64,000 nt of DNA from [Mycobacterium] zoologicum (GTDB taxonomy: Bacteria > Actinomycetota > Actinomycetes > Mycobacteriales > Mycobacteriaceae). Positions 1 through 64,000 of the stretch are shown piece by piece (position 1 is the first letter of the stretch; every line of letters starts with the position of its first letter). The stretch is taken from positions 3,800,711 through 3,864,710 of the forward strand of contig NZ_CP083985.1 in NCBI RefSeq assembly GCF_020172665.1, written 5' to 3'. The notes below the pieces were generated by a model. That model had not been told where the DNA came from. It made no database searches and saw only the letters and a program-made list of their open reading frames with translations. Both the position numbers and the translations under genes were made by a program.

Positions 1-1210
1 CGCCGGCCTGCTCACGCCGGTAGTCGTCCACCCAGTCGCCCACCACCTTGTGCAGGTGGCGCACCAGGATCTCTTGATCGTTGAGTGGGAAGTCGTCGAC
101 TATGCCGTATTCCAGCGCGGCCTGGGTGCCGCCGAGCATCCCGGCGTCTTGCAGCGCAAACTCCTTGAGCACCACCGACGCCACCTCGTGCTCGATGCGC
201 TCGCGCACCGTGCGGGCGGGATGGAAGTAGGTGTGGGCCTCGAACCGGTGGGTGTTGTGCGAGGTGGGCCAGTACCGGTAGAGCAGGTACCAGCCGCCGT
301 AGATGAGGATCTCGGTGTTGGGGAAGATCTGGAAGTTGCTGATCCCCCACGGTTCGATGCCGCCCGGATTCACCCCGGCCGGCAGCTCGCCGATGTCGGG
401 CGTCTCCCACGGGCCGACCAGCCCGCTGCGGGTAGCCCGCTCGATGGGGTACATGTACTCCGGGGGCAGCAGCCATCGGCGTCGGCCGGCGGTCGAGACC
501 AATCGGTGCGGCCCGTCGAGTTGGAAATGGCCGCAGGTGAATCCGGCGTCGGGCACCCGGACTTGGGCCGGCACCTGTTGGGAATGCAATGCCGGAACGT
601 GGTAGTACTCCTGAAACGCGTCGGCGAAGATCTTCCAGTTGCTGTTGTTGTGGGCCACCCAGTCGTAGCGTTCGGTCAGCTTCTCGAACGGGTAGCCGTC
701 GAGGCCGGTGATCATCGGCCCGAGAAACTCGCGCAGGCTCTGGCGCGGTTCGGTGTCGAGGTTGACGAAGACGAATCCGTTCCAGATGTCGCAGTGCACC
801 GGCATCAGGTCCGCGGTGTCGGCACCGTCACGCGTTCGGCGGCAACGCCTGCAGGTGATCACCTCGACCTGCCCGGCGGTCTCACGATCGGGAAACTCAT
901 GCCAGACGAGCTTGCTTGCGCACCGCGGGCAGACGTTGTGGAAGGCCCGGATTCCCTGGCCGGTGTGGATGAGAAGCACCGACGACCGGGCGACTTCGAT
1001 CTCCTTGGTGGCATAGCTGCCGGGTTCGGGCACCTCCTCGATGCGGCCGATGTTGAGCCAGGCGCGCTTGAACACCGCGTCGCGCTCGAGTTCGAAGAAC
1101 TCACGCGATGTGGAGTCGGCGAAGGAGACCGGGCCGGTTCCCAATTCATAGTGCTCGGTCCACGAGCCCTCGGCGGGCCGGCCGGATCGCTTCGAAGGTT
1201 GTTCTGTCAC
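1..1210 (-). CDS. Rieske-type oxygenase alpha-subunit paralogue with Cys4 site (3' end outside window)
   Basis: Aromatic-ring-hydroxylating-type oxygenase alpha subunit. It is close in sequence to the paralogue at 4111-5376 (shared KLVW, FVFVN-type, NSNWK and QE(Y/F)YH stretches). Translation from GTG 1210 gives 403 residues and is still open at base 1. The C-terminal mononuclear-iron motif HxxxxH is present (H204, H209). The N-terminal Rieske site is not: instead of CxH...CxxH the protein reads C94-P-R-C97 and C120-R-R-C123, and about 17 residues that follow the second ligand pair in the paralogue are missing, including its aromatic segment. I infer a rubredoxin- or zinc-ribbon-like Cys4 centre, or a protein that no longer relays electrons. 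The GTG overlaps the stop of the SDR upstream (GTGA), so translation is probably coupled. The substrate is unknown. Confidence 0.85.
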   Translation of the reverse strand, partial: MTEQPSKRSGRPAEGSWTEHYELGTGPVSFADSTSREFFELERDAVFKRAWLNIGRIEEVPEPGSYATKEIEVARSSVLLIHTGQGIRAFHNVCPRCASKLVWHEFPDRETAGQVEVITCRRCRRTRDGADTADLMPVHCDIWNGFVFVNLDTEPRQSLREFLGPMITGLDGYPFEKLTERYDWVAHNNSNWKIFADAFQEYYHVPALHSQQVPAQVRVPDAGFTCGHFQLDGPHRLVSTAGRRRWLLPPEYMYPIERATRSGLVGPWETPDIGELPAGVNPGGIEPWGISNFQIFPNTEILIYGGWYLLYRYWPTSHNTHRFEAHTYFHPARTVRERIEHEVASVVLKEFALQDAGMLGGTQAALEYGIVDDFPLNDQEILVRHLHKVVGDWVDDYRREQAG

Positions 1211-1968
1211 AACACCGCCCCTCCGTTGACACCGAGTACCTGACCGGTGATGAAACCGGCTTCCTCCGAGCACAAGAACCCGACTGCCGCGGCGATGTCC
1301 GAGGCCGTGCCCAGCCGGCCCATCGGGATGTTGGCGGCGATCTGCTCGTTCGGCGGCAGGTATCCGGCCGCCTGGCCCTGGTGCTGCATGGGCGTCTCGA
1401 TACCCGACGGCGGAATGTTGTTGACCGTGATGCCTTGGGCGGCGTATTCGCGGGCCAGTGATTTGGTCAAGGTGATGACAGCGCCTTTGGACGCGGCGTA
1501 GTGCGCGGCGAACGGCGATCCGCGCTGGGCGCTGGACGAAGAGATCATCACGATGCGCCCCCACCCGGCGGCGACCATGTCCGGTAGCGCGGCCTGGCAG
1601 CAGTGGAAGGTGCCGGTCAGGTTGACGTCGATGATCCGGGCCCAGTCCTCGGCAGTGATATCGGCGAAGGCGCAGTAGCCGAAGAGTCCGGCGCTGGTGA
1701 CCAGCGCGGCGACCAGGCCGAGATCGCGGCGCACGTGCTCGAAGGCCTCGTCGACGGCGGCCCGATCGGTGACGTCGGCCTCGACACCCAGCGCGGTGCC
1801 GCCCCGGCTCCGCACGTCGTCGGCAACCCGTTGCGCGGCTTGGCCATTGAGGTCGAGAACGGCGACGCGATAGCCGCGCCGGCCCAGTTCGTGACAGGTG
1901 GCCTCGCCCATGCCCGAGCCCCCACCGGTGACCACGGCAACCCGCTGCGGCACCTCTGTGGTCATCAC
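1207..1968 (-). CDS. short-chain dehydrogenase/reductase (SDR)
   Basis: Classical 253-residue SDR, NAD(P)-dependent. Seen: N-terminal TGGGSGMGEA cofactor loop, an acidic residue after strand 2 (AVLDLNG, which favours NAD), the catalytic Ser in ISSSSAQRG, YxxxK as YAASK, and a C-terminal TGQVLGVNGG stretch. It is the first gene of a two-gene unit with the Cys4 oxygenase, whose GTG overlaps its stop codon. A CAAGT-type inverted repeat lies about 30 bp upstream of the start. Role inferred from context: oxidation of a hydroxylated or diol intermediate made by the island's oxygenases. ATG is followed at once by a second ATG, so the start is uncertain by one codon. Confidence 0.9.
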   Translation of the reverse strand: MMTTEVPQRVAVVTGGGSGMGEATCHELGRRGYRVAVLDLNGQAAQRVADDVRSRGGTALGVEADVTDRAAVDEAFEHVRRDLGLVAALVTSAGLFGYCAFADITAEDWARIIDVNLTGTFHCCQAALPDMVAAGWGRIVMISSSSAQRGSPFAAHYAASKGAVITLTKSLAREYAAQGITVNNIPPSGIETPMQHQGQAAGYLPPNEQIAANIPMGRLGTASDIAAAVGFLCSEEAGFITGQVLGVNGGAVL

Positions 1969-1997
1969 ATCCCCTTCGTCCTCGTCGAGGATATTAT

Positions 1998-2022
1998 CAA
2001 GTACTTGTTATTGATCTCAAGT
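1998..2022. promoter_or_regulatory. candidate MarR operator upstream of SDR/oxygenase unit
   Basis: A perfect 10-bp palindrome CAAGTACTTG at 1998-2007 is followed by CAAGT at 2018-2022, which forms a second inverted repeat ACTTG-N10-CAAGT. It lies between the end of the MarR gene and the SDR start at 1968, in a locally AT-rich stretch. The same half-site recurs at 5439-5455 in front of the other unit. Inference: binding site of the local MarR protein. Confidence 0.6.
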
Positions 2023-2051
2023 GCTGGATGTCCGGGCCCGCCGGAACGGCG

Positions 2052-2504
2052 TCAGGGCTCCACGTGGTCGGCGAACAGGGTGTGCCCGGTGCCCTGCTCG
2101 ACGACCCGGGCCAGCAGCGCTCGCAGCGTGTCCTGCTCCTGCGGGCTCAACACACCGAACACCTGCTCGTGGACGGTGATCGCGTCGGTGACGACCGCCG
2201 AGGTCACCGCGCGCCCCTCGTCGGTCAGGTGCGCCCGCAGGATACGGCCGTGGTGGGGGTCCGGCTTGCGCTCCACCAGTCCGCGGCGCTCCAGCGCACT
2301 CAGGGCCAGTTGCACGCCCTGCGGAGTGATGAGCAGCCGACGTGCCAGCTCAGCGCCGGACAGACCCGGTTCGCCGGCGAGTTGGCGCAACAGACCGATC
2401 TGGGCGGTACTCACCCCGTGCTCGCTGATCGCCTCGTTGACGGTGGTCAGCGAATAGTAGAAGGCCTGCTTGAGCAGCCACAGGATGTTGTTGGTGAGAT
2501 CCAT
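2052..2504 (-). CDS. MarR-family transcriptional regulator
   Basis: About 150-residue winged-helix MarR protein. Seen: a helix-rich N-terminus (NNILWLLKQAFYYSLTTVNEAI), a wHTH region with recognition helix around TPQGVQLALSALERRGLVER, a beta wing with the family's D..HGR..RA..LT pattern (DPHHGRILRAHLTDEG), and a C-terminal dimerisation helix. ATG 2504 is preferred because GGGAGG precedes it by 6 nt; a TTG at 2522 would overlap the amidohydrolase stop. It is the last gene of the oxygenase/small protein/amidohydrolase unit. MarR proteins usually repress their own operon and respond to aromatic or phenolic ligands. Both CAAGTA-type sites in the island are plausible targets, which would make it a local catabolic repressor. 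Confidence 0.9.
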   Translation of the reverse strand: MDLTNNILWLLKQAFYYSLTTVNEAISEHGVSTAQIGLLRQLAGEPGLSGAELARRLLITPQGVQLALSALERRGLVERKPDPHHGRILRAHLTDEGRAVTSAVVTDAITVHEQVFGVLSPQEQDTLRALLARVVEQGTGHTLFADHVEP

Positions 2505-2518
2505 GTCCCGCCTCCCGG

Positions 2519-3778
2519 TCAACTGCGTTTGTAGACTCGGCCGTCCTTCATGACAAATCGCACGTCACAGGTGGTGCCGATGTCGCGGGTCGGGTCACCC
2601 GGTACGGCGATGACATCGGCGCAGTAGCCCGGCGCCAGGCGTCCCAGTTCGTGGCCGGCGTCGATGAGATCGGCACTGACGACGGTGGCCGCCCGCAGTG
2701 CCTGCACCGGTGTCATACCGCGCTCCACCAGGGCGCACAACTCCTTGGCGTTCTGCCCGTGCGGGATCGCCGGCGCGTCGGTGCCGCACGCGATGCGCAC
2801 CCCGGCCTCGATCGCCCGGGGCAACATGGCTTTGGCCCGCGGAAACACCTCGGCCGCCTTCTTGCGCAGCTCCGGAGCGATCCGGTCGACGGCCAGGGCG
2901 TCCGTCAGGTAGGTGGTGGAGACCAGGAAGGTGCCGTGGTCGACCATCATCGCCAGCGTCTCGTCGGTGGCCAGGAAACCGTGCTCGATGCAGTCGATGC
3001 CCGCGCGGATGCACGCCCGAATCGCGGTGTCGCCGATGGCATGTGCGGCCACCCGCACCCCGGCGCGATGCGCCTCGTCGGCGATTGCGGCCAGTTCGGC
3101 GTCGGAGTACTGCTGGGCGCCCGGGGCGGTGCTGTGCGACATCACCCCGCCGGAGGCCGACACCTTGATCAGCTTGGCGCCGTGGCGGATCTGATAGCGC
3201 ACGCAGGCGGTCACATCCGGCACCCCGTTGGCGATGCCCTCGGCGACCGACAGCGGCATCACGCCGGGCGCGAGCCGTTGGAAGACCGTCGGATCCAGGT
3301 GGCCGCCGTAGGGCGTGACGGCATGGCCGGCGGGGTAGATCCGCGGACCCGCGTGCCAGCCCTGATCGACGGCGCGCTGCAGTGCGACATCAAGCAGATA
3401 GCCACCGGTCTTGACCATCAGCCCCAGGTTGCGGACGGTGGTGAAGCCGGCTTCCAGTGTGGTGCGTGCGTTGACCGCGGCCCGCAACGTGCGGTAGACG
3501 GGGTCGTCCTGCACACCGTGCAGCGGCGTCGGAAGCCCTTCGGGACTTCCCGGCCCGCCGATGAGCAGGTTGAGCTCCATGTCCATCAGCCCGGGCAGCA
3601 GCGTGACGTCGCCGAGGTCGATGTCGTCAGACGAAACCGGAACGGGCGCAGCGGGGTTGACGGCGGTGATGCGGCCGTCCTCGATCACCACGACGGCGGG
3701 TGACCGCACCACACCGGCATCGATGTCGAGCCACCGATCGGCGCGCAGCACCGAGATCTGACTCACCTGGCGGCTCAC
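2519..3778 (-). CDS. amidohydrolase-superfamily protein lacking the HxH metal motif
   Basis: TIM-barrel amidohydrolase of the imidazolonepropionase/Xaa-Pro-dipeptidase-like type, about 419 residues. Seen: an N-terminal beta-sandwich (VVIEDGRITAV), a strand-1 segment LPGLMDMELNLL, a probable carboxylated Lys in LIKVSASGG, metal His in AAHAIGD and CIEHG, the barrel-end Asp in CGTDAP, and a C-terminal sandwich (GYCADVIAV...VMKDGRVYK). In active members strand 1 reads DxHxH; here those two His are Glu68 and Asn70, so the metal site must be altered. GTG 3778 is chosen because it overlaps the upstream stop (GTGA); GTG 3799 and 3766 are alternatives. It probably hydrolyses an amide or lactone-type intermediate of the island's pathway, but activity is uncertain given the missing ligands. 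Confidence 0.85.
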   Translation of the reverse strand: MSRQVSQISVLRADRWLDIDAGVVRSPAVVVIEDGRITAVNPAAPVPVSSDDIDLGDVTLLPGLMDMELNLLIGGPGSPEGLPTPLHGVQDDPVYRTLRAAVNARTTLEAGFTTVRNLGLMVKTGGYLLDVALQRAVDQGWHAGPRIYPAGHAVTPYGGHLDPTVFQRLAPGVMPLSVAEGIANGVPDVTACVRYQIRHGAKLIKVSASGGVMSHSTAPGAQQYSDAELAAIADEAHRAGVRVAAHAIGDTAIRACIRAGIDCIEHGFLATDETLAMMVDHGTFLVSTTYLTDALAVDRIAPELRKKAAEVFPRAKAMLPRAIEAGVRIACGTDAPAIPHGQNAKELCALVERGMTPVQALRAATVVSADLIDAGHELGRLAPGYCADVIAVPGDPTRDIGTTCDVRFVMKDGRVYKRS

Positions 3779-4104
3779 GGGAACGGCTCGGCGATGCACT
3801 CGATGACGGCCCCGCCGGAGTCGGGAACGCGCGGCTGCTTCCAGGCTTCGGCCGGGAAGGCCACCGTGATCATGGAGTACAGCAAGTGCATCAGGTTCAG
3901 CACGTCCTCGGGCATGTCGTCGAGGCTGAACTTGTCGCAGTAGGCCAGCGCATCTTCGGCGCGCGCCGTGATGGCGTCGTAGAACGCCTGCATCTCCGAC
4001 ATCGAACTGCTCAGGCGCTTGGCGTAGCGCTCCGGTTCAGACGGCAGGCACCACTGGCCGAACGGCTCGAGGTCGGCGAATTCCTTTGGCAGCATGGCGG
4101 TCAC
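3775..4104 (-). CDS. small protein of unknown function in oxygenase operon
   Basis: 109-residue acidic soluble protein that I do not recognise. Seen: mostly helical composition, a central segment rich in Met, Leu and Asp (LDDMPEDVLNLMHLLYSMITVAF), two non-paired Cys, no signal peptide and no metal motif. It starts 6 nt after the oxygenase stop, and its own stop overlaps the GTG of the amidohydrolase, so it is tightly embedded and likely co-translated. It is not a canonical ring-hydroxylating beta subunit, which is longer and has an NTF2-like fold. It could be an oxygenase accessory or a small subunit; this is speculation from position only. Confidence 0.75.
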   Translation of the reverse strand: MTAMLPKEFADLEPFGQWCLPSEPERYAKRLSSSMSEMQAFYDAITARAEDALAYCDKFSLDDMPEDVLNLMHLLYSMITVAFPAEAWKQPRVPDSGGAVIECIAEPFP

Positions 4105-4110
4105 GGTCCG

Positions 4111-5376
4111 TCAGACCTCTGCCGTAGCGCGCTCGTGTTCGGCTATCCACGCGGCGGTCTCGGCGTGAAAGTGCCGGATCAGCACCTCTTGGTCGTTGAG
4201 CAGGAAGTTGTCCACCACGCCCGTGCCGATCATCGTGTGGGTGGCCTCCAAGGTGCTGGCGTCCTGCAGCCCGTACTCCTTGAACGACACCGCCGCCAGT
4301 TCCTGGGCGACCCGCTCGCGGGGAGTCCGCGGCTGCGGAAAGTACAGCGTGCCTTCGAAAATGTGCGAGTCGTGCGCGGTCGGCCAGTAGTGGTAGGTCA
4401 GATACCAGCCCTGGCCCCAGAACAGGATGGTGAAGTTGGGGAAGATCTGAAACGAGTCCAACCCCCACGGAACGCATTTCGCGGGATTGAGGCCGGCTGG
4501 CATCGGGCCGATATCCGGCGGGTCCCACGGCCCGAAAAGCCCGCTCCGGCAGATGTCCTCGATCGGCTTGCGCATCTCCGACGCCATCTCCCAAGCCCGC
4601 ACGCCCGAGGTGCTGACCAGGCGATGCGGGCCCTCGATCCGGTAGTGCGGCGCCTCGAAGCCGGCCTGTTCGGCCGCCACCCGAAAGGCCGTCGGCGTCT
4701 GGTTCCCATGCAGTACCGGCGCGTGATAGAACTCCTGGAAGGCGTCCAAGAAGAGCTTCCAGTTGGAGTTGACCGACGAGCGGTACTGCCACCGCGACGT
4801 CAGCTGCCCGAATGGGTAGCCCTCCAACGCCGTGACCATCGGCCCGAGGAATTCGCGCAGAGACTGCTCGGGAGTGGCGGAGAAGTTGACGAAGATGAAC
4901 CCTTCCCAGACTTCACAGTGCACGGCGACCAACCCGTAGCGGCTCTTGTCCAAGTCGAAGAACTCTTCCTGCTGCGGGACAAAATCCAAATTGCCATCCA
5001 GGTCGTAGCGCCAGGCGTGGTACTTGCAGGTGAACTGGCGACAGTTCCCGCTCGCCTCCTCCAATGGCATGGTGTCCCACACCAACTTGTTCCCGCGGTG
5101 CCGACAGACATTGTGATAGGCCTTGATCTCGCCGGATCCGGTTCGCACCAGGATGATCGAGGTGTTGACCACCTTGAGTTCCCGGGTGAAGTAGCTGCCC
5201 TTCCGCGGAATCTGCTCTACCCGACCGACATTCAGCCAGGCACGCCGGAAGATCGCCGCGCGCTCCTTCTCGTAGACATCCGGGCTGACGGAATCGCGGT
5301 ACGACACCGGTTCGGTACCGAGCTCGGGGTAGTGCTGGGTCCAACTACCCTCGGGCGGCTTCGGAAAACGCGCCAC
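4111..5376 (-). CDS. Rieske [2Fe-2S] ring-hydroxylating oxygenase alpha subunit
   Basis: About 421 residues. Seen: a canonical Rieske motif C-R-H-R-G (C91, H93) and C-K-Y-H-A-W (C117, H120), then the catalytic-domain NSNWK and FYHAPVLH segments that supply the two His of the mononuclear iron. Known for the family: electrons pass from a reductase via the Rieske cluster of one subunit to the mononuclear iron of its neighbour in a trimer, for O2-dependent hydroxylation. No reductase or ferredoxin gene is visible in this island. GTG 5376 is preferred because AGGAG precedes it by 5 nt; GTG 5394 also fits the frame. It heads a four-gene unit (oxygenase, small protein, amidohydrolase, MarR) with a 17-bp operator-like inverted repeat upstream. 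Confidence 0.92.
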   Translation of the reverse strand: MARFPKPPEGSWTQHYPELGTEPVSYRDSVSPDVYEKERAAIFRRAWLNVGRVEQIPRKGSYFTRELKVVNTSIILVRTGSGEIKAYHNVCRHRGNKLVWDTMPLEEASGNCRQFTCKYHAWRYDLDGNLDFVPQQEEFFDLDKSRYGLVAVHCEVWEGFIFVNFSATPEQSLREFLGPMVTALEGYPFGQLTSRWQYRSSVNSNWKLFLDAFQEFYHAPVLHGNQTPTAFRVAAEQAGFEAPHYRIEGPHRLVSTSGVRAWEMASEMRKPIEDICRSGLFGPWDPPDIGPMPAGLNPAKCVPWGLDSFQIFPNFTILFWGQGWYLTYHYWPTAHDSHIFEGTLYFPQPRTPRERVAQELAAVSFKEYGLQDASTLEATHTMIGTGVVDNFLLNDQEVLIRHFHAETAAWIAEHERATAEV

Positions 5377-5438
5377 AACCACTCCTGTCCTCACGCCGGG
5401 TCACTGGCGCCGACGCTATCGAGCGGCACCTTTAGTGT

Positions 5439-5455
5439 CAAGTAGTTGATACTTG
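5439..5455. promoter_or_regulatory. candidate MarR operator upstream of Rieske operon
   Basis: Perfect inverted repeat CAAGTA-gttga-TACTTG (6-bp arms, 5-nt spacer) about 63 bp upstream of the chosen oxygenase GTG, in a stretch of lower GC. It has the same half-site as the palindrome at 1998-2007. Inference: operator for the MarR protein at 2052-2504. Confidence 0.65.
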
Positions 5456-5493
5456 GGCGGGATGTCGGCTTCAGGACTCTCTGACGAACTGGG

Positions 5494-7011
5494 TCAGGAC
5501 TGCGTCAGCGCGGGGTCGTTGTCGCTCTCCGCTTTGCGCGCGGTGTTGCTCAGCATCTGCTCGACGACGTTCTTGCCCAGGACGCTGTCGCCGGGCAACT
5601 CGATCGGATAGTTGCCGTCGAAGCAGGCGCTGCACAGCCGCGACTTGGGCTGCTCGGTGGCCGCGATCATGTCCTCCAGGCCGACGTAGCCCAGGCTGTC
5701 GGCGCCGATGGTGCGGCGCACCGCCTCGAGCATCTCCTCCTGGTCCTCGACGGCGTTGGCGATCAGCTCGGCGGGCGAGGCGAAGTCGATGCCGTAGAAA
5801 CACGGCCAGCGCACCGGCGGCGAGGCGATCCGCACGTGCACCTCCACGGCGCCGGCCTCCCGCAGCATCCGCACCAGCGCCCGCTGCGTGTTGCCCCGCA
5901 CGATCGAGTCATCGACGACGATCAGCCGCTTGCCGCGGATGATCTCCTTGAGCGGATTGAGCTTGAGCCGGATGCCCAGCTGCCGGATGGTCTGCGACGG
6001 CTGGATGAAGGTCCGCCCGACGTAGGCGTTCTTGGTCAGGCCCTGCCCGTAGTCGATGCCGGACTCCTGGGCGTAGCCCACGGCGGCGGGTGTGCCCGAC
6101 TCCGGAACCCCGATGACCAGGTCCGCATCGACGGGATGCCGGCGAGCCAGCCGACGGCCGATCTCCACCCGGGTGGCGTGCACCGACCGCCCGCCGATGG
6201 TGCTGTCGGGCCGGGCCAGGTAGACGTACTCGAACACGCAGCCCTTGGGCGTCGGGTTGGCGAACCGGGTGGAGCGCACCCCGTCGGCGTCGATGGCCAG
6301 CAGCTCACCGGGTTCGATGTCGCGGACGAACGAGGCGCCGACGATGTCGAGCGCGGCGGTCTCCGAGGCCACCACCCAGCCGCGATCGAGCCGCCCCAGT
6401 GACAGCGGCCGCACTCCCCACGGGTCGCGGGCCGCATACAGGGTGTTCTCGTCCATGAAGGTCAGGCAGAACGCGCCGCGTGCGGTCGGCAGCAGTTCCA
6501 GCGCGGCCTGCTCCAGGGTGGTGTCGGCCGCGCCGTGTGCCAGCAGGGCGCCGAGGATGTCGGAGTCGGTGGTGGCCACACCGGGCCGGCGGGTGTCGAT
6601 CAGGCCCAGCTCGCGGGCGCGGCCGGCCAGTTCGGCGGTGTTGACCAGGTTGCCGTTGTGGCCCAGGGCCAGCCCGGTGCCCGCAGCGGTGTTGCGGAAC
6701 ACCGGCTGGGCGTTCTCCCAGGTGGTGTCGCCGGTGGTGGAGTAGCGGCAGTGCCCGACCGCCACATGGCCGGGCATGGCCGCCAGCGTCTGCTCATCGA
6801 ACACCTGGCTGACCAGACCCAGGTCTTTGAAGACCAGCACCTGCGAGCCGTCGCCGACGGCGATACCGGCCGCTTCCTGGCCGCGGTGTTGCAGCGCATA
6901 CAGGCCGTAATAAGTGAGCTTCGCTACTTCTTCACCGGGAGCCCATACACCGAATACACCGCATTCCTCGCGAGGCGAGTTCTCAAGATCTTCAACCTGC
7001 TGGTCAAGCAC
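5494..7011 (-). CDS. purF: amidophosphoribosyltransferase (PurF)
   Basis: First committed enzyme of de novo purine synthesis: PRPP + glutamine to 5-phosphoribosylamine. 505 residues. Seen: a short propeptide ending just before Cys17 in EECGVFGVW, the N-terminal nucleophile released by self-cleavage; a glutaminase domain with ALQHRGQEAAGI and TGDT; a PRTase domain with the PRPP loop VVDDSIVRGNT; and late Cys residues in the CSACFDGNYPIELP region, consistent with the Fe-S-containing, propeptide-processed PurF class. The start is a GTG with GGGAG about 10 nt upstream. The gene follows the SCP-domain gene after a 51-nt gap, probably in the same transcript as purL. Confidence 0.98.
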   Translation of the reverse strand: MLDQQVEDLENSPREECGVFGVWAPGEEVAKLTYYGLYALQHRGQEAAGIAVGDGSQVLVFKDLGLVSQVFDEQTLAAMPGHVAVGHCRYSTTGDTTWENAQPVFRNTAAGTGLALGHNGNLVNTAELAGRARELGLIDTRRPGVATTDSDILGALLAHGAADTTLEQAALELLPTARGAFCLTFMDENTLYAARDPWGVRPLSLGRLDRGWVVASETAALDIVGASFVRDIEPGELLAIDADGVRSTRFANPTPKGCVFEYVYLARPDSTIGGRSVHATRVEIGRRLARRHPVDADLVIGVPESGTPAAVGYAQESGIDYGQGLTKNAYVGRTFIQPSQTIRQLGIRLKLNPLKEIIRGKRLIVVDDSIVRGNTQRALVRMLREAGAVEVHVRIASPPVRWPCFYGIDFASPAELIANAVEDQEEMLEAVRRTIGADSLGYVGLEDMIAATEQPKSRLCSACFDGNYPIELPGDSVLGKNVVEQMLSNTARKAESDNDPALTQS

Positions 7012-7062
7012 GTTTTGTCTGCTCCCGGGGGGCGGGTGAAGGTGACGGGGATCAGTCTACGG

Positions 7063-7443
7063 TCAAATCGCGTCAAGTTTGACCAACGGCAGCCATCCGG
7101 CGATCTCGGCGGCCCGCGAACCGGACATCCGCAGCTTCGCGGTCGCCGTCGCGTCGGTGGTGCGCAGCAACCCGGTCGCCAGCAGCAGCCAGGTGCGCGG
7201 GTCGGTCTCGACGACGTTCGGCGGGGTCCCGCGGGTATGTCGCGGCCCGGCGATGCACTGCACGGCCACGAACGGCGGCACCCGCACCTCGACGCTGGCC
7301 CCCGGAGCCAGCTCGGCCAGCGTCCGGGCGGTCAGGCGGACGGCCGCGGCCAACGCGGTGCGATCCGGCGCGGGCAGGTGCTCGTCGCGCAGCCAGCCGG
7401 CGAGTGCAAGCACGGCCTGACGCGTCTGCGCCGGGTCGATCAC
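7063..7443 (-). CDS. sterol-carrier-family protein (Rv0807-like)
   Basis: 126-residue protein recognised as the short actinobacterial sterol-carrier-domain protein that sits beside purF in mycobacteria (Rv0807 position). Seen: an Ala/Leu-rich N-terminal helix, a strand SVEVRVPPFVAVQCI, and a C-terminal part with TDPRTWLLLATG and SRAAEIAGWLPL, which resembles the SCP2-like substrate-pocket core. No signal peptide. The GTG start overlaps the stop of the membrane alpha/beta-hydrolase gene (GTGA). The real ligand and any link to purine synthesis are unknown; the proximity is conserved rather than explained. Confidence 0.8.
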   Translation of the reverse strand: MIDPAQTRQAVLALAGWLRDEHLPAPDRTALAAAVRLTARTLAELAPGASVEVRVPPFVAVQCIAGPRHTRGTPPNVVETDPRTWLLLATGLLRTTDATATAKLRMSGSRAAEIAGWLPLVKLDAI

Positions 7444-9164
7444 CGGCTCTGCTCTCGGTGCTGCTGCATTGCGGCCCGGATCCGCTCGGTCTCCCCCGGC
7501 GTCCAGCCGGACGGCGGCAGCACCGCCACCCAGCCGTCCAGAACGGCGTTCGAGTAGTTGTGACCGTGCCCGGCCGGCATCGACTCACCGTGCGCCAAGT
7601 CGGCACTGACCTGCCAGAACGTCACCATCGGATACCAGCGCATGGACGCGGTGCGGTCCTCACCGGGTGGCTCGGTCAGCCAGGCCGGCCGGGCGAACAG
7701 CAACTCCGGCGACCACCACACCACCGGGTCGGAGGCGTGCTGCAGGAACAGCACCCGGGTTCCGGCCCACGGCGGCGCGGCGATGCGGGCGATCTCGGCA
7801 GGCTCGGTTCCCTGGGCGAATCGCACCGTGCGTCCGTTGTCGTAGCGCGGTCGCACCTCGGGGGTCCCCGGGTCACGCCGAGCCACCAGCGCTTGCCACA
7901 GTGAGCTGGCATGGGGCGGACCCACCCACAGCACCGCCTCGAATCCCTGTTCGGCGATGTCGGGCAGCCAGTCGAACGCGGCCTGACCGGCCATCGCACC
8001 CAGGCTCTCGCCGTAGAGCACCAGCTTGGGGCGATGATCCGGTGACAACTCCCGCCAGCGGGCACCGATGGTGTCGATCAGCATCCGCCCGGATTCCGCC
8101 GATTTCTGCCTGTCGGCCAGAAACGAGACCCAGCTCGGCAGGTAGGAGTACTGCACCCCGACCATGGCGGTGTCACCGTTGTAGACCATCTCCAGCGACC
8201 GTGCCGCGACCGGGTTGATCCAGCCGGTTCCGGTGGTCGGGACGATCACCAACACTTGGCGCTCAAAGGCTTTGGTGCGCTCCAGTTCGTCGAGCAGCAG
8301 CTCCATCCGGGCCCGATCGTCACCGGCGCTGTGCAAACCGGCGTACACCCGGATGGGTTCCTTGGCCGGCCGGCCGTTGACCCGTTGCAGTTCTTCGGCA
8401 CGCGGCCCGCCGGCGACAAAGTTGCGTCCCTGGAAGCCAAGAGTGTCCCAGGGCACCAAAGATGCTGTGCTGCCTGATCTTTCCGGCTGCAGTGGTTGCG
8501 ACACCCCGGTCTTGGTGGCAGAGTTCTGCGGCTCGGACAGCGCGTTGGCTCCGATGAAGAACCCGCGGATCAGCACACCGTTGATCAAGGTCACCAGCAG
8601 CACGACCACGATCGCCGTCCCGATGAACAAGGCGACTTCGCTGTGCAGGTGCCAGCGCTGGATCAGCCTGCGGGCCAGCAGCTTGATCGCATCGAACACC
8701 ACCCGCACGGCGGCCACCGACAGAGCCGCCGTCCCGATCGCCACGATCAGGGTCCGTAGGTAGCCCGGCGTCTCGGGACCGTCGACACCCAGCAGTTCCG
8801 AGACCTGCCGTTGCCAGCCGGCGGCCGGGATCAGCATCAGCAGGCACGCGGCCGGTGAGACCACCACGACGGCCGCCTTCAGCGCGAACAGCACCCGGGA
8901 CGACGGCGGCCACCAGCGGGCGCCGTGCAGCACGAAACGGTCCAGCGCCGCACCGACTCCCACGCCCAGGCCGTAGCCGAAAGCCGCGTTGAGCCCGCCG
9001 ATCAGGCCCTGGAACAACCAGTCCCGCGGCAGCAGCGACGGGGTCAGCGACAGGCAGAAGAGCAGTGCCCCGAAGGCCACCCCGACGAATTTCAGCCGCA
9101 GCAGGCCCCACGCCCACACCAGCAGCGGATGTCTCCCACTGGGTGCGACGGCGGTGGTCCCCAT
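7440..9164 (-). CDS. membrane-anchored alpha/beta-hydrolase (Abhydrolase_9 type)
   Basis: About 574 residues from ATG 9164, 10 nt after the purL stop. Seen: an N-terminal membrane half with about four to five hydrophobic segments (WGLLRLKFVGVAFGALLF; AAFGYGLGVGVGAALD; a VVVVSPAACLLMLIPA stretch; VALFIGTAIVVVLLVTLING), then a cytosolic or periplasmic hydrolase domain with nucleophile GESLG (in VLYGESLGAMAG), possible acid SDPVVWW and a late GHGHNY histidine. This matches the two-part family of membrane alpha/beta-hydrolases represented by Rv1069c in M. tuberculosis. Substrate unknown, probably lipid esters. Reading frame remains open far upstream inside purL, but that part lacks the family sequence and is only overlap. 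Confidence 0.88.
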   Translation of the reverse strand: MGTTAVAPSGRHPLLVWAWGLLRLKFVGVAFGALLFCLSLTPSLLPRDWLFQGLIGGLNAAFGYGLGVGVGAALDRFVLHGARWWPPSSRVLFALKAAVVVVSPAACLLMLIPAAGWQRQVSELLGVDGPETPGYLRTLIVAIGTAALSVAAVRVVFDAIKLLARRLIQRWHLHSEVALFIGTAIVVVLLVTLINGVLIRGFFIGANALSEPQNSATKTGVSQPLQPERSGSTASLVPWDTLGFQGRNFVAGGPRAEELQRVNGRPAKEPIRVYAGLHSAGDDRARMELLLDELERTKAFERQVLVIVPTTGTGWINPVAARSLEMVYNGDTAMVGVQYSYLPSWVSFLADRQKSAESGRMLIDTIGARWRELSPDHRPKLVLYGESLGAMAGQAAFDWLPDIAEQGFEAVLWVGPPHASSLWQALVARRDPGTPEVRPRYDNGRTVRFAQGTEPAEIARIAAPPWAGTRVLFLQHASDPVVWWSPELLFARPAWLTEPPGEDRTASMRWYPMVTFWQVSADLAHGESMPAGHGHNYSNAVLDGWVAVLPPSGWTPGETERIRAAMQQHREQSR

Positions 9165-9174
9165 GCCGGTCCGG

Positions 9175-11469
9175 CTATCCGAACAGCCCCGGCAGCACCG
9201 ACTCGGAGGTGGCGCGCAGCTCTGCCAGCGAGATGGAGAACCGGCCCTGCACCTCCACCTCTTGCGAGGCCTGGTCCACCACGCCGATGCGCTCGACGGG
9301 CAGTCCGCGCGCCTCGCACATGGACCGGAATCGACTCTCCTCGGTGCGCGGCACCGCGACCACCACCCGGCCCGCCGACTCGGAGAACAGCCAGACGAAC
9401 GGGTCGGCCGCTTCGGGCAGCAGTATGCGGCAACCTGTTTCGCCCGCAAGGGCCGATTCGATCACGGCCTGGATCAGACCGCCTTCGCTCAGGTCGTGGG
9501 CCGCGGAGACCAGGCCGTCCCGCGAGGCCGAACGCAGCACCTCGGCGAGCAGTTGCTCGCGCGCCAGGTCGACCATGGGCGGAAGGCCGCCGAGGTGATT
9601 GCCGGTCACCTGCGCCCAGATGGAGCCGTCGAACTCGTCGCGGGTGTCGCCCAGCAGCATCAGCGTCTCGCCCGGCTCGACGCCGAACGCGGTGGGCAGT
9701 CGCCGTTTCACGTCGTCGATCACGCCGAGCACCCCGACCACCGGGGTCGGGTGGATCGGTGTGGCGCCGGTCTGGTTGTAGAAGCTGACGTTGCCGCCGG
9801 TCACCGGAATCCCCAGTGCCGCACAGCCGTCCGCCAAACCACGAACCGCCTCGGCGAATTGCCACATCACCCCGGGGTCTTCCGGCGAGCCGAAGTTCAG
9901 GCAGTTGGTGACGGCGACGGGCGTGGCGCCGGTGACCGCCACATTGCGGTACGCCTCGGCCAGTGCCAGCTGCGCGCCGGTGTAGGGGTCCAGTTTGGTG
10001 TAGCGGCCCGAGGCGTCGGTGGAGACGGCAATACCGCGCCCGGATGCCTCGTCGATGCGCAGCATCCCGCCGTCGGCGTGCTCGGCGAGCACGGTGTTGC
10101 CCCGCACGTAGCGGTCGTACTGCTCGGTGATGAACGCCCGGCTGCACAGGTGCGGGCTGCCCAGCATCGCGAGCACGGTCGCGCGCAGTTCGTCGTCGGT
10201 GGTCGGCCGCGGCAGCTTGTCGCTGCGGTCGGCGTTGAGCGCGTCCTGGGTGTCCGGGCGCACGACGGACCGCTGGTAGATCGGACCTTCGTGGGCCACG
10301 GTGCGCGGCGGCACGTCGACGACGGTCTGACCGTGCCAGGTGATCTGCAGCCGGTCGCCATCGGTGACCTCGCCGATCACGGTGGCCAGCACATCCCATT
10401 TGCGGCACACCGCCATGAATGCGTCGACGTTCTCCGGGGCCACGACGGCGCACATGCGCTCCTGCGATTCGCTGGAGAGCACCTCGGCCGGGGTCATACC
10501 CTCGGCCCGCAATGGCACCTGCTCCAGTCGAATCGCCATACCGCCGTCGCCCGCAGACGCCAATTCGGATGTGGCGCAGGACAGTCCGGCGCCGCCCAAG
10601 TCCTGGATGCCGACCACCAGCTTGGCGGCGTAGAGCTCCAGGCAGCACTCGATGAGCACCTTCTCGGTGAACGGGTCGCCGACCTGCACCGCCGGCAGTT
10701 TCTTTCGCCCGGCGCCGGATTCGTCCCCGCCGAAGGTCTCCGACGCCAGCACCGACACCCCGCCGATGCCGTCCAGGCCGGTGCGCGCCCCGAACAGGAT
10801 GATCTTGTTGCCGGTACCGGAGGCGAACGCCAGGTGCAGGTCTTCTTTCTTGAGCACGCCAACGCACAACGCATTCACCAGCGGGTTGCCCGCGTAGCAC
10901 TCGTCGAAGATGGTCTCGCCGCCGATGTTGGGCAGGCCCAGCGAGTTTCCGTAGCCGCCGATGCCGCGCACCACCCCGTCGACCACCCGGCGGGTGTCGG
11001 GGGCGTCGGCCGCGCCGAAGCGCAGCTGGTCCATCACCGCGACCGGGCGGGCGCCCATCGCCATGATGTCGCGCACGATGCCACCCACGCCGGTGGCCGC
11101 ACCCTGGTAGGGCTCGACGTAGGACGGGTGGTTGTGGGATTCGACCTTGAAGGTGACCGCCCAGCCGTCACCGATGTCGACCACACCGGCGTTCTCGCCG
11201 ATACCGGCCAGCATCGATGCCCGCATCTCTTCGGTGGTTGTCTCACCGAAGTAGCGCAGGTGCACCTTGGAGGACTTGTAGGAGCAGTGCTCGCTCCACA
11301 TCACCGAGTACATGGCCAGCTCGGCGTCGGTGGGGCGGCGGCCCAGGATGTCGCGGATGCGCTGGTACTCGTCGTCCTTGAGACCCAACTCGGCGAACGG
11401 TTGCGGGTGATCAGGCGTTGCAGCGGCGTGCTCGACGGTGTCCAGCGCGGTCGGGGGCGTCACGGGCAC
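9175..11469 (-). CDS. purL: phosphoribosylformylglycinamidine synthase, PurL subunit
   Basis: Synthetase subunit (764 residues) of the PurL-PurQ-PurS complex, which converts FGAR to FGAM with ATP and glutamine-derived ammonia. Seen: an N-terminal linker ([15 protein letters not shown]), the conserved [10 protein letters not shown] segment, [25 protein letters not shown] and the C-terminal AHDLSEGG stretch, all diagnostic of small-type PurL. The length is that of the Gram-positive form that needs separate PurQ and PurS, both encoded at 14670-15580. It is followed within 10 nt by the membrane hydrolase, so it probably heads a purL-hydrolase-SCP-purF transcript. Confidence 0.98.
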
Positions 11470-11487
11470 AGTCTATGGCACCCGAAT

Positions 11488-11528
11488 TCGGCGCGATTGT
11501 CGTCGCTGGGCGCAGACAATCGCGCCGA
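11488..11528. repeat. hairpin repeat copy 1 (TCGGCGCGAT family)
   Basis: Perfect 14-bp inverted repeat TCGGCGCGATTGTC / GACAATCGCGCCGA with a 13-nt loop. It sits between the aminopeptidase stop and the purL start, beginning 7 bp beyond that stop. The reverse complement of its loop matches the loop core (TGCGC..AGCGACGA) of the copies at 26510-26556 and 27438-27490. It could act as a terminator or transcript-stabilising hairpin for the aminopeptidase gene. Confidence 0.75.
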
Positions 11529-11534
11529 GATCGC

Positions 11535-12803
11535 TCAGTCCGGCGCCAGGAACGCGGTCAGTGCTGCCGCGTAGGCGGCGACGTCGCGCGCACCCATCAG
11601 CTCCCGCGCCGAATGCATGGCCAGCTGCGGGGCGCCGATGTCGACGGTGGGGATTCCGGTGCGCGCCGCGCTCATCGGGCCGATGGTCGACCCGCACGGC
11701 AGGTCGGCACGGTGCTCGTAGCGCTGCAGCGCAACCCCGGCCTGCGCGCAGGCCAGCGCGAACGTAGCGGCGGTGCGCCCGTCGGTGGCGTAGCGCAGGT
11801 TCGGCTGCACCTTGAGCACCGGACCGCCGTTGATCGCGATCTGATGGGCCGGCTCGTGGCGGTCCGGGTAGTTGGGGTGGGTGGCATGCGCCATGTCGGC
11901 CGAGGCCAGCGTGGAGCCGGCCAGCCGGCGCAGGAAGTCCTCCCGGTCCCCACCGGCGGCCAGCGTGATCCGTTCCAGCGCGGTGGCCAGCAGGTCCGAT
12001 CCGGCACCGTGGTCCGAGGTCGACCCGACCTCCTCGTGGTCGAACAGCGCCAGCACCGGCACATACCGGCCGATTCCGGCCGCCAACAGCGCCTCCAGCC
12101 CGGCGTAGCAGCTGGCCTGGTTGTCCAGTCGCGGCGCGCTGACGAGCACCTCCCCGACACCGGTCACCCTCGACGGCGCCAAGTCGTGGGTCATCAGATC
12201 GAAGCCCAGCATGTCGCGGGGCTCCACGCCGGCGCGTTCGGCGACGTAGCCCAGGAAGTCCGGCGAACCGCCGGCACCCCACACCGCGTTGAGGTGGCGT
12301 TGCGGGTCCAGCGCGACGGCTTTGCGGTCGTCGGCGAGGTGGATGGCCAGTTGCGGCACCCGCAGAATCGGTTCGTCGATGCGGACCAGGTGGTGCTTGA
12401 TCCCGGCACCGCTGCGTACGGACAGCCGCCCGCTGATGCCCAGGTCGCGGTCCAGCCAGGAGTTCAGCCAGGCACCGCCGTAGGGCTCCAGCGCTACCAT
12501 CTGCCAACCGGCCGCCTCGCGGGCGGGATGCTGCTTGACGCGCAGGTTCGGGCTGTCGGTGTGCGCGCCGATGATCCGGAACGGCGCCGGATCACCACCG
12601 TGCCGCGAGCTGTCCCAGGCCACCACCGAGCCGGCGCGGACCACGAAGTACCGCCCGGGCGCCTGCGGCCAGCGGTCGGATTCGGCCAGCTCGGTGTAGC
12701 CGGCGGCCGCCAGTCGCTGCGCGACGGTGACGCAGGCGTGAAACGGTGACGGTGAGGCGTCGATGAACTCGCATAACCCGATTGCGGTAGCGGCCATGTC
12801 CAC
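11535..12803 (-). CDS. pepC: M18-family aminopeptidase
   Basis: Zinc aminopeptidase of the aspartyl-aminopeptidase (M18) family, about 422 residues, orthologue of Rv0800 by sequence and position. Seen: [14 protein letters not shown] (first metal His/Asp), [10 protein letters not shown] (catalytic/metal Glu pair), [18 protein letters not shown], and a late CGSTIGPM...[14 protein letters not shown] region with the last metal His. Cytosolic, no signal. It removes N-terminal acidic or neutral residues from peptides; M18 enzymes are usually large dodecamers. The start is GTG 12803 or ATG 12797. It is divergent from the DyP-encapsulin operon with a 45-bp gap, so the two promoters overlap. Confidence 0.95.
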
Positions 12804-12848
12804 CAGTGTTTCCTACCCGAGCCCGACGGGGACGCTAGGGTCAGTATC

Positions 12849-13874
12849 GTGCCGTCCGCTCAGCCTGTGACCGCTCCACTGACCTGCGCGGCCATTTTCC
12901 TGGTCGCAACCATCGATGAGGGCGGCGAGGCAGCCGTGCACGACGCGTTGCCGGAGCTGGCGGGTTTCGCCCGGGCGATCAGTTTCCGCGACTCGACCAA
13001 GCAGCTGTCGCTGGTGACCTCGATCGGCTCGGAGGCCTGGGACAGGTTGTTCAGCGGGCCCCGGCCGGCGCAGCTGCATCCGTTCGTGGAGCTGACCGGG
13101 CCGCGGCACACCGCGCCGGCCACCCCGGGGGATCTGTTGTTCCACATCAAGGGCGAGACCATGGACGTCTGCTTCGAGTTGGCGGGACGCATCGTCAAGG
13201 CGATGGCCGGGTCGATCACCGTGGTCGATGAGGTGCACGGCTTCCGATTCTTCGACAATCGCGACCTGCTCGGCTTTGTCGACGGCACCGAGAACCCGGT
13301 CGGCGACGAAGCGGTGGACGCCACCGCGGTGGGCGATGAGGACCCGGAGTTCGCCGGCGGGTCCTATGTGCATATTCAGAAGTACCTGCACGACATGGCC
13401 GCCTGGGAGGCGCTGGGCGTCACCGAGCAGGAGCGGGTGATCGGGCGCACCAAGGCCGATGACATCGAGTACGACGACGCGGTGAAGCCGGCCAACTCGC
13501 ATGTCGCGTTGAACGTGATCACCGACGAGGACGGCAACGAACTGGACATCGTGCGGCACAACATGCCGTTCGGCACGGTGGGTTCCGGCGAGTCCGGGAC
13601 GTACTACATCGCTTACGCGCGCAGCCCGGAGATCACCGAGCGGATGCTGCGCAACATGTTCTTCGGCGACCCGCCGGGCAACACTGACCGCATCCTGGAT
13701 TTCTCCACCGCGATCACCGGCGGGATGTTCTTCACCCCCACCGCCGACTTCCTCGACGATCCGCCACCGCTGGCGGGATTGGCGGTCCCGGCCCGCACCG
13801 GGCCCGTCGAGTCCGCCGGTGACGGCGTTGACGGCTCACTGAACATCGGCAGCCTGAAAGGAATTTCGCAATGA
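12849..13874 (+). CDS. dyp: DyP-type haem peroxidase, encapsulin cargo
   Basis: Dye-decolourising peroxidase, 341 residues. Seen: the family GxxDG signature as GFVDGTEN (distal Asp), the proximal His region (VKPANSHVAL), and the late GTYYIAYARSPEITERML helix. The C-terminus is a long linker ending in DGSLNIGSLKG. That matches the (L/I)GSLKG targeting peptide by which DyP cargo is loaded into the encapsulin shell; the encapsulin gene overlaps this stop by 4 nt. No Tat signal, so it is cytosolic within the nanocompartment. Known role of the M. tuberculosis pair (Rv0799c/Rv0798c): peroxide handling under oxidative and acid stress. The start is GTG 12849. Confidence 0.97.
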   Translation: MPSAQPVTAPLTCAAIFLVATIDEGGEAAVHDALPELAGFARAISFRDSTKQLSLVTSIGSEAWDRLFSGPRPAQLHPFVELTGPRHTAPATPGDLLFHIKGETMDVCFELAGRIVKAMAGSITVVDEVHGFRFFDNRDLLGFVDGTENPVGDEAVDATAVGDEDPEFAGGSYVHIQKYLHDMAAWEALGVTEQERVIGRTKADDIEYDDAVKPANSHVALNVITDEDGNELDIVRHNMPFGTVGSGESGTYYIAYARSPEITERMLRNMFFGDPPGNTDRILDFSTAITGGMFFTPTADFLDDPPPLAGLAVPARTGPVESAGDGVDGSLNIGSLKGISQ

Positions 13875-14668
13875 ACAACCTGTATCGCGAGCTGGCCCCG
13901 GTCACCGAAGCGGCCTGGGCCGACATCGAGCAGGAGGCGGCCCGGACGTTCAAGCGGCACATAGCCGGCCGTCGCGTGGTCGACGTCAGCGAACCGGCCG
14001 GGCCGACGGCGGCCGCGGTGGGCAACGGCCGGCTGACCGATGTCGGTGCGCCGGCAGACGGCGTGGTCGCACACCTGCGTGACAGCAAACCCCTGGTGCG
14101 CCTGCGTGTTCCGTTCACCCTGTCGCGCGCGGAGATCGACGACGTCGAGCGCGGTTCGCAGGACCCGGACTGGGACCCGGTCAAGGAGGCGGCCAAGAAG
14201 CTGGCGTTCGCCGAGGACCGGATGATCTTCCAGGGTTATCCGGCCGCATCCGTCGACGGTATTCGCGACGCCAGCTCGAATCCCGCGCTGACGCTGCCCG
14301 ACGACCCGCGCGACATCCCAGACGTGATCAGCCAGGCACTCTCGGCGCTGCGGCTGGCCGGGGTGGACGGCCCCTATTCGGTGCTGCTGTCGGCCGACGC
14401 CTACACCAAGGTCTCCGAGACCTCCGACCACGGCTATCCGATCCGCGAGCACCTGCACCGGCTGGTCGACGGCGACATCATCTGGGCGCCGGCGATCGAC
14501 GGCGCATTCGTGCTGACCACCCGGGGCGGGGACTTCGATCTGCAGTTGGGCACCGACGTGTCGATCGGATATACCTCACATGATGCCGACAGCGTGCAGC
14601 TCTACCTGCAGGAGACGCTCACGTTCCTGTGCTACACCGCCGAAGCCGCGGTCGCGCTGAACTGCTGA
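13871..14668 (+). CDS. enc: encapsulin shell protein (family 1, Cfp29-like)
   Basis: 265 residues, the size of T=1 encapsulins with an HK97 fold. Seen: N-terminal MNNLYRELAPVTEAAWADIE, the P-domain/E-loop region RVVDVSEPAGPT, NGRLTD and FQGYPAASVDGI, and the A-domain end YTSHDADSVQLYLQETLTF, matching mycobacterial Cfp29 (Rv0798c). It begins inside the DyP stop codon (ATGA), so shell and cargo are made from one transcript with coupled translation. The product assembles into about 24-nm shells that enclose the peroxidase. It ends 1 nt before the convergent purQ stop. Confidence 0.98.
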   Translation: MNNLYRELAPVTEAAWADIEQEAARTFKRHIAGRRVVDVSEPAGPTAAAVGNGRLTDVGAPADGVVAHLRDSKPLVRLRVPFTLSRAEIDDVERGSQDPDWDPVKEAAKKLAFAEDRMIFQGYPAASVDGIRDASSNPALTLPDDPRDIPDVISQALSALRLAGVDGPYSVLLSADAYTKVSETSDHGYPIREHLHRLVDGDIIWAPAIDGAFVLTTRGGDFDLQLGTDVSIGYTSHDADSVQLYLQETLTFLCYTAEAAVALNC

Positions 14669-14669
14669 C

Positions 14670-15344
14670 TCAGACTGAGAGCACCGCGTCCAGTGCGGAG
14701 TAGAACAGCCCCAGCCCGTCATCGCTGGGCCCGGTCAGCGCCTCGATGGCGTGCTCGGGGTGCGGCATCAGGCCCACCACCCGGCCGTTGGCCGAGCTCA
14801 CCCCGGCGATGTCGCGCATCGAGCCGTTGATGTTGTCGAGGTAGCGGAAGACCACCCGGCCCTCGCCCTCCAGCTCGTCGAGCACCGCTTCGGAGGCCAC
14901 GTAGCGGCCCTCGCCGGATTTCAGCGGCACCAGCAGGTCGGCGTCGACGTCGAACCGGGAGGTCCAGGCCGTGTCGGTGGAGGCCACCCGGAGCCAGACG
15001 TCGCGGCAGACGAAGTGTAGGCCGGCGTTGCGGGTCAGCGCTCCGGGCAGCAGCCCGGCCTCGCACAGCACCTGGAAGCCGTTGCAGATGCCCAGCACCG
15101 GCATGCCCGCACCGGCCGCTTTGATGACCTCGCCCATGACCGGGGCGAACCGGGCGATGGCCCCGCAGCGCAGGTAGTCGCCGTAGGAGAAGCCGCCCGG
15201 TACGACGACGGCGTCGACGCCCTTGAGGTCGGCGTCGGCGTGCCACAGGCTGACGGGTTCGGCTCCGACGAACCGGACCGCGCGGGCGGCGTCGACGTCG
15301 TCAAGCGTGCCGGGAAAGGTGATGACGCCGACCCGGGCGCTCAC
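14670..15344 (-). CDS. purQ: FGAM synthase glutaminase subunit PurQ
   Basis: Class-I glutamine amidotransferase subunit, 224 residues. It supplies ammonia to PurL. Seen: [16 protein letters not shown] at the N-terminus, the oxyanion region [14 protein letters not shown], nucleophile Cys in [13 protein letters not shown], and the His-Glu pair in LMPHPEHA. The start is GTG 15344, which overlaps the purS stop (GTGA). The frame stays open upstream through purS, but that region has no PurQ similarity. The gene is convergent with encapsulin, with 1 nt between stops. Confidence 0.97.
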
Positions 15345-15580
15345 CGCGTCTCCCGGCTCACGGTGAAGTCCTCGATCACCGTGTTGGCCAGCAGCGATTC
15401 GGCGATCTCGGCGAGCGCGGCATCGTCGATCGAGTCGTCGACCTCGAGCTCGAAGCGCTTGCCCTGCCGCACGTCGGAGACCCCGGCATGCCCGAGCCGG
15501 GAAAGCGCGCCGACGATCGCCTGACCCTGCGGGTCGAGGATCTCGGCTTTGGGCATCACGTGCACAACCACCCGGGCCAC
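15341..15580 (-). CDS. purS: FGAM synthase subunit PurS
   Basis: 79-residue PurS, the small bridging subunit that joins PurQ to PurL and helps form the ammonia channel. Seen: [34 protein letters not shown] and [10 protein letters not shown], matching the family's length and pattern. GTG start with GGGAG about 6 nt upstream. It is the first gene of the purS-purQ unit and is divergent from the MBL-fold gene across an 85-bp gap that must hold both promoters. Confidence 0.96.
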
Positions 15581-15665
15581 GCGCGCTCCCTACTGTTGAC
15601 GGGGACTCGGTCGGGTCAACAATACCGATGCCCGCCCGCGGCGCCGGAGCGCACAATCTTTAGGT

Positions 15666-16304
15666 ATGCGACTGACCCACTTCGGCCATTCCTGCCTGCT
15701 CGCCGATTTCGGCGACACCACGGTCCTGTTCGACCCGGGCAACTTCTCGCACGGCTTCGAGGGCATCATCGGGCTGGCGGCCATCCTGATCACCCATCAG
15801 CACCCCGACCACGCCGACGTGGCGCGGCTGCCGGCGCTGATCGAGGCCAATCCGGGTGCGGCGCTCTATGCCGACCCGCAGACCGCCGCCCAGCTGGGTG
15901 CGCCGTGGCAGCCGGTGCACGTCGGGGACGCGTTCTCGGTCGGGTCGCTGCGGGTGCGCGGGGTGGGCGGGGTGCACGCGGTGATCCATCCGGAGATCCC
16001 GGTGATCGACAACATCTCCTACCTGATCGGCGACGACGCGCACCCGGCCCGGCTGATGCACCCCGGCGATGCACTGTTTGTCCCCGGCGAGCCGGTGGAC
16101 GTGCTGGCCACCCCGGCGGCGGCACCGTGGATGAAGATCTCCGAGGCGGTCGACTACCTGCGCGCGGTGGCGCCTCGGGCCGCGGTGCCGATCCACCAAG
16201 GCATCATCGCGCCCGACGCGCGGGGCATCTATCACGGCCGGTTGGCCGAGATGGGCCGCACCGACTTCCAGGTGCTGCCGGCCGAAAGTGACGTCGGGTT
16301 CTAA
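15666..16304 (+). CDS. metallo-beta-lactamase-fold metal-dependent hydrolase
   Basis: 212-residue protein of the UPF0173/UlaG-like MBL type, Rv0786c position. Seen: MRLTHFGHSCLL, a metal motif THQHPDHADV (HxHxDH), GGVHAVIHPEIP, the late Asp in MHPGDALFVPG, and a final IHQGIIAP histidine. These form a binuclear metal site for hydrolysis of a phosphoester or similar bond. Cytosolic, no signal. The family is widespread and its substrate is unknown. Convergent with the FAD dehydrogenase; a hairpin lies between the two stops. Confidence 0.9.
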   Translation: MRLTHFGHSCLLADFGDTTVLFDPGNFSHGFEGIIGLAAILITHQHPDHADVARLPALIEANPGAALYADPQTAAQLGAPWQPVHVGDAFSVGSLRVRGVGGVHAVIHPEIPVIDNISYLIGDDAHPARLMHPGDALFVPGEPVDVLATPAAAPWMKISEAVDYLRAVAPRAAVPIHQGIIAPDARGIYHGRLAEMGRTDFQVLPAESDVGF

Positions 16305-16318
16305 GCCCGCCCCCTGTG

Positions 16319-16380
16319 CGCGAGCGTGCATGTTTGTACCGCGACACGCCGGTCAGGACGTACAGCTGTGCACGCTCGCG
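16319..16380. terminator. large inverted repeat between convergent genes
   Basis: Outer arms CGCGAGCGTGCA (16319-16330) and TGCACGCTCGCG (16369-16380) are perfect complements, with a partly complementary inner part around TGTAC/GTACA. It lies between the stops of the MBL-fold gene and the FAD dehydrogenase. Probably a bidirectional terminator without a T-tract, as is common in mycobacteria. It may also belong to a genome-wide palindromic repeat family; only one copy was noticed here. Confidence 0.6.
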
Positions 16381-16401
16381 GCCGGTGCGGTCGGTCAGAA
16401 C

Positions 16402-18057
16402 TCAGGCGATGTCGGCGGCCGCGGTACGCCCGGCGGCGCGACCGGAGAAGATGCAGCCCCCCAGGAACGTGCCCTCCAGCGCCCGGTAGCCGTGCACCCC
16501 GCCGCCGCCGAAACCGGCCACCTCACCGGCGGCATAGAGCCCGTCGATCGGTTTGCCGTCACCGCCCAGCACTCGGGCGCCGAGGTCGGTCTCCAAGCCC
16601 CCCAGCGTCTTACGGGTCAGGATGTGCAACTTGACCGCGATCAGCGGGCCGGCCTTGGGATCGGTCAGCCGGTGCGGCGCCACCACCCGGCCCAGCCGGT
16701 CGCCCAGGTAGGCCCGGGCACCGCGGATGGCGGTGATCTGGCCGTCCTTGCTGAATCGGTTGGCCACCTCGCGATCGCGCGCGGTGACCTCCGCCTCGAC
16801 CGTCGCATAATCCAGCGGCGCCACCTCGGGCAGGTCGTTCATCGCCGCGACCAGTTCGCGCAGTGAATCGGCCCGCACGAAGTCCACACCGCGCTCGACG
16901 AACGCCTGCACCGGCGGCGGCGGGCCCTTGCGTGCCCGCGACGCGATCAGCTGTTTCAGGCTGCGCCCGGTCAGATCCGGGTTCTGCTCCTGGCCGGACA
17001 ACGCGAATTCCTTCTCGATGATCTTCGCGTTGAGCACGAACCAGGTGTAGTCGTACCCGGAGCGGGCGATGTGCTCGAGGGTGCCCAGGGTGTCGAAACC
17101 GGGATACAGCGGCCCGGGCAGTCTTGTGCCGGCGGCATCCAGCCACAGCGGCGACGGGCCCGGAATGATCCGGATGCCGTGGCCCGGCCAGATCGGGTCG
17201 TAGTTGGTGATGCCCTCGGTGTAGTGCCACATCCGGTCGCGGTTGATCACCCGGCCGCCGGCCGCCTCGGTGATCCCGATCATCCGGCCGTCGACGTGAG
17301 CCGGCACCCCCGCCAGCAGCTGCGACGGCACCCGGCCCATGCGTTCCGGCCAGTTCTGCCGCACCAGATCGAGGTTGCCGCCGATACCACCACTGGTCAC
17401 CAGCACCGCAGACGCACGGAACTCGAACTCGCCCATCGTGTTCCGCGACGATGCGACTCCGCGCGGCGCGTCGCTGGGTTCCAGCACGGCGCCGCGCACC
17501 CCGGTCGCCCGGCCACCCTCGATAATCAATTCGTCCACCCGGTGGCGGTGCACGAAACGGACTTTCGGGTGCTCGCGCAGTCGGCTCGCGAACATCTCCA
17601 CCAGGGCGGGGCCGGTCCCCCAGGTGATGTGGAACCTGGGCACCGAGTTGCCGTGCCCGATCGCGCCGTAGCCGCCGCGCTCGGCCCAGCCGACCAGTGG
17701 GAACACCTTCAGTCCGCGGGCGGCCAGCCAACTGCGCTTCTCGCCCGCGGCGAAGTCGACGTAGGCGTGCGCCCACTGCCGCGGCCAGTGATCTTCGGCC
17801 CGGTCGAAGCCGGCGGTGCCCAGCCAATCCTGCAGCGCCAGTTCGTGACTGTCGCGCACCCCAAGCCGGCGCTGCTCGGGGCTGTCGACGAAGAACAGGC
17901 CGCCGAAGGACCAGAACGCCTGCCCGCCCAGGTTCGCGCTGTTCTCCTGGTCGAGGATCAGCACCTGCCGGCCGCGATCGGCCAGTTCGCACGCCGCCAC
18001 CAGGCCGGCCAGACCCGCACCGACGACGATCGCATCGGCATCCGCGCTACCGCTCAT
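16402..18057 (-). CDS. FAD-dependent dehydrogenase (KstD/fumarate-reductase-like, Rv0785-like)
   Basis: About 551 residues. Seen: N-terminal FAD Rossmann motif AIVVGAGLAGLVAACELAD, an Asp for the ribose (ILDQENSANLGGQAFWSFGG), VLVTSGGIGGNL, and the C-terminal FAD-closing GLYAAGEVAGFGGGGVHGYRALEG. This is the class of succinate-dehydrogenase-like flavoproteins annotated in mycobacteria as FAD-binding dehydrogenase (Rv0785) and related to 3-ketosteroid dehydrogenases. The reaction is probably a C-C dehydrogenation of a lipid-like substrate; the specific substrate is unknown. ATG 18057 is chosen because homologues begin just before the FAD motif; GTG 18084 would overlap the upstream gene by 8 nt. 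Confidence 0.88.
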   Translation of the reverse strand: MSGSADADAIVVGAGLAGLVAACELADRGRQVLILDQENSANLGGQAFWSFGGLFFVDSPEQRRLGVRDSHELALQDWLGTAGFDRAEDHWPRQWAHAYVDFAAGEKRSWLAARGLKVFPLVGWAERGGYGAIGHGNSVPRFHITWGTGPALVEMFASRLREHPKVRFVHRHRVDELIIEGGRATGVRGAVLEPSDAPRGVASSRNTMGEFEFRASAVLVTSGGIGGNLDLVRQNWPERMGRVPSQLLAGVPAHVDGRMIGITEAAGGRVINRDRMWHYTEGITNYDPIWPGHGIRIIPGPSPLWLDAAGTRLPGPLYPGFDTLGTLEHIARSGYDYTWFVLNAKIIEKEFALSGQEQNPDLTGRSLKQLIASRARKGPPPPVQAFVERGVDFVRADSLRELVAAMNDLPEVAPLDYATVEAEVTARDREVANRFSKDGQITAIRGARAYLGDRLGRVVAPHRLTDPKAGPLIAVKLHILTRKTLGGLETDLGARVLGGDGKPIDGLYAAGEVAGFGGGGVHGYRALEGTFLGGCIFSGRAAGRTAAADIA

Positions 18058-18076
18058 GGCGGTTAACCGTAACGGG

Positions 18077-18790
18077 TCAGGCACTGAGCCCGGTGGTCAC
18101 CTCCGTCGGGGTCGTGGGCCAGCGGTAGCGCTCCGGCCGGCAGCCGTGCTCCAGGGCGGTGTCCACTGCGTCGACCATGGCCGCGGCCACCCCGCGGTCG
18201 CCGAGCTGACGCGCCCCCACCGACAGTCGCACTTTTCCGCCGCGCCGGGCGATGCGTTCGCTGGTCGTCACCACCATCCGGCACCACCAGGGCGCCTTCG
18301 GGAAACCGGCTCCGATGCCGACCACCCGGGACCGCTCGGTGCTGCCGGTCACCAGATCGGTCACCCCGTGCAGGCCGGCGAGTAACCGGAATCCGTTGCG
18401 GGGCAATGCAGTCACAGTCCCCGCAGACACCGTCCAGCCGGGCGCGGCGAACAGCCTGGTCCGCAGCCCCAGGTGTTCGAGTACCCGGTCGGCGCCGAGC
18501 AGCCGCAGGTTCGCCTCGTGGGCGGGCAGCGTGGCGAATTCGCCGCGGCGTTTCTTGGTGGCGGCCTCGTCGAAGCCGTGCAGCACGATCGCCGCGCCGC
18601 CGGCCCGCCGCTGCCGCAGCCAGTCGCTGGTGCCCGCGTCGCGGTCCAGCCGGTAGTCCGCGCCCAGTCGCGGCGCCACCAGCAATGACACCGGCACCCC
18701 GCGGGCGTCCAGCTGTGCGCAGAACGCCTCGGCGTCGGCGCAGCTGCGCGCCTCGATCCCGGAGACGGAGACGATCAGTTGTCCGGTCAC
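18077..18790 (-). CDS. polysaccharide-deacetylase-like protein (DUF2334 type, Rv0784-like)
   Basis: 237 residues. Seen: LIVSVSGIE at the N-terminus, VPVSLLVAPRLG, AIVLHGFDEA (a typical NodB-fold metal-His position), FAAPGWTVSAGT, and LSVGARQLGDRG. This arrangement fits the DUF2334 branch of the polysaccharide deacetylase superfamily, in which a metal ion is held by Asp and His on the barrel. No clear signal peptide, so the substrate may be cytosolic. It lies in the same orientation just upstream of the FAD dehydrogenase (stop 20 nt before its ATG), as Rv0784/Rv0785 do. Enzymatic activity unproven. Confidence 0.75.
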   Translation of the reverse strand: MTGQLIVSVSGIEARSCADAEAFCAQLDARGVPVSLLVAPRLGADYRLDRDAGTSDWLRQRRAGGAAIVLHGFDEAATKKRRGEFATLPAHEANLRLLGADRVLEHLGLRTRLFAAPGWTVSAGTVTALPRNGFRLLAGLHGVTDLVTGSTERSRVVGIGAGFPKAPWWCRMVVTTSERIARRGGKVRLSVGARQLGDRGVAAAMVDAVDTALEHGCRPERYRWPTTPTEVTTGLSA

Positions 18791-18851
18791 GTCACCAGTG
18801 TGGCGACCGCAGGTGTCCGGCCGGTGACATCGAGGAAGACGTCAGACAGCG

Positions 18852-20198
18852 CTACGGGGTCAACCGACGACGGTTGCTGTGATCGGCCGGGTCGGTGCTG
18901 TTGGCGGCGATCGCACGCAGTCTCATCAGGTCCCGCGGATGCAGATCCGGCGTCTTGGCAAGGGATTCCAGCAGCAGATCGGCCTGCTCACGCAGCGCCG
19001 GAACATATTCATTCCGGTCTTCTTCCTGGACGCGGGCGATCAGCATCCGCAATACCCGCAGGATCGTAGCCGCCACCAGCGGTTGCCCGGGCGCGACCTG
19101 GCGCAGCTGATCGAAGCCGTGCGCGATGTACTCCTCGGCGTCAAGTACCCAGGGCCGCAACAGAATCCGACCGTCCGGGCCGGCCACCGCCCGCAGCGGC
19201 GAAGGCATCACCAGCAGCCGGCGAAGCAGACTGCCCACTCGCAATGTCGCCTCCACCGCGGTGGTGGGGTCGTTGATGGCCGAACTCAGCGCGCGCAGCC
19301 CGATGTCGACCAGTTGACGGAACGCGAAGTCGATATCCTCCTGCATGGTGCGGCTGCCGCTGACCCCGATCGCCCGGGTCAGCTTCTGCCGCACCCGATC
19401 CGGATGAGCCGGCTCCGGCCAGATCGTGACCAGCGGTTGCCCCAGGTGGATGTACGCGCCGACTCGGGTGTCCAACCGGATGGTGGTGTCCGCCGGGATG
19501 GCGGCCAGCAGCCGCTTGGTGTCGACCCGGCTGACCCAGCCGTTGCCGGGCGAGGTCAGTCGCAGCGCATCCGGCGGGGCCTCCACGTCCGCGTCGGGGG
19601 CCGGCTGCTCGCCGGCCGCTGCGGCCGCCACGACATCGATCACCATCGAGCCCTCCGCCGCGATCTCGCGCACCACCTGGCCGACCTCGAGCCGATGCGC
19701 CAGGTGATCGACGTGGGCGATGATCGTGATGACGGTGGCGATGGTCAGCACGACCGCGACCGTGACCGTCACCGGCGGCGCGGGAGCCGGTGAGGAGCCG
19801 TCCAGATCCGGCAGGCTCAGCACGCAGTACACGAACGTCGCCACCAGCAGGCCGATCACCACCTGGCTGAGCCGGTCCCGGATGAACCAGCGCATCACCC
19901 GCGGCGATAGCTGTGAGCTGGCCAGCTGCAGGCTCACGATGGTCAGCGAGAAGATGACTCCCGCGGTGGTGATCGTGGCACCGGCGATGGTGGACAGCAG
20001 CGTGGTGGCGACGCCGCTGTCCATCTTCAGCAGCAGCCGCGGCGAATCACCGAGGCGCCGGTCCGCGGTACGGGACGCGACGGCCAGCAGCATGCCACCG
20101 CACACGATCAGCAGCGGCAGCAGAAACAGGCTCTCGCGGAACCGGTAGGCCAGCGCCAACGAGCGCACGCTCGGGAAGCGCTGCGAGCGGGTACGCAT
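18852..20198 (-). CDS. DUF2254-family membrane protein
   Basis: About 448 residues. Seen: four N-terminal membrane helices (LFLLPLLIVCGGMLLAVA; a TTLLSTIAGATITTAGVIFSL-type helix; VVIGLLVATFVYCVLSL; VTVTVAVVLTIATVITIIAHV), then a soluble C-terminal half with VRVDTK-like and RTMQEDIDFAFRQLVDIGLRALS motifs and a helical tail. This is the usual DUF2254 layout, function unknown, with conserved AINDPTTA-type sequence. Its ATG shares one base with the stop of the glutathione-peroxidase-like gene (TGATG), so translation is coupled. It is likely part of the purC-ptrB-gpx-DUF2254 transcript. Confidence 0.88.
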   Translation of the reverse strand: MRTRSQRFPSVRSLALAYRFRESLFLLPLLIVCGGMLLAVASRTADRRLGDSPRLLLKMDSGVATTLLSTIAGATITTAGVIFSLTIVSLQLASSQLSPRVMRWFIRDRLSQVVIGLLVATFVYCVLSLPDLDGSSPAPAPPVTVTVAVVLTIATVITIIAHVDHLAHRLEVGQVVREIAAEGSMVIDVVAAAAAGEQPAPDADVEAPPDALRLTSPGNGWVSRVDTKRLLAAIPADTTIRLDTRVGAYIHLGQPLVTIWPEPAHPDRVRQKLTRAIGVSGSRTMQEDIDFAFRQLVDIGLRALSSAINDPTTAVEATLRVGSLLRRLLVMPSPLRAVAGPDGRILLRPWVLDAEEYIAHGFDQLRQVAPGQPLVAATILRVLRMLIARVQEEDRNEYVPALREQADLLLESLAKTPDLHPRDLMRLRAIAANSTDPADHSNRRRLTP

Positions 20199-20686
20199 CA
20201 GCGCGGCACGACGGCCTCGATGGCGGCGATCACCTCCGGTGCGTCCGGCACCGTGGTGGGGCGGAACCGGTTGACCACGGCGCCGCCCGGGGCGAGCAGG
20301 AACTTCTCGAAGTTCCACTGCACGTCCCCGGCCGCGCCGTCGGCGTCGGCGGCCTTGGTCAGCTCCGCGTACAGCGGGTGCCGGGCATCGCCGTTGACGT
20401 CGGTCTTGGCCAGCAGCGGGAACGTCACGCCGTAGGTGGTGGAGCAGAAGGTCGCAATCTCCTCGGGGCTGCCGGGTTCCTGGCCCATGAACTGGTTGCA
20501 GGGCACACCGAGCACCGTCAGGCCGCGGCCGGCGTAGTCCTGCGCAAGCTGCTCCAGGGCCCCGTACTGCGGGGTGAGCCCGCACTTGGAGGCGACGTTG
20601 ACGATCAGCACGGCCCGGTCGCTGTAGTCGGCCAGCGAGGTGGGCGTGCCGTCGAGGGTGGTCAGCGGGATATCGGCGAGGCTCAT
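20198..20686 (-). CDS. glutathione-peroxidase-family thiol peroxidase
   Basis: 162 residues. Seen: peroxidatic Cys (not Sec) in VASKCGLTPQY, the catalytic Gln/Cys region GVPCNQFMGQEPG, and the WNFEKFL motif that completes the tetrad. Bacterial Cys-GPx proteins usually use thioredoxin rather than glutathione, which mycobacteria lack. Cytosolic. ATG 20686 is chosen because the family sequence starts there, 10 nt after the oligopeptidase stop; the open frame further upstream overlaps ptrB. Role: reduction of lipid or hydrogen peroxides. Confidence 0.93.
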   Translation of the reverse strand: MSLADIPLTTLDGTPTSLADYSDRAVLIVNVASKCGLTPQYGALEQLAQDYAGRGLTVLGVPCNQFMGQEPGSPEEIATFCSTTYGVTFPLLAKTDVNGDARHPLYAELTKAADADGAAGDVQWNFEKFLLAPGGAVVNRFRPTTVPDAPEVIAAIEAVVPR

Positions 20687-20696
20687 GGCCGCGACG

Positions 20697-22802
20697 TTAC
20701 CCGCAACCCGCTGTCGACAGCAGCCAGGCGTAGTGGAATGCGGTGTCCTTCCAGCGCTCGTAACGCCCGGAGATGCCACCGTGGCCCGCTGTCATCTGGG
20801 TCTTCAGCAGCACCGGATTGCTGTCGGTCTTGGCGTGCCGCAGCGCCGCAACCCATTTCGCCGGTTCGACGTAGTAGACCCGGGTGTCGTGAAGGGAAGT
20901 GGTGGCCAGGATCGGCGGGTACCCGCGTTCGGTGACGTTCTCGTACGGCGAGTAGGACTTCATGTACCGGTAGACGTCGTGATCGTCCAACGGGTTTCCC
21001 CATTCGTCCCATTCGGTGACGGTCAGCGGCAGCGACGGGTCCAAGATGGTGGTGAGCGGGTCGACGAACGGGACCTGGGCCACCACCCCGGCGAACAGTT
21101 CCGGTGCCAGATTGGTGACCGCCCCCATCAGCAGCCCGCCTGCGCTGCCACCCATCGCCACCAGGCCCCGCGGTGCACAGACGCCCGAATCGATCAGGTG
21201 ACGCCCCGCGGTGACGAAGTCGGTGAAGCTGTTCTTCTTCTCCAACAGCTTTCCGCCCTCGTACCACAGCCGGCCCATCTCGCCGCCGCCCCGGACATGC
21301 GCCACCGCGAACACCATGCCGCGGTCCAGCAGCGAGAGCCGGGCGATGGAGAAGTGCGGGTCTTCGCACATCTCATAGGCGCCGTAGCCGTAAATCAGTG
21401 TGGGCGCGGGCAGTTCGATACCCGCGCGGTGCACGACCGAAACCGGCACCCGTGTTCCGTCCTCGGCGTGAGCCCAGTCGCGGTATTCGACGTAGTCCGA
21501 ACTGCGGTAGTCGCCTAGTACCGACTGCTCGCGCAGCAGCGTGCGCTGGCCGGTCGCCAGGTCGATGTCGTAGATGCGGACCGGGGTGATGAAGGAGGTC
21601 GCGCCCACCCGGAGTTTGGGGCTGTCCCAGTTCGGGTTGGCCCCCAGGCCCGCCGACGTCAGTTCGGTGTCGAAGGTGATGTCCTGCGGCGCTTGGTATT
21701 GGCCGCACGTGCCGATCGGCCACAGCTGAATGCGCGGCAACCCTTCGGCCCGGTAACCGATCACCAGGTGATTGGCGAACGCGTCCACCATGTCCAGCCG
21801 CACGTCGTCACGTCCGGCGATCAGGGTCTCACTTGCGGCCGGGTCGCTCACCGGGGCCTGCACCAGGGTGAAGTTGACCGCACCGTCGTTGTGCAACATG
21901 AGGAATCGGTCCTGGCCGCCGACGACGGCGTGCTCCACGGAGTACTCGATGCCTTCCCGGCGGGGCAGCACCACGGTGAAATCGGCCGCCGGGTCGGCGG
22001 CGTCGGCGTAGCGCACCTCGGAGGTGATCGACGAACCGGCCGCGATCAACACGTAGGCGTCGCTGCGGGTGCGTCCCACCGACAGCCAGAACCGCTCATC
22101 GTCCTCGTGGTAGACCTGCTCGGCTTGCCCGCCCGCACCGATCCGGTAGCGCCACACGGTGTCCGGTCGCCAGGCCGCGTCGACGGTGATGTAGTAGACG
22201 GTGCTGTTGTCGGTCGCCCAGGTCACGCCCGCGCCGATCCCGGCGATCTCGTCGGCCAGCAGCTCACCGGTGGACAAATCCTTGAACCGCAACGTGTACC
22301 GCTCGTCTCCGACGACGTCGACGGAGTAGGCCAGGATATTGCCGTCCGGGCTGACGCCGGCCGCACCGAGCGCGAAGAAGTCATGGCCCTGCGCTTCGAC
22401 ATTCTGGTCGAGCAGCACCTGCTCGCCGGGAATCTCGGTGGCCTCGTCCAGAAGCGGCGGAGTCCAGTCGTCGGGATCGGTTACCGGACAGCGGCATTGG
22501 ACGCCGTACTGCTTGCCTTCGAAGGTCCGCGCGTAATACCACCACTGGCCGCGGCGCGCCGGAACCGACAGGTCGGTCTCCTTGGTTCGGGCCTTGATCT
22601 CATCGAAGATGGCATTCCGCAACGGTTCCAAGTGTGCGGTCGCGGCATCGGTGTAGGCGTTCTCGGCCTCCAGGTGGGCGATCACCTCGGGGTCGGCCTT
22701 GTCCCGCAGCCATTCGTAGGGGTCGACGAACACGTCGCCGTGGTGGGTGCGGGTGGTCTGGACCCGCTTGGCCGAAGGCGGGGTATGGGCTGTGTCGGTC
22801 AT
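20697..22802 (-). CDS. ptrB: oligopeptidase B (protease II), intact
   Basis: S9A prolyl-oligopeptidase-family serine peptidase, 701 residues, cutting short peptides after Arg/Lys. Seen: an N-terminal start ([20 protein letters not shown]), a seven-blade propeller region, and a catalytic domain with YGYGAYE, the nucleophile in [11 protein letters not shown], and His in [13 protein letters not shown], plus the acidic P1-pocket stretch. ATG 22802 overlaps the purC stop (ATGA). It is one continuous gene here, whereas M. tuberculosis annotations show two pieces (ptrBa/ptrBb, Rv0781-Rv0782). Confidence 0.96.
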
Positions 22803-23695
22803 GCCCCGGGGCCGACCCAGTCGTCGAAGGACAGCCCCGAAATGCGTTCGTAGGCTTCGATGTAGCGTGAGCGGGTCGCGTCGATGACGTCCTGCGGCAA
22901 GGTCGGCGGCGGCAGCTCGCCGGCCCGGTCCCAGCCGGACTCCGGACCGGTCAGCCAGTTGCGCACGAACTGCTTGTCGAAGCTCTCCTGCACCACTCCG
23001 GCCCGATAGTGTTCGGCCGGCCAGTACCGCGACGAGTCGGGGGTGAACACCTCGTCGGCCAGGATCAGGTTGCCGTGCTCGTCGACACCGAACTCGAACT
23101 TGGTGTCGGCGATGATGATGCCCTTGGTGAGCGCGTGGTCGGCGGCCTGCACGTAGGTCGCCATGGTTCGGTCGCGCAGCTGGCCGGCCCGCACCGGACC
23201 CACCAGGTCGATCACCTGCGCTAACGAGATGTTCTCGTCGTGTGCGCCGATCTCGGCCTTGGTGGCCGGGGTGAAGACCGGGTTGGCGAACTTGCTGGCC
23301 TCCACCAGCCCCGGCGGCAGTGGGATGCCGCAGAGCGAGCCGGTGGCCTGGTAGTCCAGCAGCCCGGAGCCGGTCAGGTAGCCACGCGCCACGCACTCGA
23401 CCGGCATCATCTCCAGTTGGCGGACCACCAGCGCCCGGCCGAGCACCTCGTCGGGAATGCGCGGGTCATCCGGTGGGCCGGCCAGATGGTTGGGCGCTTC
23501 GACGAGGTCGAAGAAGAAGACGCTCATCGCGGTCAGGATGCGGCCCTTGTCGGGGATCTGGCTGTCCAGGATGTAGTCGAACGCCGAGATTCGGTCGGTG
23601 GCGACGAACAGCAGGTGGTGCTCGTCGATCCGGTACAGTTCGCGGACTTTGCCGCTGGCCAGGTGCTGGTACTCCGAGAGCGCGGGACGCGACAT
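22799..23695 (-). CDS. purC: SAICAR synthetase (PurC)
   Basis: Phosphoribosylaminoimidazole-succinocarboxamide synthase, 298 residues. It joins aspartate to CAIR with ATP. Seen: [27 protein letters not shown] at the N-terminus, in which GKVR and DRISAFD are the ATP/substrate signature; [28 protein letters not shown]; and [14 protein letters not shown], all family landmarks. It heads a purC-ptrB-gpx-DUF2254 run and is divergent from a membrane-protein gene with only 41 bp between starts. Confidence 0.98.
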
Positions 23696-23736
23696 TACGC
23701 CAGCCTATCGGCTGGCTCTGTGCTGGGATCGCAGAC

Positions 23737-24375
23737 ATGACATCCCGGCTGCTGCCCTACGCCACCTCCCCTGCCCGCCTGTTGGCCCAACTGTTCAGCG
23801 ACGTCATCGTCGCGACGTGGACGTTCGTCTGGGTGCTGGTCGCGCTGGCCGTGCACGGGGCGGTCGCCACGATCGCCGGGGTGGGCCGGCAGTTCGAGCG
23901 GGGCGCCAATGGAGTGGCCGAGAGCCTGGTCTCGGCCGGGCACAGCGCGGATCGTATTCCGCTCGTGGGCGATGCGGTGAGCAAGCCGCTGACCGCGGCG
24001 GGCGAGGCGGCCGTGGATATCGCCGGCGCCGGCCACAACCTGGACGCCACCGCCGGGTGGCTGGCCTACCTGCTGGCGGTGGCGGTCGCCGCACCGCCGA
24101 TCCTGGCGGTGGCGATGCCGTGGCTGGCCCTGCGGCTGCGGTTCTTCCTGCGCAAGCGGGCGGTGCTGGCGCTGGCGGCCACGCCGGACGGCGCCGAGCT
24201 GCTGGCGCTGCGCGCACTGGCGACCCGGCCGCACCGCGCACTGACCGCGGTCAGCCCCGACCCGGTCGGCGGGTGGCGGCATCAGAACCCCACCGTCATC
24301 GCCGGCCTCGCCGCCGTTGAGCTGGCCTCGGCCGGGTTGGCGCGACATCCCCGATCGACGACCGCAGCGGGCTAG
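23737..24375 (+). CDS. membrane protein (Rv0779c-like)
   Basis: 212 residues, unknown function; Rv0779c position next to purC. Seen: an N-terminal hydrophobic helix (VIVATWTFVWVLVALAVHGAVATIAG), a soluble loop with a possible helical hairpin and no cysteine, a second strong membrane segment (WLAYLLAVAVAAPPILAVAMPWLAL), then a basic cytosolic stretch RLRFFLRKRAV and an Ala/Leu-rich tail. That gives two membrane passes with both ends probably inside. ATG 23737 is chosen as the first Met after the purC divergence. Confidence 0.8.
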   Translation: MTSRLLPYATSPARLLAQLFSDVIVATWTFVWVLVALAVHGAVATIAGVGRQFERGANGVAESLVSAGHSADRIPLVGDAVSKPLTAAGEAAVDIAGAGHNLDATAGWLAYLLAVAVAAPPILAVAMPWLALRLRFFLRKRAVLALAATPDGAELLALRALATRPHRALTAVSPDPVGGWRHQNPTVIAGLAAVELASAGLARHPRSTTAAG

Positions 24376-24384
24376 GCTGCCGTT

Positions 24385-24771
24385 GTGAACCTCGAGAAGG
24401 TGGTTTTCGGTTTCTTTGTGTTGTTATCGGCGACATTGAATTTCGGCTTCTTCGTCGGCGACATCGGAGATCCTGTCATCCACAACCCCTGGGAGCTGTT
24501 CCTCGCCCTGATCGTCGCCTTCATCACCTCGATATTGAAGTTCGGTGACCGCACCCAGCTCGGCGCAGTCCACCTGGCGACCAGCCTGGTCGCGCTGCTG
24601 CAGCTCGTCTCCGCGGCCGGGATGTGGGTCTACTACACCCAGGTCTCGGTCTACGGCCTGGACCAGCACGCAACGGCGAGCGTGGTGTCGCTGTCGGGTG
24701 GGGCGCTGCTGGCCAACATCGTGTCCGTCACTCTGCTGGTGGTCGAAACGTCCTCGTTCAGGCGTCGCTAG
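24385..24771 (+). CDS. small four-helix membrane protein beside K+ channel
   Basis: 128 residues. Seen: four hydrophobic segments (VVFGFFVLLSATLNFGFFVG; ELFLALIVAFITSIL; ATSLVALLQLVSAAGMWVYY; GALLANIVSVTLLVVE), short loops and a basic C-terminus. It resembles the DUF6394-type small membrane proteins; I hold that name loosely. It starts 9 nt after the preceding stop and ends 23 nt before the potassium channel, so all three genes probably form one transcript and the protein may be a partner of the channel. Confidence 0.8.
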   Translation: MNLEKVVFGFFVLLSATLNFGFFVGDIGDPVIHNPWELFLALIVAFITSILKFGDRTQLGAVHLATSLVALLQLVSAAGMWVYYTQVSVYGLDQHATASVVSLSGGALLANIVSVTLLVVETSSFRRR

Positions 24772-24794
24772 TCGCCGATAGCAGCCCTCGACCG

Positions 24795-26534
24795 ATGCCC
24801 AACCCCCTGCAGCTGTTCTCGTTCTGGACCCGGCGATCGACCAAGCCGCGGCCCAAGCCGATCCGGGTTCCGACGACGGACGAGACCACCGAAGTCATCT
24901 TCTTGTTCATGCGGCGCATGCGTGCGCCGTTCATCGTCGTCATCGCCAACTTCAGCATCTGCACCACCGGTCTGATGCTGATGCCCGGTGTCGACGCAGC
25001 GGGCAACCCCTATCGACTGACCCCCTTCGACGCCTTCTATCAGATGACGATCACCCTGACGACGGTCGGCTACAGCGAGGTTCCGCACGCCTTCAGCTAC
25101 CCGCAGCGAATGTGGCTGTCGATCTCGATCTACCTGGTCGTGATCAGCTGGGCCTTCGCCGTCGGCGTGTTCTTCTCCCTCATCAACGACACCGCGTTTC
25201 AGGACGCCATTGCCGCACAACGCTTCCGGCGGCAGGTCCGGCGCATGGTCGAGCCCTTCGTCATCATCGCCGGCTACGGCCAGGCCGGCCGGGCCGTGGG
25301 CGCCGAACTCGACGAGCACGGACGCCGGTTCGTCGTCATCGACAAGCGGGAATCCCGGGTGGCCGCGGTGGTGTCGGCGCAACTGAGCTCCGACGTCCCG
25401 GCGATCGAGGGAGACTGCGCGATCCCGCCCGTGCTCGGCGTGGCCGGTCTGGCTCATCGCGACTGCGAGGGAGTCCTGGCCCTGACCGACGATGACGACG
25501 CAAACCTCGCGGTGGTGATGACCGTGGCACTGCTGCGGCCCGAAGTGCCGGTGTTCGCCCGCTGCACCGACCCGCAGATCCAGGCCCGTATCGAGCGATT
25601 CTCCCCGGCGGGTGCCATCAATCCCGGCGACCGATTCGGCGACTACCTCGCTCTGTCGATCCACCGTCCGATCAACCACCAGTTGTTGCGCTGGCTTATG
25701 GACAACGAGGAGGACCAGCTGCCACCGCTGCGGCGGGACCTGGCGCAGGGGCGCTGGGTGGTCTGCGCCGACGCCGATTTCGGCAGCGAGATGGTGCGCG
25801 ACCTCATCGCCAGCGGCGTCGCCGTGGACATCGCCGATCCCGCCGGCGGTGAACTCGACGTCGCCGGCGCCATCGGATTCATCGCCGGGACCAGCAACGA
25901 CACCACGAACATCGCCATCGCCGAACAGGCCCGGTTGGCCAACGCCGACGTCTACCTGGTGGTCCGTCAGCAGACCGACGCCAAGAAGGCCCTGCTCGAC
26001 GCACTGCAGATCGATTCGGTGTACATCGCCACCGAACTCGTTGCCCGCGAGGTCCTGGCCCGCACGCTCACGCCGGTGTTCTGGAGCTTCGTCGAGCACG
26101 CCTTCGGGCGCGACGAGGCGTGGGCCACCGAGGTGCGCGACCACCTGCAGGAGCGCTGCGGGCGGCGCACTCCCAAACGTGACGTCATCGTCTTGTCCCC
26201 CGCGCGCGCCCCGGCCATCGTCGACTGGTTGCAGCAGGGACACACCTTGACACTGGGCGATCTCATCCGCCGTCCCGACGATCGTGAGGTGGCCTTGCCG
26301 CTGGCCGCGCTGGTCCTGCTGCGCGACGGCACACCCACCTTCATGCCGGCCCCGGAGACCGAGTTGGCGCTGGGCGATCAGGTGCTGCTCGTGGGCAAAC
26401 CCGACGGGCTGTCCCAGGTGCGGGAGATCTGCCACTACCCGAGCACGGTGGAGTACCTGGCTACCGGCCGCGACGTGCCTTTGACCTGGGTGTGGTCCCG
26501 TCTTACGCGATTTCGGCGCGATTCAGTGCGCTGA
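24795..26534 (+). CDS. potassium channel with RCK/TrkA-N domains
   Basis: 579 residues. Seen: TM helix 1 (APFIVVIANFSICTTGLMLM), a pore helix and selectivity filter TTVGYSE at residues 89-95, TM helix 2 (WLSISIYLVVISWAFAVGVFF), then an RCK domain with dinucleotide motif GYGQAGRAVG (160-169) and a second RCK-like half beginning near WVVCADADFGSEMV. Two-TM plus tandem RCK matches MthK/GsuK-like channels. The filter has Ser where most have Gly-Asp (GYGD), though GYS is known. The last eight codons (RFRRDSVR, then TGA) lie within hairpin repeat copy 2, so its C-terminus comes from the repeat. Confidence 0.92.
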   Translation: MPNPLQLFSFWTRRSTKPRPKPIRVPTTDETTEVIFLFMRRMRAPFIVVIANFSICTTGLMLMPGVDAAGNPYRLTPFDAFYQMTITLTTVGYSEVPHAFSYPQRMWLSISIYLVVISWAFAVGVFFSLINDTAFQDAIAAQRFRRQVRRMVEPFVIIAGYGQAGRAVGAELDEHGRRFVVIDKRESRVAAVVSAQLSSDVPAIEGDCAIPPVLGVAGLAHRDCEGVLALTDDDDANLAVVMTVALLRPEVPVFARCTDPQIQARIERFSPAGAINPGDRFGDYLALSIHRPINHQLLRWLMDNEEDQLPPLRRDLAQGRWVVCADADFGSEMVRDLIASGVAVDIADPAGGELDVAGAIGFIAGTSNDTTNIAIAEQARLANADVYLVVRQQTDAKKALLDALQIDSVYIATELVAREVLARTLTPVFWSFVEHAFGRDEAWATEVRDHLQERCGRRTPKRDVIVLSPARAPAIVDWLQQGHTLTLGDLIRRPDDREVALPLAALVLLRDGTPTFMPAPETELALGDQVLLVGKPDGLSQVREICHYPSTVEYLATGRDVPLTWVWSRLTRFRRDSVR

Positions 26535-26556
26535 GCGACGATTATCGCGCCGAAAT
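26510..26556. repeat. hairpin repeat copy 2 (TCGGCGCGAT family)
   Basis: 13-bp perfect arms ATTTCGGCGCGAT / ATCGCGCCGAAAT with a 21-nt loop containing TGCGCTGAGCGACGA. It encodes the end of the K+ channel gene (RF.RDSVR-stop) and precedes the AbiEi/DUF559 gene by 41 bp. It is in opposite orientation to copy 3 at 27438-27490. Confidence 0.85.
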
Positions 26557-26597
26557 GGGGAGGGAACCGCCCCCGCCTCGGCGACGTCCATCCAGAT

Positions 26598-27455
26598 ATG
26601 GACGACTATCTACGCCGGCACGACGGCGTCATCACCCGCGCGCAGGCCAACAGTTGCGGCCTCAGCGATGCGGCAATCGGCCGCCGCGTCAGATCCGGCC
26701 GCTGGCGGCGCGTCGGCCCCGGCGTGTACTTCGTCGACGACCGACCCTTCACCCCGTCGGCCCACATCCGGGCCACGGTGTGGAGTTACGGCGCGACAGC
26801 CGTTGCCAGTGGGTTGGCTGCAGCCTTCTGGCACGGTTTGCTCCCCGCAAGCCCGGAAACCATCGAGGTGACCGTGCCACGTAATTCGCACGGTCGCCGG
26901 CGCGGTCGAGCGCAGGTGCGACGGCGGGATCTGGCATCGGCAGATGTCTTGGAACGCAACGGATTGCGGGTCACCGCGCTGCCGCTCACCGCACTGGAAG
27001 CTGCGGCTCGACGAGGCGGCGGCGCTGCGGTGATCGACTGCGCCGTGCAGCGCCACACTGACCTGCCGCAGTTGTGGCAGGCGCATCTACGAAACACCGG
27101 CCGCTACGGCGCAGTCCAGGCACGGCTGATGTTGCAGGCGGCCAAGGACGGCGGCCGATCCCACGCCGAACGCATGTTCCTGCAACTGCTTCGCGACGCC
27201 GGAATCGCCGGCTGGATCGCCAACCATCCGGTCGGCTCCTACCTGGTGGACGTAGCATTTCCTGCTGCAAAGGTTGCGGTCGAGATCGACGGGTACGCGT
27301 TCCACAGTAGCCATGCAGACTTCGCAAACGATCGGGTGCGCCAGAACCGGATCGCGTTACTCGGCTGGCAGGTGCTGCGTTTCACCTGGCGGGACTTGAC
27401 CGAAAACCCCGAGCGGGTCATCAGGGACGTCCTACGAGCGATTTCGGCGCGATAA
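26598..27455 (+). CDS. AbiEi-type winged-helix plus DUF559 endonuclease-like protein
   Basis: 285 residues. Seen: an N-terminal winged-helix part like AbiEi antitoxins (DDYLRRHDGVITRAQANSCGLSDAAIGRRV... RWRRVGPGVYFVD) and a C-terminal Vsr/DUF559-like nuclease core (VDVAFPAAKVAVEIDGYAFHSSHADFANDR, then GWQVLRFTWRD), with the D...ExD+H pattern of PD-(D/E)XK folds. Mycobacteria carry many such paralogues and no role is established. No AbiEii toxin gene follows. It is bracketed by inverted copies of the hairpin repeat, and its last codons (AISAR-stop) lie in copy 3. That suggests insertion as a cassette or repeated recombination. Confidence 0.85.
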   Translation: MDDYLRRHDGVITRAQANSCGLSDAAIGRRVRSGRWRRVGPGVYFVDDRPFTPSAHIRATVWSYGATAVASGLAAAFWHGLLPASPETIEVTVPRNSHGRRRGRAQVRRRDLASADVLERNGLRVTALPLTALEAAARRGGGAAVIDCAVQRHTDLPQLWQAHLRNTGRYGAVQARLMLQAAKDGGRSHAERMFLQLLRDAGIAGWIANHPVGSYLVDVAFPAAKVAVEIDGYAFHSSHADFANDRVRQNRIALLGWQVLRFTWRDLTENPERVIRDVLRAISAR

Positions 27456-27490
27456 TCGCCGCTCAGCGCACAGAATCGCGCCCAAATCGC
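27438..27490. repeat. hairpin repeat copy 3 (TCGGCGCGAT family, inverted)
   Basis: 16-bp arms GCGATTTCGGCGCGAT / ATCGCGCCCAAATCGC with one mismatch and a 21-nt loop. On the minus strand its loop reads TGCGCTGAGCGGCGA, nearly identical to copy 2. It encodes the last residues of the AbiEi/DUF559 gene on the plus strand and the C-terminus [12 protein letters not shown] of CYP126 on the minus strand. Confidence 0.85.
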
Positions 27491-28698
27491 ACGTACATGT
27501 GCCGTATCCCGGTGTGCCGGTTGCTGCGGCTCCACTCCACCGGAGCCACCACCTCGACGGCACCGAACCTGCTCAGCAGCTCCTCGTAGAGCACCCGCAA
27601 CTCCAGCCGGGCCAGGTGCGCGCCCAGGCAGAAGTGCGCGCCGTGGCCGAACCCGATGTGCGGGTTGGGTTTCCGGGTGATGTCGAATTCGCCGGCCCGG
27701 TCGAACACGGCGTCGTCGCGGTTGGCCGAGCCCTCCCAAACCAGCACCTTGTCGCCGGGCTCGATCGTCTCACCGCCCAGCACGGCGCGCCGGGTGGCGG
27801 TGCGGCGCTTCGACGGCGCCGGCGACGTCCAGCGGATGATCTCCTCGATAGCGGTCGGCAGCAGGTCGAAATCGCCGTGCAGCAAACGCAATTGGTCCGG
27901 GTGCGCCGCCAGCGCCAGCAGCCCGCCGGCGATGGCGTTGCGGGTGGTTTCCGCGCCGGCGCTGAACAGCAGCTGGAAGAACAGGTACACCTCGAGGTCG
28001 CTGAGCGCCGGATCGGTCGAGTTGGCCACCACCGACAGCATGTCGTCGGCCGGCTCGGCGCGCTTGGCGGCGATCAGCTCCTGACCGAAGGTGTAGACCC
28101 GGTTGCCGGCGTCCTCGATGGACAGCCGAGACACCACCGCCGCCCGCGAGCCGCGGAAGTCGAAGCTGGGCTCGATCGCCTCGAACAGCCAGTGCCGGTC
28201 GGCCTCGGGAACACCGAGCAGCAGACAGATCATCTGCATCGGCAGCTCGGCGGCGACCTCGACCAGGAAGTCGAACGGCGCGCCCGGCTCGACGGCGTCC
28301 AGCAGTGTCCGCGCCCGCTGCCGCAGGTCTTCTTCGACGCGGCGGATCATCCGCGGCGTCAGCCCGGAGCTGACCAGCCGGCGGACGTCGGTGTGCCGCG
28401 GCTCATCCATCATGTTCAGCAGCTGACCGGCGATCGGCAGGTCCTGCAGGATCGTGCCGCCGTACTGGCGGTCGCCGCCGGTCACCGACGAATACGTCTC
28501 CGCATCGCGCAGCACCGCAAGGGTTTCGGCGTGGGTGGCCACCGACCAGAAGCCTTCGCCGTCCGGGGTGTGTTCGGTCGGTTCGTGCCAGTACACCGGC
28601 GCGTCCCGGCGGTGCAGCGCGAAGAGGTGATGGGGAAAGCCGTCGGCGAAGTTGTCCAGATCGGTGAAGTCGACGTCTGACAGCTCCCGAGTGCCCAC
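27463..28698 (-). CDS. cyp126: cytochrome P450 CYP126
   Basis: 411 residues, orthologue of Rv0778 by sequence and by being directly next to purB. Seen: the I-helix segment [15 protein letters not shown], the ExxR pair (AIEEIIRW), and haem motif [18 protein letters not shown] soluble P450 that needs a ferredoxin partner, perhaps the [3Fe-4S] ferredoxin at 47236 or another. The GTG start lies 2 nt after the purB stop, so the two are co-transcribed. The final residues RFGRDSVR are encoded by hairpin repeat copy 3, not by P450-family sequence. The natural substrate is not established. Confidence 0.95.
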
Positions 28699-28700
28699 GG

Positions 28701-30119
28701 TTACAGGATCGCGCCCGGGGTGTACGCGGCCGCCGCCGGATGCCGTCGCGCCAGCTCATCCACCGCCGCGGCCACCTGGTCGACCTGGTCGGCGGCCGCT
28801 CCGGTGAACGCCTGCCGGTCGGCGACAGCGGCGGCCAACCCGGCGCGGTCCAGCGGGAGCCGGTCGTCGGCGGCCAGCCGGTCCAGCAGGTCGGGCTCGG
28901 CGCCGCGTTCGCGCATCGCCAGCGCAACGGCCACCGCGTGCTCCTTGATGACCTCGTGGGCGGCCTCGCGGCCCATCCCGGCGCGCACCGCGGCGATCAG
29001 CACCTTGGTGGTGGCCAAAAACGGCAGGTAGCGGTCCAGTTCGCGGGTGATCACCGCCGGGTAGGCGCCGAACTCGTCGAGCACGGTCAAGAACGTCTCG
29101 ATCTGCCCGTCCACGGCGAAGAACGCGTCCGGCAGCGCCACCCGGCGCACCACCGAGCAGAACACGTCGCCCTCGTTCCACTGGGCGCCGGCCAGTTCGG
29201 CGGCCATCGACGCGTAGCCGCGCAGCACCACCTGCAGGCCGTTGACGCGTTCGCAGCTGCGGGTGTTCATCTTGTGCGGCATCGCCGACGAGCCGACCTG
29301 GCCTTCGGCGAAGCCCTCGGTGACCAGTTCGTGGCCGGCCATCAGCCGGATGGTGTGGGCCAGTGAGGACGGGCCGGCTCCGAGCTGCACCAGCGCGGAG
29401 AGCACGTCGTGGTCCAGTGAGCGGGGATAGACCTGCCCGACGCTGGTCAGCACGGCGTCGAAGCCGAGGAACTCCGCGACGCGGCGTTCCAGCTCGGCCA
29501 GTTTGGTGGTGTCGCCGTCGAACAGGTCCAGCATGTCCTGGGACGTGCCCATCGGGCCTTTGATGCCGCGCAGCGGGTAGCGGACGATGAGCTCGTCGAT
29601 CCGCCGCAATGCGATGAGCAGTTCCTCGGCGGCGCTGGCGAACCGCTTGCCCAACGTGGTGGCCTGCGCGGCGACGTTGTGGCTGCGCCCGGCCATCACC
29701 AGCTCGCGGTAGGCCGCCGCGTGGCGGACCAGACGGGCGGCTACCGCGACGCCGTGGTCATGCACCAGTTGCAGGGACTGGCGGATCTGCATCTGCTCGA
29801 CGTTCTCGGTCAGATCCCGGCTGGTCATGCCCTTGTGGATGTGCTCATGGCCGGCGACGGCATTGAATTCCTCGATGCGGGCCTTGACGTCGTGGCGGGT
29901 CACCCGTTCCCGGGCGGCGATCGAGTCCAGGTCGACATTCTCGAGCACCCGCTCGTAGTCGCCGAGCACGCGATCGGGCACCTGCACACCCAGTTCGGAT
30001 TGGGCGCGCAGCACGGCCAGCCACAGCCGGCGTTCGGCGACGATCTTGGCCTGCGGCGACCAGATGTCGGTCATCGCGGCGCTGGCGTAACGGGTGGCCA
30101 GGACGTTGGGAATGCTCAC
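28701..30119 (-). CDS. purB: adenylosuccinate lyase (PurB)
   Basis: 472 residues. It cleaves SAICAR and adenylosuccinate to fumarate plus AICAR or AMP. Seen: [15 protein letters not shown] start, [20 protein letters not shown] (substrate His and Thr/Ser region), and the fumarase-superfamily signature [17 protein letters not shown] carrying the flexible catalytic loop. The start is GTG 30119 because family similarity begins there, although the frame is open much further upstream through pntB. It is followed after 2 nt by cyp126 and preceded by pntB after 11 nt. Confidence 0.98.
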
Positions 30120-30130
30120 GAGCAACAAGC

Positions 30131-31552
<1,422 letters not shown>

Positions 31553-31584
31553 TGGGGTTCCTACTCCAAATCCGGGGTGAGGCT

Positions 31585-33108
31585 CTAGCTGCGCGAGAAC
31601 ATGGCCAGCATGCGGCGGGTCACCGCGAAGCCACCGAAGATGTTGATGCTGGCCAGCAGGATCGCCGCCGTGGCAAGCGCCGTGATCGCCGGATCATGAT
31701 GGCCGACCTGCAGCAGCGCGCCGACCACGATGATTCCCGAGATGGCGTTGGTGACGCTCATCAGCGGGGTGTGCAGCGCGTGGTGCACATGGCCGATCAC
31801 GTAGTAGCCGATCACGATCGCCAGCGCGAACACGGTCAGGTGCACCTGCAGCGCCGCCGGGGCCAGCGCCACCAGGGCGAACAGCACCGCCGCTGCCGAG
31901 GCCACCAGGCCCAGCCGCCGCCCGGCCGACATCGGCGCCTTCGGCTGCGCGACGACCACCGGGGCTTCGGCGACCTTGGCCGGGGCGGCCGAGACCTGCA
32001 CCGGCGGCGGCGGCCAGGTGGACTCGCCGTCGCGCACTACGGTCATGGACCGCTGGACCACGTCGTCGAAGTCCAGTACCAGCTGGCCGTCCTTACCGGG
32101 CGTCATCAGCTTCATCAGGTTGACCAGGTTGGTCCCGTAGAGCTGGGATGCCTGCGCGGCCAGCCGGCCGGCCAGGTCGGTGTAGCCGATGATCGTCACG
32201 CCGTTGTCGGTGACGACGGCCTGGTCTTTGACGGTGCCCTCGACGTTGCCGCCGTTGGCCGCGGCCATGTCCACGATCACGCTGCCGGAGCGCATCGAGG
32301 CGACCATCTCGGCGGTGATGATGCGCGGCGCCGGCTTACCGGGGATCAGCGCAGTGGTGATGATGATGTCGACGTCCTGGCACTGTGCGGCGTACAGCTG
32401 CGCCTCACGGGCCTTGTAGTCGTCGCCCATCTCTTTGGCGTAGCCGGTGGCCGACACCTCGGCTTCGGGGTCCTCGATGGACAGGTAGTCGCCGCCCAGC
32501 GAGCGGACCTGGTCGGCGACCTCCGGGCGCGGGTCGGTGGCCCGCACGATCGCGCCCAGGCTGCCGGCGGCGCCGATGGCGGCCAGCCCGGCGACCCCGG
32601 CGCCCACCACCAGAACCTTGGCCGGCGGCACCTTGCCCGCGGCGGTCACCTGGCCGGTGAAGAACCGGCCGAAGACGTGCGCGGCCTCCACCACGGCGCG
32701 GTAGCCGGCGATGTTGGCCATCGAGCTCAGTACGTCCAGGGACTGCGCGCGTGAGATGCGGGGCACGGCGTCCATCGACAGCGCCGTGATCGGCCGGCGA
32801 GCCAGATCCTCCACCCGCTCGGGGTGCAACGCCGGTGCCAGCAGGCTGATCAGAGTCGCACCCGGCTTCATGGCGTCGAGTTGCTCGGTCGAGGGAGCGT
32901 TGACCCCGAACACGATGTCGGCGGCGCGGGCGTCGCCGACGGTCGCACCAGCCTCGACGTAGGCGGCGTCGGCGAACGACGACGCCTCGCCGGCGCCGGC
33001 GTCCACCACGACGTCGTAGCCGAGCTTGGTCAGGGCAGCGACGGTCGCCGGGGTGGCCGACACGCGCGTCTCACCGGGCTGTGCCTCGGACAGGACTCCG
33101 ATAATCAC
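31585..33108 (-). CDS. pntA: NAD(P) transhydrogenase alpha subunit (PntA, fused A1+A2)
   Basis: 507 residues: NAD-binding domain I ([15 protein letters not shown]..., [37 protein letters not shown], then [14 protein letters not shown] and SVIVDMAA) joined to a C-terminal membrane part with four helices. The two parts are separate (pntAa/pntAb) in M. tuberculosis but fused here, as in E. coli PntA. A Pro/Ala-rich linker separates them. GTG 33108 is preferred: GGAGAG lies about 5 nt upstream and the family sequence starts there. TetR stop is 115 bp upstream, where a promoter is likely. Confidence 0.96.
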
Positions 33109-33223
33109 GTAGCTCTCCGCATTCGCTTCACTTCGCCGTTTCCCGGCGTCTTCATTCCCTGTGGTTACCGGCCGATAGCCAGGTGCCGACAAAGGGATCG
33201 CCGCAGCATACCGTGCGTACGTC

Positions 33224-33841
33224 TCAGGCCGACACCGCGCGTTGATCCACCGGGGCCAGCATGTCGATGACGTCGACCACCGCAGCGCGGGCGACCACCC
33301 TGGGACCCTGCTGGTCATCGACCAGCGCCGCCATCACCGCGCCGTCGACCATGCAGACCAGGTGATATGCCATGTCAACCCGGGTGATCCGGGCGGACCG
33401 CTCGATGGCTTCGACGACCGCGACGGAGCGCTGGTGCAGCACGCGACGCTGGATCTCACGCAACCCGGGCTGGCGGGCGCAGACGATGTAGCGCTCGTAC
33501 CGGGCGATCAGCTGCTCGGCGACCAGCGGGTCGTCCTCGTCGCCCACCAACAGGTCGACCACCATGTCGGCGGTCGTTTCGGCAGTGCGCCGGCGCCTGG
33601 ACAGTCCGGCGATGCGGGCCCGCAACTGGGCGACCTCCAGCATGCCGATGTGTTCGACGGCGCTGATGATCAGATCGTCCAGCGAAGAGAAGTAATAGGT
33701 GGTCGACGCCAGCGGCAGGCCGGCCCGCTGCGCCACCGCGCGATGTCGCACCGCCTCGAACCCACCCTCGGCCAGCAACTCGGCGGCAGCACTGACCAGT
33801 GCATACCGTCGCCGCTCCCCCTTGGGTGTGACCGCTGTCAT
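33224..33841 (-). CDS. TetR-family transcriptional regulator (Rv0775-like)
   Basis: 205 residues. Seen: N-terminal HTH ([46 protein letters not shown]) and a helical ligand-binding domain. TetR proteins bind palindromes and usually control themselves and a divergent neighbour, here the Tat-exported esterase 92 bp away. ATG 33841 is chosen because the HTH follows it at normal distance; GTG 33844 and an upstream in-frame Met are also possible. pntA lies 115 bp downstream in the same direction, so it could be a second target. Confidence 0.9.
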
Positions 33842-33933
33842 CACGCCTAGAGATGCTGCCAGCACCGGTACCGCCGCATCATGGGTTTCCGCACTTTTTA
33901 GGACAAACGGCACCGACTGGCATGATGTCGGCC

Positions 33934-34746
33934 ATGCCGGATTTGAGCCGACGGGCGGTGCTGCGCCTTGGAGCGACGGTGGGCGCGTTGGGGGCGGGTT
34001 CGTTGCTGGGGGCGCGACCGGCGCGGGCGACGCCCGCGCCGACCATGGTCACCGGTTCGTTCGACTCGGCAGCACGCGGCGGGATCACCACCAATTGGGC
34101 GATCGCCCGGCCGCCGGGCCAGACCGAGGCGCTGCGGCCGCTGATCGCGCTGCACGGCAAGGGCAGCGACGCCTCGACGGTGATGGCCGGCGGGGTGGAG
34201 CAGGGCCTGGCCGAGGCGGTTGACGCCGGGCTGCCGCCGTTCGCGGTGGTCGCAGTCGACGGCGGCGGAAGCTACTGGCACCGGCGGGCGTCCGGGGAGG
34301 ACGCCGGCGCCATGGTGACCGACGAGCTGCTGCCGCTGCTGGCCGATCAGGGCCTGGACACCTCGCGGGTGGCGTTCCTGGGCTGGTCGATGGGCGGCTA
34401 CGGCGCGCTTCTGCTGGGCGGCCGGCTGGGCCCGCGCCGGACCGCGGCGATCTGCGCGGTCAGTCCGGCGTTGTGGCTGTCGCCGGGCGCGTCGGCGCCG
34501 GGGGCGTTCGACGGCGCGAGCGACTTCGAGGCGAACTCGGTGTTCGGTATGCCGGCGCTGGGTTCCATCCCGATCCGGGTGGACTGCGGCGACAGCGACC
34601 CGTTCTATTCGGCCACCAAAGCGTTCATCGCGCAGCTGCCCCACCCGCCGGCCGGCGGCTTCTCCCCCGGCGGGCACGACGCGGGGTACTGGAGTTCCCA
34701 GATGCCCGCCGAATTGACCTGGATCGCTCCGCTGCTGACCGCCTGA
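33934..34746 (+). CDS. Tat-exported esterase (Rv0774c-like, esterase D type)
   Basis: 270 residues. Seen: Tat signal with SRRAVLRLG, hydrophobic core, and likely cleavage after ARPARA; alpha/beta-hydrolase core with LIALHGKGSDAS, nucleophile GWSMGG, DCGDSDPF acid region and FSPGGHDAGYW histidine. The protein is probably exported and may be cell-wall associated. It resembles the Rv0774c/esterase D-like group and probably acts on short-chain esters or trehalose esters. ATG 33934 is chosen because the twin Arg follows at the usual distance; ATGs 9 and 12 nt upstream are also possible. Confidence 0.9.
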   Translation: MPDLSRRAVLRLGATVGALGAGSLLGARPARATPAPTMVTGSFDSAARGGITTNWAIARPPGQTEALRPLIALHGKGSDASTVMAGGVEQGLAEAVDAGLPPFAVVAVDGGGSYWHRRASGEDAGAMVTDELLPLLADQGLDTSRVAFLGWSMGGYGALLLGGRLGPRRTAAICAVSPALWLSPGASAPGAFDGASDFEANSVFGMPALGSIPIRVDCGDSDPFYSATKAFIAQLPHPPAGGFSPGGHDAGYWSSQMPAELTWIAPLLTA

Positions 34747-35011
34747 ACACGAACACGTCCCCATTGGGTGTCTCTCAGGAATTATCGCCAATTCGGCCGT
34801 CGGCCGTTCCATAAGCCGGTCATGACGTCCCGCATTTCTGCCGTGTTGTCGCTGAATATCCTCGTATTCTCCGGGATTTCGGAGTAATTTCTCCGGCTTG
34901 CGGTGCTGCAAATATCTTGTGTGACCAAGGCCACTCTGTCAGAATTTATCAGCGTACCCATAAGTAACCGACCTGTTGCTGAGCGAAAGCCGCACAGATT
35001 GGAAGGTTCTG
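34747..35011. other. AT-richer intergenic leader region
   Basis: 265 bp of markedly lower GC between the esterase stop and the triple-repeat secreted protein. It holds a small hairpin CTCCG-6 nt-CGGAG around 34880 and an AT-rich stretch around 34945-34975. No gene seen. It probably contains the promoter and a long 5' leader of the downstream gene. I cannot assign it to a known riboswitch. Confidence 0.4.
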
Positions 35012-36715
35012 ATGACAAGTCGACGGATCCAGGCGGCCGCGGTTGCCGCGACCATAGGTGGCGGACTGCTGACCGCAGCGTTTCTGCAGGCCGCGGTGGC
35101 TGCCGCCGCACCCGGTACCGATGCCTTCACCATCGACGGCACCACTTTCGACCCCATCGATCTGTCCGGCGCCGCGGGTTTCAACCCGGTCCTTCCGATC
35201 AGCCTTGCCCCGCCGCTGATGAGCCTCGGTGGCGGGACGGTGAGCTTTTTCGGCAACATGCTTGACTTGTCGCCGCAGCGCTTCGATGTGTACAACGGCA
35301 CCGAATCACTCGGCAGCATCGACACCAACGAAACCGTCACGAACCTGCTCGGTCTGCCCAACACCGAGTTCACCGTCACCGGCGTCACCGGCGATGCAGC
35401 CGGCCTCCCGGCGCTGGGGACGGTCTACGACGTGCTCAACCTGGGCGGCGGCTTCTACAACGTCTACACCGCCACCCCGGGCCAGGCCGGCAAAGTCACC
35501 GACACCCTGGTGACCCCGTTGGGCAACATGAACCTGGACGCATTGTTCGCCGGCGTCAATGCCGCCGTCCCGCTGCAGCCCGGCGACGCCTTCGCGGGTC
35601 TCCAAGTCGGTGACAGCAGCCTCGGCGAGGACGCCTTCACCATCGGCGGCACCACGTTCAACCCGTTCACGACGGACGGCGCCGAAGGCTTCAATCCCGT
35701 CGGCGCCCTCGGCGGCACACCGCCGCTACTGAACCTCGGCGGCGGCATACTGCTGGGATCGGTCGCCCTCGCACCGCAGGAGTTCGACGTCTACAGCGGC
35801 GTCGGGAGCAGCGCCACCCAGGTGGGCACCATCGACACCGGTGTGTCCGCGACGAGTCTGCTGGGCATGGCCAACACCCAGTTCACCGTTCTCAGCGCCA
35901 CCCCTACCGGCGCGGATGCGTCGGGCCTGCCGGCGACCGGAACGGTCTATGACGTGTTCAACCTCGGCAACGGCTGGCAGAACGTCTACACCGCCACTCC
36001 AGATATCATCGCCGCCGACGGCACTGTCACTTCCGGCACTGTCACCGACACGCTGATGACGCCGTTCGGCAATATGAACCTGGACTCGCTGTTCGGCGGT
36101 ATCAACGCCGCCAACCCGCTGCACCCGGGCGACGCCTTCACCGGACTGCGCGTCGGCGACAGCACCATGCCCGACGCCTTCACCCTCGGCGGCTTCAACT
36201 TCGACCCGAAGCTGGCGGACGGCACCGAGGGTTTCAAAGACGTCCCCGCCCTACTCGGCATTGCCCCACTGCTGAGCCTCGCATCTGGGCAGATCCAGAA
36301 GTACGACACCATACCGCTCAACCTGAATATTCAAGACTTCGACGTCTCCAGCGGCAGCGGGTCAAGCACCGCCGACCTCGGCACCATCACCGCCGCTACG
36401 GGTGTGACGAACCTGCTCGGCCTGACGAACACCGAGTTCACCATCCAGACGGTCACCGCCGCCGATGGCGTCGAGGCCTCGCTGCTCCCGGAGATCGGCA
36501 CCGTCTACGACGTCTTCAACTTCGGCGGCGGCTGGCAGAACATCTACATCGCCACCCCCGGTGACGACGGCACCGTCACCGACACGTTTGTGACGCCGTT
36601 CGGCAACATCGATCTCAGTTCGCTGTTCGACTTCAACGCGGCGAACCCGCTCGATGCGGGCGCCGCATTCACCGGCCTCGACGACATGGCCAGCGCGCTG
36701 GCCTCCGCCTTCTGA
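35012..36715 (+). CDS. secreted protein with three tandem ~175-residue repeats
   Basis: 567 residues, function unknown. Seen: an N-terminal signal peptide (RRIQAAAVAATIGGGLLTAAFLQAAVAAAA) and then three repeats beginning DAFT(I/L)GG(T/F)xF at residues 37, 207 and 388. Each has matching blocks: TLLGLxNTEFTV-type segment, GTVYDVxNxGxGWQNxYxATP, VTDTxxTPxGNxxLxxLF, and NAANPLxxGDAF. It is poor in Cys and basic residues and strongly acidic/Gly-rich, so it is probably a secreted beta-rich surface protein. ATG 35012 follows GGAAGG by about 6 nt. Repeats may be carbohydrate- or self-interacting; that is speculation. Confidence 0.85.
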   Translation: MTSRRIQAAAVAATIGGGLLTAAFLQAAVAAAAPGTDAFTIDGTTFDPIDLSGAAGFNPVLPISLAPPLMSLGGGTVSFFGNMLDLSPQRFDVYNGTESLGSIDTNETVTNLLGLPNTEFTVTGVTGDAAGLPALGTVYDVLNLGGGFYNVYTATPGQAGKVTDTLVTPLGNMNLDALFAGVNAAVPLQPGDAFAGLQVGDSSLGEDAFTIGGTTFNPFTTDGAEGFNPVGALGGTPPLLNLGGGILLGSVALAPQEFDVYSGVGSSATQVGTIDTGVSATSLLGMANTQFTVLSATPTGADASGLPATGTVYDVFNLGNGWQNVYTATPDIIAADGTVTSGTVTDTLMTPFGNMNLDSLFGGINAANPLHPGDAFTGLRVGDSTMPDAFTLGGFNFDPKLADGTEGFKDVPALLGIAPLLSLASGQIQKYDTIPLNLNIQDFDVSSGSGSSTADLGTITAATGVTNLLGLTNTEFTIQTVTAADGVEASLLPEIGTVYDVFNFGGGWQNIYIATPGDDGTVTDTFVTPFGNIDLSSLFDFNAANPLDAGAAFTGLDDMASALASAF

Positions 36716-36733
36716 GCAAGGCCGGGTCGGCAA

Positions 36734-37315
36734 TCACTTGCAGAGGGCGCCGAGCGCGGCCATCCGGGAATCGAGGTCGTGCCCGATCTCCTCGTGCTCG
36801 GAATTCGATTGCCCGACAAGGTAGCTCACATTGAGATGTTCCAGCGCGCCGGCCATCGCGCGAGCGGCGTCGAGGACTTCACTCGGCGCGGCCGCGTCGG
36901 CATCGACCCGGCCGCGCACATAGGCGGCGCTGCCCACCAGAGCGAGCCGCGCATTGGCAGCCACCGCCAGCTGGGCCAGCGGGTTCTCCGGGTCGGGATT
37001 GACCAGGTGCATGTTCTTGGCCACGGCCTGACGCGCCAGCAGCGCAGCGGCGCACACGTCGAGCTTGGCGTCATTAGCGTCTCGCACAGTGGACTTCGCC
37101 GAGGAATCCGATCCCGGGTGCGACAACCCGACGACGGCTGCGGCGCCCAACGCTCCGGCGGCCAGTCCCGCCACCACCGCCGCGATCAGAAGCCGCCAGG
37201 CCGAAGTCGGTGAAGCCGGTTTCGGTGGAGCTGGTTTCGGTGGGGCTGACTTGGATACTGCTGACTTCGTGGTCTTGGCCGGCTCCGCGGAGTCCGGCAG
37301 CTCAGGGTCCGCCAT
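36734..37315 (-). CDS. single-pass membrane protein with Pro/Lys-rich N-terminus
   Basis: 193 residues, not recognised. Seen: a basic, Pro-rich cytosolic N-terminus with KPAPPKPA-type repeats, one membrane helix (WRLLIAAVVAGLAAGALGAAAVVGL), then an external Ala-rich helical domain with two Cys (one early, one at the C-terminus) that could pair. The general form is like mycobacterial Mce-associated or septum proteins, but no family signature is evident. It is convergent with the triple-repeat protein (18 nt between stops) and lies 20 nt upstream of purD in the same direction. Confidence 0.75.
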   Translation of the reverse strand: MADPELPDSAEPAKTTKSAVSKSAPPKPAPPKPASPTSAWRLLIAAVVAGLAAGALGAAAVVGLSHPGSDSSAKSTVRDANDAKLDVCAAALLARQAVAKNMHLVNPDPENPLAQLAVAANARLALVGSAAYVRGRVDADAAAPSEVLDAARAMAGALEHLNVSYLVGQSNSEHEEIGHDLDSRMAALGALCK

Positions 37316-37335
37316 CCCGCCATGTTACCTCCGGG

Positions 37336-38604
37336 TCAGAGCCGAATCCTGCCCTCGGTTGCCGCCAGTGCGATATCGGTACGGAAATGACTGCCGGGCA
37401 ACCGGATCGAGTCCAACACCCGATAGGCATCCGTGCGCGCCGCTTCCAGGTCCGCCCCGGTGCCCACCACCGACAACACCCGGCCACCCGAGGACACCAC
37501 CGCACCGTCCTCGCGAAGTGCGGTGCCCGCGTGCAACACCCCGTCGGCCTCGGCGCCGACGATCACATCGCCCACCCGAGGCCGGCCCGGGTAGTTCTCG
37601 GCGGCCAGCACCACCGTCACCGCGGCTCCGTCGCGCCAGCGCAGCGCGCCGAAGTCGCTGAGCCCACCGGTGGCGGCGGCGTACAGCAACTGCCCCAGCG
37701 GTGATTCCAGCAGTGCCAGCACCGCCTGGGTCTCCGGATCGCCGAAGCGGCAATTGAATTCGACGACCGCCGGACCGGTTGACGTCATCGCCAGTCCGGC
37801 ATAGAGCAGGCCGGAAAATCGATTGCCCCGTCGAACCAGTTCAGCGGCAACAGGTTCCACAACATTGGCGACGATTCCCGCGGTCGCCTCCCGGGACAGC
37901 CATGGCAGCGGCGCGTAGGCGCCCATGCCGCCGGTGTTGGGGCCGCTGTCGCCGTCGCCGACGCGCTTGAAGTCCTGGGCGGGAAGCAGTGGCACCACGG
38001 TGTTGCCGTCGACCACGCAGAACAGTGACAGCTCCGGGCCATCCAGAAAGGACTCCAACAGCACCGGGTGTCCGTCGTCGAGCAGGCCGGCGGCGTGTGC
38101 CCGCGCCGCGGAGCGGTCTGCGGTCACCACCACTCCCTTGCCGGCGGCCAGCCCGTCGTCCTTGACCACCCAGGCAGCCTCCCCCGCGTCCGGGCCGAAT
38201 CGGGCCAGCGCGGCATCGAGGCCGGCGGGGTTGTCGACGATCTCGCTGCGGGCGGTGCGCACGCCCGCGGCTGCCATCACGTCCTTGGCGAAGGCCTTGG
38301 AACCTTCGATGCGGGCGGCGTCCTGGGACGGGCCGAAGCAGGCGATTCCGGCGGCGCGCACCGCGTCGGCCACGCCCAGCACCAGTGGCACCTCCGGTCC
38401 GATCACCACCAGGTCGGCCTCGACGTCGCGGGCCAGCGCGGTCACGGCCGGTCCCGAGGTGATGTCCACGTCGCGCTGCTCGGCTATCGCGGCGGTACCC
38501 GCGTTGCCGGGTGCGATCACCAGGCGATCGACCTTGGGATCGCTGGCCAGGGCCACCAGCAAGGCGTGTTCCCGGGCGCCGGAACCGATCACCAGGACGT
38601 GCAT
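37336..38604 (-). CDS. purD: phosphoribosylamine-glycine ligase (PurD)
   Basis: GAR synthetase, 422 residues, second step of purine synthesis. Seen: [14 protein letters not shown] start, ATP-grasp core with [44 protein letters not shown], and the metal site [18 protein letters not shown] 38604 is preferred; it follows GAGGAG by about 9 nt, while a TTG two codons upstream also fits. Its start is 77 bp downstream of the SDR stop of the next cluster, so it may have its own promoter. Confidence 0.98.
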
Positions 38605-38681
38605 GGGCAACTACTCCTCACTCGCCGTCATCGCGGCCGGACAACGGTTCCGAGCCTAGTTGAGACCGTGCCTTCGCTACC

Positions 38682-39551
38682 TCAGCCGCCCGCCACCATG
38701 GCGTGCAGCTCCGTGATCGACCACGGCGGCGTCCCCTGATGATCGCGGTAGCCCAGCACCGCGGGGGCCGCGCGGTCGAACCGGCCGACGAAGCCGCCCG
38801 ATGCCAAGAACACCGATCCGGTCACGCCGGCGGCCAGGTCGCTGGCGAGGTAGGCGTAGAGCGGTGCGGCGTATTCGGCGGGCGCCGGATCCAGCGACGC
38901 GGCCATGGTGAACTCGTCCAGCAGGCCCCGGGCATGCAGGCCGCGGATGTGCTGCTCGTAGTCGGCGCCGGTGGACAGCCGGGTCTTGGCGCCCGGGCAC
39001 ACCACGTTGGCCCGCACCCCGTGCTCGGCGAGTTCGGCGGCGATCGCCTGCGTCAGCCCGTTGATCGCGGCCTTGCCGGCCGGATAGCCGGTGCCGCCGT
39101 AATCACCGAGGAACGCCACCGACCCGCTGTTGACGATCGACCCGCGGCGTTGCCGGGCCATCAGCGGCGCGGCGGCCCGACAGGTGTGAAAGACCGTGCC
39201 CAGGTGGGCGTCGAGCAGGTCGTGGAACTGCGCACCGGAGATCGACAGGATCGAGGACCCGGCCGGCTCGGCGACACCGGCACAGTTGATCAGGACGTCG
39301 ACGCTGCCGTACTCCTCGCGGCAGGCCTGCACCAGCGCCACCGCCGTCGCCTCCACATGGGCGGCCCCGGCCAGGCCGACGGCCCGGCCACCCGAACCGG
39401 TGATGACGGCGACGGTGTCGTCCACCGCGCCGTCGTCGCGGCCGTTGACCACCACCCCGGCACCGTGGGCCGCGAGCAGCTCGGCGACCGCCCGGCCGAT
39501 GCCGCGACTGCCGCCGACGACAACGGCGCCCCGGGACGCGAACAGTGTCAC
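38682..39551 (-). CDS. SDR-family oxidoreductase
   Basis: 289 residues. Seen: cofactor loop VVVGGSRGIGRAVA, basic residue after strand 2 (VVVNGRDD, favours NADP), Ser in VNSGSVAFLG, and YxxxK as YPAGK. It has a C-terminal extension beyond GSVFLASGGFVGRFD that ends in HAMVAGG, longer than typical FabG. GTG 39551 overlaps the CMD-family stop (GTGA), which makes it the fifth gene of the aldA-SDR-dehydrogenase-CMD-SDR chain. Substrate unknown; the chain suggests oxidation of a hydroxyacid or aldehyde intermediate. Confidence 0.9.
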   Translation of the reverse strand: MTLFASRGAVVVGGSRGIGRAVAELLAAHGAGVVVNGRDDGAVDDTVAVITGSGGRAVGLAGAAHVEATAVALVQACREEYGSVDVLINCAGVAEPAGSSILSISGAQFHDLLDAHLGTVFHTCRAAAPLMARQRRGSIVNSGSVAFLGDYGGTGYPAGKAAINGLTQAIAAELAEHGVRANVVCPGAKTRLSTGADYEQHIRGLHARGLLDEFTMAASLDPAPAEYAAPLYAYLASDLAAGVTGSVFLASGGFVGRFDRAAPAVLGYRDHQGTPPWSITELHAMVAGG

Positions 39552-39976
39552 GGCTCCTTGTTCATCCGCAGCGCGCCCTCGACATTGGCCTTCTTGTCTT
39601 CGGCCTTGCCGGCCGCGGCGGCCTTGCGCCGCCTGGCCACCACGACGTCGACCGCGCCATTGAGCGCCGACCCCAGCGGGAACCCCAGATAGTGGGTCAA
39701 GAAGACCGCCATCTCCTTGAGCTCGGTCTCGGTGAGCTCCCCATTGAGCAGTGCGGCATTGATCTGGATCTCGGCCAAGTCGCGGTTGCCGATCGCGGTC
39801 ACCGCCGTCAGCGTCATGATCCGTTTGTCGCGCATCGACAATCCGGGTCGGGTCCATATGCTCCCGAACAGGTGATCCACGGTCAGATCGAAGTAGGGGT
39901 CGCCCTCGATGTTGGGCATCTCCCAGCCGTAGACCTCGTTCATCTTCTCCAGGCCGGCGCGGCGCTGTTCGTCCAT
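39548..39976 (-). CDS. carboxymuconolactone-decarboxylase-family protein (Rv0771-like)
   Basis: 142 residues. Seen: AGLEKMNEVYGWEMPNIEGDPYF start, LTVDHLFGSIWTRPGLSMRDKRIMTLTA (CMD/AhpD-fold core), IQINAALLNGELTETELKE, and a Lys/Ala-rich tail. The AhpD-type CxxC is absent, so this is a CMD-like rather than a peroxidase-type member. Its function in the operon may be decarboxylation or lactone chemistry. It starts 10 nt after the stop of the beta-hydroxyacid dehydrogenase gene and its stop overlaps the next SDR. Confidence 0.87.
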   Translation of the reverse strand: MDEQRRAGLEKMNEVYGWEMPNIEGDPYFDLTVDHLFGSIWTRPGLSMRDKRIMTLTAVTAIGNRDLAEIQINAALLNGELTETELKEMAVFLTHYLGFPLGSALNGAVDVVVARRRKAAAAGKAEDKKANVEGALRMNKEP

Positions 39977-39986
39977 CAGATCTCTC

Positions 39987-40847
39987 CTAGTCCTCGGAGT
40001 GCGGCACGCCCAGGCCGGCGGCGAGCTCGGCCAGCGCGATCTGCGCGAGCGGGAGATCGACCCCGGTGGCCTTGCCCAGTGCCAGTGCCAGACTCAGGTC
40101 CTTCTCCCCGAGTCCGCGGGTGTGGGTGAACGGGCCGCGCAGGAAGTGGTCCTGCGGCAGCGGCGCGGTGGAGTCCAGCAACATGATCGCGCCGGGTCCG
40201 CCGGTGAGCGCATCGGTGTGGCGCACCACCCGGCCCAGTGCCTGCAGGTCCAGCCCGGCCGCTTCGGCGAGCTTCATCGCCTCGCCGGCCGCGGCGTAGG
40301 CGGTGAAGGTCAACATGTTGCGCGCCAGCTTCATTCGGGTGCCGGCACCGGGCTCGCCGGCGTGGATCACCAGCGACGCCCAGCACTTGAACGCCGGTTT
40401 GATCTGCTCGTAGACCGCACGCTCGGCGCCGACCATGGTCGCCAGCTGCCCCTTCTGAGCGGCACCCGCGCCCCCACTGATCGGTGCGTCGATGACGTGA
40501 ATGCCCTGCGGCTTGAGTTCCTCGGCCAGTTCGGCTGCCGTGGTGTCGGCGATCGTCGAGTGGATCGCGATCACGGTGCCCGGCTTGGCATCGGGCACCA
40601 GTTCGGCGACCACCTCGCGGACCTGGGCGTCGTCGAGCACCGTGATGCTGATGACGTCGGCGCTGGCCGCGACGTCGGCGACGCTACCGGCCTGGCGCGC
40701 CCCGGCCTCGGTCAGCGGGGTCATCGCCTCGGGGCGCACGTCGAACACCGTCACCCCGCCCGGCCAGTCGACCAGCCGTTGCGCCATCGGCGCGCCCATG
40801 TTCCCCAGCCCGATGTAGCCCAGGCGAATCTCGTTGTCTGCGCTCAT
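39987..40847 (-). CDS. NAD-binding beta-hydroxyacid dehydrogenase (Rv0770-like)
   Basis: 286 residues of the 3-hydroxyisobutyrate dehydrogenase family. Seen: LGYIGLGNMGAPMA Rossmann start, VIDAPISGGAGAA (substrate loop), and GAGTRMKLARNML, where Lys is the catalytic base region. It oxidises beta-hydroxyacids such as 3-hydroxyisobutyrate or tartronate semialdehyde; the specificity is unknown. ATG 40847 overlaps the stop of the upstream SDR (ATGA). The open frame extends further upstream but only over that SDR. Confidence 0.93.
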   Translation of the reverse strand: MSADNEIRLGYIGLGNMGAPMAQRLVDWPGGVTVFDVRPEAMTPLTEAGARQAGSVADVAASADVISITVLDDAQVREVVAELVPDAKPGTVIAIHSTIADTTAAELAEELKPQGIHVIDAPISGGAGAAQKGQLATMVGAERAVYEQIKPAFKCWASLVIHAGEPGAGTRMKLARNMLTFTAYAAAGEAMKLAEAAGLDLQALGRVVRHTDALTGGPGAIMLLDSTAPLPQDHFLRGPFTHTRGLGEKDLSLALALGKATGVDLPLAQIALAELAAGLGVPHSED

Positions 40848-41596
40848 GACCGGATGATCTGTCCGCCGTCGACGTTGAAGATCTGTCCGGTGATCCACGA
40901 CGCCTGATCCGACAGCAGGAACAGGCACATCGGAACCAGGTCCTCGGGCGTGCCCATCCGGGCCAGCGGCAGCTGCTGCACCATCTGCTTGACGATGGCC
41001 TGCGGGGTGGTGACCCGGTTGGCCTCGGTGTCGATGGGGCCGGGCGCGATCGCGTTGATCCGGATGTTGCGCCAGCCCAGCTCACGCGAGAGCTGCTGGG
41101 TCAGGCCGTTGATACCGACCTTGGCCAGACCGTAGAAGTTCGCGTAAACCCACGCCGCGGTGGAGGATTGGTTGACAATGGCACCGCCGCCGCGCTGCGC
41201 CATGTGTTCGTAGACGGCCCGGGTGCAGATCAGCGCACCGTCGAGGTTGACCCGCATGAACTTCTCGTAGTAGTCCCACGGCACGGTCAGCAGGCCGTCG
41301 AGCTTCATCCCGCCGAAGATCGCGGCATTGTTGACCAGGTAGTCGATCCCGCCGAACTCCGCCACCGCCTGATCGGCCATCGCCTTGGCCGACTCCGGGT
41401 CGGAGACGTCGACGCCGACCGCCAGCGCCTTGCCGCCGTCGGCCACGATCTGCTTGGCCACATTCTGCGCGCCCTCGACGTTGATGTCGGCGATCACCAC
41501 CGCCGCGCCGCCGGCGGCCAGCGCCTCGGCGTAGGCCTGACCGATCCCGCCACCGGCGCCGGTGACGATCGCCACCTTGTCGTCGAATTGCCCCAT
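40844..41596 (-). CDS. SDR-family oxidoreductase (Rv0769-like)
   Basis: 250 residues. Seen: AIVTGAGGGIGQAYAEALA, Asp after strand 2 (VIADINV), VNNAAIFGG, Ser in NQSSTAAWVYANF, and YGLAK as the YxxxK site. Substrate is unknown. The gene is 12 nt downstream of the aldA stop and its own stop overlaps the next start (ATGA). Its position between an aldehyde dehydrogenase and a hydroxyacid dehydrogenase suggests alcohol/ketone oxidation in the same pathway. Confidence 0.93.
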   Translation of the reverse strand: MGQFDDKVAIVTGAGGGIGQAYAEALAAGGAAVVIADINVEGAQNVAKQIVADGGKALAVGVDVSDPESAKAMADQAVAEFGGIDYLVNNAAIFGGMKLDGLLTVPWDYYEKFMRVNLDGALICTRAVYEHMAQRGGGAIVNQSSTAAWVYANFYGLAKVGINGLTQQLSRELGWRNIRINAIAPGPIDTEANRVTTPQAIVKQMVQQLPLARMGTPEDLVPMCLFLLSDQASWITGQIFNVDGGQIIRS

Positions 41597-41608
41597 CTCT
41601 ATCTCCTC

Positions 41609-43075
41609 TTAGTTCGCTGCTGTTGCAATGGATTTGATCTCCAGGTATTCCTCGAACCCGGCGACACCCATCTCCCGGCCGTTGCCGGACTGCTTGTATC
41701 CGCCGAACGGCACGTCAGCGGAGTACCAGACTCCGCCGTTGACGTTGACGGTCCCGGCGCGCAGCCGGGCCGCGACCGCGGCCGCCCTGGTGTCGCCGCC
41801 GTAGACGGTGGCCGACAACCCGTAGGGCGAGTCGTTGGCGATGCGCACCGCGTCGTCGTCGCCGTCGTGGGCGATCACGGTCAGCACCGGGCCGAAGATC
41901 TCTTCGCGGGCCACCCGTGCGTCATTGGTCAGCCCGGCGATCACGGTGGGCTCGATGAAGAAGCCGACCGGCTGGTCGGCCGGACGCCCGCCGCCACAGG
42001 CGAAGCTGCCGCCTTCGGTGACAGCCAGGTCCAAATAGCTCTGCACGCGGTCACGCTGGCGCGCCGAAATCACCGGCCCGCATACGGTTCCGGACTTCTC
42101 CGGGTCACCGGGCTTGATCGAGCCCATGGTGCCGGCGGCGATGGCGACCGCCTCGTCATAGCGGGCCCGGGGCACCACCAGCCGGGTGGTGATCGCACAG
42201 CCCTGCCCGGCATGGATGCAGACGGAGAAGGCCGCCACCGAGCAGGCCGCGGCCAGGTCGGCGTCGTCGAGCACCAGGAAGGCGGACTTGCCACCCAACT
42301 CCAGGAACACCTTCTTGATGGTCGCTGCGGCATCGGCCATCACGGCACGCCCGGTGGCGGTCGAGCCGGTGAACGAAACCATGTCCACCCGAGGATCTTT
42401 CGCGAGCATGGCGCCCAATGCGTGGTCGGTGGAGGTGACGATGTTGACCACGCCCGGCGGGATGTCGGTGTGCTCGGCGATCAGCTCACCGAGCACCGCG
42501 GCCACCCACGGGGTGTCCGGGGCGGGCTTGAGCACCACGGTGTTGCCCGCCGCCAGTGCCGGCCCCAGCTTTGCCAGGTTGATCTGGTGCGGGAAGTTCC
42601 ACGGGGTGATGGCGCCGACCACGCCGACCGCCTCTCGCACCACCGAGCGCCGGGTGGGGATGCCCATCGGTGCGGCCTGCCCGAGATCCTGTGTCCACTC
42701 GTAGCTTTCGCAGGTGTCCGCGGCGAACCCGAGGTCTTCGACCGGTCCCTCCAGCTGGGCGGCGGCGGTGAGCATGCGTGGCGCGCCCACCTCGGCGATG
42801 GTCACCTCGCGCAGCTCTTCCAGATTCTCGCGCAGCGCGTCACGCAGCTGCCGCACGCAACGCACCCGCAGCTCGGGGTTTCTCGACCAGTCGGTGTCGT
42901 CGAAGGCCCGCCGGGCGGCGTCGATGGCCCGGTCCATGTCGGCGGCGTCGGCGTTGGCCGCCTCACCGAGCACTTCCTCGGTGGCCGGGTTGACCGTGGC
43001 GAAGGCACCCGCACCGCCCGCGGCCAGTTTTCCGTCGATGAGCAGCCGGCTCATGCCGTCGGCCAGTAATGCCAT
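41609..43075 (-). CDS. aldA: aldehyde dehydrogenase (Rv0768-like)
   Basis: 488 residues of the ALDH superfamily, NAD(P)-dependent oxidation of an aldehyde to an acid. Seen: SRLLIDGKLAAG start, AITPWNFPHQINLAKLGPAL, FTGSTATGRAVM (cofactor), LELGGKSAFLVL (general-base Glu), and nucleophile Cys in HAGQGCAITTR. It heads a minus-strand five-gene unit and is divergent from a TetR-CYP123 operon. A GGACA/TGTC palindrome lies 21 bp upstream of its start, so it is probably repressed by that TetR. Confidence 0.95.
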   Translation of the reverse strand: MALLADGMSRLLIDGKLAAGGAGAFATVNPATEEVLGEAANADAADMDRAIDAARRAFDDTDWSRNPELRVRCVRQLRDALRENLEELREVTIAEVGAPRMLTAAAQLEGPVEDLGFAADTCESYEWTQDLGQAAPMGIPTRRSVVREAVGVVGAITPWNFPHQINLAKLGPALAAGNTVVLKPAPDTPWVAAVLGELIAEHTDIPPGVVNIVTSTDHALGAMLAKDPRVDMVSFTGSTATGRAVMADAAATIKKVFLELGGKSAFLVLDDADLAAACSVAAFSVCIHAGQGCAITTRLVVPRARYDEAVAIAAGTMGSIKPGDPEKSGTVCGPVISARQRDRVQSYLDLAVTEGGSFACGGGRPADQPVGFFIEPTVIAGLTNDARVAREEIFGPVLTVIAHDGDDDAVRIANDSPYGLSATVYGGDTRAAAVAARLRAGTVNVNGGVWYSADVPFGGYKQSGNGREMGVAGFEEYLEIKSIATAAN

Positions 43076-43095
43076 CAGTCACTCCCAGAGAAATC

Positions 43096-43107
43096 GGACA
43101 CTTGTCT
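43096..43107. promoter_or_regulatory. candidate TetR operator 1
   Basis: GGACAcTTGTCt, an imperfect palindrome upstream of aldA. It matches the core of the second site at 43218-43229 (GGACAggTGTCC). Both lie in the divergent aldA/TetR intergenic region, consistent with a regulator that controls both sides. Inference. Confidence 0.5.
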
Positions 43108-43217
43108 GTTATTACCCGGTCGAACCCTAACCGCAGAATCCGCGATCCCGCAACCCCGACACCAAAAAACATGTTTGTCCTGCGGACTTGCCCATCAGGC
43201 CCATCATCGGCTAATTT

Positions 43218-43229
43218 GGACAGGTGTCC
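43218..43229. promoter_or_regulatory. candidate TetR operator 2 overlapping TetR start codon
   Basis: Palindrome GGACA-gg-TGTCC whose right half contains the GTG start at 43224. If the GTG is the true start, the operator overlaps the first codon, which fits a leaderless or nearly leaderless mRNA; otherwise the true start is GTG 43239 further in. Confidence 0.55.
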
Positions 43230-43826
43230 AGCGAACTGGTGGCGGCAGTCACATCGACCGATACTGCCCCGCGCAACCGGCGCCAGGAGGAGACCTTCCG
43301 CAAGGTGCTGGCCGCCGGCCTGGAGATGCTGCGCGAGAAGTCCTACGCGGACCTGACCGTGCGCGCGGTGGCCGCCCGAGCCAAAGTCGCCCCGGCGACC
43401 GCCTACACCTACTTCTCGTCGAAAAACCATCTGATCGCCGAGATCTACCTGGATCTGGTTCGCCAGGTCCCGTACTTCACCGACGTCAACGAACCGATGC
43501 CCAGCCGGGTCAATCAGGCGCTGCGGCACCTGGCCCTGGTGGTCGCCGACGAGCCCGAGGTGGCGGCGGCCTGCACGGCGGCGCTGCTCAGCGGCAGCGG
43601 TGATGCGGCGGTACGCACGGTGCGCGACCGGATCGGCGGCGAGATCCACCGCCGCATCACCTCGGCGATCGGCCCCGGCGCGGACCCGCAGACGGTCTCG
43701 GCCCTGGAGATGACCTTCTTCGGCGCCCTGGTCAACGCCGGCAGCGGCGCCTTCACCTACCCCCAGATCACCGATCGGCTGGCCTTCGTGGTCAGCCTGA
43801 TCCTGGAATCAGGAGTATCCACATGA
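43224..43826 (+). CDS. TetR-family transcriptional regulator (Rv0767c-like)
   Basis: 200 residues. Seen: HTH region (RQEETFRKVLAAGLEMLREKSYADLTVRAVAARAKVAPATAYTYFSSKNHLI) and a C-terminal ligand-binding domain ending LILESGVST. It is the first gene of the CYP123-SDR-CYP51-ferredoxin operon, and its stop overlaps the CYP123 ATG (ATGA). Two GGACA/TGTC palindromes lie in the promoter between it and aldA. It probably represses both operons and responds to a lipid or sterol-like ligand. Start is GTG 43224 or GTG 43239. Confidence 0.92.
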   Translation: MSSELVAAVTSTDTAPRNRRQEETFRKVLAAGLEMLREKSYADLTVRAVAARAKVAPATAYTYFSSKNHLIAEIYLDLVRQVPYFTDVNEPMPSRVNQALRHLALVVADEPEVAAACTAALLSGSGDAAVRTVRDRIGGEIHRRITSAIGPGADPQTVSALEMTFFGALVNAGSGAFTYPQITDRLAFVVSLILESGVST

Positions 43827-45040
43827 GCCTGCAGACAGCTCCACCGGTCCTCAATCCGTACGACTACGACTTCCACGAGGACCCGTTCCCGTACTACCGC
43901 CGGCTGCGCGACGAAGCCCCGGTGTATCACAACGAAGAGCTGAACTTCTGGGCGATCTCGCGTCACCAGGACGTCCTGCACGGGTTCCGCAACAGCGACG
44001 CGCTGTCCAACCGCGACGGGGTGTCACTGGACCCGGTCTCGCGTGGCCCGCACGCCCAGCTGGTGATGTCGTTCTTGGCCATGGACGATCCGGCGCACCT
44101 GCGCCTTCGCACCCTGGTGTCGCGCGGCTTCACCCCGCGCCGGATCCGCGAGCTCGAACCGCAGGTGATCCGGCTGGCACGTCAGCACCTGGACGCCGCG
44201 ATCCAGCCCGGCTCGGACGGCACCTGTTCGCTGGACTTCATCAACGACTTCGCCGGCAAGCTGCCGATGGACGTCATCTCCGAACTGATGGGCGTGCCCG
44301 AGGCCGACCGGACCCGGATCCGGGAGCTGGCAGACGGGGTGCTGCACCGCGAAGACGGCGTGACCGACGTCCCGCAGTCGGCCATCCAGGCCTCGATGGA
44401 TCTGATGACCTACTACAACGAGATGATCGCCGACTTCAAGAAGCATCCGGCCGACAACCTCACCTCGGCGCTGCTGGAGACCGAGGTCGACGGGGACCGG
44501 CTCGGCGACTCCGAGATCCTGGCCTTCCTGTTCCTGATGGTGATCGCCGGCAACGAGACCACCACCAAGCTGCTGGGCAGCGCCATCTACTGGGGCCACC
44601 GCAACCGCGACCAGCTGACGCCGCTGTATGCCGATCACTCCCGGATCCCGCTGTGGGTGGAGGAGACGCTGCGCTACGACACCCCCAGCCAGATCCTGGC
44701 GCGCACCGTCGCGCAGGACTACACACTGCACGGCACCACGATTCCCGCCGATTCGGTGGTGCTGCTGCTGCCGGGTTCGGGAAACCGCGACGAGCGGGTC
44801 TTCGACGAGCCCGACGCGTTCCGGATCGGCCGCGACATCGGTTCCAAGCTGCTCAGTTTCGGCAGCGGAGCGCACTTCTGCCTGGGCGCGCACCTGGCCC
44901 GGATGGAGGCCAGGGTGGCGCTCGAGGAGCTTTTCAACCGGATCAGCGACTACCAGGTCGACGAGGCCAACGCCGTGCGGGTGCACTCATCCAACGTGCG
45001 CGGTTTCGCCGACCTGCCGATCACCGTCAAGGAGGCATAG
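43823..45040 (+). CDS. cyp123: cytochrome P450 CYP123
   Basis: 405 residues, Rv0766c orthologue by order (between TetR and SDR/CYP51). Seen: I-helix VIAGNETTTKLLG, ExxR (WVEETLRYDTPSQ), and haem motif [18 protein letters not shown] soluble P450 that needs a ferredoxin; the [3Fe-4S] ferredoxin three genes downstream is the obvious partner. Substrate unknown. Start ATG 43823 overlaps the TetR stop. Confidence 0.95.
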   Translation: MSLQTAPPVLNPYDYDFHEDPFPYYRRLRDEAPVYHNEELNFWAISRHQDVLHGFRNSDALSNRDGVSLDPVSRGPHAQLVMSFLAMDDPAHLRLRTLVSRGFTPRRIRELEPQVIRLARQHLDAAIQPGSDGTCSLDFINDFAGKLPMDVISELMGVPEADRTRIRELADGVLHREDGVTDVPQSAIQASMDLMTYYNEMIADFKKHPADNLTSALLETEVDGDRLGDSEILAFLFLMVIAGNETTTKLLGSAIYWGHRNRDQLTPLYADHSRIPLWVEETLRYDTPSQILARTVAQDYTLHGTTIPADSVVLLLPGSGNRDERVFDEPDAFRIGRDIGSKLLSFGSGAHFCLGAHLARMEARVALEELFNRISDYQVDEANAVRVHSSNVRGFADLPITVKEA

Positions 45041-45865
45041 ATGCCACGCTTCGACCCGCCCCCCGCCCGCCGGCCCGCGATCGTCGCGGGTGCGTCGTCG
45101 GGTATCGGCGCGGCTACCGCGCAAGAGCTTGCCCACCAGGGCTTTCCGGTAGCTCTCGGGGCCCGGCGCACCGAGAAGCTCACCGAGCTGGTCGACAAGA
45201 TCCGCAGCGACGGCGGTGAAGCGGTGGCATTCAGCCTCGATGTCACCGACGCCGACTCGGTGAAATCGTTTGTGGCACAAAGTATCGATGCCCTGGGTGA
45301 GATCGAGTTGCTGGTCTCCGGCGCCGGCGACATGAACCCCGGCCGCATCCACGAGCTGTCCACCGAGGCATTCAACGACCAGATCCAGGTCCACCTGATC
45401 GGCGCCAACCGGCTGGCCACCGCGGTGCTGCCGGACATGGTCGCCCGCCGTCGCGGCGACGTGATCTTCGTCGGCTCGGACGTCGCGTTGCAGCAGCGCC
45501 CGCACATGGGTGCCTATGGTGCGGCGAAAGCCGCACTCGTGGCGATGGTGCACAACCTGCGAATGGAGTTGGAGGGCACCGGAGTACGCGCCTCGATCGT
45601 TCATCCCGGTCCGACCCTGACCGAGATGGGCTGGAAACTGACGGCCGAGCAGGTGGGCCCGATGTTGGAGGACTGGGCCAAGTGGGGGCAGGCCCGGCAC
45701 AACTACTTCCTGCGCCCGCAGGACCTGGCCCGTGCCATCGCGTTCGTCGCCCAGACCCCGCGCGGCGCCCACATCGTCGACCTGGAAGTACAGCCCGAGG
45801 CTCCGTTGAGCGACGCTGCCGCCGATCGTCAGCAGCTGCAACTGGGCGAGGAAGGAATGCCATGA
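45041..45865 (+). CDS. SDR-family oxidoreductase (Rv0765c-like)
   Basis: 274 residues. Seen: AIVAGASSGIGAATAQ, ALGARRTEKL (Arg pair after strand 2, favours NADP), Ser in VGSDVALQ, and YGAAK as YxxxK. It directly follows the CYP123 stop and its own stop overlaps the CYP51 ATG (ATGA). Position between two P450s suggests it processes a hydroxylated or keto product of them, possibly a sterol. Substrate not known. Confidence 0.93.
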   Translation: MPRFDPPPARRPAIVAGASSGIGAATAQELAHQGFPVALGARRTEKLTELVDKIRSDGGEAVAFSLDVTDADSVKSFVAQSIDALGEIELLVSGAGDMNPGRIHELSTEAFNDQIQVHLIGANRLATAVLPDMVARRRGDVIFVGSDVALQQRPHMGAYGAAKAALVAMVHNLRMELEGTGVRASIVHPGPTLTEMGWKLTAEQVGPMLEDWAKWGQARHNYFLRPQDLARAIAFVAQTPRGAHIVDLEVQPEAPLSDAAADRQQLQLGEEGMP

Positions 45866-47217
45866 CCATCACGACTGAAGTCCCCCGGGTCTCCGGAGGG
45901 GAGGCCGAACACGGCCACCTCGAAGAGTTCCGCACCGATCCGATCGGACTGATGCAGCGGGTCCGCGATGAGTGCGGCGACGTCGGCTGGTTCGACCTGG
46001 CCGGACGAAAGGTGGTGCTACTGACCGGCGCCGAAGCCAACGAGTTCTTCTTCCGGTCGACCGACGACGAGCTCGACCAGGCCAAGGCCTACCCCTTCAT
46101 GACCCCGATCTTCGGTAACGGCGTGGTGTTCGACGCCCCGCCGGAGCGTCGCGCGGAGATGTTGCACAACACCGCCCTTCGCGGTGACCACATGAAGCGG
46201 CACGCCAGCACCATCGAGCACGAGGTGCGCCAGATGATCGAAGGCTGGGGCGAGAGCGGAGAGATCGATCTACTGGAGTTCTTCGCCGAGCTGACCATCT
46301 ACACCTCCACGGCGTGTCTGGTCGGCAAGAAGTTCCGCGACGAACTCGACGGCCGCTTCGCCGAGGCCTACTACGACCTGGAGCGCGGCACCGACCCACT
46401 GTGCTACGTCGACCCGTACCTGCCGATCGAGAGCTTCCGGCGCCGCGACGCGGCCCGGGTCAAGCTGGTCGAGCTGGTGCAGGGCATCATGAACGGCCGA
46501 ATCGCCAACCCGGAGACCGACAAACGGCGCCGGGACATGATCGACGTGATGATCTCGATCCCCGACGAGGACGGCAACCCGCGGTTCACCGCCGACGAGA
46601 TCACCGGGATGATCATCTCGATCATGTTCGCCGGGCATCACACCAGCTCGGGCACCTCGTCGTGGACGATGATCGAACTGCTGCGCCATCCCGAGATCCG
46701 CGCGGAGGTGGTCAAAGAACTCGACGAACTCTACGCCGACGGCAGCGAGGTGAGTTTCAATGCGCTGCGCCAGATCCCGAACCTGGAGAACGTGCTCAAG
46801 GAGACTCTGCGGCTGCACCCGCCGCTGATCATCCTGATGCGGGTGTCCAATGGCGAGTTCGAGGTCTGCGGCTATCCGATCCATGAAGGCGACATGGTCG
46901 CGGCTTCGCCGGCGGTCTCCAATCGGATTGCCGAGTCCTTCCCGAACCCCGACGAGTTCATCCCGGAGCGCTACAACGAGCCGCGCGAGGAAGATGTCAT
47001 ACACCGGTGGAACTGGATTCCGTTCGGGGGCGGCCGGCACCGTTGTGTGGGCTCGGCGTTCGCCACCATGCAGATCAAGGCGATCTTCTCGATTCTGCTG
47101 CGCGAATATGAGTTCGAGATGGCGCAGCCGCCGGAGACCTACCGCAACGACCACTCCAAGATGGTGGTGCAGTTGGCCCGGCCGGCCAGGGTGCGCTACC
47201 GCCGCCGCACCGCATAG
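45862..47217 (+). CDS. cyp51: sterol 14-alpha-demethylase CYP51
   Basis: 451 residues, soluble CYP51 like Rv0764c. Seen: the CYP51 B'-region AYPFMTPIFGNGVVFD, FAGHHTSSGTSSWTM I-helix (AGxHTSS signature), the ExxR helix NVLKETLRLHPPL, and haem motif FGGGRHRCVGSAFA. Known function: oxidative removal of the 14-alpha methyl group of sterols such as dihydrolanosterol; the physiological role in mycobacteria is unclear, as they lack de novo sterol synthesis. The ferredoxin that supports it follows after 18 nt. Confidence 0.97.
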   Translation: MTITTEVPRVSGGEAEHGHLEEFRTDPIGLMQRVRDECGDVGWFDLAGRKVVLLTGAEANEFFFRSTDDELDQAKAYPFMTPIFGNGVVFDAPPERRAEMLHNTALRGDHMKRHASTIEHEVRQMIEGWGESGEIDLLEFFAELTIYTSTACLVGKKFRDELDGRFAEAYYDLERGTDPLCYVDPYLPIESFRRRDAARVKLVELVQGIMNGRIANPETDKRRRDMIDVMISIPDEDGNPRFTADEITGMIISIMFAGHHTSSGTSSWTMIELLRHPEIRAEVVKELDELYADGSEVSFNALRQIPNLENVLKETLRLHPPLIILMRVSNGEFEVCGYPIHEGDMVAASPAVSNRIAESFPNPDEFIPERYNEPREEDVIHRWNWIPFGGGRHRCVGSAFATMQIKAIFSILLREYEFEMAQPPETYRNDHSKMVVQLARPARVRYRRRTA

Positions 47218-47445
<228 letters not shown>

Positions 47446-47448
47446 AAG

Positions 47449-47994
47449 ATGCCTGCCTTCCCCCGAGACGAACTCGACGCCTGGGTCGAGCGCTGGCTAC
47501 AGGCCAATCGTGACGCCGAAGCGGCCGGCGACTGGCGGCCACTGGCCGACTTCTATGCCGACGACGCCACCTACGGCTGGAACATCGGCCCCAAGGAAGA
47601 CGTGATGTGCGTCGGGATCGATGAGATCCGCGACATCGCACTGGGATTGGAAATGGATGGCCTGGACAACTGGCAGTATCCGTACCAGAAGGTGCTCATC
47701 GACGACAAGCAGGGCGAGATCGTCGGATTCTGGAAACAGGTCGCCACTGACGCAGACGGGTCGCAGGCGGAGATCTACGGGATCGGCGGTAGCTGGTTTC
47801 GGCTGGATGACGAAGCCAAGATCTCCTGGCAGCGGGACTTCTTCGACTTCGGTCATGTCTCGGCGCTGTACATGGACCTGATGAAGGCCGGCAAGCTTTC
47901 GAAGGGCATGCAGAAGCGCATTGAGCGCAGCCTGGCCGGTGAGACGCTGCCCGGCTACTACCCACTGGGTAAGTCTCCGGCGCCGCTCTGGTAA
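47449..47994 (+). CDS. NTF2-like protein (Rv0762c-like)
   Basis: 181 residues. Seen: DELDAWVERWLQANRDAEAAGDWRPLADFYADDATYGWNIGP, the usual start of SnoaL/NTF2-like small domains, then IVGFWKQVATDADGS, GGSWFRLDDEAKISWQRDFFDF, and a C-terminal helical extension. Probably a small-ligand pocket, such as an isomerase, hydratase or carrier for a sterol-like compound; no catalytic residues can be assigned. It is the last gene of the CYP123-CYP51 unit in the conserved order. Confidence 0.85.
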   Translation: MPAFPRDELDAWVERWLQANRDAEAAGDWRPLADFYADDATYGWNIGPKEDVMCVGIDEIRDIALGLEMDGLDNWQYPYQKVLIDDKQGEIVGFWKQVATDADGSQAEIYGIGGSWFRLDDEAKISWQRDFFDFGHVSALYMDLMKAGKLSKGMQKRIERSLAGETLPGYYPLGKSPAPLW

Positions 47995-48019
47995 CGCACC
48001 ACCCACTCCAGGAGGACTC

Positions 48020-49102
48020 GTGGCCATCCGCGTCGCCCTGATCGGCACCGGCAACGCCGGGCGCATCGCCCTGCGTGGGCTGATCACCAATCCCGCTTAC
48101 GAACTCACCGGCGTATGGGTGTCGACGCCGGCCAAGGTGGGCCGCGATGCCGGCGAACTCGCCGGTGTCGACGTCCACACCGGCGTCGCCGCCACCGACG
48201 ACTTCGCGGCGATCATCGGCGCCGGACCGGACGCCGTGGTCTACTGCGCGATGGGTGACACCCGGCTACCCGACGCGATCAAGGACGTCTGCCGGCTGCT
48301 GGCCGCCGGCATCAACGTCATCGGGACCGCCCCGGGGGTGTTGCAGTACCCCTGGGGTGTCATCCCGGACAAGTTCATCGCGCCCATCGAAGATGCTGCG
48401 CGGCAGGGCAATTCGAGCGTGTACGTCAACGGCGTCGATCCCGGTTTCATCACCGACCTGGTGCCGCTGGCCTTCGCCAGCACCTGCCAGAGCATCGAAC
48501 AGATCCGCTGCCTGGAGATCGCCGACTACGCGACCTACGACGGCGCCGAGGTCATGTTCGACGTGATGGGCTTCGGCAGTTCACCCGACGACGTGCCGAT
48601 GCTGCTGCAGCCCGGCATTCTGAGCATCGCGTGGGGCGCGACGATCCGGGAGCTGGCCGCCGGGTTGGGCGTGACCCTGGACGCCATCACCGACTCCAGC
48701 GAACGCGAGCCGGCGCCGGAGGCCTTCGATATCGCCGCCGGGCACATCCCCAAAGGCGGTGTCGCAGCACTCAAATTCGAGATCAACGGCATCGTTGACG
48801 GCCACCCACTGATCGTGGTGGAGCACGTCACCCGGCTGCGCAGCGACCTGCGGCCGGACTGGGCGCAGCCGGCACAGCCGGGCGGCTCCTACCGGGTGGA
48901 GATCACCGGCGAACCGTCCTATGCCGTCGACATCTGCCCGACCAGCCGGCACGGCGACCACAACTACGCCGCGATCGCCGCGGGAGTCGGTCGGGTCGTC
49001 AACGCGGTGCCCGCCGTCGTCGCGGCACCGGCGGGCATCGTCACCACCCTGGACCTGCCGCTCGTGGGCGCTCCCGCCGTCATCACGACGGCCCGCACCT
49101 GA
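48020..49102 (+). CDS. NAD(P)H-dependent DapB-like reductase/amine dehydrogenase
   Basis: 360 residues. Seen: N-terminal Rossmann VALIGTGNAGRIALRGL, a DapB/2,4-diaminopentanoate-dehydrogenase-type core (DAVVYCAMGD, NVIGTAPGVLQYPWG), and NGVDPGFITDLVPL. The substrate is unknown; mycobacterial members are often annotated dihydrodipicolinate reductase. The start is GTG 48020 after a GGAGG six bases away. It and the next two genes are not part of the Rv0757-Rv0767c order that I recall, so they may be an insertion in this lineage or a loss in M. tuberculosis. Confidence 0.85.
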   Translation: MAIRVALIGTGNAGRIALRGLITNPAYELTGVWVSTPAKVGRDAGELAGVDVHTGVAATDDFAAIIGAGPDAVVYCAMGDTRLPDAIKDVCRLLAAGINVIGTAPGVLQYPWGVIPDKFIAPIEDAARQGNSSVYVNGVDPGFITDLVPLAFASTCQSIEQIRCLEIADYATYDGAEVMFDVMGFGSSPDDVPMLLQPGILSIAWGATIRELAAGLGVTLDAITDSSEREPAPEAFDIAAGHIPKGGVAALKFEINGIVDGHPLIVVEHVTRLRSDLRPDWAQPAQPGGSYRVEITGEPSYAVDICPTSRHGDHNYAAIAAGVGRVVNAVPAVVAAPAGIVTTLDLPLVGAPAVITTART

Positions 49103-49137
49103 GTCGCACCAGACAACCACCACCACGGAAAGGCGAA

Positions 49138-49884
49138 ATGCGCATGGGACGTGTAGCCGAGAAGGTCGCTCTGATCAGCGGAGGAGCCCGCGGCATGGGC
49201 GCAGCCGACGCTCGAATGTTGGTCGCCGAGGGCGCCAAAGTGGTCATCGGCGATGTGCTCGACGAAGAGGGCGCCGCTCTGGCGGCAGAACTCGGTGATG
49301 CCGCGCGCTACGTGCATCTCGACGTCCGGGACCCGGATCAGTGGGCCGCCGCGGTCGGGGCCGCGGTCGAGACGTACGGGAAGCTCAACGTCTTGGTCAA
49401 CAACGCTGGCACCGTCGCACTGGGACAGCTACGCAAATTCGATCTCGCCCAGTGGCACAACGTCATCGACGTCAACCTCAACGGCACATTCCTGGGTATG
49501 CGCGCCGCCATCGATTCGATGATCGCGGCCGGCGGCGGGTCGATCATCAATGTGTCCTCGATCGAGGGCCTGCGCGGGGCGCCGATGGTGCACCCCTACG
49601 TGGCGTCGAAATGGGCCGTGCGCGGACTGACGAAATCCGCCGCTCTGGAGCTCGCCCGCCACAACATTCGCGTCAATTCTCTGCACCCCGGTTTCATCCG
49701 CACCCCGATGACCGAGCATCTGCCCGAGGACATGGTCACGATCCCGCTCGGCCGGCCCGGGGAGGCCGACGAAGTCGCCACCTTCGTGGTGTTCCTGGCC
49801 AGCGACGAATCCTCTTACGCCACCGGCTCGGAGTTCGTCATGGACGGCGGGCTGGTCACCGACGTGCCTCACAAGACCGGATGA
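49138..49884 (+). CDS. SDR-family oxidoreductase (3-alpha/20-beta-HSD-like)
   Basis: 248 residues. Seen: ALISGGARGMGAADARML, Asp after strand 2 (VIGDVLDEEG, so NAD), VNNAGTVALG, Ser in NVSSIEGLRG, and YVASK as YxxxK. The form resembles the mycobacterial 3-alpha,20-beta-hydroxysteroid dehydrogenase group (Rv2002-like). ATG 49138 or ATG 49144 may be used; the GGAAAGG lies upstream of the first. It sits between the DapB-like reductase and a CYP125-like P450, so a steroid or terpenoid side-chain substrate is plausible. Confidence 0.92.
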   Translation: MRMGRVAEKVALISGGARGMGAADARMLVAEGAKVVIGDVLDEEGAALAAELGDAARYVHLDVRDPDQWAAAVGAAVETYGKLNVLVNNAGTVALGQLRKFDLAQWHNVIDVNLNGTFLGMRAAIDSMIAAGGGSIINVSSIEGLRGAPMVHPYVASKWAVRGLTKSAALELARHNIRVNSLHPGFIRTPMTEHLPEDMVTIPLGRPGEADEVATFVVFLASDESSYATGSEFVMDGGLVTDVPHKTG

Positions 49885-49942
49885 CATTGCTGCCCATGAC
49901 CGATGTGAATTTGCCGCCCTTGATAATCCGAGGAGTTCTTCG

Positions 49943-51184
49943 ATGACATCAACTCAGTCCGGCTGTCCCTTCGGCGCCGGGTTCGACTTCACCGATCCCG
50001 ATGTGCTGCTGGCAGGTATGCCGGTCGCCGAGTTCGCCCAGCTGCGCCGGACCGCCCCGGTGTGGTGGAACTCCCAGCCCACCGACGGAAACATCTTCGG
50101 CGACAACGGCTACTGGGTGATCAGCAAGCACCAGCACATCCGGGAGATCTCCCGCGACAGCGACGTCTGGTCCACCAACGTCAAGGGCGCGGTGATGCGG
50201 CTGCCCGAAGGCATCACCGCCGACCAGCTGGAGCTGACCAAGGCGCTGCTGATCAATCACGACCCGCCCGAGCACACCCGGCTGCGCAAGCTGGTGTCGC
50301 GGCTGTTCACCCCGCGGTCGGTGGCCGTGCTGGAGGAGAAGCTCGCGCACTCGGCCCGCGAGATCGTTTCCGCGGCAGCCGAAAAGGACAGCGGCAACTT
50401 CGTCGACGACATCGCGATGCAGCTGCCACTATTGGCGATCGCCGACCTGATCGGGGTGCCCGAATCCGACCGGGAGAAGCTGTTCACCTGGACCAACTCG
50501 ATCATGAACACCGACGACCCGGACTTCGACGCCGATCCGGCCATGGCCAACGCCGAGTTGATGGGCTACGCCTACACCATGGCCGAGCAGCGCCGGAAGT
50601 GCCCGGCCGACGACATCGTCACCAAGCTGGTCCAGGCCGACCTCGACGGAGAATCGTTGGGCGAGACCGAATTCGCCTTCTTCGTGATCCTGCTGGCGGT
50701 GGCCGGCAACGAGACCACCCGTAACGCGATCACGCACGGCATCAACGCGTTCGCCGAGAACCCCGACCAGTGGGAGCTCTACAAGAGCCGTCGCCCCGAG
50801 ACCGCTGTGGATGAGATCGTGCGCTGGGCGACCCCGGTGCACTGCTTCCAGCGCACCGCCAAGGTCGACACCGAGGTCGGCGGGGTGGCCATCGGGGCGG
50901 GTCAGCGCGCAGGCCTGTTCTACAGTTCGGCCAACTTCGACGAAGAGGTGTTCGACCGGCCGTTCAGCTTCGACATCCTGCGCGACCCCAACCCGCACCT
51001 GGCGTTCGGCGGGCAGGGCACGCACTACTGCATCGGGGCCAACCTCGCCCGCATGGAGATCCGGCTGATCTTCGACGAGATCGCCGGCCAACTACCCGAC
51101 ATCACCAAACTGGCGGAACCGCAACGCCTCCGGTCCGGGTGGATCAACGGGGTCAAAGACCTGCAGGTGGCCTATCACGGCTGA
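49943..51184 (+). CDS. cytochrome P450, CYP125-like
   Basis: 413 residues. Seen: GFDFTDPDVL start, PVWWNSQ, LLINHDPPEHTRLRKLVSR, AVAGNETTRNAITHG I-helix, EIVRWATPVHCFQRTA (ExxR region), haem motif FGGQGTHYCIGANLARME, and RLRSGWINGVKDLQV end. This pattern is close to the CYP125/CYP142/CYP124 group that hydroxylates the C26/27 end of cholesterol and branched lipids. The exact subfamily needs a tree. A 170-bp gap with a weak hairpin (51197-51213) separates it from the alcohol dehydrogenase. Confidence 0.9.
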   Translation: MTSTQSGCPFGAGFDFTDPDVLLAGMPVAEFAQLRRTAPVWWNSQPTDGNIFGDNGYWVISKHQHIREISRDSDVWSTNVKGAVMRLPEGITADQLELTKALLINHDPPEHTRLRKLVSRLFTPRSVAVLEEKLAHSAREIVSAAAEKDSGNFVDDIAMQLPLLAIADLIGVPESDREKLFTWTNSIMNTDDPDFDADPAMANAELMGYAYTMAEQRRKCPADDIVTKLVQADLDGESLGETEFAFFVILLAVAGNETTRNAITHGINAFAENPDQWELYKSRRPETAVDEIVRWATPVHCFQRTAKVDTEVGGVAIGAGQRAGLFYSSANFDEEVFDRPFSFDILRDPNPHLAFGGQGTHYCIGANLARMEIRLIFDEIAGQLPDITKLAEPQRLRSGWINGVKDLQVAYHG

Positions 51185-51354
51185 CGCCGTCACACCGGCC
51201 GGGTTTTGCGGCCAATCAGACGGTTGGTTGAAGTGAGCCTTCCCCCGGGCTGTGACGGGCTATAGGCTTCGGTTGAATGCAGTGGGCTGCGTCACGCTCC
51301 GGCCGGACCGGGGTCCTTCGCCAGCCGAATATTCGAAACGAAAGCAGGTAGACG

Positions 51355-52482
51355 GTGAAGACAAAGGGTGCGCTGCTCTGGGAGTTCAACAAGCCGTGGT
51401 CGGTCGAGGAGATCGAGATCGGTGACCCCCGCAAAGACGAGGTCAAGATCCAGCTGGAAGCTGCCGGGATGTGCCACTCCGACCACCACCTGATGACCGG
51501 TGGGATCCCGATGGCCGGCTTCCCGGTGCTCGGCGGGCATGAGGGCGCCGGTATCGTCACCGAGGTCGGCCCGGGCGTCGAGAACATCGCCGTCGGCGAC
51601 CACGTGGTGCTGTCGTTCATCCCGTCCTGCGGCGAATGCCCTTCGTGTCAGGCCGGGATGCGCAATCTGTGCGACCTGGGCGCCGGACTGCTCAACGGCG
51701 TGGCGGTCAGCGACGGCACCTTCCGGGTCACGGCCAACGGCCAGGGCGTCTACCCGATGACGTTGCTGGGCACCTTCTCGCCGTACATGGTGGTGCACAA
51801 GACCTCGGTGGTGAAGATCGACCCGTCGATCCCGTTCGAGGTGGCCTGCCTGGTGGGCTGCGGCGTCACCACCGGCTACGGCTCGGCGGTCCGCAGCGCC
51901 AACATCCGCCCGGGTGAGGACGTCGCGATCGTCGGCGTCGGCGGCGTGGGCATGTCGGCCCTGCAGGGTGCGGTGGCCGCCGGTGCCCGCAACATCTTCG
52001 TCATCGACCCGGTGGACTGGAAGCGCGACCAGGCGCTGAAGTTCGGCGCCACCCACGTCTACCCGGAGATCTTCGCCGCGATGGGCGGCATGATGGAGGT
52101 CACCCAGGGCCTGATGGCCCGCAAGGTGATCGTCACCGTCGGCGAGGTGCACGGCGCCGACATCGACAACTACCTGGTCCTGACCGCCAAGGGCGGCACC
52201 TGCGTGCTCACCGCGATGGGCAGCGTGCTGGAGAACCAGGTCACGCTCAATCTGGCGATGCTGACGCTGCTGCAGAAGAACTTGCAGGGCACCATCTTCG
52301 GCGGCGGCAACCCGCAGTACGACATCCCGCAGCTGCTGTCGATGTACAAGGCCGGCAAGCTGAACCTGGACGACATGGTGACCCGCCAGTACAAGCTGGA
52401 GCAGATCAACGAGGGCTACCAGGACATGCTGGACGGCAAGAACATTCGCGGCATCATCCGCTACACGGACGCGGATAGGTAA
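51355..52482 (+). CDS. adhB: NDMA-dependent-type zinc alcohol dehydrogenase (Rv0761c-like)
   Basis: 375 residues, zinc medium-chain dehydrogenase. Seen: catalytic zinc site GMCHSDHH and GGHEGAG, structural-zinc Cys cluster [16 protein letters not shown], and [18 protein letters not shown] for NAD. It matches the AdhB group that carries tightly bound NAD and is assayed with NDMA. Role: oxidation of alcohols such as P450 products to aldehydes. GTG start after AGCAGG. It ends 9 nt from the convergent YceI stop. Confidence 0.95.
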
Positions 52483-52491
52483 TTCGCCGGG

Positions 52492-53022
52492 TCAGGCGTG
52501 TCGGAACACCAGGCTGGCCCGCAGCTTGGTCTTGTTACCGACCATGCCCAGGAAATTGCCCTCCACCGCGAACTGTTTGCGGGTGACCGTCGCCTCGGTG
52601 GTCAGCCGGACGACGCCGTCGTCGAGCGGGGTGATGTCGACCCGCAGCGGCAACGGTCCGGTGATGCCCTTGACGGTCAGTTCGGCGTCCAGTTGGACAG
52701 CGTCGGCGCCGGCGGGCTGCCCGCCGTTGACCACCACGACGATCTCGGGGTACCGCTCGCTGTCGAAGAAGTTCGACCGCCGCAGGTCGTGGTCGCGGGT
52801 GCCCAGGCCGGTCTCGACCGAGTCGGCCTTGATGACGATGCGCCCGGTCACGGACTCGGCGTCCTTGATCTCACCGCTGCCGGTGAAATCGGCGAACGAG
52901 CCGCGCACCTTCAGCGCGCCCCACATGGTGCCGTTCTCGAATCGGATGCTCGACTGGCCGGTATCGAGATTCCAGGCGCCAACCGCCTTGGGGTTGCTGA
53001 GAATTGTTGTGACAGTCGACAT
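52492..53022 (-). CDS. YceI-family protein
   Basis: 176 residues. Seen: [67 protein letters not shown], and an LTVKGIT beta-strand, the lipocalin-like YceI pattern, which binds polyisoprenoid-type lipids. No signal peptide in this sequence, so it is probably cytosolic. It has its own promoter in the 112-bp gap with the HIT gene. Function in mycobacteria is unknown. Confidence 0.92.
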
Positions 53023-53134
53023 CTCATCTCCTCTACCTGATGCGTGGGGAACCCGCGATACCGGTACCGGCTCGAAGTCGATAATACGCAGCGGCGGCGT
53101 TTACGTCCGGTACTCGGCGCATATGCTGACACCC

Positions 53135-53539
53135 ATGACCAGTGTTTTCACCAAGATCATCAACGGGGAACTGCCGGGCCGGTTCGTCTACGAGGACGAT
53201 GACGTCGTCGCCTTCCTCACCATCGAGCCGATGACGCAGGGGCACACCCTGGTGGTGCCGCGCGCCGAGATCGACCAGTGGCAGGACATCGACAGCGCGG
53301 TGCTCAGCAAGGTGATGGCGGTCGCGCAGCGGATCGGCAAGGCGGTGTGCCGGGCCTTCGACACCGAGCGGGCCGGCATGATCATCGCCGGCCTGGAGGT
53401 CCCGCACCTGCACGTGCATGTCTTTCCCGCCCGCAGCCTGACCGACTTCGGCTTTGCCGGCGTGGACCGCAATCCGTCGCCGGAGTCGCTCGACGAGGCG
53501 CAAGAGAAGATCACCGCCGCCCTGGTCGAACTGCTCTGA
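53135..53539 (+). CDS. HIT-family protein (Rv0759c-like)
   Basis: 134 residues. Seen: [41 protein letters not shown], with the histidine triad HLHVHVFP near residue 90. HIT proteins hydrolyse adenosine phosphoramidates or dinucleotides. ATG 53135 is chosen as the start because family sequence begins there. The stop lies 3 nt from the convergent phoR stop, as in Rv0759c-Rv0758. Confidence 0.93.
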
Positions 53540-53542
53540 ACC

Positions 53543-55000
53543 TCAGACGATCTCAGCAGGCCGCTCGGCCGGTGCGTCGGCCAGCCGTGGGATCGTGACC
53601 CGGAAAGTACAGCCCGCTCCGGGCGGGGAGATCACGGTGACGGTGCCGCCGTGCGCCCGGGTCAGCGAGTCGACGATCGACAACCCCAGGCCCGTCCCGC
53701 CGCTGGTGCGCGCCCGCGACGAATCGGTGCGATAGAAGCGTTCGAAGACTCGCTGCACGTCCTGCTCGCTCATCCCCGGCCCTTCGTCGACGACCTCGAG
53801 GACGGCGCCACCGCCCTCGGTGCCGACCCGCACGGTGATCGCAGCGGTGTCCGGGGTGTGCTGCAACGCGTTGGACAGCAGGTTGCTCAAGACCTGTCGC
53901 AACCGCGGCTCGTCGCCCAGCACCTCCGGGGTTCCCGGACCGTCGAACACCTCCAGTTCGACGCTGCGGCCCGGTGCGATCGCCCGGGCGTCGTGCACGG
54001 AGTCGGTGGCCAGCACCAGCAGGTCGACCCAGCGGCGTTCCAGTGGGCGCTGGGCGTCCATCCGGGCCAGCAGCAGCAGATCCTCGACGAGCAGCCCCAT
54101 CCGGCGCGCTTCGCTCTCGATGCGCGACATCAGCATCTCGATATCACGGGCCGCGCCCTGGCGGTACAGCTCGGCGAAACCGCGGATGGTGGTCAACGGG
54201 GTGCGCAACTCATGACTGGCGTCGGTGATGAACCGGCGCATCCGCTCCTCGGAGACCCGAGCGTTGTCCGCCGACGCCGCCGAGGACGCCACGGCCTCCT
54301 GGATCTGCGCAAGCATGCCGTTGAGTGCCAGCGTGAGCCGCCCGACCTCGGTGCGCGGATCGCGTTCGGGGACCCGGCGGTCCAACTGGCCGGCGGCGAT
54401 CGCGGCAGCGGTCTGCTCCACCTCCGTCAGCGGCCGCAGGCTGCGGGTCACCACCACATACCCGGCGATGCCCAGCACCGTTAGCACGCAGACGCCGATC
54501 GCCACCCGCGACCAGGCCAGGTACCGCAGCGTGGCCCGCGGATCGGACAGGTCGCGAGCCACCGTGATCAGCCGGCCGTTCTCGCCGTGCACAGACAGGG
54601 CCCGCCAGTGCACGCCCGACCCGTCGACCGAGCCGACCGTGACGGGCTCGGAACCGACGTCGTTGCCCGGCGGTAGCCGAGGCTCGGCATTGTGGTCGTT
54701 GATGACGGTCCAGACGCTGCCGTCTGGGTCCACATCACGGACGTAGAAGCTGGTCGGCGGCCGGCCGGGATTGGGGTCCCCGCCTGCGGCCACTGCAACT
54801 CGTGGACGCTGCTCGAGCGCCCAGCCGTGGGCGGCGTCGATCAGGGTTTCGTCGATCCGGCTGATCAACCGGTGACTGAGGATGGCGGTGACGGCGTAGC
54901 CCTGCGCCAGGAGCCCGACGGCCACCAGCGCAAGCGTGGCCGCGATCAGGCTGACCCGGAGCGGCAGAACCGAACTGAGAGATTTGACCCTGCCCACCAT
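53543..55000 (-). CDS. phoR: two-component sensor kinase PhoR
   Basis: 485 residues, the length of M. tuberculosis PhoR. Seen: TM1 (LRVSLIAATLALVAVGLLAQGYAVTAI), an external sensor domain, TM2 (VAIGVCVLTVLGIAGYVVV), HAMP (TRSLRPLTEVEQTAAAIAAGQLDRRVP), an H-box ASHELRTPLTT with phospho-acceptor His263, an N-box (LSNLLSNALQHTP), and a GGTGLGLSIV G-box. It phosphorylates PhoP. ATG 55000 lies 13 nt beyond the phoP stop; homologues start here although the frame stays open upstream. Confidence 0.98.
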   Translation of the reverse strand: MVGRVKSLSSVLPLRVSLIAATLALVAVGLLAQGYAVTAILSHRLISRIDETLIDAAHGWALEQRPRVAVAAGGDPNPGRPPTSFYVRDVDPDGSVWTVINDHNAEPRLPPGNDVGSEPVTVGSVDGSGVHWRALSVHGENGRLITVARDLSDPRATLRYLAWSRVAIGVCVLTVLGIAGYVVVTRSLRPLTEVEQTAAAIAAGQLDRRVPERDPRTEVGRLTLALNGMLAQIQEAVASSAASADNARVSEERMRRFITDASHELRTPLTTIRGFAELYRQGAARDIEMLMSRIESEARRMGLLVEDLLLLARMDAQRPLERRWVDLLVLATDSVHDARAIAPGRSVELEVFDGPGTPEVLGDEPRLRQVLSNLLSNALQHTPDTAAITVRVGTEGGGAVLEVVDEGPGMSEQDVQRVFERFYRTDSSRARTSGGTGLGLSIVDSLTRAHGGTVTVISPPGAGCTFRVTIPRLADAPAERPAEIV

Positions 55001-55013
55001 CGGCAGGTGCGAT

Positions 55014-55733
55014 TCACCGAGGTTCGCGGAGCACATAACCCACACCGCGCAGGGTGTGCAGCAGCCGCCGGTCACCGGTGTCGATCTTGCGGCGCAGATA
55101 GGAGACGTAGGACTCGACCACGTTGACGTCGCCGCCGAAGTCGTAGCGCCATACGTGGTCGAGGATCTTCGGCTTGCTCAGCACCGTCCCGGCGTTGATG
55201 ACGAAATACCGCAGCAGGGTGAACTCGGTGGGCGACAACGACACGGGTTCGCCGGCCTTCCACACCTCGTGGGTGTCCTCGTCGAGTTCGATGTCGGCGA
55301 ATGTCAGCCGGGAGTTGCGGGGCTCCCCGACGCCCTTGCCGGCCCGTCGCAGGATGACCCGCAGCCGGGCCACCACCTCCTCCAGGCTGAACGGCTTGGT
55401 CACGTAGTCGTCGCCGCCGAGAGTCAGTCCGGTGATCTTGTCCTGCAACGAATCCCGTGCGGTCAGAAACAGTGCCGGGGCGTCGATGCCATCGGCGCGC
55501 AGCCGGCGCAGCACACCGAACCCGTCCATGCCCGGCATCATCACGTCGAGGATCACCGCGTCGGGCCGGATCTCGCGCGCACGGTCCAGCGCCGCCGGAC
55601 CGCTGGAGGCCGTGTAGACCTCGAAGCCCTGGAACTTCAGGCTGACCGACAGCAACTCGACGATGTTGGTTTCATCGTCGACGACGAGGATCCTGGCCTC
55701 CGGTGCGGCTTCTTGCGCAGCTATTGCTCCCAT
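55014..55733 (-). CDS. phoP: two-component response regulator PhoP
   Basis: 239 residues. Seen: receiver with RILVVDDE, phospho-acceptor Asp63 in AVILDVMMPGMDG, FLTARD, and K113 in VTKPF; OmpR-type wHTH with LSPTEFTLLRYFVINAGTVLSKPKILDHVW and VVESYVSYLRRKIDTG. The Ser of VVESYVSY, altered to Leu in avirulent H37Ra (S219L), is intact here. It regulates lipid synthesis, ESX-1 and pH responses in M. tuberculosis. A likely self-regulatory site lies at 55755-55783. Confidence 0.99.
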   Translation of the reverse strand: MGAIAAQEAAPEARILVVDDETNIVELLSVSLKFQGFEVYTASSGPAALDRAREIRPDAVILDVMMPGMDGFGVLRRLRADGIDAPALFLTARDSLQDKITGLTLGGDDYVTKPFSLEEVVARLRVILRRAGKGVGEPRNSRLTFADIELDEDTHEVWKAGEPVSLSPTEFTLLRYFVINAGTVLSKPKILDHVWRYDFGGDVNVVESYVSYLRRKIDTGDRRLLHTLRGVGYVLREPR

Positions 55734-55754
55734 GACGTTAATTTGCTACCAGTC

Positions 55755-55783
55755 GGGTGAACAATGTCTGAACGCCAGCTGTG
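55755..55783 (-). promoter_or_regulatory. candidate PhoP box (11-bp direct repeats)
   Basis: Read on the minus strand, three 7-mers spaced exactly 11 bp apart (CACAGCT, TTCAGAC, TTCACCC) stand 22 bp upstream of the phoP ATG. Known PhoP sites are direct 7-bp repeats (TCACAGC-like) with 4-bp spacers, i.e. an 11-bp period. The sequence match is partial and the spacing is exact. Inference: autoregulation, and possibly control of the divergent gene at 55842. Confidence 0.5.
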
Positions 55784-55841
55784 TGTTGGTTGTCAATCAA
55801 TCCCGCTGATATGGCGGCCGGATCGCCCCTACACTGGCCGG

Positions 55842-56585
55842 ATGGACCTGGCCAAGCAGTTGATCGCCCTGTCGACGGCCCCGGCACGCATCGGATTGTC
55901 GATCGCCGACGCCGGTCTCGGTGTCGCCGGCGCGGCACTCGGACTGGTCCGACAGTCGCTCGGGGAGCCGTCCAGCCAGGGTGCGGCCAACTCGATGGCG
56001 CACATGCTGGGCCTGGACGACACCATCGCCCGGGCGAACCGGTTGGCGAAGTTGATGGACGACGACGCGCCGCTGGGCCGGGCGCTGGCACCGGGCGGCC
56101 CCGCTGACCGACTGCTGGCGCCGGGCGGCCTGGTGGACCAGCTGACCGGGCCGGGCGGTCTGATCGATCGGCTCACCGCCGAGGGCGGCGGCCTGCAGCG
56201 GGCGCTGCAGCCAGGGGGGCTGGTGGATCAGCTGACCGACGAGGACGGCCTGATCGAACGACTGCTGGCCGAGGACGGCCTGGCCGACCGGCTGCTGTCC
56301 GAAGGCGGGCTGATCGACAAACTCACCGCCCGCAACGGGCCCTTGGAGCAGCTCGCCGGTGTGGCCGACACCCTGGGCCGACTGGCCCCCGGCATGGAAG
56401 CGCTGGAGCCGGCGATCGAGACGCTGCAAGAAGCCGTCATCGCGCTGACCATGGTGGTCAACCCGCTGAGCAACATCGCCGAGCGCATCCCGCTGCTGCC
56501 CCGGCGGTCGGGCCGGCGCCCGTCGTCCCGGGTCCGCTCGCAACGGGTGATCGACGCCGACGCCCCGGGTGCCGACGGGTCCTGA
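55842..56585 (+). CDS. decapeptide-repeat protein divergent from phoP
   Basis: 247 residues. Seen: an N-terminal hydrophobic helix (IGLSIADAGLGVAGAALGLV), then nine consecutive 10-residue repeats from residue 81 to 170 with consensus L-(L/T)-x-(P/E)-(G/D)-G-L-(I/V)-D-(R/Q), and a C-terminal helical part ending in a basic tail ([15 protein letters not shown]). The repeat phase never slips by a residue. It may form a regular solenoid or amphipathic helical array at the membrane. A gene is also divergent from phoP in M. tuberculosis (Rv0756c); orthology not confirmed. Confidence 0.85.
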   Translation: MDLAKQLIALSTAPARIGLSIADAGLGVAGAALGLVRQSLGEPSSQGAANSMAHMLGLDDTIARANRLAKLMDDDAPLGRALAPGGPADRLLAPGGLVDQLTGPGGLIDRLTAEGGGLQRALQPGGLVDQLTDEDGLIERLLAEDGLADRLLSEGGLIDKLTARNGPLEQLAGVADTLGRLAPGMEALEPAIETLQEAVIALTMVVNPLSNIAERIPLLPRRSGRRPSSRVRSQRVIDADAPGADGS

Positions 56586-56617
56586 CCGCGCCCGTTAGGC
56601 TGGCACCGGCTAGACCC

Positions 56618-56692
56618 GCCTCCTTAGCTCAGTGGTAGAGCGTCGCTCTTGTAAAGCGGATGTCGTCGGTTCAATCCCGACAGGGGGCTCCA
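56618..56692 (+). tRNA. tRNA-Thr (anticodon UGU)
   Basis: Cloverleaf seen: acceptor GCCTCCT pairs with AGGGGGC (one T-G pair), D-arm AGCTCAGTGGTAGAGC, anticodon loop CTTGTAA with TGT at its centre (Thr), T-arm GTCGGTTCAATCCCGAC, then a T discriminator and CCA encoded in the DNA (56690-56692). Not part of the flanking protein genes. Confidence 0.95.
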
Positions 56693-56730
56693 CCGGCCTA
56701 TCCCAGGCGCGAAGGTACGACGGGCGACAA

Positions 56731-57591
56731 TCAGTCGCGGGTCAGGTATTCCAGCACCACGCGGGTGAAGGCCTCCTTGGCCTCGATCATGGTCCAGTGC
56801 CCGCAATTTCCGAACACGTGCACCTCGGCGTCGGGAATGGTCCGCATCGGGATCAGCGCCATGTCCAGCGGGCTGACCCGGTCGTCGCGGCCCCAGGTGA
56901 CCAGCGTCGGCGTCTTGAGCCGATGCATCATCGCCCACGGCAGCGGGCCCTTGGACGCCTGCATCATCTTCACCATGTTGGTGAAGGCCTCCTTGCCGTA
57001 CATCCGCCGGGCACTGGCCAGCGTCTCGGGGTCGGTGGCCAGCGTCCACCGCTCCTCGATGAGCTCTTCGGTGATCACCGACGGGTCGTAGACCATCGAA
57101 TGCAGCCAGCGCACCAGCGCGTCGCGGCTGGGGTTGTCGACGAAGTCCTGCAGCAGCCGGATGCCCTCGGCCGGGCCGGGGCTGAGCAGGTTGGTGCCGA
57201 TGCCGCCGATGGTCACCAGGCGGTTCACCCGGTCAGGGTTGCCGATCGCGTAGCCGATCCCGACGCCGCCGCCCATCGAGTTGCCGACGATGTTGAACCG
57301 GTCCAGGCCCAGCGCGTCGGCGAACGCCGGCACCGCGGCGAACGCCGTCATCATCGGGTGCCCGCCGAAGTCGTCGCTGACGCCGAAGCCGGGGAACTCC
57401 AGCACCAGGCAGCGGAAATGCTCGGCGAAGGCCGGCAGCACACCGCGGTAGTTGCGCCACCCGGTGACCCCCGGCCCGGAGCCGTGCAGCAGCAACAACA
57501 CCGGCCCGTCACCGGCCTCGTGGTAGCGCAGCACCCCCTGATCGGTGGTGACCTCACGCAGGGTCGCGTCGTGGCTCAGCTGGGACGGCAT
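56731..57591 (-). CDS. alpha/beta-hydrolase, C-C bond (meta-cleavage product) hydrolase-like
   Basis: 286 residues, close to HsaD/BphD-type MCP hydrolases. Seen: VLLLLHGSGPGVTGW oxyanion region, nucleophile in VGNSMGGGV, Asp in WGRDDRVSP, and His in GNCGHWTMIE. These enzymes cleave C-C bonds of 2-hydroxy-6-oxo products of extradiol ring opening, but similar hydrolases act on other esters. No extradiol dioxygenase is seen nearby. ATG 57591 is chosen: GGAG lies about 6 nt upstream. An 80-bp gap separates it from the SDR genes. Confidence 0.9.
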   Translation of the reverse strand: MPSQLSHDATLREVTTDQGVLRYHEAGDGPVLLLLHGSGPGVTGWRNYRGVLPAFAEHFRCLVLEFPGFGVSDDFGGHPMMTAFAAVPAFADALGLDRFNIVGNSMGGGVGIGYAIGNPDRVNRLVTIGGIGTNLLSPGPAEGIRLLQDFVDNPSRDALVRWLHSMVYDPSVITEELIEERWTLATDPETLASARRMYGKEAFTNMVKMMQASKGPLPWAMMHRLKTPTLVTWGRDDRVSPLDMALIPMRTIPDAEVHVFGNCGHWTMIEAKEAFTRVVLEYLTRD

Positions 57592-57671
57592 ATCTCTCCT
57601 ACTTGGCAAAGTGACTTAGCTAGACACGCTAACGCCGATCACGGCGGATCGCCGCGCCGGGGTCGCCCGTC

Positions 57672-59227
<1,556 letters not shown>

Positions 59228-59229
59228 GC

Positions 59230-60030
59230 TCAGTCAACGGATTTCACGTCGAGGCCGGCGATCAGGATCTCACTCAGCCGGCGCGGCAGTTCGGTCATCG
59301 CGGCGGTCGGAACCAACGCTTTGGGCAGCGTCACGTACTTGCGCTGGCGCTCGATCGCATCCGCGATGGCCCGAGCGACCACGGCGGGTTCCAGCGCGTC
59401 GCGGGGCGACATGTGCCAGCGCTCGAAACGTTCGATGACGCGCCGGGTCGGCCCGAAGCCGCGGATGCTGTCGATCATGTCGGTCTTGACCGCACCGATC
59501 TGTACCAGCGTGGTGCCGACCGGGGTGCCGCGCAGTTCCTGGCGCACGCCGTGGGTGAACTGACTCAGCCCGGCCTTGGAGGTGCCGTACAGGGTGACTC
59601 CGGGGGTGACGCTCAACGCCCCTTGGGAGGACACGTTGACGATGTGGCCGCGGCCCCGGTCCACCAGCCGCGGCATCAGCTGCCGGCACAGCTCCATCGG
59701 CGCCATCAGGTTCACCTGCAACAGATCCCGCACCTGTTGCGCGGAGGTGTCCGGGAACAGGCCGACATGATCCAGGCCGGCGTTGTTGATCAGCACGTCG
59801 ACCGGACCGTCGGCCTCCACCGTGTCGATCAGCGCCGCGACGGCCTCGGGGTCGCAGAGATCGGTCGGATAGGCCTTGCCGCCGATCTCCTTGGCAAGCT
59901 CTTCGAGTGCGGCACCGTTACGGGCGACCACCGCGACCTCGGCTCCGCGCGCGGCCAGCACCTCCGCGATGCTGCGCCCCAGACCCCGGCTGGCGCCGGT
60001 GATCAACGCCCGCGTGTTGTTCAACTTCAC
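59230..60030 (-). CDS. SDR-family oxidoreductase (first of three tandem SDRs)
   Basis: 266 residues and more distant from the other two. Seen: ALITGASRGLGRSIAE, Arg after strand 2 (AVVARNGAAL, favours NADP), INNAGLDHVG, Ser in NVSSQGALSV, YGTSK as YxxxK, and a C-terminal region RRVIERFERW...LPRRLSEILIAGLD of the kind in acyl/retinol-type SDRs. GTG 60030 overlaps the esterase stop (GTGA), so it is coupled to the esterase. Likely reduces a carbonyl on a lipid-like substrate. Confidence 0.92.
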   Translation of the reverse strand: MKLNNTRALITGASRGLGRSIAEVLAARGAEVAVVARNGAALEELAKEIGGKAYPTDLCDPEAVAALIDTVEADGPVDVLINNAGLDHVGLFPDTSAQQVRDLLQVNLMAPMELCRQLMPRLVDRGRGHIVNVSSQGALSVTPGVTLYGTSKAGLSQFTHGVRQELRGTPVGTTLVQIGAVKTDMIDSIRGFGPTRRVIERFERWHMSPRDALEPAVVARAIADAIERQRKYVTLPKALVPTAAMTELPRRLSEILIAGLDVKSVD

Positions 60031-61019
60031 GGCAGTTCCCTTCCCACTTCCTCTTTCTCGTTGCTGTTCAATTCTTTTCGCACCAACGAACACACGTCGG
60101 CGTTGGCCTGTTCGGCGAGCGGGATGTCGTCGGGCAGGTTGAAGAACCCGTGGAACATGCCCGGATAGCATCGAGTCGTCGCGGAGACACCTGCCGCCCG
60201 GAGCAGTTCGGCGAATTCCTCGCCCTGCTCGCGCAGCGGATCGAGTTCGCCGGTGACGATGTGTGCGGGCGGCAGTCCGGTGAAGTCGCCGAGGATCGGT
60301 GAGACGGCCACCCGGGTGCGGTCGCCGTCGGGTCCCAGATACTGCTCGGTGAACCAGCGTTGGTGTTCCAGCGTCAGCGTCGCGCGCGCCGAGGCGTCGC
60401 GCACTGTGCTCGGCCTGCGTCGCTGGTCCACCACCGGATAGATCAGCAACTGGAAGGCGATCGACGGGCCGCCCCGGTCGCGGGCCGTCATGGCCACCAC
60501 CGCGGCCAGGTTGCCGCCGGCACTGTCCCCGGCGACCACCAGCCGGGTCGGGTCCCCGCCGAGTTCGCCGCCGTGCCGAGCGACCCATTCGGTGACCGCC
60601 CACGCGTCGTCGACCGCGGCCGGGAACCGGTGCTCGGGGGCCAGCCGGTAGTCCACCGAGATCACGATCGCCCCGATCCCGTTGACCAGCCGCCGGCAGC
60701 ACGCGTCGTGCGAGTCCAGGTCGCACAGCACGAAACCACCGCCGTGCAGGTACACCACCAACGGCAGGCCGGCTCCGCCGGGGTGATAGATCCGCACCGG
60801 AATCCGGCCGTCACCGACGGTGCGGTCCTGCACGTGCGCGACCGGAATGTGCCGACGTGGTCTGCGGGTGGCCGTCAGACTCGCCCGGACCTGCGCGGCG
60901 TCGGCGGTCCCGTCGGCCAGGGAGGCGAAGGCGACGGTCATTCGCCGTGCGGTCTCACGCTTGGCGGCCTCGGCGGCATCGACCGGGCCGGCCACTGCCG
61001 GGTTGTTCACGTTCGTCAC
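60027..61019 (-). CDS. HSL-family alpha/beta-hydrolase (Lip-type esterase)
   Basis: 330 residues. Seen: oxyanion motif HGGG (92-95), nucleophile Ser166 in GDSAGG, Asp in TGELDPLREQGE, and His in FHGFFN, the hormone-sensitive-lipase group (LipH/LipI/LipR-like in mycobacteria). It probably cleaves short-chain or lactone esters. GTG 61019 is chosen because it begins just before the conserved part; the frame is open upstream through the promoter of the divergent gene but has no recognisable sequence. It heads a unit with three SDRs. Together with the BVMO it recalls the mymA operon layout. Confidence 0.92.
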   Translation of the reverse strand: MTNVNNPAVAGPVDAAEAAKRETARRMTVAFASLADGTADAAQVRASLTATRRPRRHIPVAHVQDRTVGDGRIPVRIYHPGGAGLPLVVYLHGGGFVLCDLDSHDACCRRLVNGIGAIVISVDYRLAPEHRFPAAVDDAWAVTEWVARHGGELGGDPTRLVVAGDSAGGNLAAVVAMTARDRGGPSIAFQLLIYPVVDQRRRPSTVRDASARATLTLEHQRWFTEQYLGPDGDRTRVAVSPILGDFTGLPPAHIVTGELDPLREQGEEFAELLRAAGVSATTRCYPGMFHGFFNLPDDIPLAEQANADVCSLVRKELNSNEKEEVGRELP

Positions 61020-61146
61020 GGTAGGTGGGCGCCCCGGCCTGGCGGAGCCTGATTCCCGGTCATCGGGATACAACCGGCCGGACGCGAGCCGGCACGCTTT
61101 GAATGACAGGCGACAAGCACTCCCGCGCAGCAGAGAAGGTGCCACC

Positions 61147-62544
61147 ATGCGACGCCTGAACAGTGTCGACAACATGTTCCTGAAGCAGGAGAACGCCACC
61201 CAGCCGCAGCACACGATCAAGGCGGTGGTGCTCGACCCCGCCGCCGCCCACCAGCCGCTGACCTTCGAGGCGGTCCGGGGCGCGGTGCCCGCCCTGATCG
61301 AGAAGGCCGAGCCGCTGCGCTGGCAGCTGCTGATGCCCCGCCTGGGCTCGGGCCGGCCGTGGTGGATCGAGCGTCCCCGGGTCGACCTGGACTACCACCT
61401 CAAGCACGCCACGGCCGCGGCCCCCGGCGGCGATCATGAGCTGTCCGCGCAGATCGGCGAACTCGCCGCGGCCGCTCTGGATCGCTCACGGCCCGCGTGG
61501 CAGCTGTGGTACATCGACGGGCTGGCCGGTGGGCGGATCGCACTGGTGCTCAAGATTCATCACGCCCTGGCCGACGGCCTGGCGTCGGTGCGGCTGCTGG
61601 AGACCCTGTTCAGCACCGACCCCGCCGAGCCACTGCCCGTCCTCACCCGGGCACCGACCGATGAGAAACGCCCCAACCCGGTGGCGTGGCTGGCCACCCT
61701 GGCCGGTCATAAGGCCGCGACGACCGCGCGCTTCCCCCGGGTTCTGGCGCGCTCGGCGCGCAGCATCGCAACGGGTCTGCGGCGACGCAGGGCGGGCCGG
61801 CCCGGATTCGTCGACGCCTTCGCCGCGCCCACCACGGTGTTCAACGAACCGTTCGGGACCGAACGCCGATTCGCCTACGTCACCTGCGATCTGGAGACCA
61901 TCAAGACGATCAGGACCGCGTTCGGGGTCACGCTCAACGACGTGTTCCTCGCCGCGTGCAGCGGTGCCCTGCGCTCCTACCTGCAGCGGCGCGACGAGCT
62001 GAGCGACGAATCGCTGACCGCGGTGGTTCCGGTGGCGATCCGCCCGCCCGGCCAGGAGGCGGACTGGGGCAATCAGGTCACCACCTGGTTCGTCGCGCTG
62101 GCCACCGACGTCGCCGATCCGGTGGCGCGGATCGAGCGGATCGCGGCCAACACCCGGGCGGCCCGGGCGGTACACGCCGAGCGCGACCTGTGGCTGTTCG
62201 GCGACTGGATGGACTACTGGCCGCTGTTCTGGTTCTACGGACGCGCCCTGCCGCTGCTGGGCGCCCGCACCAAGCGCCGGCCGACGTACAGCATGACGGT
62301 GTCCAATGTTCCCGGGCCCAAGAGCCGGCTGTACTTCGCCGGGGCACCGGTCGAACAGCTCATCTCGGTGGGGCCGATCATCTATCCGTACGGCCTCAAC
62401 ATCACCGGATGGAGTTATCTGGACACGATGGTGATCGCCATGCAAACCTGCAGGGTCACCTCCTCCGAGATCTGGGAGCTCATCGACGGCATTCCCGACG
62501 CCGTCGCCGAACTCGCCGCCCTGGCAGAAAGGCGCACAGCGTGA
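61147..62544 (+). CDS. wax ester synthase/diacylglycerol acyltransferase (WS/DGAT)
   Basis: 465 residues. Seen: LNSVDNMFLKQENATQPQHT start, the HHxxxDG active site HHALADG (138-144), a PLWE-like position (PAWQLWYIDGL), and the ND-motif region TLNDVFLAACSGAL, with NVPGPKS and NITGWSYLDTM near the end. This family makes triacylglycerols or wax esters from acyl-CoA. Mycobacteria have many paralogues (Tgs). ATG 61147 is preceded by GAGAAGG. Its stop overlaps the BVMO start. Divergent from the esterase-SDR unit with a 127-bp gap. Confidence 0.95.
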   Translation: MRRLNSVDNMFLKQENATQPQHTIKAVVLDPAAAHQPLTFEAVRGAVPALIEKAEPLRWQLLMPRLGSGRPWWIERPRVDLDYHLKHATAAAPGGDHELSAQIGELAAAALDRSRPAWQLWYIDGLAGGRIALVLKIHHALADGLASVRLLETLFSTDPAEPLPVLTRAPTDEKRPNPVAWLATLAGHKAATTARFPRVLARSARSIATGLRRRRAGRPGFVDAFAAPTTVFNEPFGTERRFAYVTCDLETIKTIRTAFGVTLNDVFLAACSGALRSYLQRRDELSDESLTAVVPVAIRPPGQEADWGNQVTTWFVALATDVADPVARIERIAANTRAARAVHAERDLWLFGDWMDYWPLFWFYGRALPLLGARTKRRPTYSMTVSNVPGPKSRLYFAGAPVEQLISVGPIIYPYGLNITGWSYLDTMVIAMQTCRVTSSEIWELIDGIPDAVAELAALAERRTA

Positions 62545-64000
62545 ACCCACCGAACGTCGACGTCGTGGTCATCGGAGCAGGCTTCGCCGGGCTCTACGCC
62601 CTGCACCGGCTACGCGGCAACGGATTGACGGTGCAGGTGTTCGAGACCGCCGACGACGTGGGCGGCACCTGGTACTGGAACCGCTACCCCGGCGCCCGCT
62701 GCGACGTCGAAAGTGTGGACTACTCCTACTCGTTCGACGACGATCTGCAGCAGGAGTGGACCTGGACCGAGAAGTACGCCACCCAGCCGGAGATCCTGGC
62801 CTACCTGCGCTATGTCGCCGACCGGTTCGACCTGCGCCGCGATATCGCGTTCAGCACCCGGGTGACCGACATCGTCCTGGATGAGGCCACTACCCGCTGG
62901 CAGGTTCGCACCACCGCCGGCGACGCGGTGAACGCGCGGTTCGTCATCCTGGCCGTCGGTCCACTGTCCAATGCGAACATCCCGGCCATCGACGGCCTGG
63001 CTTCGTTCGCCGGTCCGGTCTACCACACGAGCCGGTGGCCGCATTCCGGTGTCGACTTCACCGGCCGGCGCGTCGGTGTGATCGGGACCGGTTCGTCTGG
63101 CATCCAAGCGATTCCGCGTATCGCCGAGCAGGCCGCACAGCTCCACGTGTTCCAGCGATCGCCGAACTACAGCGTGCCGGCCGGCAACATCGCGCTGACC
63201 GAGGACGTGGTGCGCGAGCAGAAGGCCGGCTACCCCGAACGTCGCAGGCTGTCGATGAACAGCGGCGGCGGGTCCCCGCACCGGCCGCACGAGAAGTCCG
63301 CGCTGGAGGTCTCCGAGGAGGAGCGGCGGGCGGCCTACGAGCGGCGTTGGCAGCTCGGCGGCGTGCTGTTCGCCAAGACCTTTCCGGACCAGTCGGTGAC
63401 CCTGGCGGCCAACGACACCGCCCGGGTCTTCTGGGAGGACAAGATCCGCGCGGTGATCGACGACCCGGCCGTCGCCGACATCCTGATCCCCACCGACCAC
63501 CCGATCGGCACCAAGCGGATCTGCACCGACGACCACTACTTCGAGACGTTCAACCGGGCCAACGTGAACCTGGTCAACCTGCGCGCCACCCCGATCCAGC
63601 GCTTCGACGCCGGCGGTGTGCATACGCCCGGGGCCTACTATGAGCTCGACGCGCTGGTGCTGGCCACCGGCTTCGACGCGATGACCGGGTCGGTGGAGAA
63701 ACTCAACATCGTCGGGCGCGGCGGGCGCACGCTCAACTCGGTGTGGGCCGAGGGCCCACTGACCTATCTGGGTCTGGGTGTGCCCGGGTTCCCGAACCTG
63801 TTCAACGTCGCCGGGGCGGGCAGCCCCTCGGTGCTGGCGAACATGGTGCTGCACGCCGAGCTGCACGTGGACTGGATCGCCGGCGCCATCGCCTATCTGG
63901 ACGCGCACGGCGCGCAGGGAATCGAGGCCCGCGCTGACGCCGCCGCGGACTGGGGCCGCGAATGCACCGAGCGGGCCTCGGGAACGCTGATGGTGCAGGC
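62541..64000 (+). CDS. Baeyer-Villiger monooxygenase (3' end outside window)
   Basis: 486 residues visible and still open at the edge. Seen: FAD Rossmann VVVIGAGFAGLYAL, GGTWYWNRYPGARCD, BVMO fingerprint FxGxxxHxxxWP as FAGPVYHTSRWP (156-167), NADP Rossmann GVIGTGSSGIQAIP, and LATGFDAMTGS. It inserts oxygen beside ketones to make esters or lactones, using NADPH. Starts with GTG in the WS/DGAT stop (GTGA). The divergent HSL-type esterase could cleave its products. Actinobacterial BVMOs of this form are near 540 residues, so most of the protein is here. Confidence 0.95.
   Translation, partial: MNPPNVDVVVIGAGFAGLYALHRLRGNGLTVQVFETADDVGGTWYWNRYPGARCDVESVDYSYSFDDDLQQEWTWTEKYATQPEILAYLRYVADRFDLRRDIAFSTRVTDIVLDEATTRWQVRTTAGDAVNARFVILAVGPLSNANIPAIDGLASFAGPVYHTSRWPHSGVDFTGRRVGVIGTGSSGIQAIPRIAEQAAQLHVFQRSPNYSVPAGNIALTEDVVREQKAGYPERRRLSMNSGGGSPHRPHEKSALEVSEEERRAAYERRWQLGGVLFAKTFPDQSVTLAANDTARVFWEDKIRAVIDDPAVADILIPTDHPIGTKRICTDDHYFETFNRANVNLVNLRATPIQRFDAGGVHTPGAYYELDALVLATGFDAMTGSVEKLNIVGRGGRTLNSVWAEGPLTYLGLGVPGFPNLFNVAGAGSPSVLANMVLHAELHVDWIAGAIAYLDAHGAQGIEARADAAADWGRECTERASGTLMVQ

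What the first reader, a model, noticed from the sequence alone, without database searches (positions are those of the whole stretch)
599..931. Rieske-type oxygenase whose [2Fe-2S] ligands are replaced by two CxxC pairs
In the minus-strand gene 1-1210, C94-P-R-C97 and C120-R-R-C123 stand where the paralogue at 4111-5376 has C-x-H-R and C-x-x-H. The segment just after the second pair is about 17 residues shorter. The catalytic-domain HxxxxH (H204/H209) is kept. Both Rieske His are lost and two new Cys gained at matched positions, which is not random decay. Possible results: a rubredoxin-like Fe(Cys)4, a Zn ribbon, or a structural subunit that forms mixed trimers with the canonical paralogue. 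In known alpha3 oxygenases, electrons pass from one subunit's Rieske centre to the next subunit's mononuclear iron, so a mixed trimer would alter electron flow.
Basis: partly seen in the sequence, partly recalled or inferred. Interest (0 to 1): 0.8.

Follow-up and report, generated by a model that had tools for sequence, protein, structure and literature searches.

The report
Rieske-less partner subunit of an oxygenase
A mycobacterial two-subunit oxygenase has one subunit whose electron-carrying iron-sulfur site has turned into a four-cysteine motif while its catalytic iron site stays intact, so it probably takes its electrons from its sister subunit.

Summary
The window's alpha2 subunit has CPRC/CRRC where its paralogue alpha1 has CRHR/CKYH, and a 17-residue gap follows the second pair. 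Its clade keeps all four Cys in 40 of 40 distinct sequences. The operon is older than the change: alpha1 and alpha2, each followed by a small helical protein, lie on one strand in 110 of 110 loci holding both. In 25 of these only alpha2 has lost Rieske ligands, in one only alpha1 has (a second Williamsia case comes from protein records), in none both. Iron ligands and bridging Glu of alpha2 are intact in 231 of 231 distinct sequences. Its catalytic domain is as constrained as alpha1's; its Rieske region is relaxed. Best reading: a mixed alpha1/alpha2 ring in which alpha1's Rieske cluster feeds alpha2's iron, the four Cys holding one Zn or Fe. Mutants of an archaeal Rieske ferredoxin reached 3Cys-1His and Fe(Cys)4 sites by changes at the corresponding positions (PMC2946596). 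One single origin of the loss is not excluded. Metal and stoichiometry are untested.

The parts
2..1210 (-). alpha2: Rieske-oxygenase alpha subunit without the Rieske ligand set (403 of 408 codons in the window)
   Evidence: PF00848 E 1.6e-49; PF00355 below cut-off; 408 aa as P0002
920..931 (-). first knuckle C94-P-R-C97 (CRHR in alpha1)
   Evidence: Cys94 and Cys97 in 40 of 40 distinct clade members
842..853 (-). second knuckle C120-R-R-C123 (CKYH in alpha1)
   Evidence: both Cys in 40 of 40 distinct clade members
800..841 (-). shortened, fast-evolving loop after the second knuckle (residues 124-137; dN/dS 0.49)
584..610 (-). bridging Glu201 and iron ligands His204, His209
   Evidence: numbering; EHHD in 231 of 231 distinct alpha2; Glu201 aligns with CntA E205
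146..148 (-). Asp355, carboxylate iron ligand (role recalled from the family)
1207..1968 (-). short-chain dehydrogenase of the operon
   Evidence: synteny
2052..2522 (-). MarR-type regulator of the operon
   Evidence: synteny
2519..3799 (-). amidohydrolase of the operon
   Evidence: synteny
3775..4104 (-). s1: small four-helix protein that follows alpha1; its paralogue s2 follows alpha2 just outside the window (L086:17363-17698, -)
   Evidence: 135 s1 and 139 s2 matches in 141 loci; no Pfam hit, no NCBIfam hit; model of the L006 copy pLDDT 85
4111..5394 (-). alpha1: canonical Rieske oxygenase alpha subunit, proposed electron donor to alpha2
   Evidence: PF00355 59.4 bits and PF00848
5017..5106 (-). 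alpha1 Rieske knuckles (CRHR, CKYH)

Best explanation
alpha2 is a working catalytic subunit of a two-alpha Rieske oxygenase that has given up its own [2Fe-2S] centre. Shown: the His ligands are gone, the catalytic site and the bridging Glu are kept, alpha2 lies with alpha1 in every locus whose stretch could show both, and at least one alpha keeps the canonical ligand set in every pair seen. Inferred: alpha1 and alpha2 assemble head to tail in one ring, probably two alpha1 to one alpha2. The Rieske cluster of an alpha1 subunit then reduces the mononuclear iron of the neighbouring alpha2 through alpha2's Glu201, as one CntA subunit does for the next through E205. Inferred: the old Rieske module stays as an assembly domain, in Mycolicibacter pinned by one tetrahedral Zn or Fe on Cys94, 97, 120 and 123. 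The likely path was His123 to Cys (3Cys-1His), a stand-in His at position 99, loss of His96, and then Cys97.
For: Pairs: 84 of 110 both canonical (one of them with CRHH in alpha1), 25 alpha2 broken, 1 alpha1 broken, 0 both. A second Williamsia alpha1 (P0141, GKRS for CKYH) has a canonical alpha2 (P0131) listed with the same longest-contig length and contig number. Bridging Glu and triad: 231 of 231 distinct alpha2; 112 of 113 alpha1, the other with a gap at Asp355. dN/dS: alpha2 catalytic domain 0.078 (CxxC/CxxC, n=13) and 0.060 (CRRCC, n=9), against 0.075 for alpha1 of the same group (n=6) and 0.051 for intact alpha2 (n=35); Rieske region 0.224 and 0.214, against 0.087 in intact alpha2. Controls: 19 of 19 third-type paralogues, read in stretches of about 2.8-3 kb, and one alpha1-like gene without alpha2 in its 16-kb stretch keep the canonical set. 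CntA: Rieske and iron 44 A apart in cis, 12.2 A across the interface; E205 mutants inactive (PMC7948474 passages). Precedent of a catalytic subunit without Rieske cluster served by a Rieske cluster elsewhere: NdmC/NdmD (PMC4408171 passages). Ladder on trees built without the module: P0042 CRHRGH/CKHC, P0041 CRHGGH/CKQC, P0038/39/47 CRRxGH/CxRC, then CPxC/CxRC (one node only 57). All 107 distinct broken alpha2 with Cys120 and Cys123 have a fourth Cys/His in the first knuckle (one of them, P0033, only by reading across a one-residue gap).
Against: No complex was modelled or measured. A ring of three cannot alternate, so some iron sites next to alpha2 would get no electrons. The AU test does not reject one clade for all alpha2 without His123 (p 0.878; P0062 left out), so the 25 cases are not independent. 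With so few broken alpha1, 'never both broken' has no statistical power (25 x 1 / 110, about 0.2 expected). The His96/His99 hand-over rests on 2 supported independent pairs and is not significant. Eleven of 118 distinct broken alpha2 have something other than Cys at 120 or 123, so the metal is not needed everywhere. A match to the operon reductase is absent in 12 of 12 CxxC/CxxC loci; the nearest in this genome is 46% identical and about 42 kb away.
Confidence: 0.55

Rival explanations
1. alpha2 keeps a redox-active centre of another type: 3Cys-1His [2Fe-2S] in the wider clade, Fe(Cys)4 in Mycolicibacter, and still passes electrons.
For: In Sulfolobus ARF, H64C gave a low-potential 3Cys-1His [2Fe-2S], H44C failed, and H44I/K45C/H64C gave a rubredoxin-like Fe(Cys)4 (PMC2946596 passages). 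Natural alpha2 use the corresponding motif positions. Pfam Rieske is recognised at E 0.01 in 43 of 57 members of A1, a mix of intact and broken alpha2.
Against: Rieske region relaxed. The loop after knuckle 2 is shortened in the window's clade. His96 is lost in many 3-Cys sequences (28 of 107 have His99 only). No Rieske His is left in the CxxC/CxxC clade to contact a bridging Glu.
Confidence: 0.17
2. alpha2 is a structural or regulatory subunit; its iron site is kept only for folding or substrate sensing.
For: No cis Rieske cluster; some alpha2 have lost further knuckle ligands.
Against: All four iron-path residues, including Glu201 whose known role in CntA is electron transfer, are invariant in 231 of 231; catalytic dN/dS is like alpha1's.
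Confidence: 0.15
3. alpha2 forms its own homotrimer and takes electrons from a separate Rieske protein, as NdmC does from NdmD.
For: NdmCDE precedent.
Against: The operon reductase scanned (L016) carries a plant-type Fer2 domain, no Rieske, and has no match in Mycolicibacter loci. No separate Rieske gene was seen among the operon genes scanned; the genome was not searched for one.
Confidence: 0.08
4. Plain decay: the operon is dying in these lineages and the Cys are accidental.
For: Relaxed Rieske region; reductase match absent in 12 of 12 CxxC/CxxC loci.
Against: Four Cys in 40 of 40 distinct clade members; catalytic dN/dS 0.06-0.08; alpha1 constrained.
Confidence: 0.05

Closest known systems
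CntA and Stc2, quaternary-ammonium Rieske monooxygenases
   Different: CntA is a homotrimer with a Rieske cluster in each subunit; alpha2 lacks the ligand set.
NdmC of NdmCDE (caffeine N-demethylation)
   Same: Catalytic subunit without a Rieske cluster, thought to be served by an extra cluster on a partner (PMC4408171 passages).
   Different: There the Rieske domain was split off to the reductase NdmD; here the module persists with a new ligand set and the proposed donor is a sister alpha.
NdmA/NdmB
   Same: Two alpha-type subunits in one enzyme (alpha3alpha'3, PMC12445004 passages).
   Different: Both carry Rieske clusters and have different N-methyl specificities.
Sulfolobus ARF H64C and H44I/K45C/H64C variants
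   Same: The corresponding motif positions changed in a like way (PMC2946596 passages).
   Different: Engineered ferredoxin; here natural, in an oxygenase subunit.
Rubredoxin and zinc ribbons
   Same: Two CxxC knuckles.
   Different: Here inside a remnant Rieske domain; metal unknown.

Membership tests
Rieske oxygenase alpha subunit | PF00848 catalytic domain | tested here: met
   E 1.6e-49, 169 bits
Rieske oxygenase alpha subunit | 2-His-1-carboxylate iron site and bridging carboxylate | tested here: met
   E201, H204, H209, D355 in 231 of 231 distinct alpha2
Rieske oxygenase alpha subunit | CxH...CxxH Rieske ligands, PF00355 | tested here: not met
   CPRC/CRRC; 12.4 bits against cut-off 20.3
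Rieske oxygenase alpha subunit | trimeric ring with inter-subunit electron transfer | not testable with these tools
   no complex prediction or assay available
NdmC-type split Rieske oxygenase | catalytic subunit without Rieske cluster | tested here: met
   by sequence: ligand set lost
NdmC-type split Rieske oxygenase | reductase with an extra Rieske domain in the cluster | tested here: not met
   the one operon reductase scanned (L016) has FAD/NAD/Fer2 domains only; no match to it in 12 of 12 CxxC/CxxC loci
Rubredoxin-like Fe(Cys)4 or zinc ribbon | two CxxC knuckles | tested here: met
   40 of 40 distinct clade members
Rubredoxin-like Fe(Cys)4 or zinc ribbon | bound metal | not testable with these tools
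   needs ICP-MS and EPR
Rubredoxin-like Fe(Cys)4 or zinc ribbon | Pfam zinc-ribbon or rubredoxin match | tested here: inconclusive
   sub-threshold Zn_ribbon_IS1595 11.1 bits; 1 of 57 A1 members hits Zn_ribbon_4, best E 0.0014

The most novel reading that the evidence does not exclude
A natural Rieske-to-rubredoxin conversion: in Mycolicibacter alpha2 the four Cys hold a redox-active Fe(Cys)4 that still relays electrons to the next subunit's iron, reached through a 3Cys-1His stage, much like the steps engineered in Sulfolobus ARF.
Probability: 0.13. Interest if true: 0.9.

Novelty: new variant of a known kind. Interest (0 to 1): 0.72.

Why it matters
In the Rieske oxygenases described in the passages that I read (CntA and a 2025 review), electrons cross from one alpha subunit's Rieske cluster to the next subunit's iron. 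Here evolution appears to have separated donor and acceptor onto sister subunits of one operon, and in either direction (alpha2 in mycobacteria, alpha1 in Williamsia). That makes the inter-subunit rule testable with natural proteins. The family also offers natural intermediates of an iron-sulfur site changing its ligands: 2Cys-2His, 3Cys-1His, 3Cys plus a shifted His, and 4Cys.

Tried and rejected
Sequencing error: rejected (40 of 40 distinct clade members). Several independent origins of the His123 loss: not shown; the free tree needs 5 changes, but one clade is not rejected (p 0.878). Independent-pair test of His96 loss against His99 gain: only 2 supported pairs, no power. Structure model of alpha2: mean pLDDT 63.8, with the module (residues 51-160) at 78-92 per ten-residue block but the catalytic domain mostly poor; no coordinates could be measured, so Cys geometry is untested. 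The 50 PDB rows shown for it are all Rieske oxygenases. Small protein s1: model pLDDT 85, no Foldseek match at E 0.001 (job, result); no PDB sequence match for the L016 s2 protein. Literature: ten searches; in the titles and abstract starts listed I saw none that describes a Rieske-less alpha paired with a canonical alpha, or this operon. The library lacks most subscription journals. Of four papers I read passages only. The substrate was not found: the PaaE/GbcB-like reductase and CntA-like fold suggest a quaternary-ammonium or N-alkyl substrate, an inference only. My earlier counts of 45, 117, 128 and 244 rows held the window gene twice (window and L086) and some proteins twice; the picture did not change, and neither did the odds.

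Full report
The feature. The minus-strand gene at 2-1210 reads C94-P-R-C97 and C120-R-R-C123. Its paralogue at 4111-5394, 49% identical, has CRHR and CKYH there, and the alignment opens a 17-residue gap just after the second pair. Both original Rieske Cys are kept, His123 has become Cys, His96 has become Arg, and the residue after it (97) has become Cys. Pfam still sees the catalytic domain (169 bits), but the Rieske domain falls below its cut-off (12.4 against 20.3 bits; the paralogue scores 59.4). I call the odd gene alpha2 and the paralogue alpha1.

Conservation. A search of 5.8 billion proteins (best 120 listed) and a scan of genome contigs (best 80 loci kept) brought in relatives. On a tree built without the module, the window protein lies in a clade of 45 rows, 40 of them distinct, and all keep the four Cys. 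The named members are Mycolicibacter or Mycobacterium species. Each Cys codon shows TGC/TGT variation among 13 loci. Twenty-four of 65 positions of the module are invariant in the clade, so finding all four Cys among them has a chance of about 0.016.

The operon. The usual mycobacterial order is alpha1, a 109-aa protein s1, amidohydrolase, MarR, a reductase, SDR, alpha2, a paralogous small protein s2, TauD (reductase matches). The reductase of L016 has FAD, NAD and Fer2 domains. Each alpha is thus followed by its own small protein, which suggests that an alpha-s module was duplicated. In the window's genome the start of s2 overlaps the stop of alpha2 by four bases.

Who has lost what. After identical sequences were counted once and fragments under 330 aa were left out, 110 loci had both alphas, all on one strand, and no two pairs are identical. 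In 84 both had canonical ligands (one alpha1 reads CRHH). In 25 only alpha2 was broken. In 1 (L141) only alpha1 was broken. None had both broken. Loci that showed alpha2 alone were cut by the end of a contig or of the stretch, or hold alpha1 only as a fragment. The L141 alpha1 equals P0139, whose source flags the record as unverified contamination. A second Williamsia alpha1 (P0141) has lost Cys120 and His123, and the record of a canonical alpha2 (P0131) shows the same longest-contig length and contig number; I did not check that the two genes are adjacent. Among the 120 alpha1-like proteins listed, 118 have the canonical set. With so few broken alpha1, the absence of double losses is not statistically informative on its own. 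As controls, 19 third-type paralogues (stretches of about 2.8-3 kb) and one alpha1-like gene without alpha2 in its 16-kb stretch are all canonical.

The catalytic half. Glu201, His204, His209 and Asp355 are present in 231 of 231 distinct alpha2, broken or not, and in 112 of 113 alpha1, the last having a gap at Asp355. The HMM alignment to CntA puts Glu201 at the bridging Glu. In CntA the Rieske cluster and the iron of one chain lie 44 A apart, the iron is reached across the interface (12.2 A), and E205 mutants are inactive (PMC7948474, passages). Pooled dN/dS of the catalytic domain is 0.078 in CxxC/CxxC alpha2 (n=13) and 0.060 in the CRRCC group (n=9), against 0.075 in alpha1 of the first group (n=6), 0.053 in alpha1 partners of the second (n=9), and 0.051 in intact alpha2 (n=35). 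In the Rieske region it is 0.224 and 0.214, against 0.087 in intact alpha2 and 0.074 and 0.079 in those alpha1. The Rieske part is relaxed; the catalytic part is not. This is the main reason for the mixed-ring reading: a Glu whose known job is to take electrons from a neighbour's Rieske cluster is kept in a subunit that has no such cluster to offer its own kind.

The ligand path. On trees built without the module, the CxxC/CxxC clade sits at the end of a ladder: CRHRGH/CKHC (P0042), CRHGGH/CKQC (P0041), CRRxGH/CxRC (P0038, P0039, P0047), CPxC/CxRC (support 57 to 96). Of 118 distinct alpha2 without His123, 107 keep Cys120 and Cys123. All 107 have a further Cys or His in the first knuckle: Cys97 in 40, His96 in 29, His96 and His99 in 9, His99 in 28, and one (P0033) only by reading across a one-residue gap. 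None of 113 intact alpha2 has His99. The other eleven have something else than Cys at 120 or 123, and two of these have no ligand left in the first knuckle. The sample is skewed towards relatives of the query. A single origin of the His123 loss is not rejected, and the His96/His99 link has no statistical power. In the laboratory, Sulfolobus ARF H64C assembled a 3Cys-1His [2Fe-2S] cluster, H44C failed, and H44I/K45C/H64C gave a rubredoxin-like Fe(Cys)4 (PMC2946596, passages). By motif register (my reading), ARF 44, 45 and 64 correspond to 96, 97 and 123 here.

What argues for caution. A match to the operon reductase is missing in 12 of 12 CxxC/CxxC loci, but present in 20 of 20 other broken and 79 of 91 intact loci (match anywhere in the stretch). 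In this genome the best match is 46% identical and about 42 kb away. The system may therefore use another reductase or be less active there. No complex was modelled, and the metal is unknown.

Verdict. A catalytic alpha subunit that has lost its Rieske centre and is most likely reduced by its sister subunit: a new variant of Rieske oxygenase, comparable to NdmC (PMC4408171, passages) but with the module retained and refitted. It fails the Rieske-ligand test for ordinary alpha subunits and fails the extra-Rieske-reductase test for the NdmC type.

Noticed in passing
window 3775-4104 (-); L086:17363-17698 (-): A small four-helix protein family without a Pfam match (window s1, L016 s2) sits directly after each alpha subunit; probably an unrecognised accessory subunit of this oxygenase group.
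   Followed up: partly
window 1968-2052 against L016:6145-7233: A match to the operon's reductase is missing in 12 of 12 CxxC/CxxC loci; in L007 an AveC-like and a TetR gene lie between MarR and SDR.
   Followed up: partly
L141:2696-4021; proteins P0139, P0141: Williamsia alpha1 proteins with broken Rieske ligands while alpha2 is canonical: the reciprocal case.
   Followed up: partly
L087:6161-7555 (genome C1:3741277-3742527): A third paralogue with canonical ligands, also found in mycobacterial genomes without a match to alpha2 at E 1e-130.
   Followed up: partly
   Followed up: no
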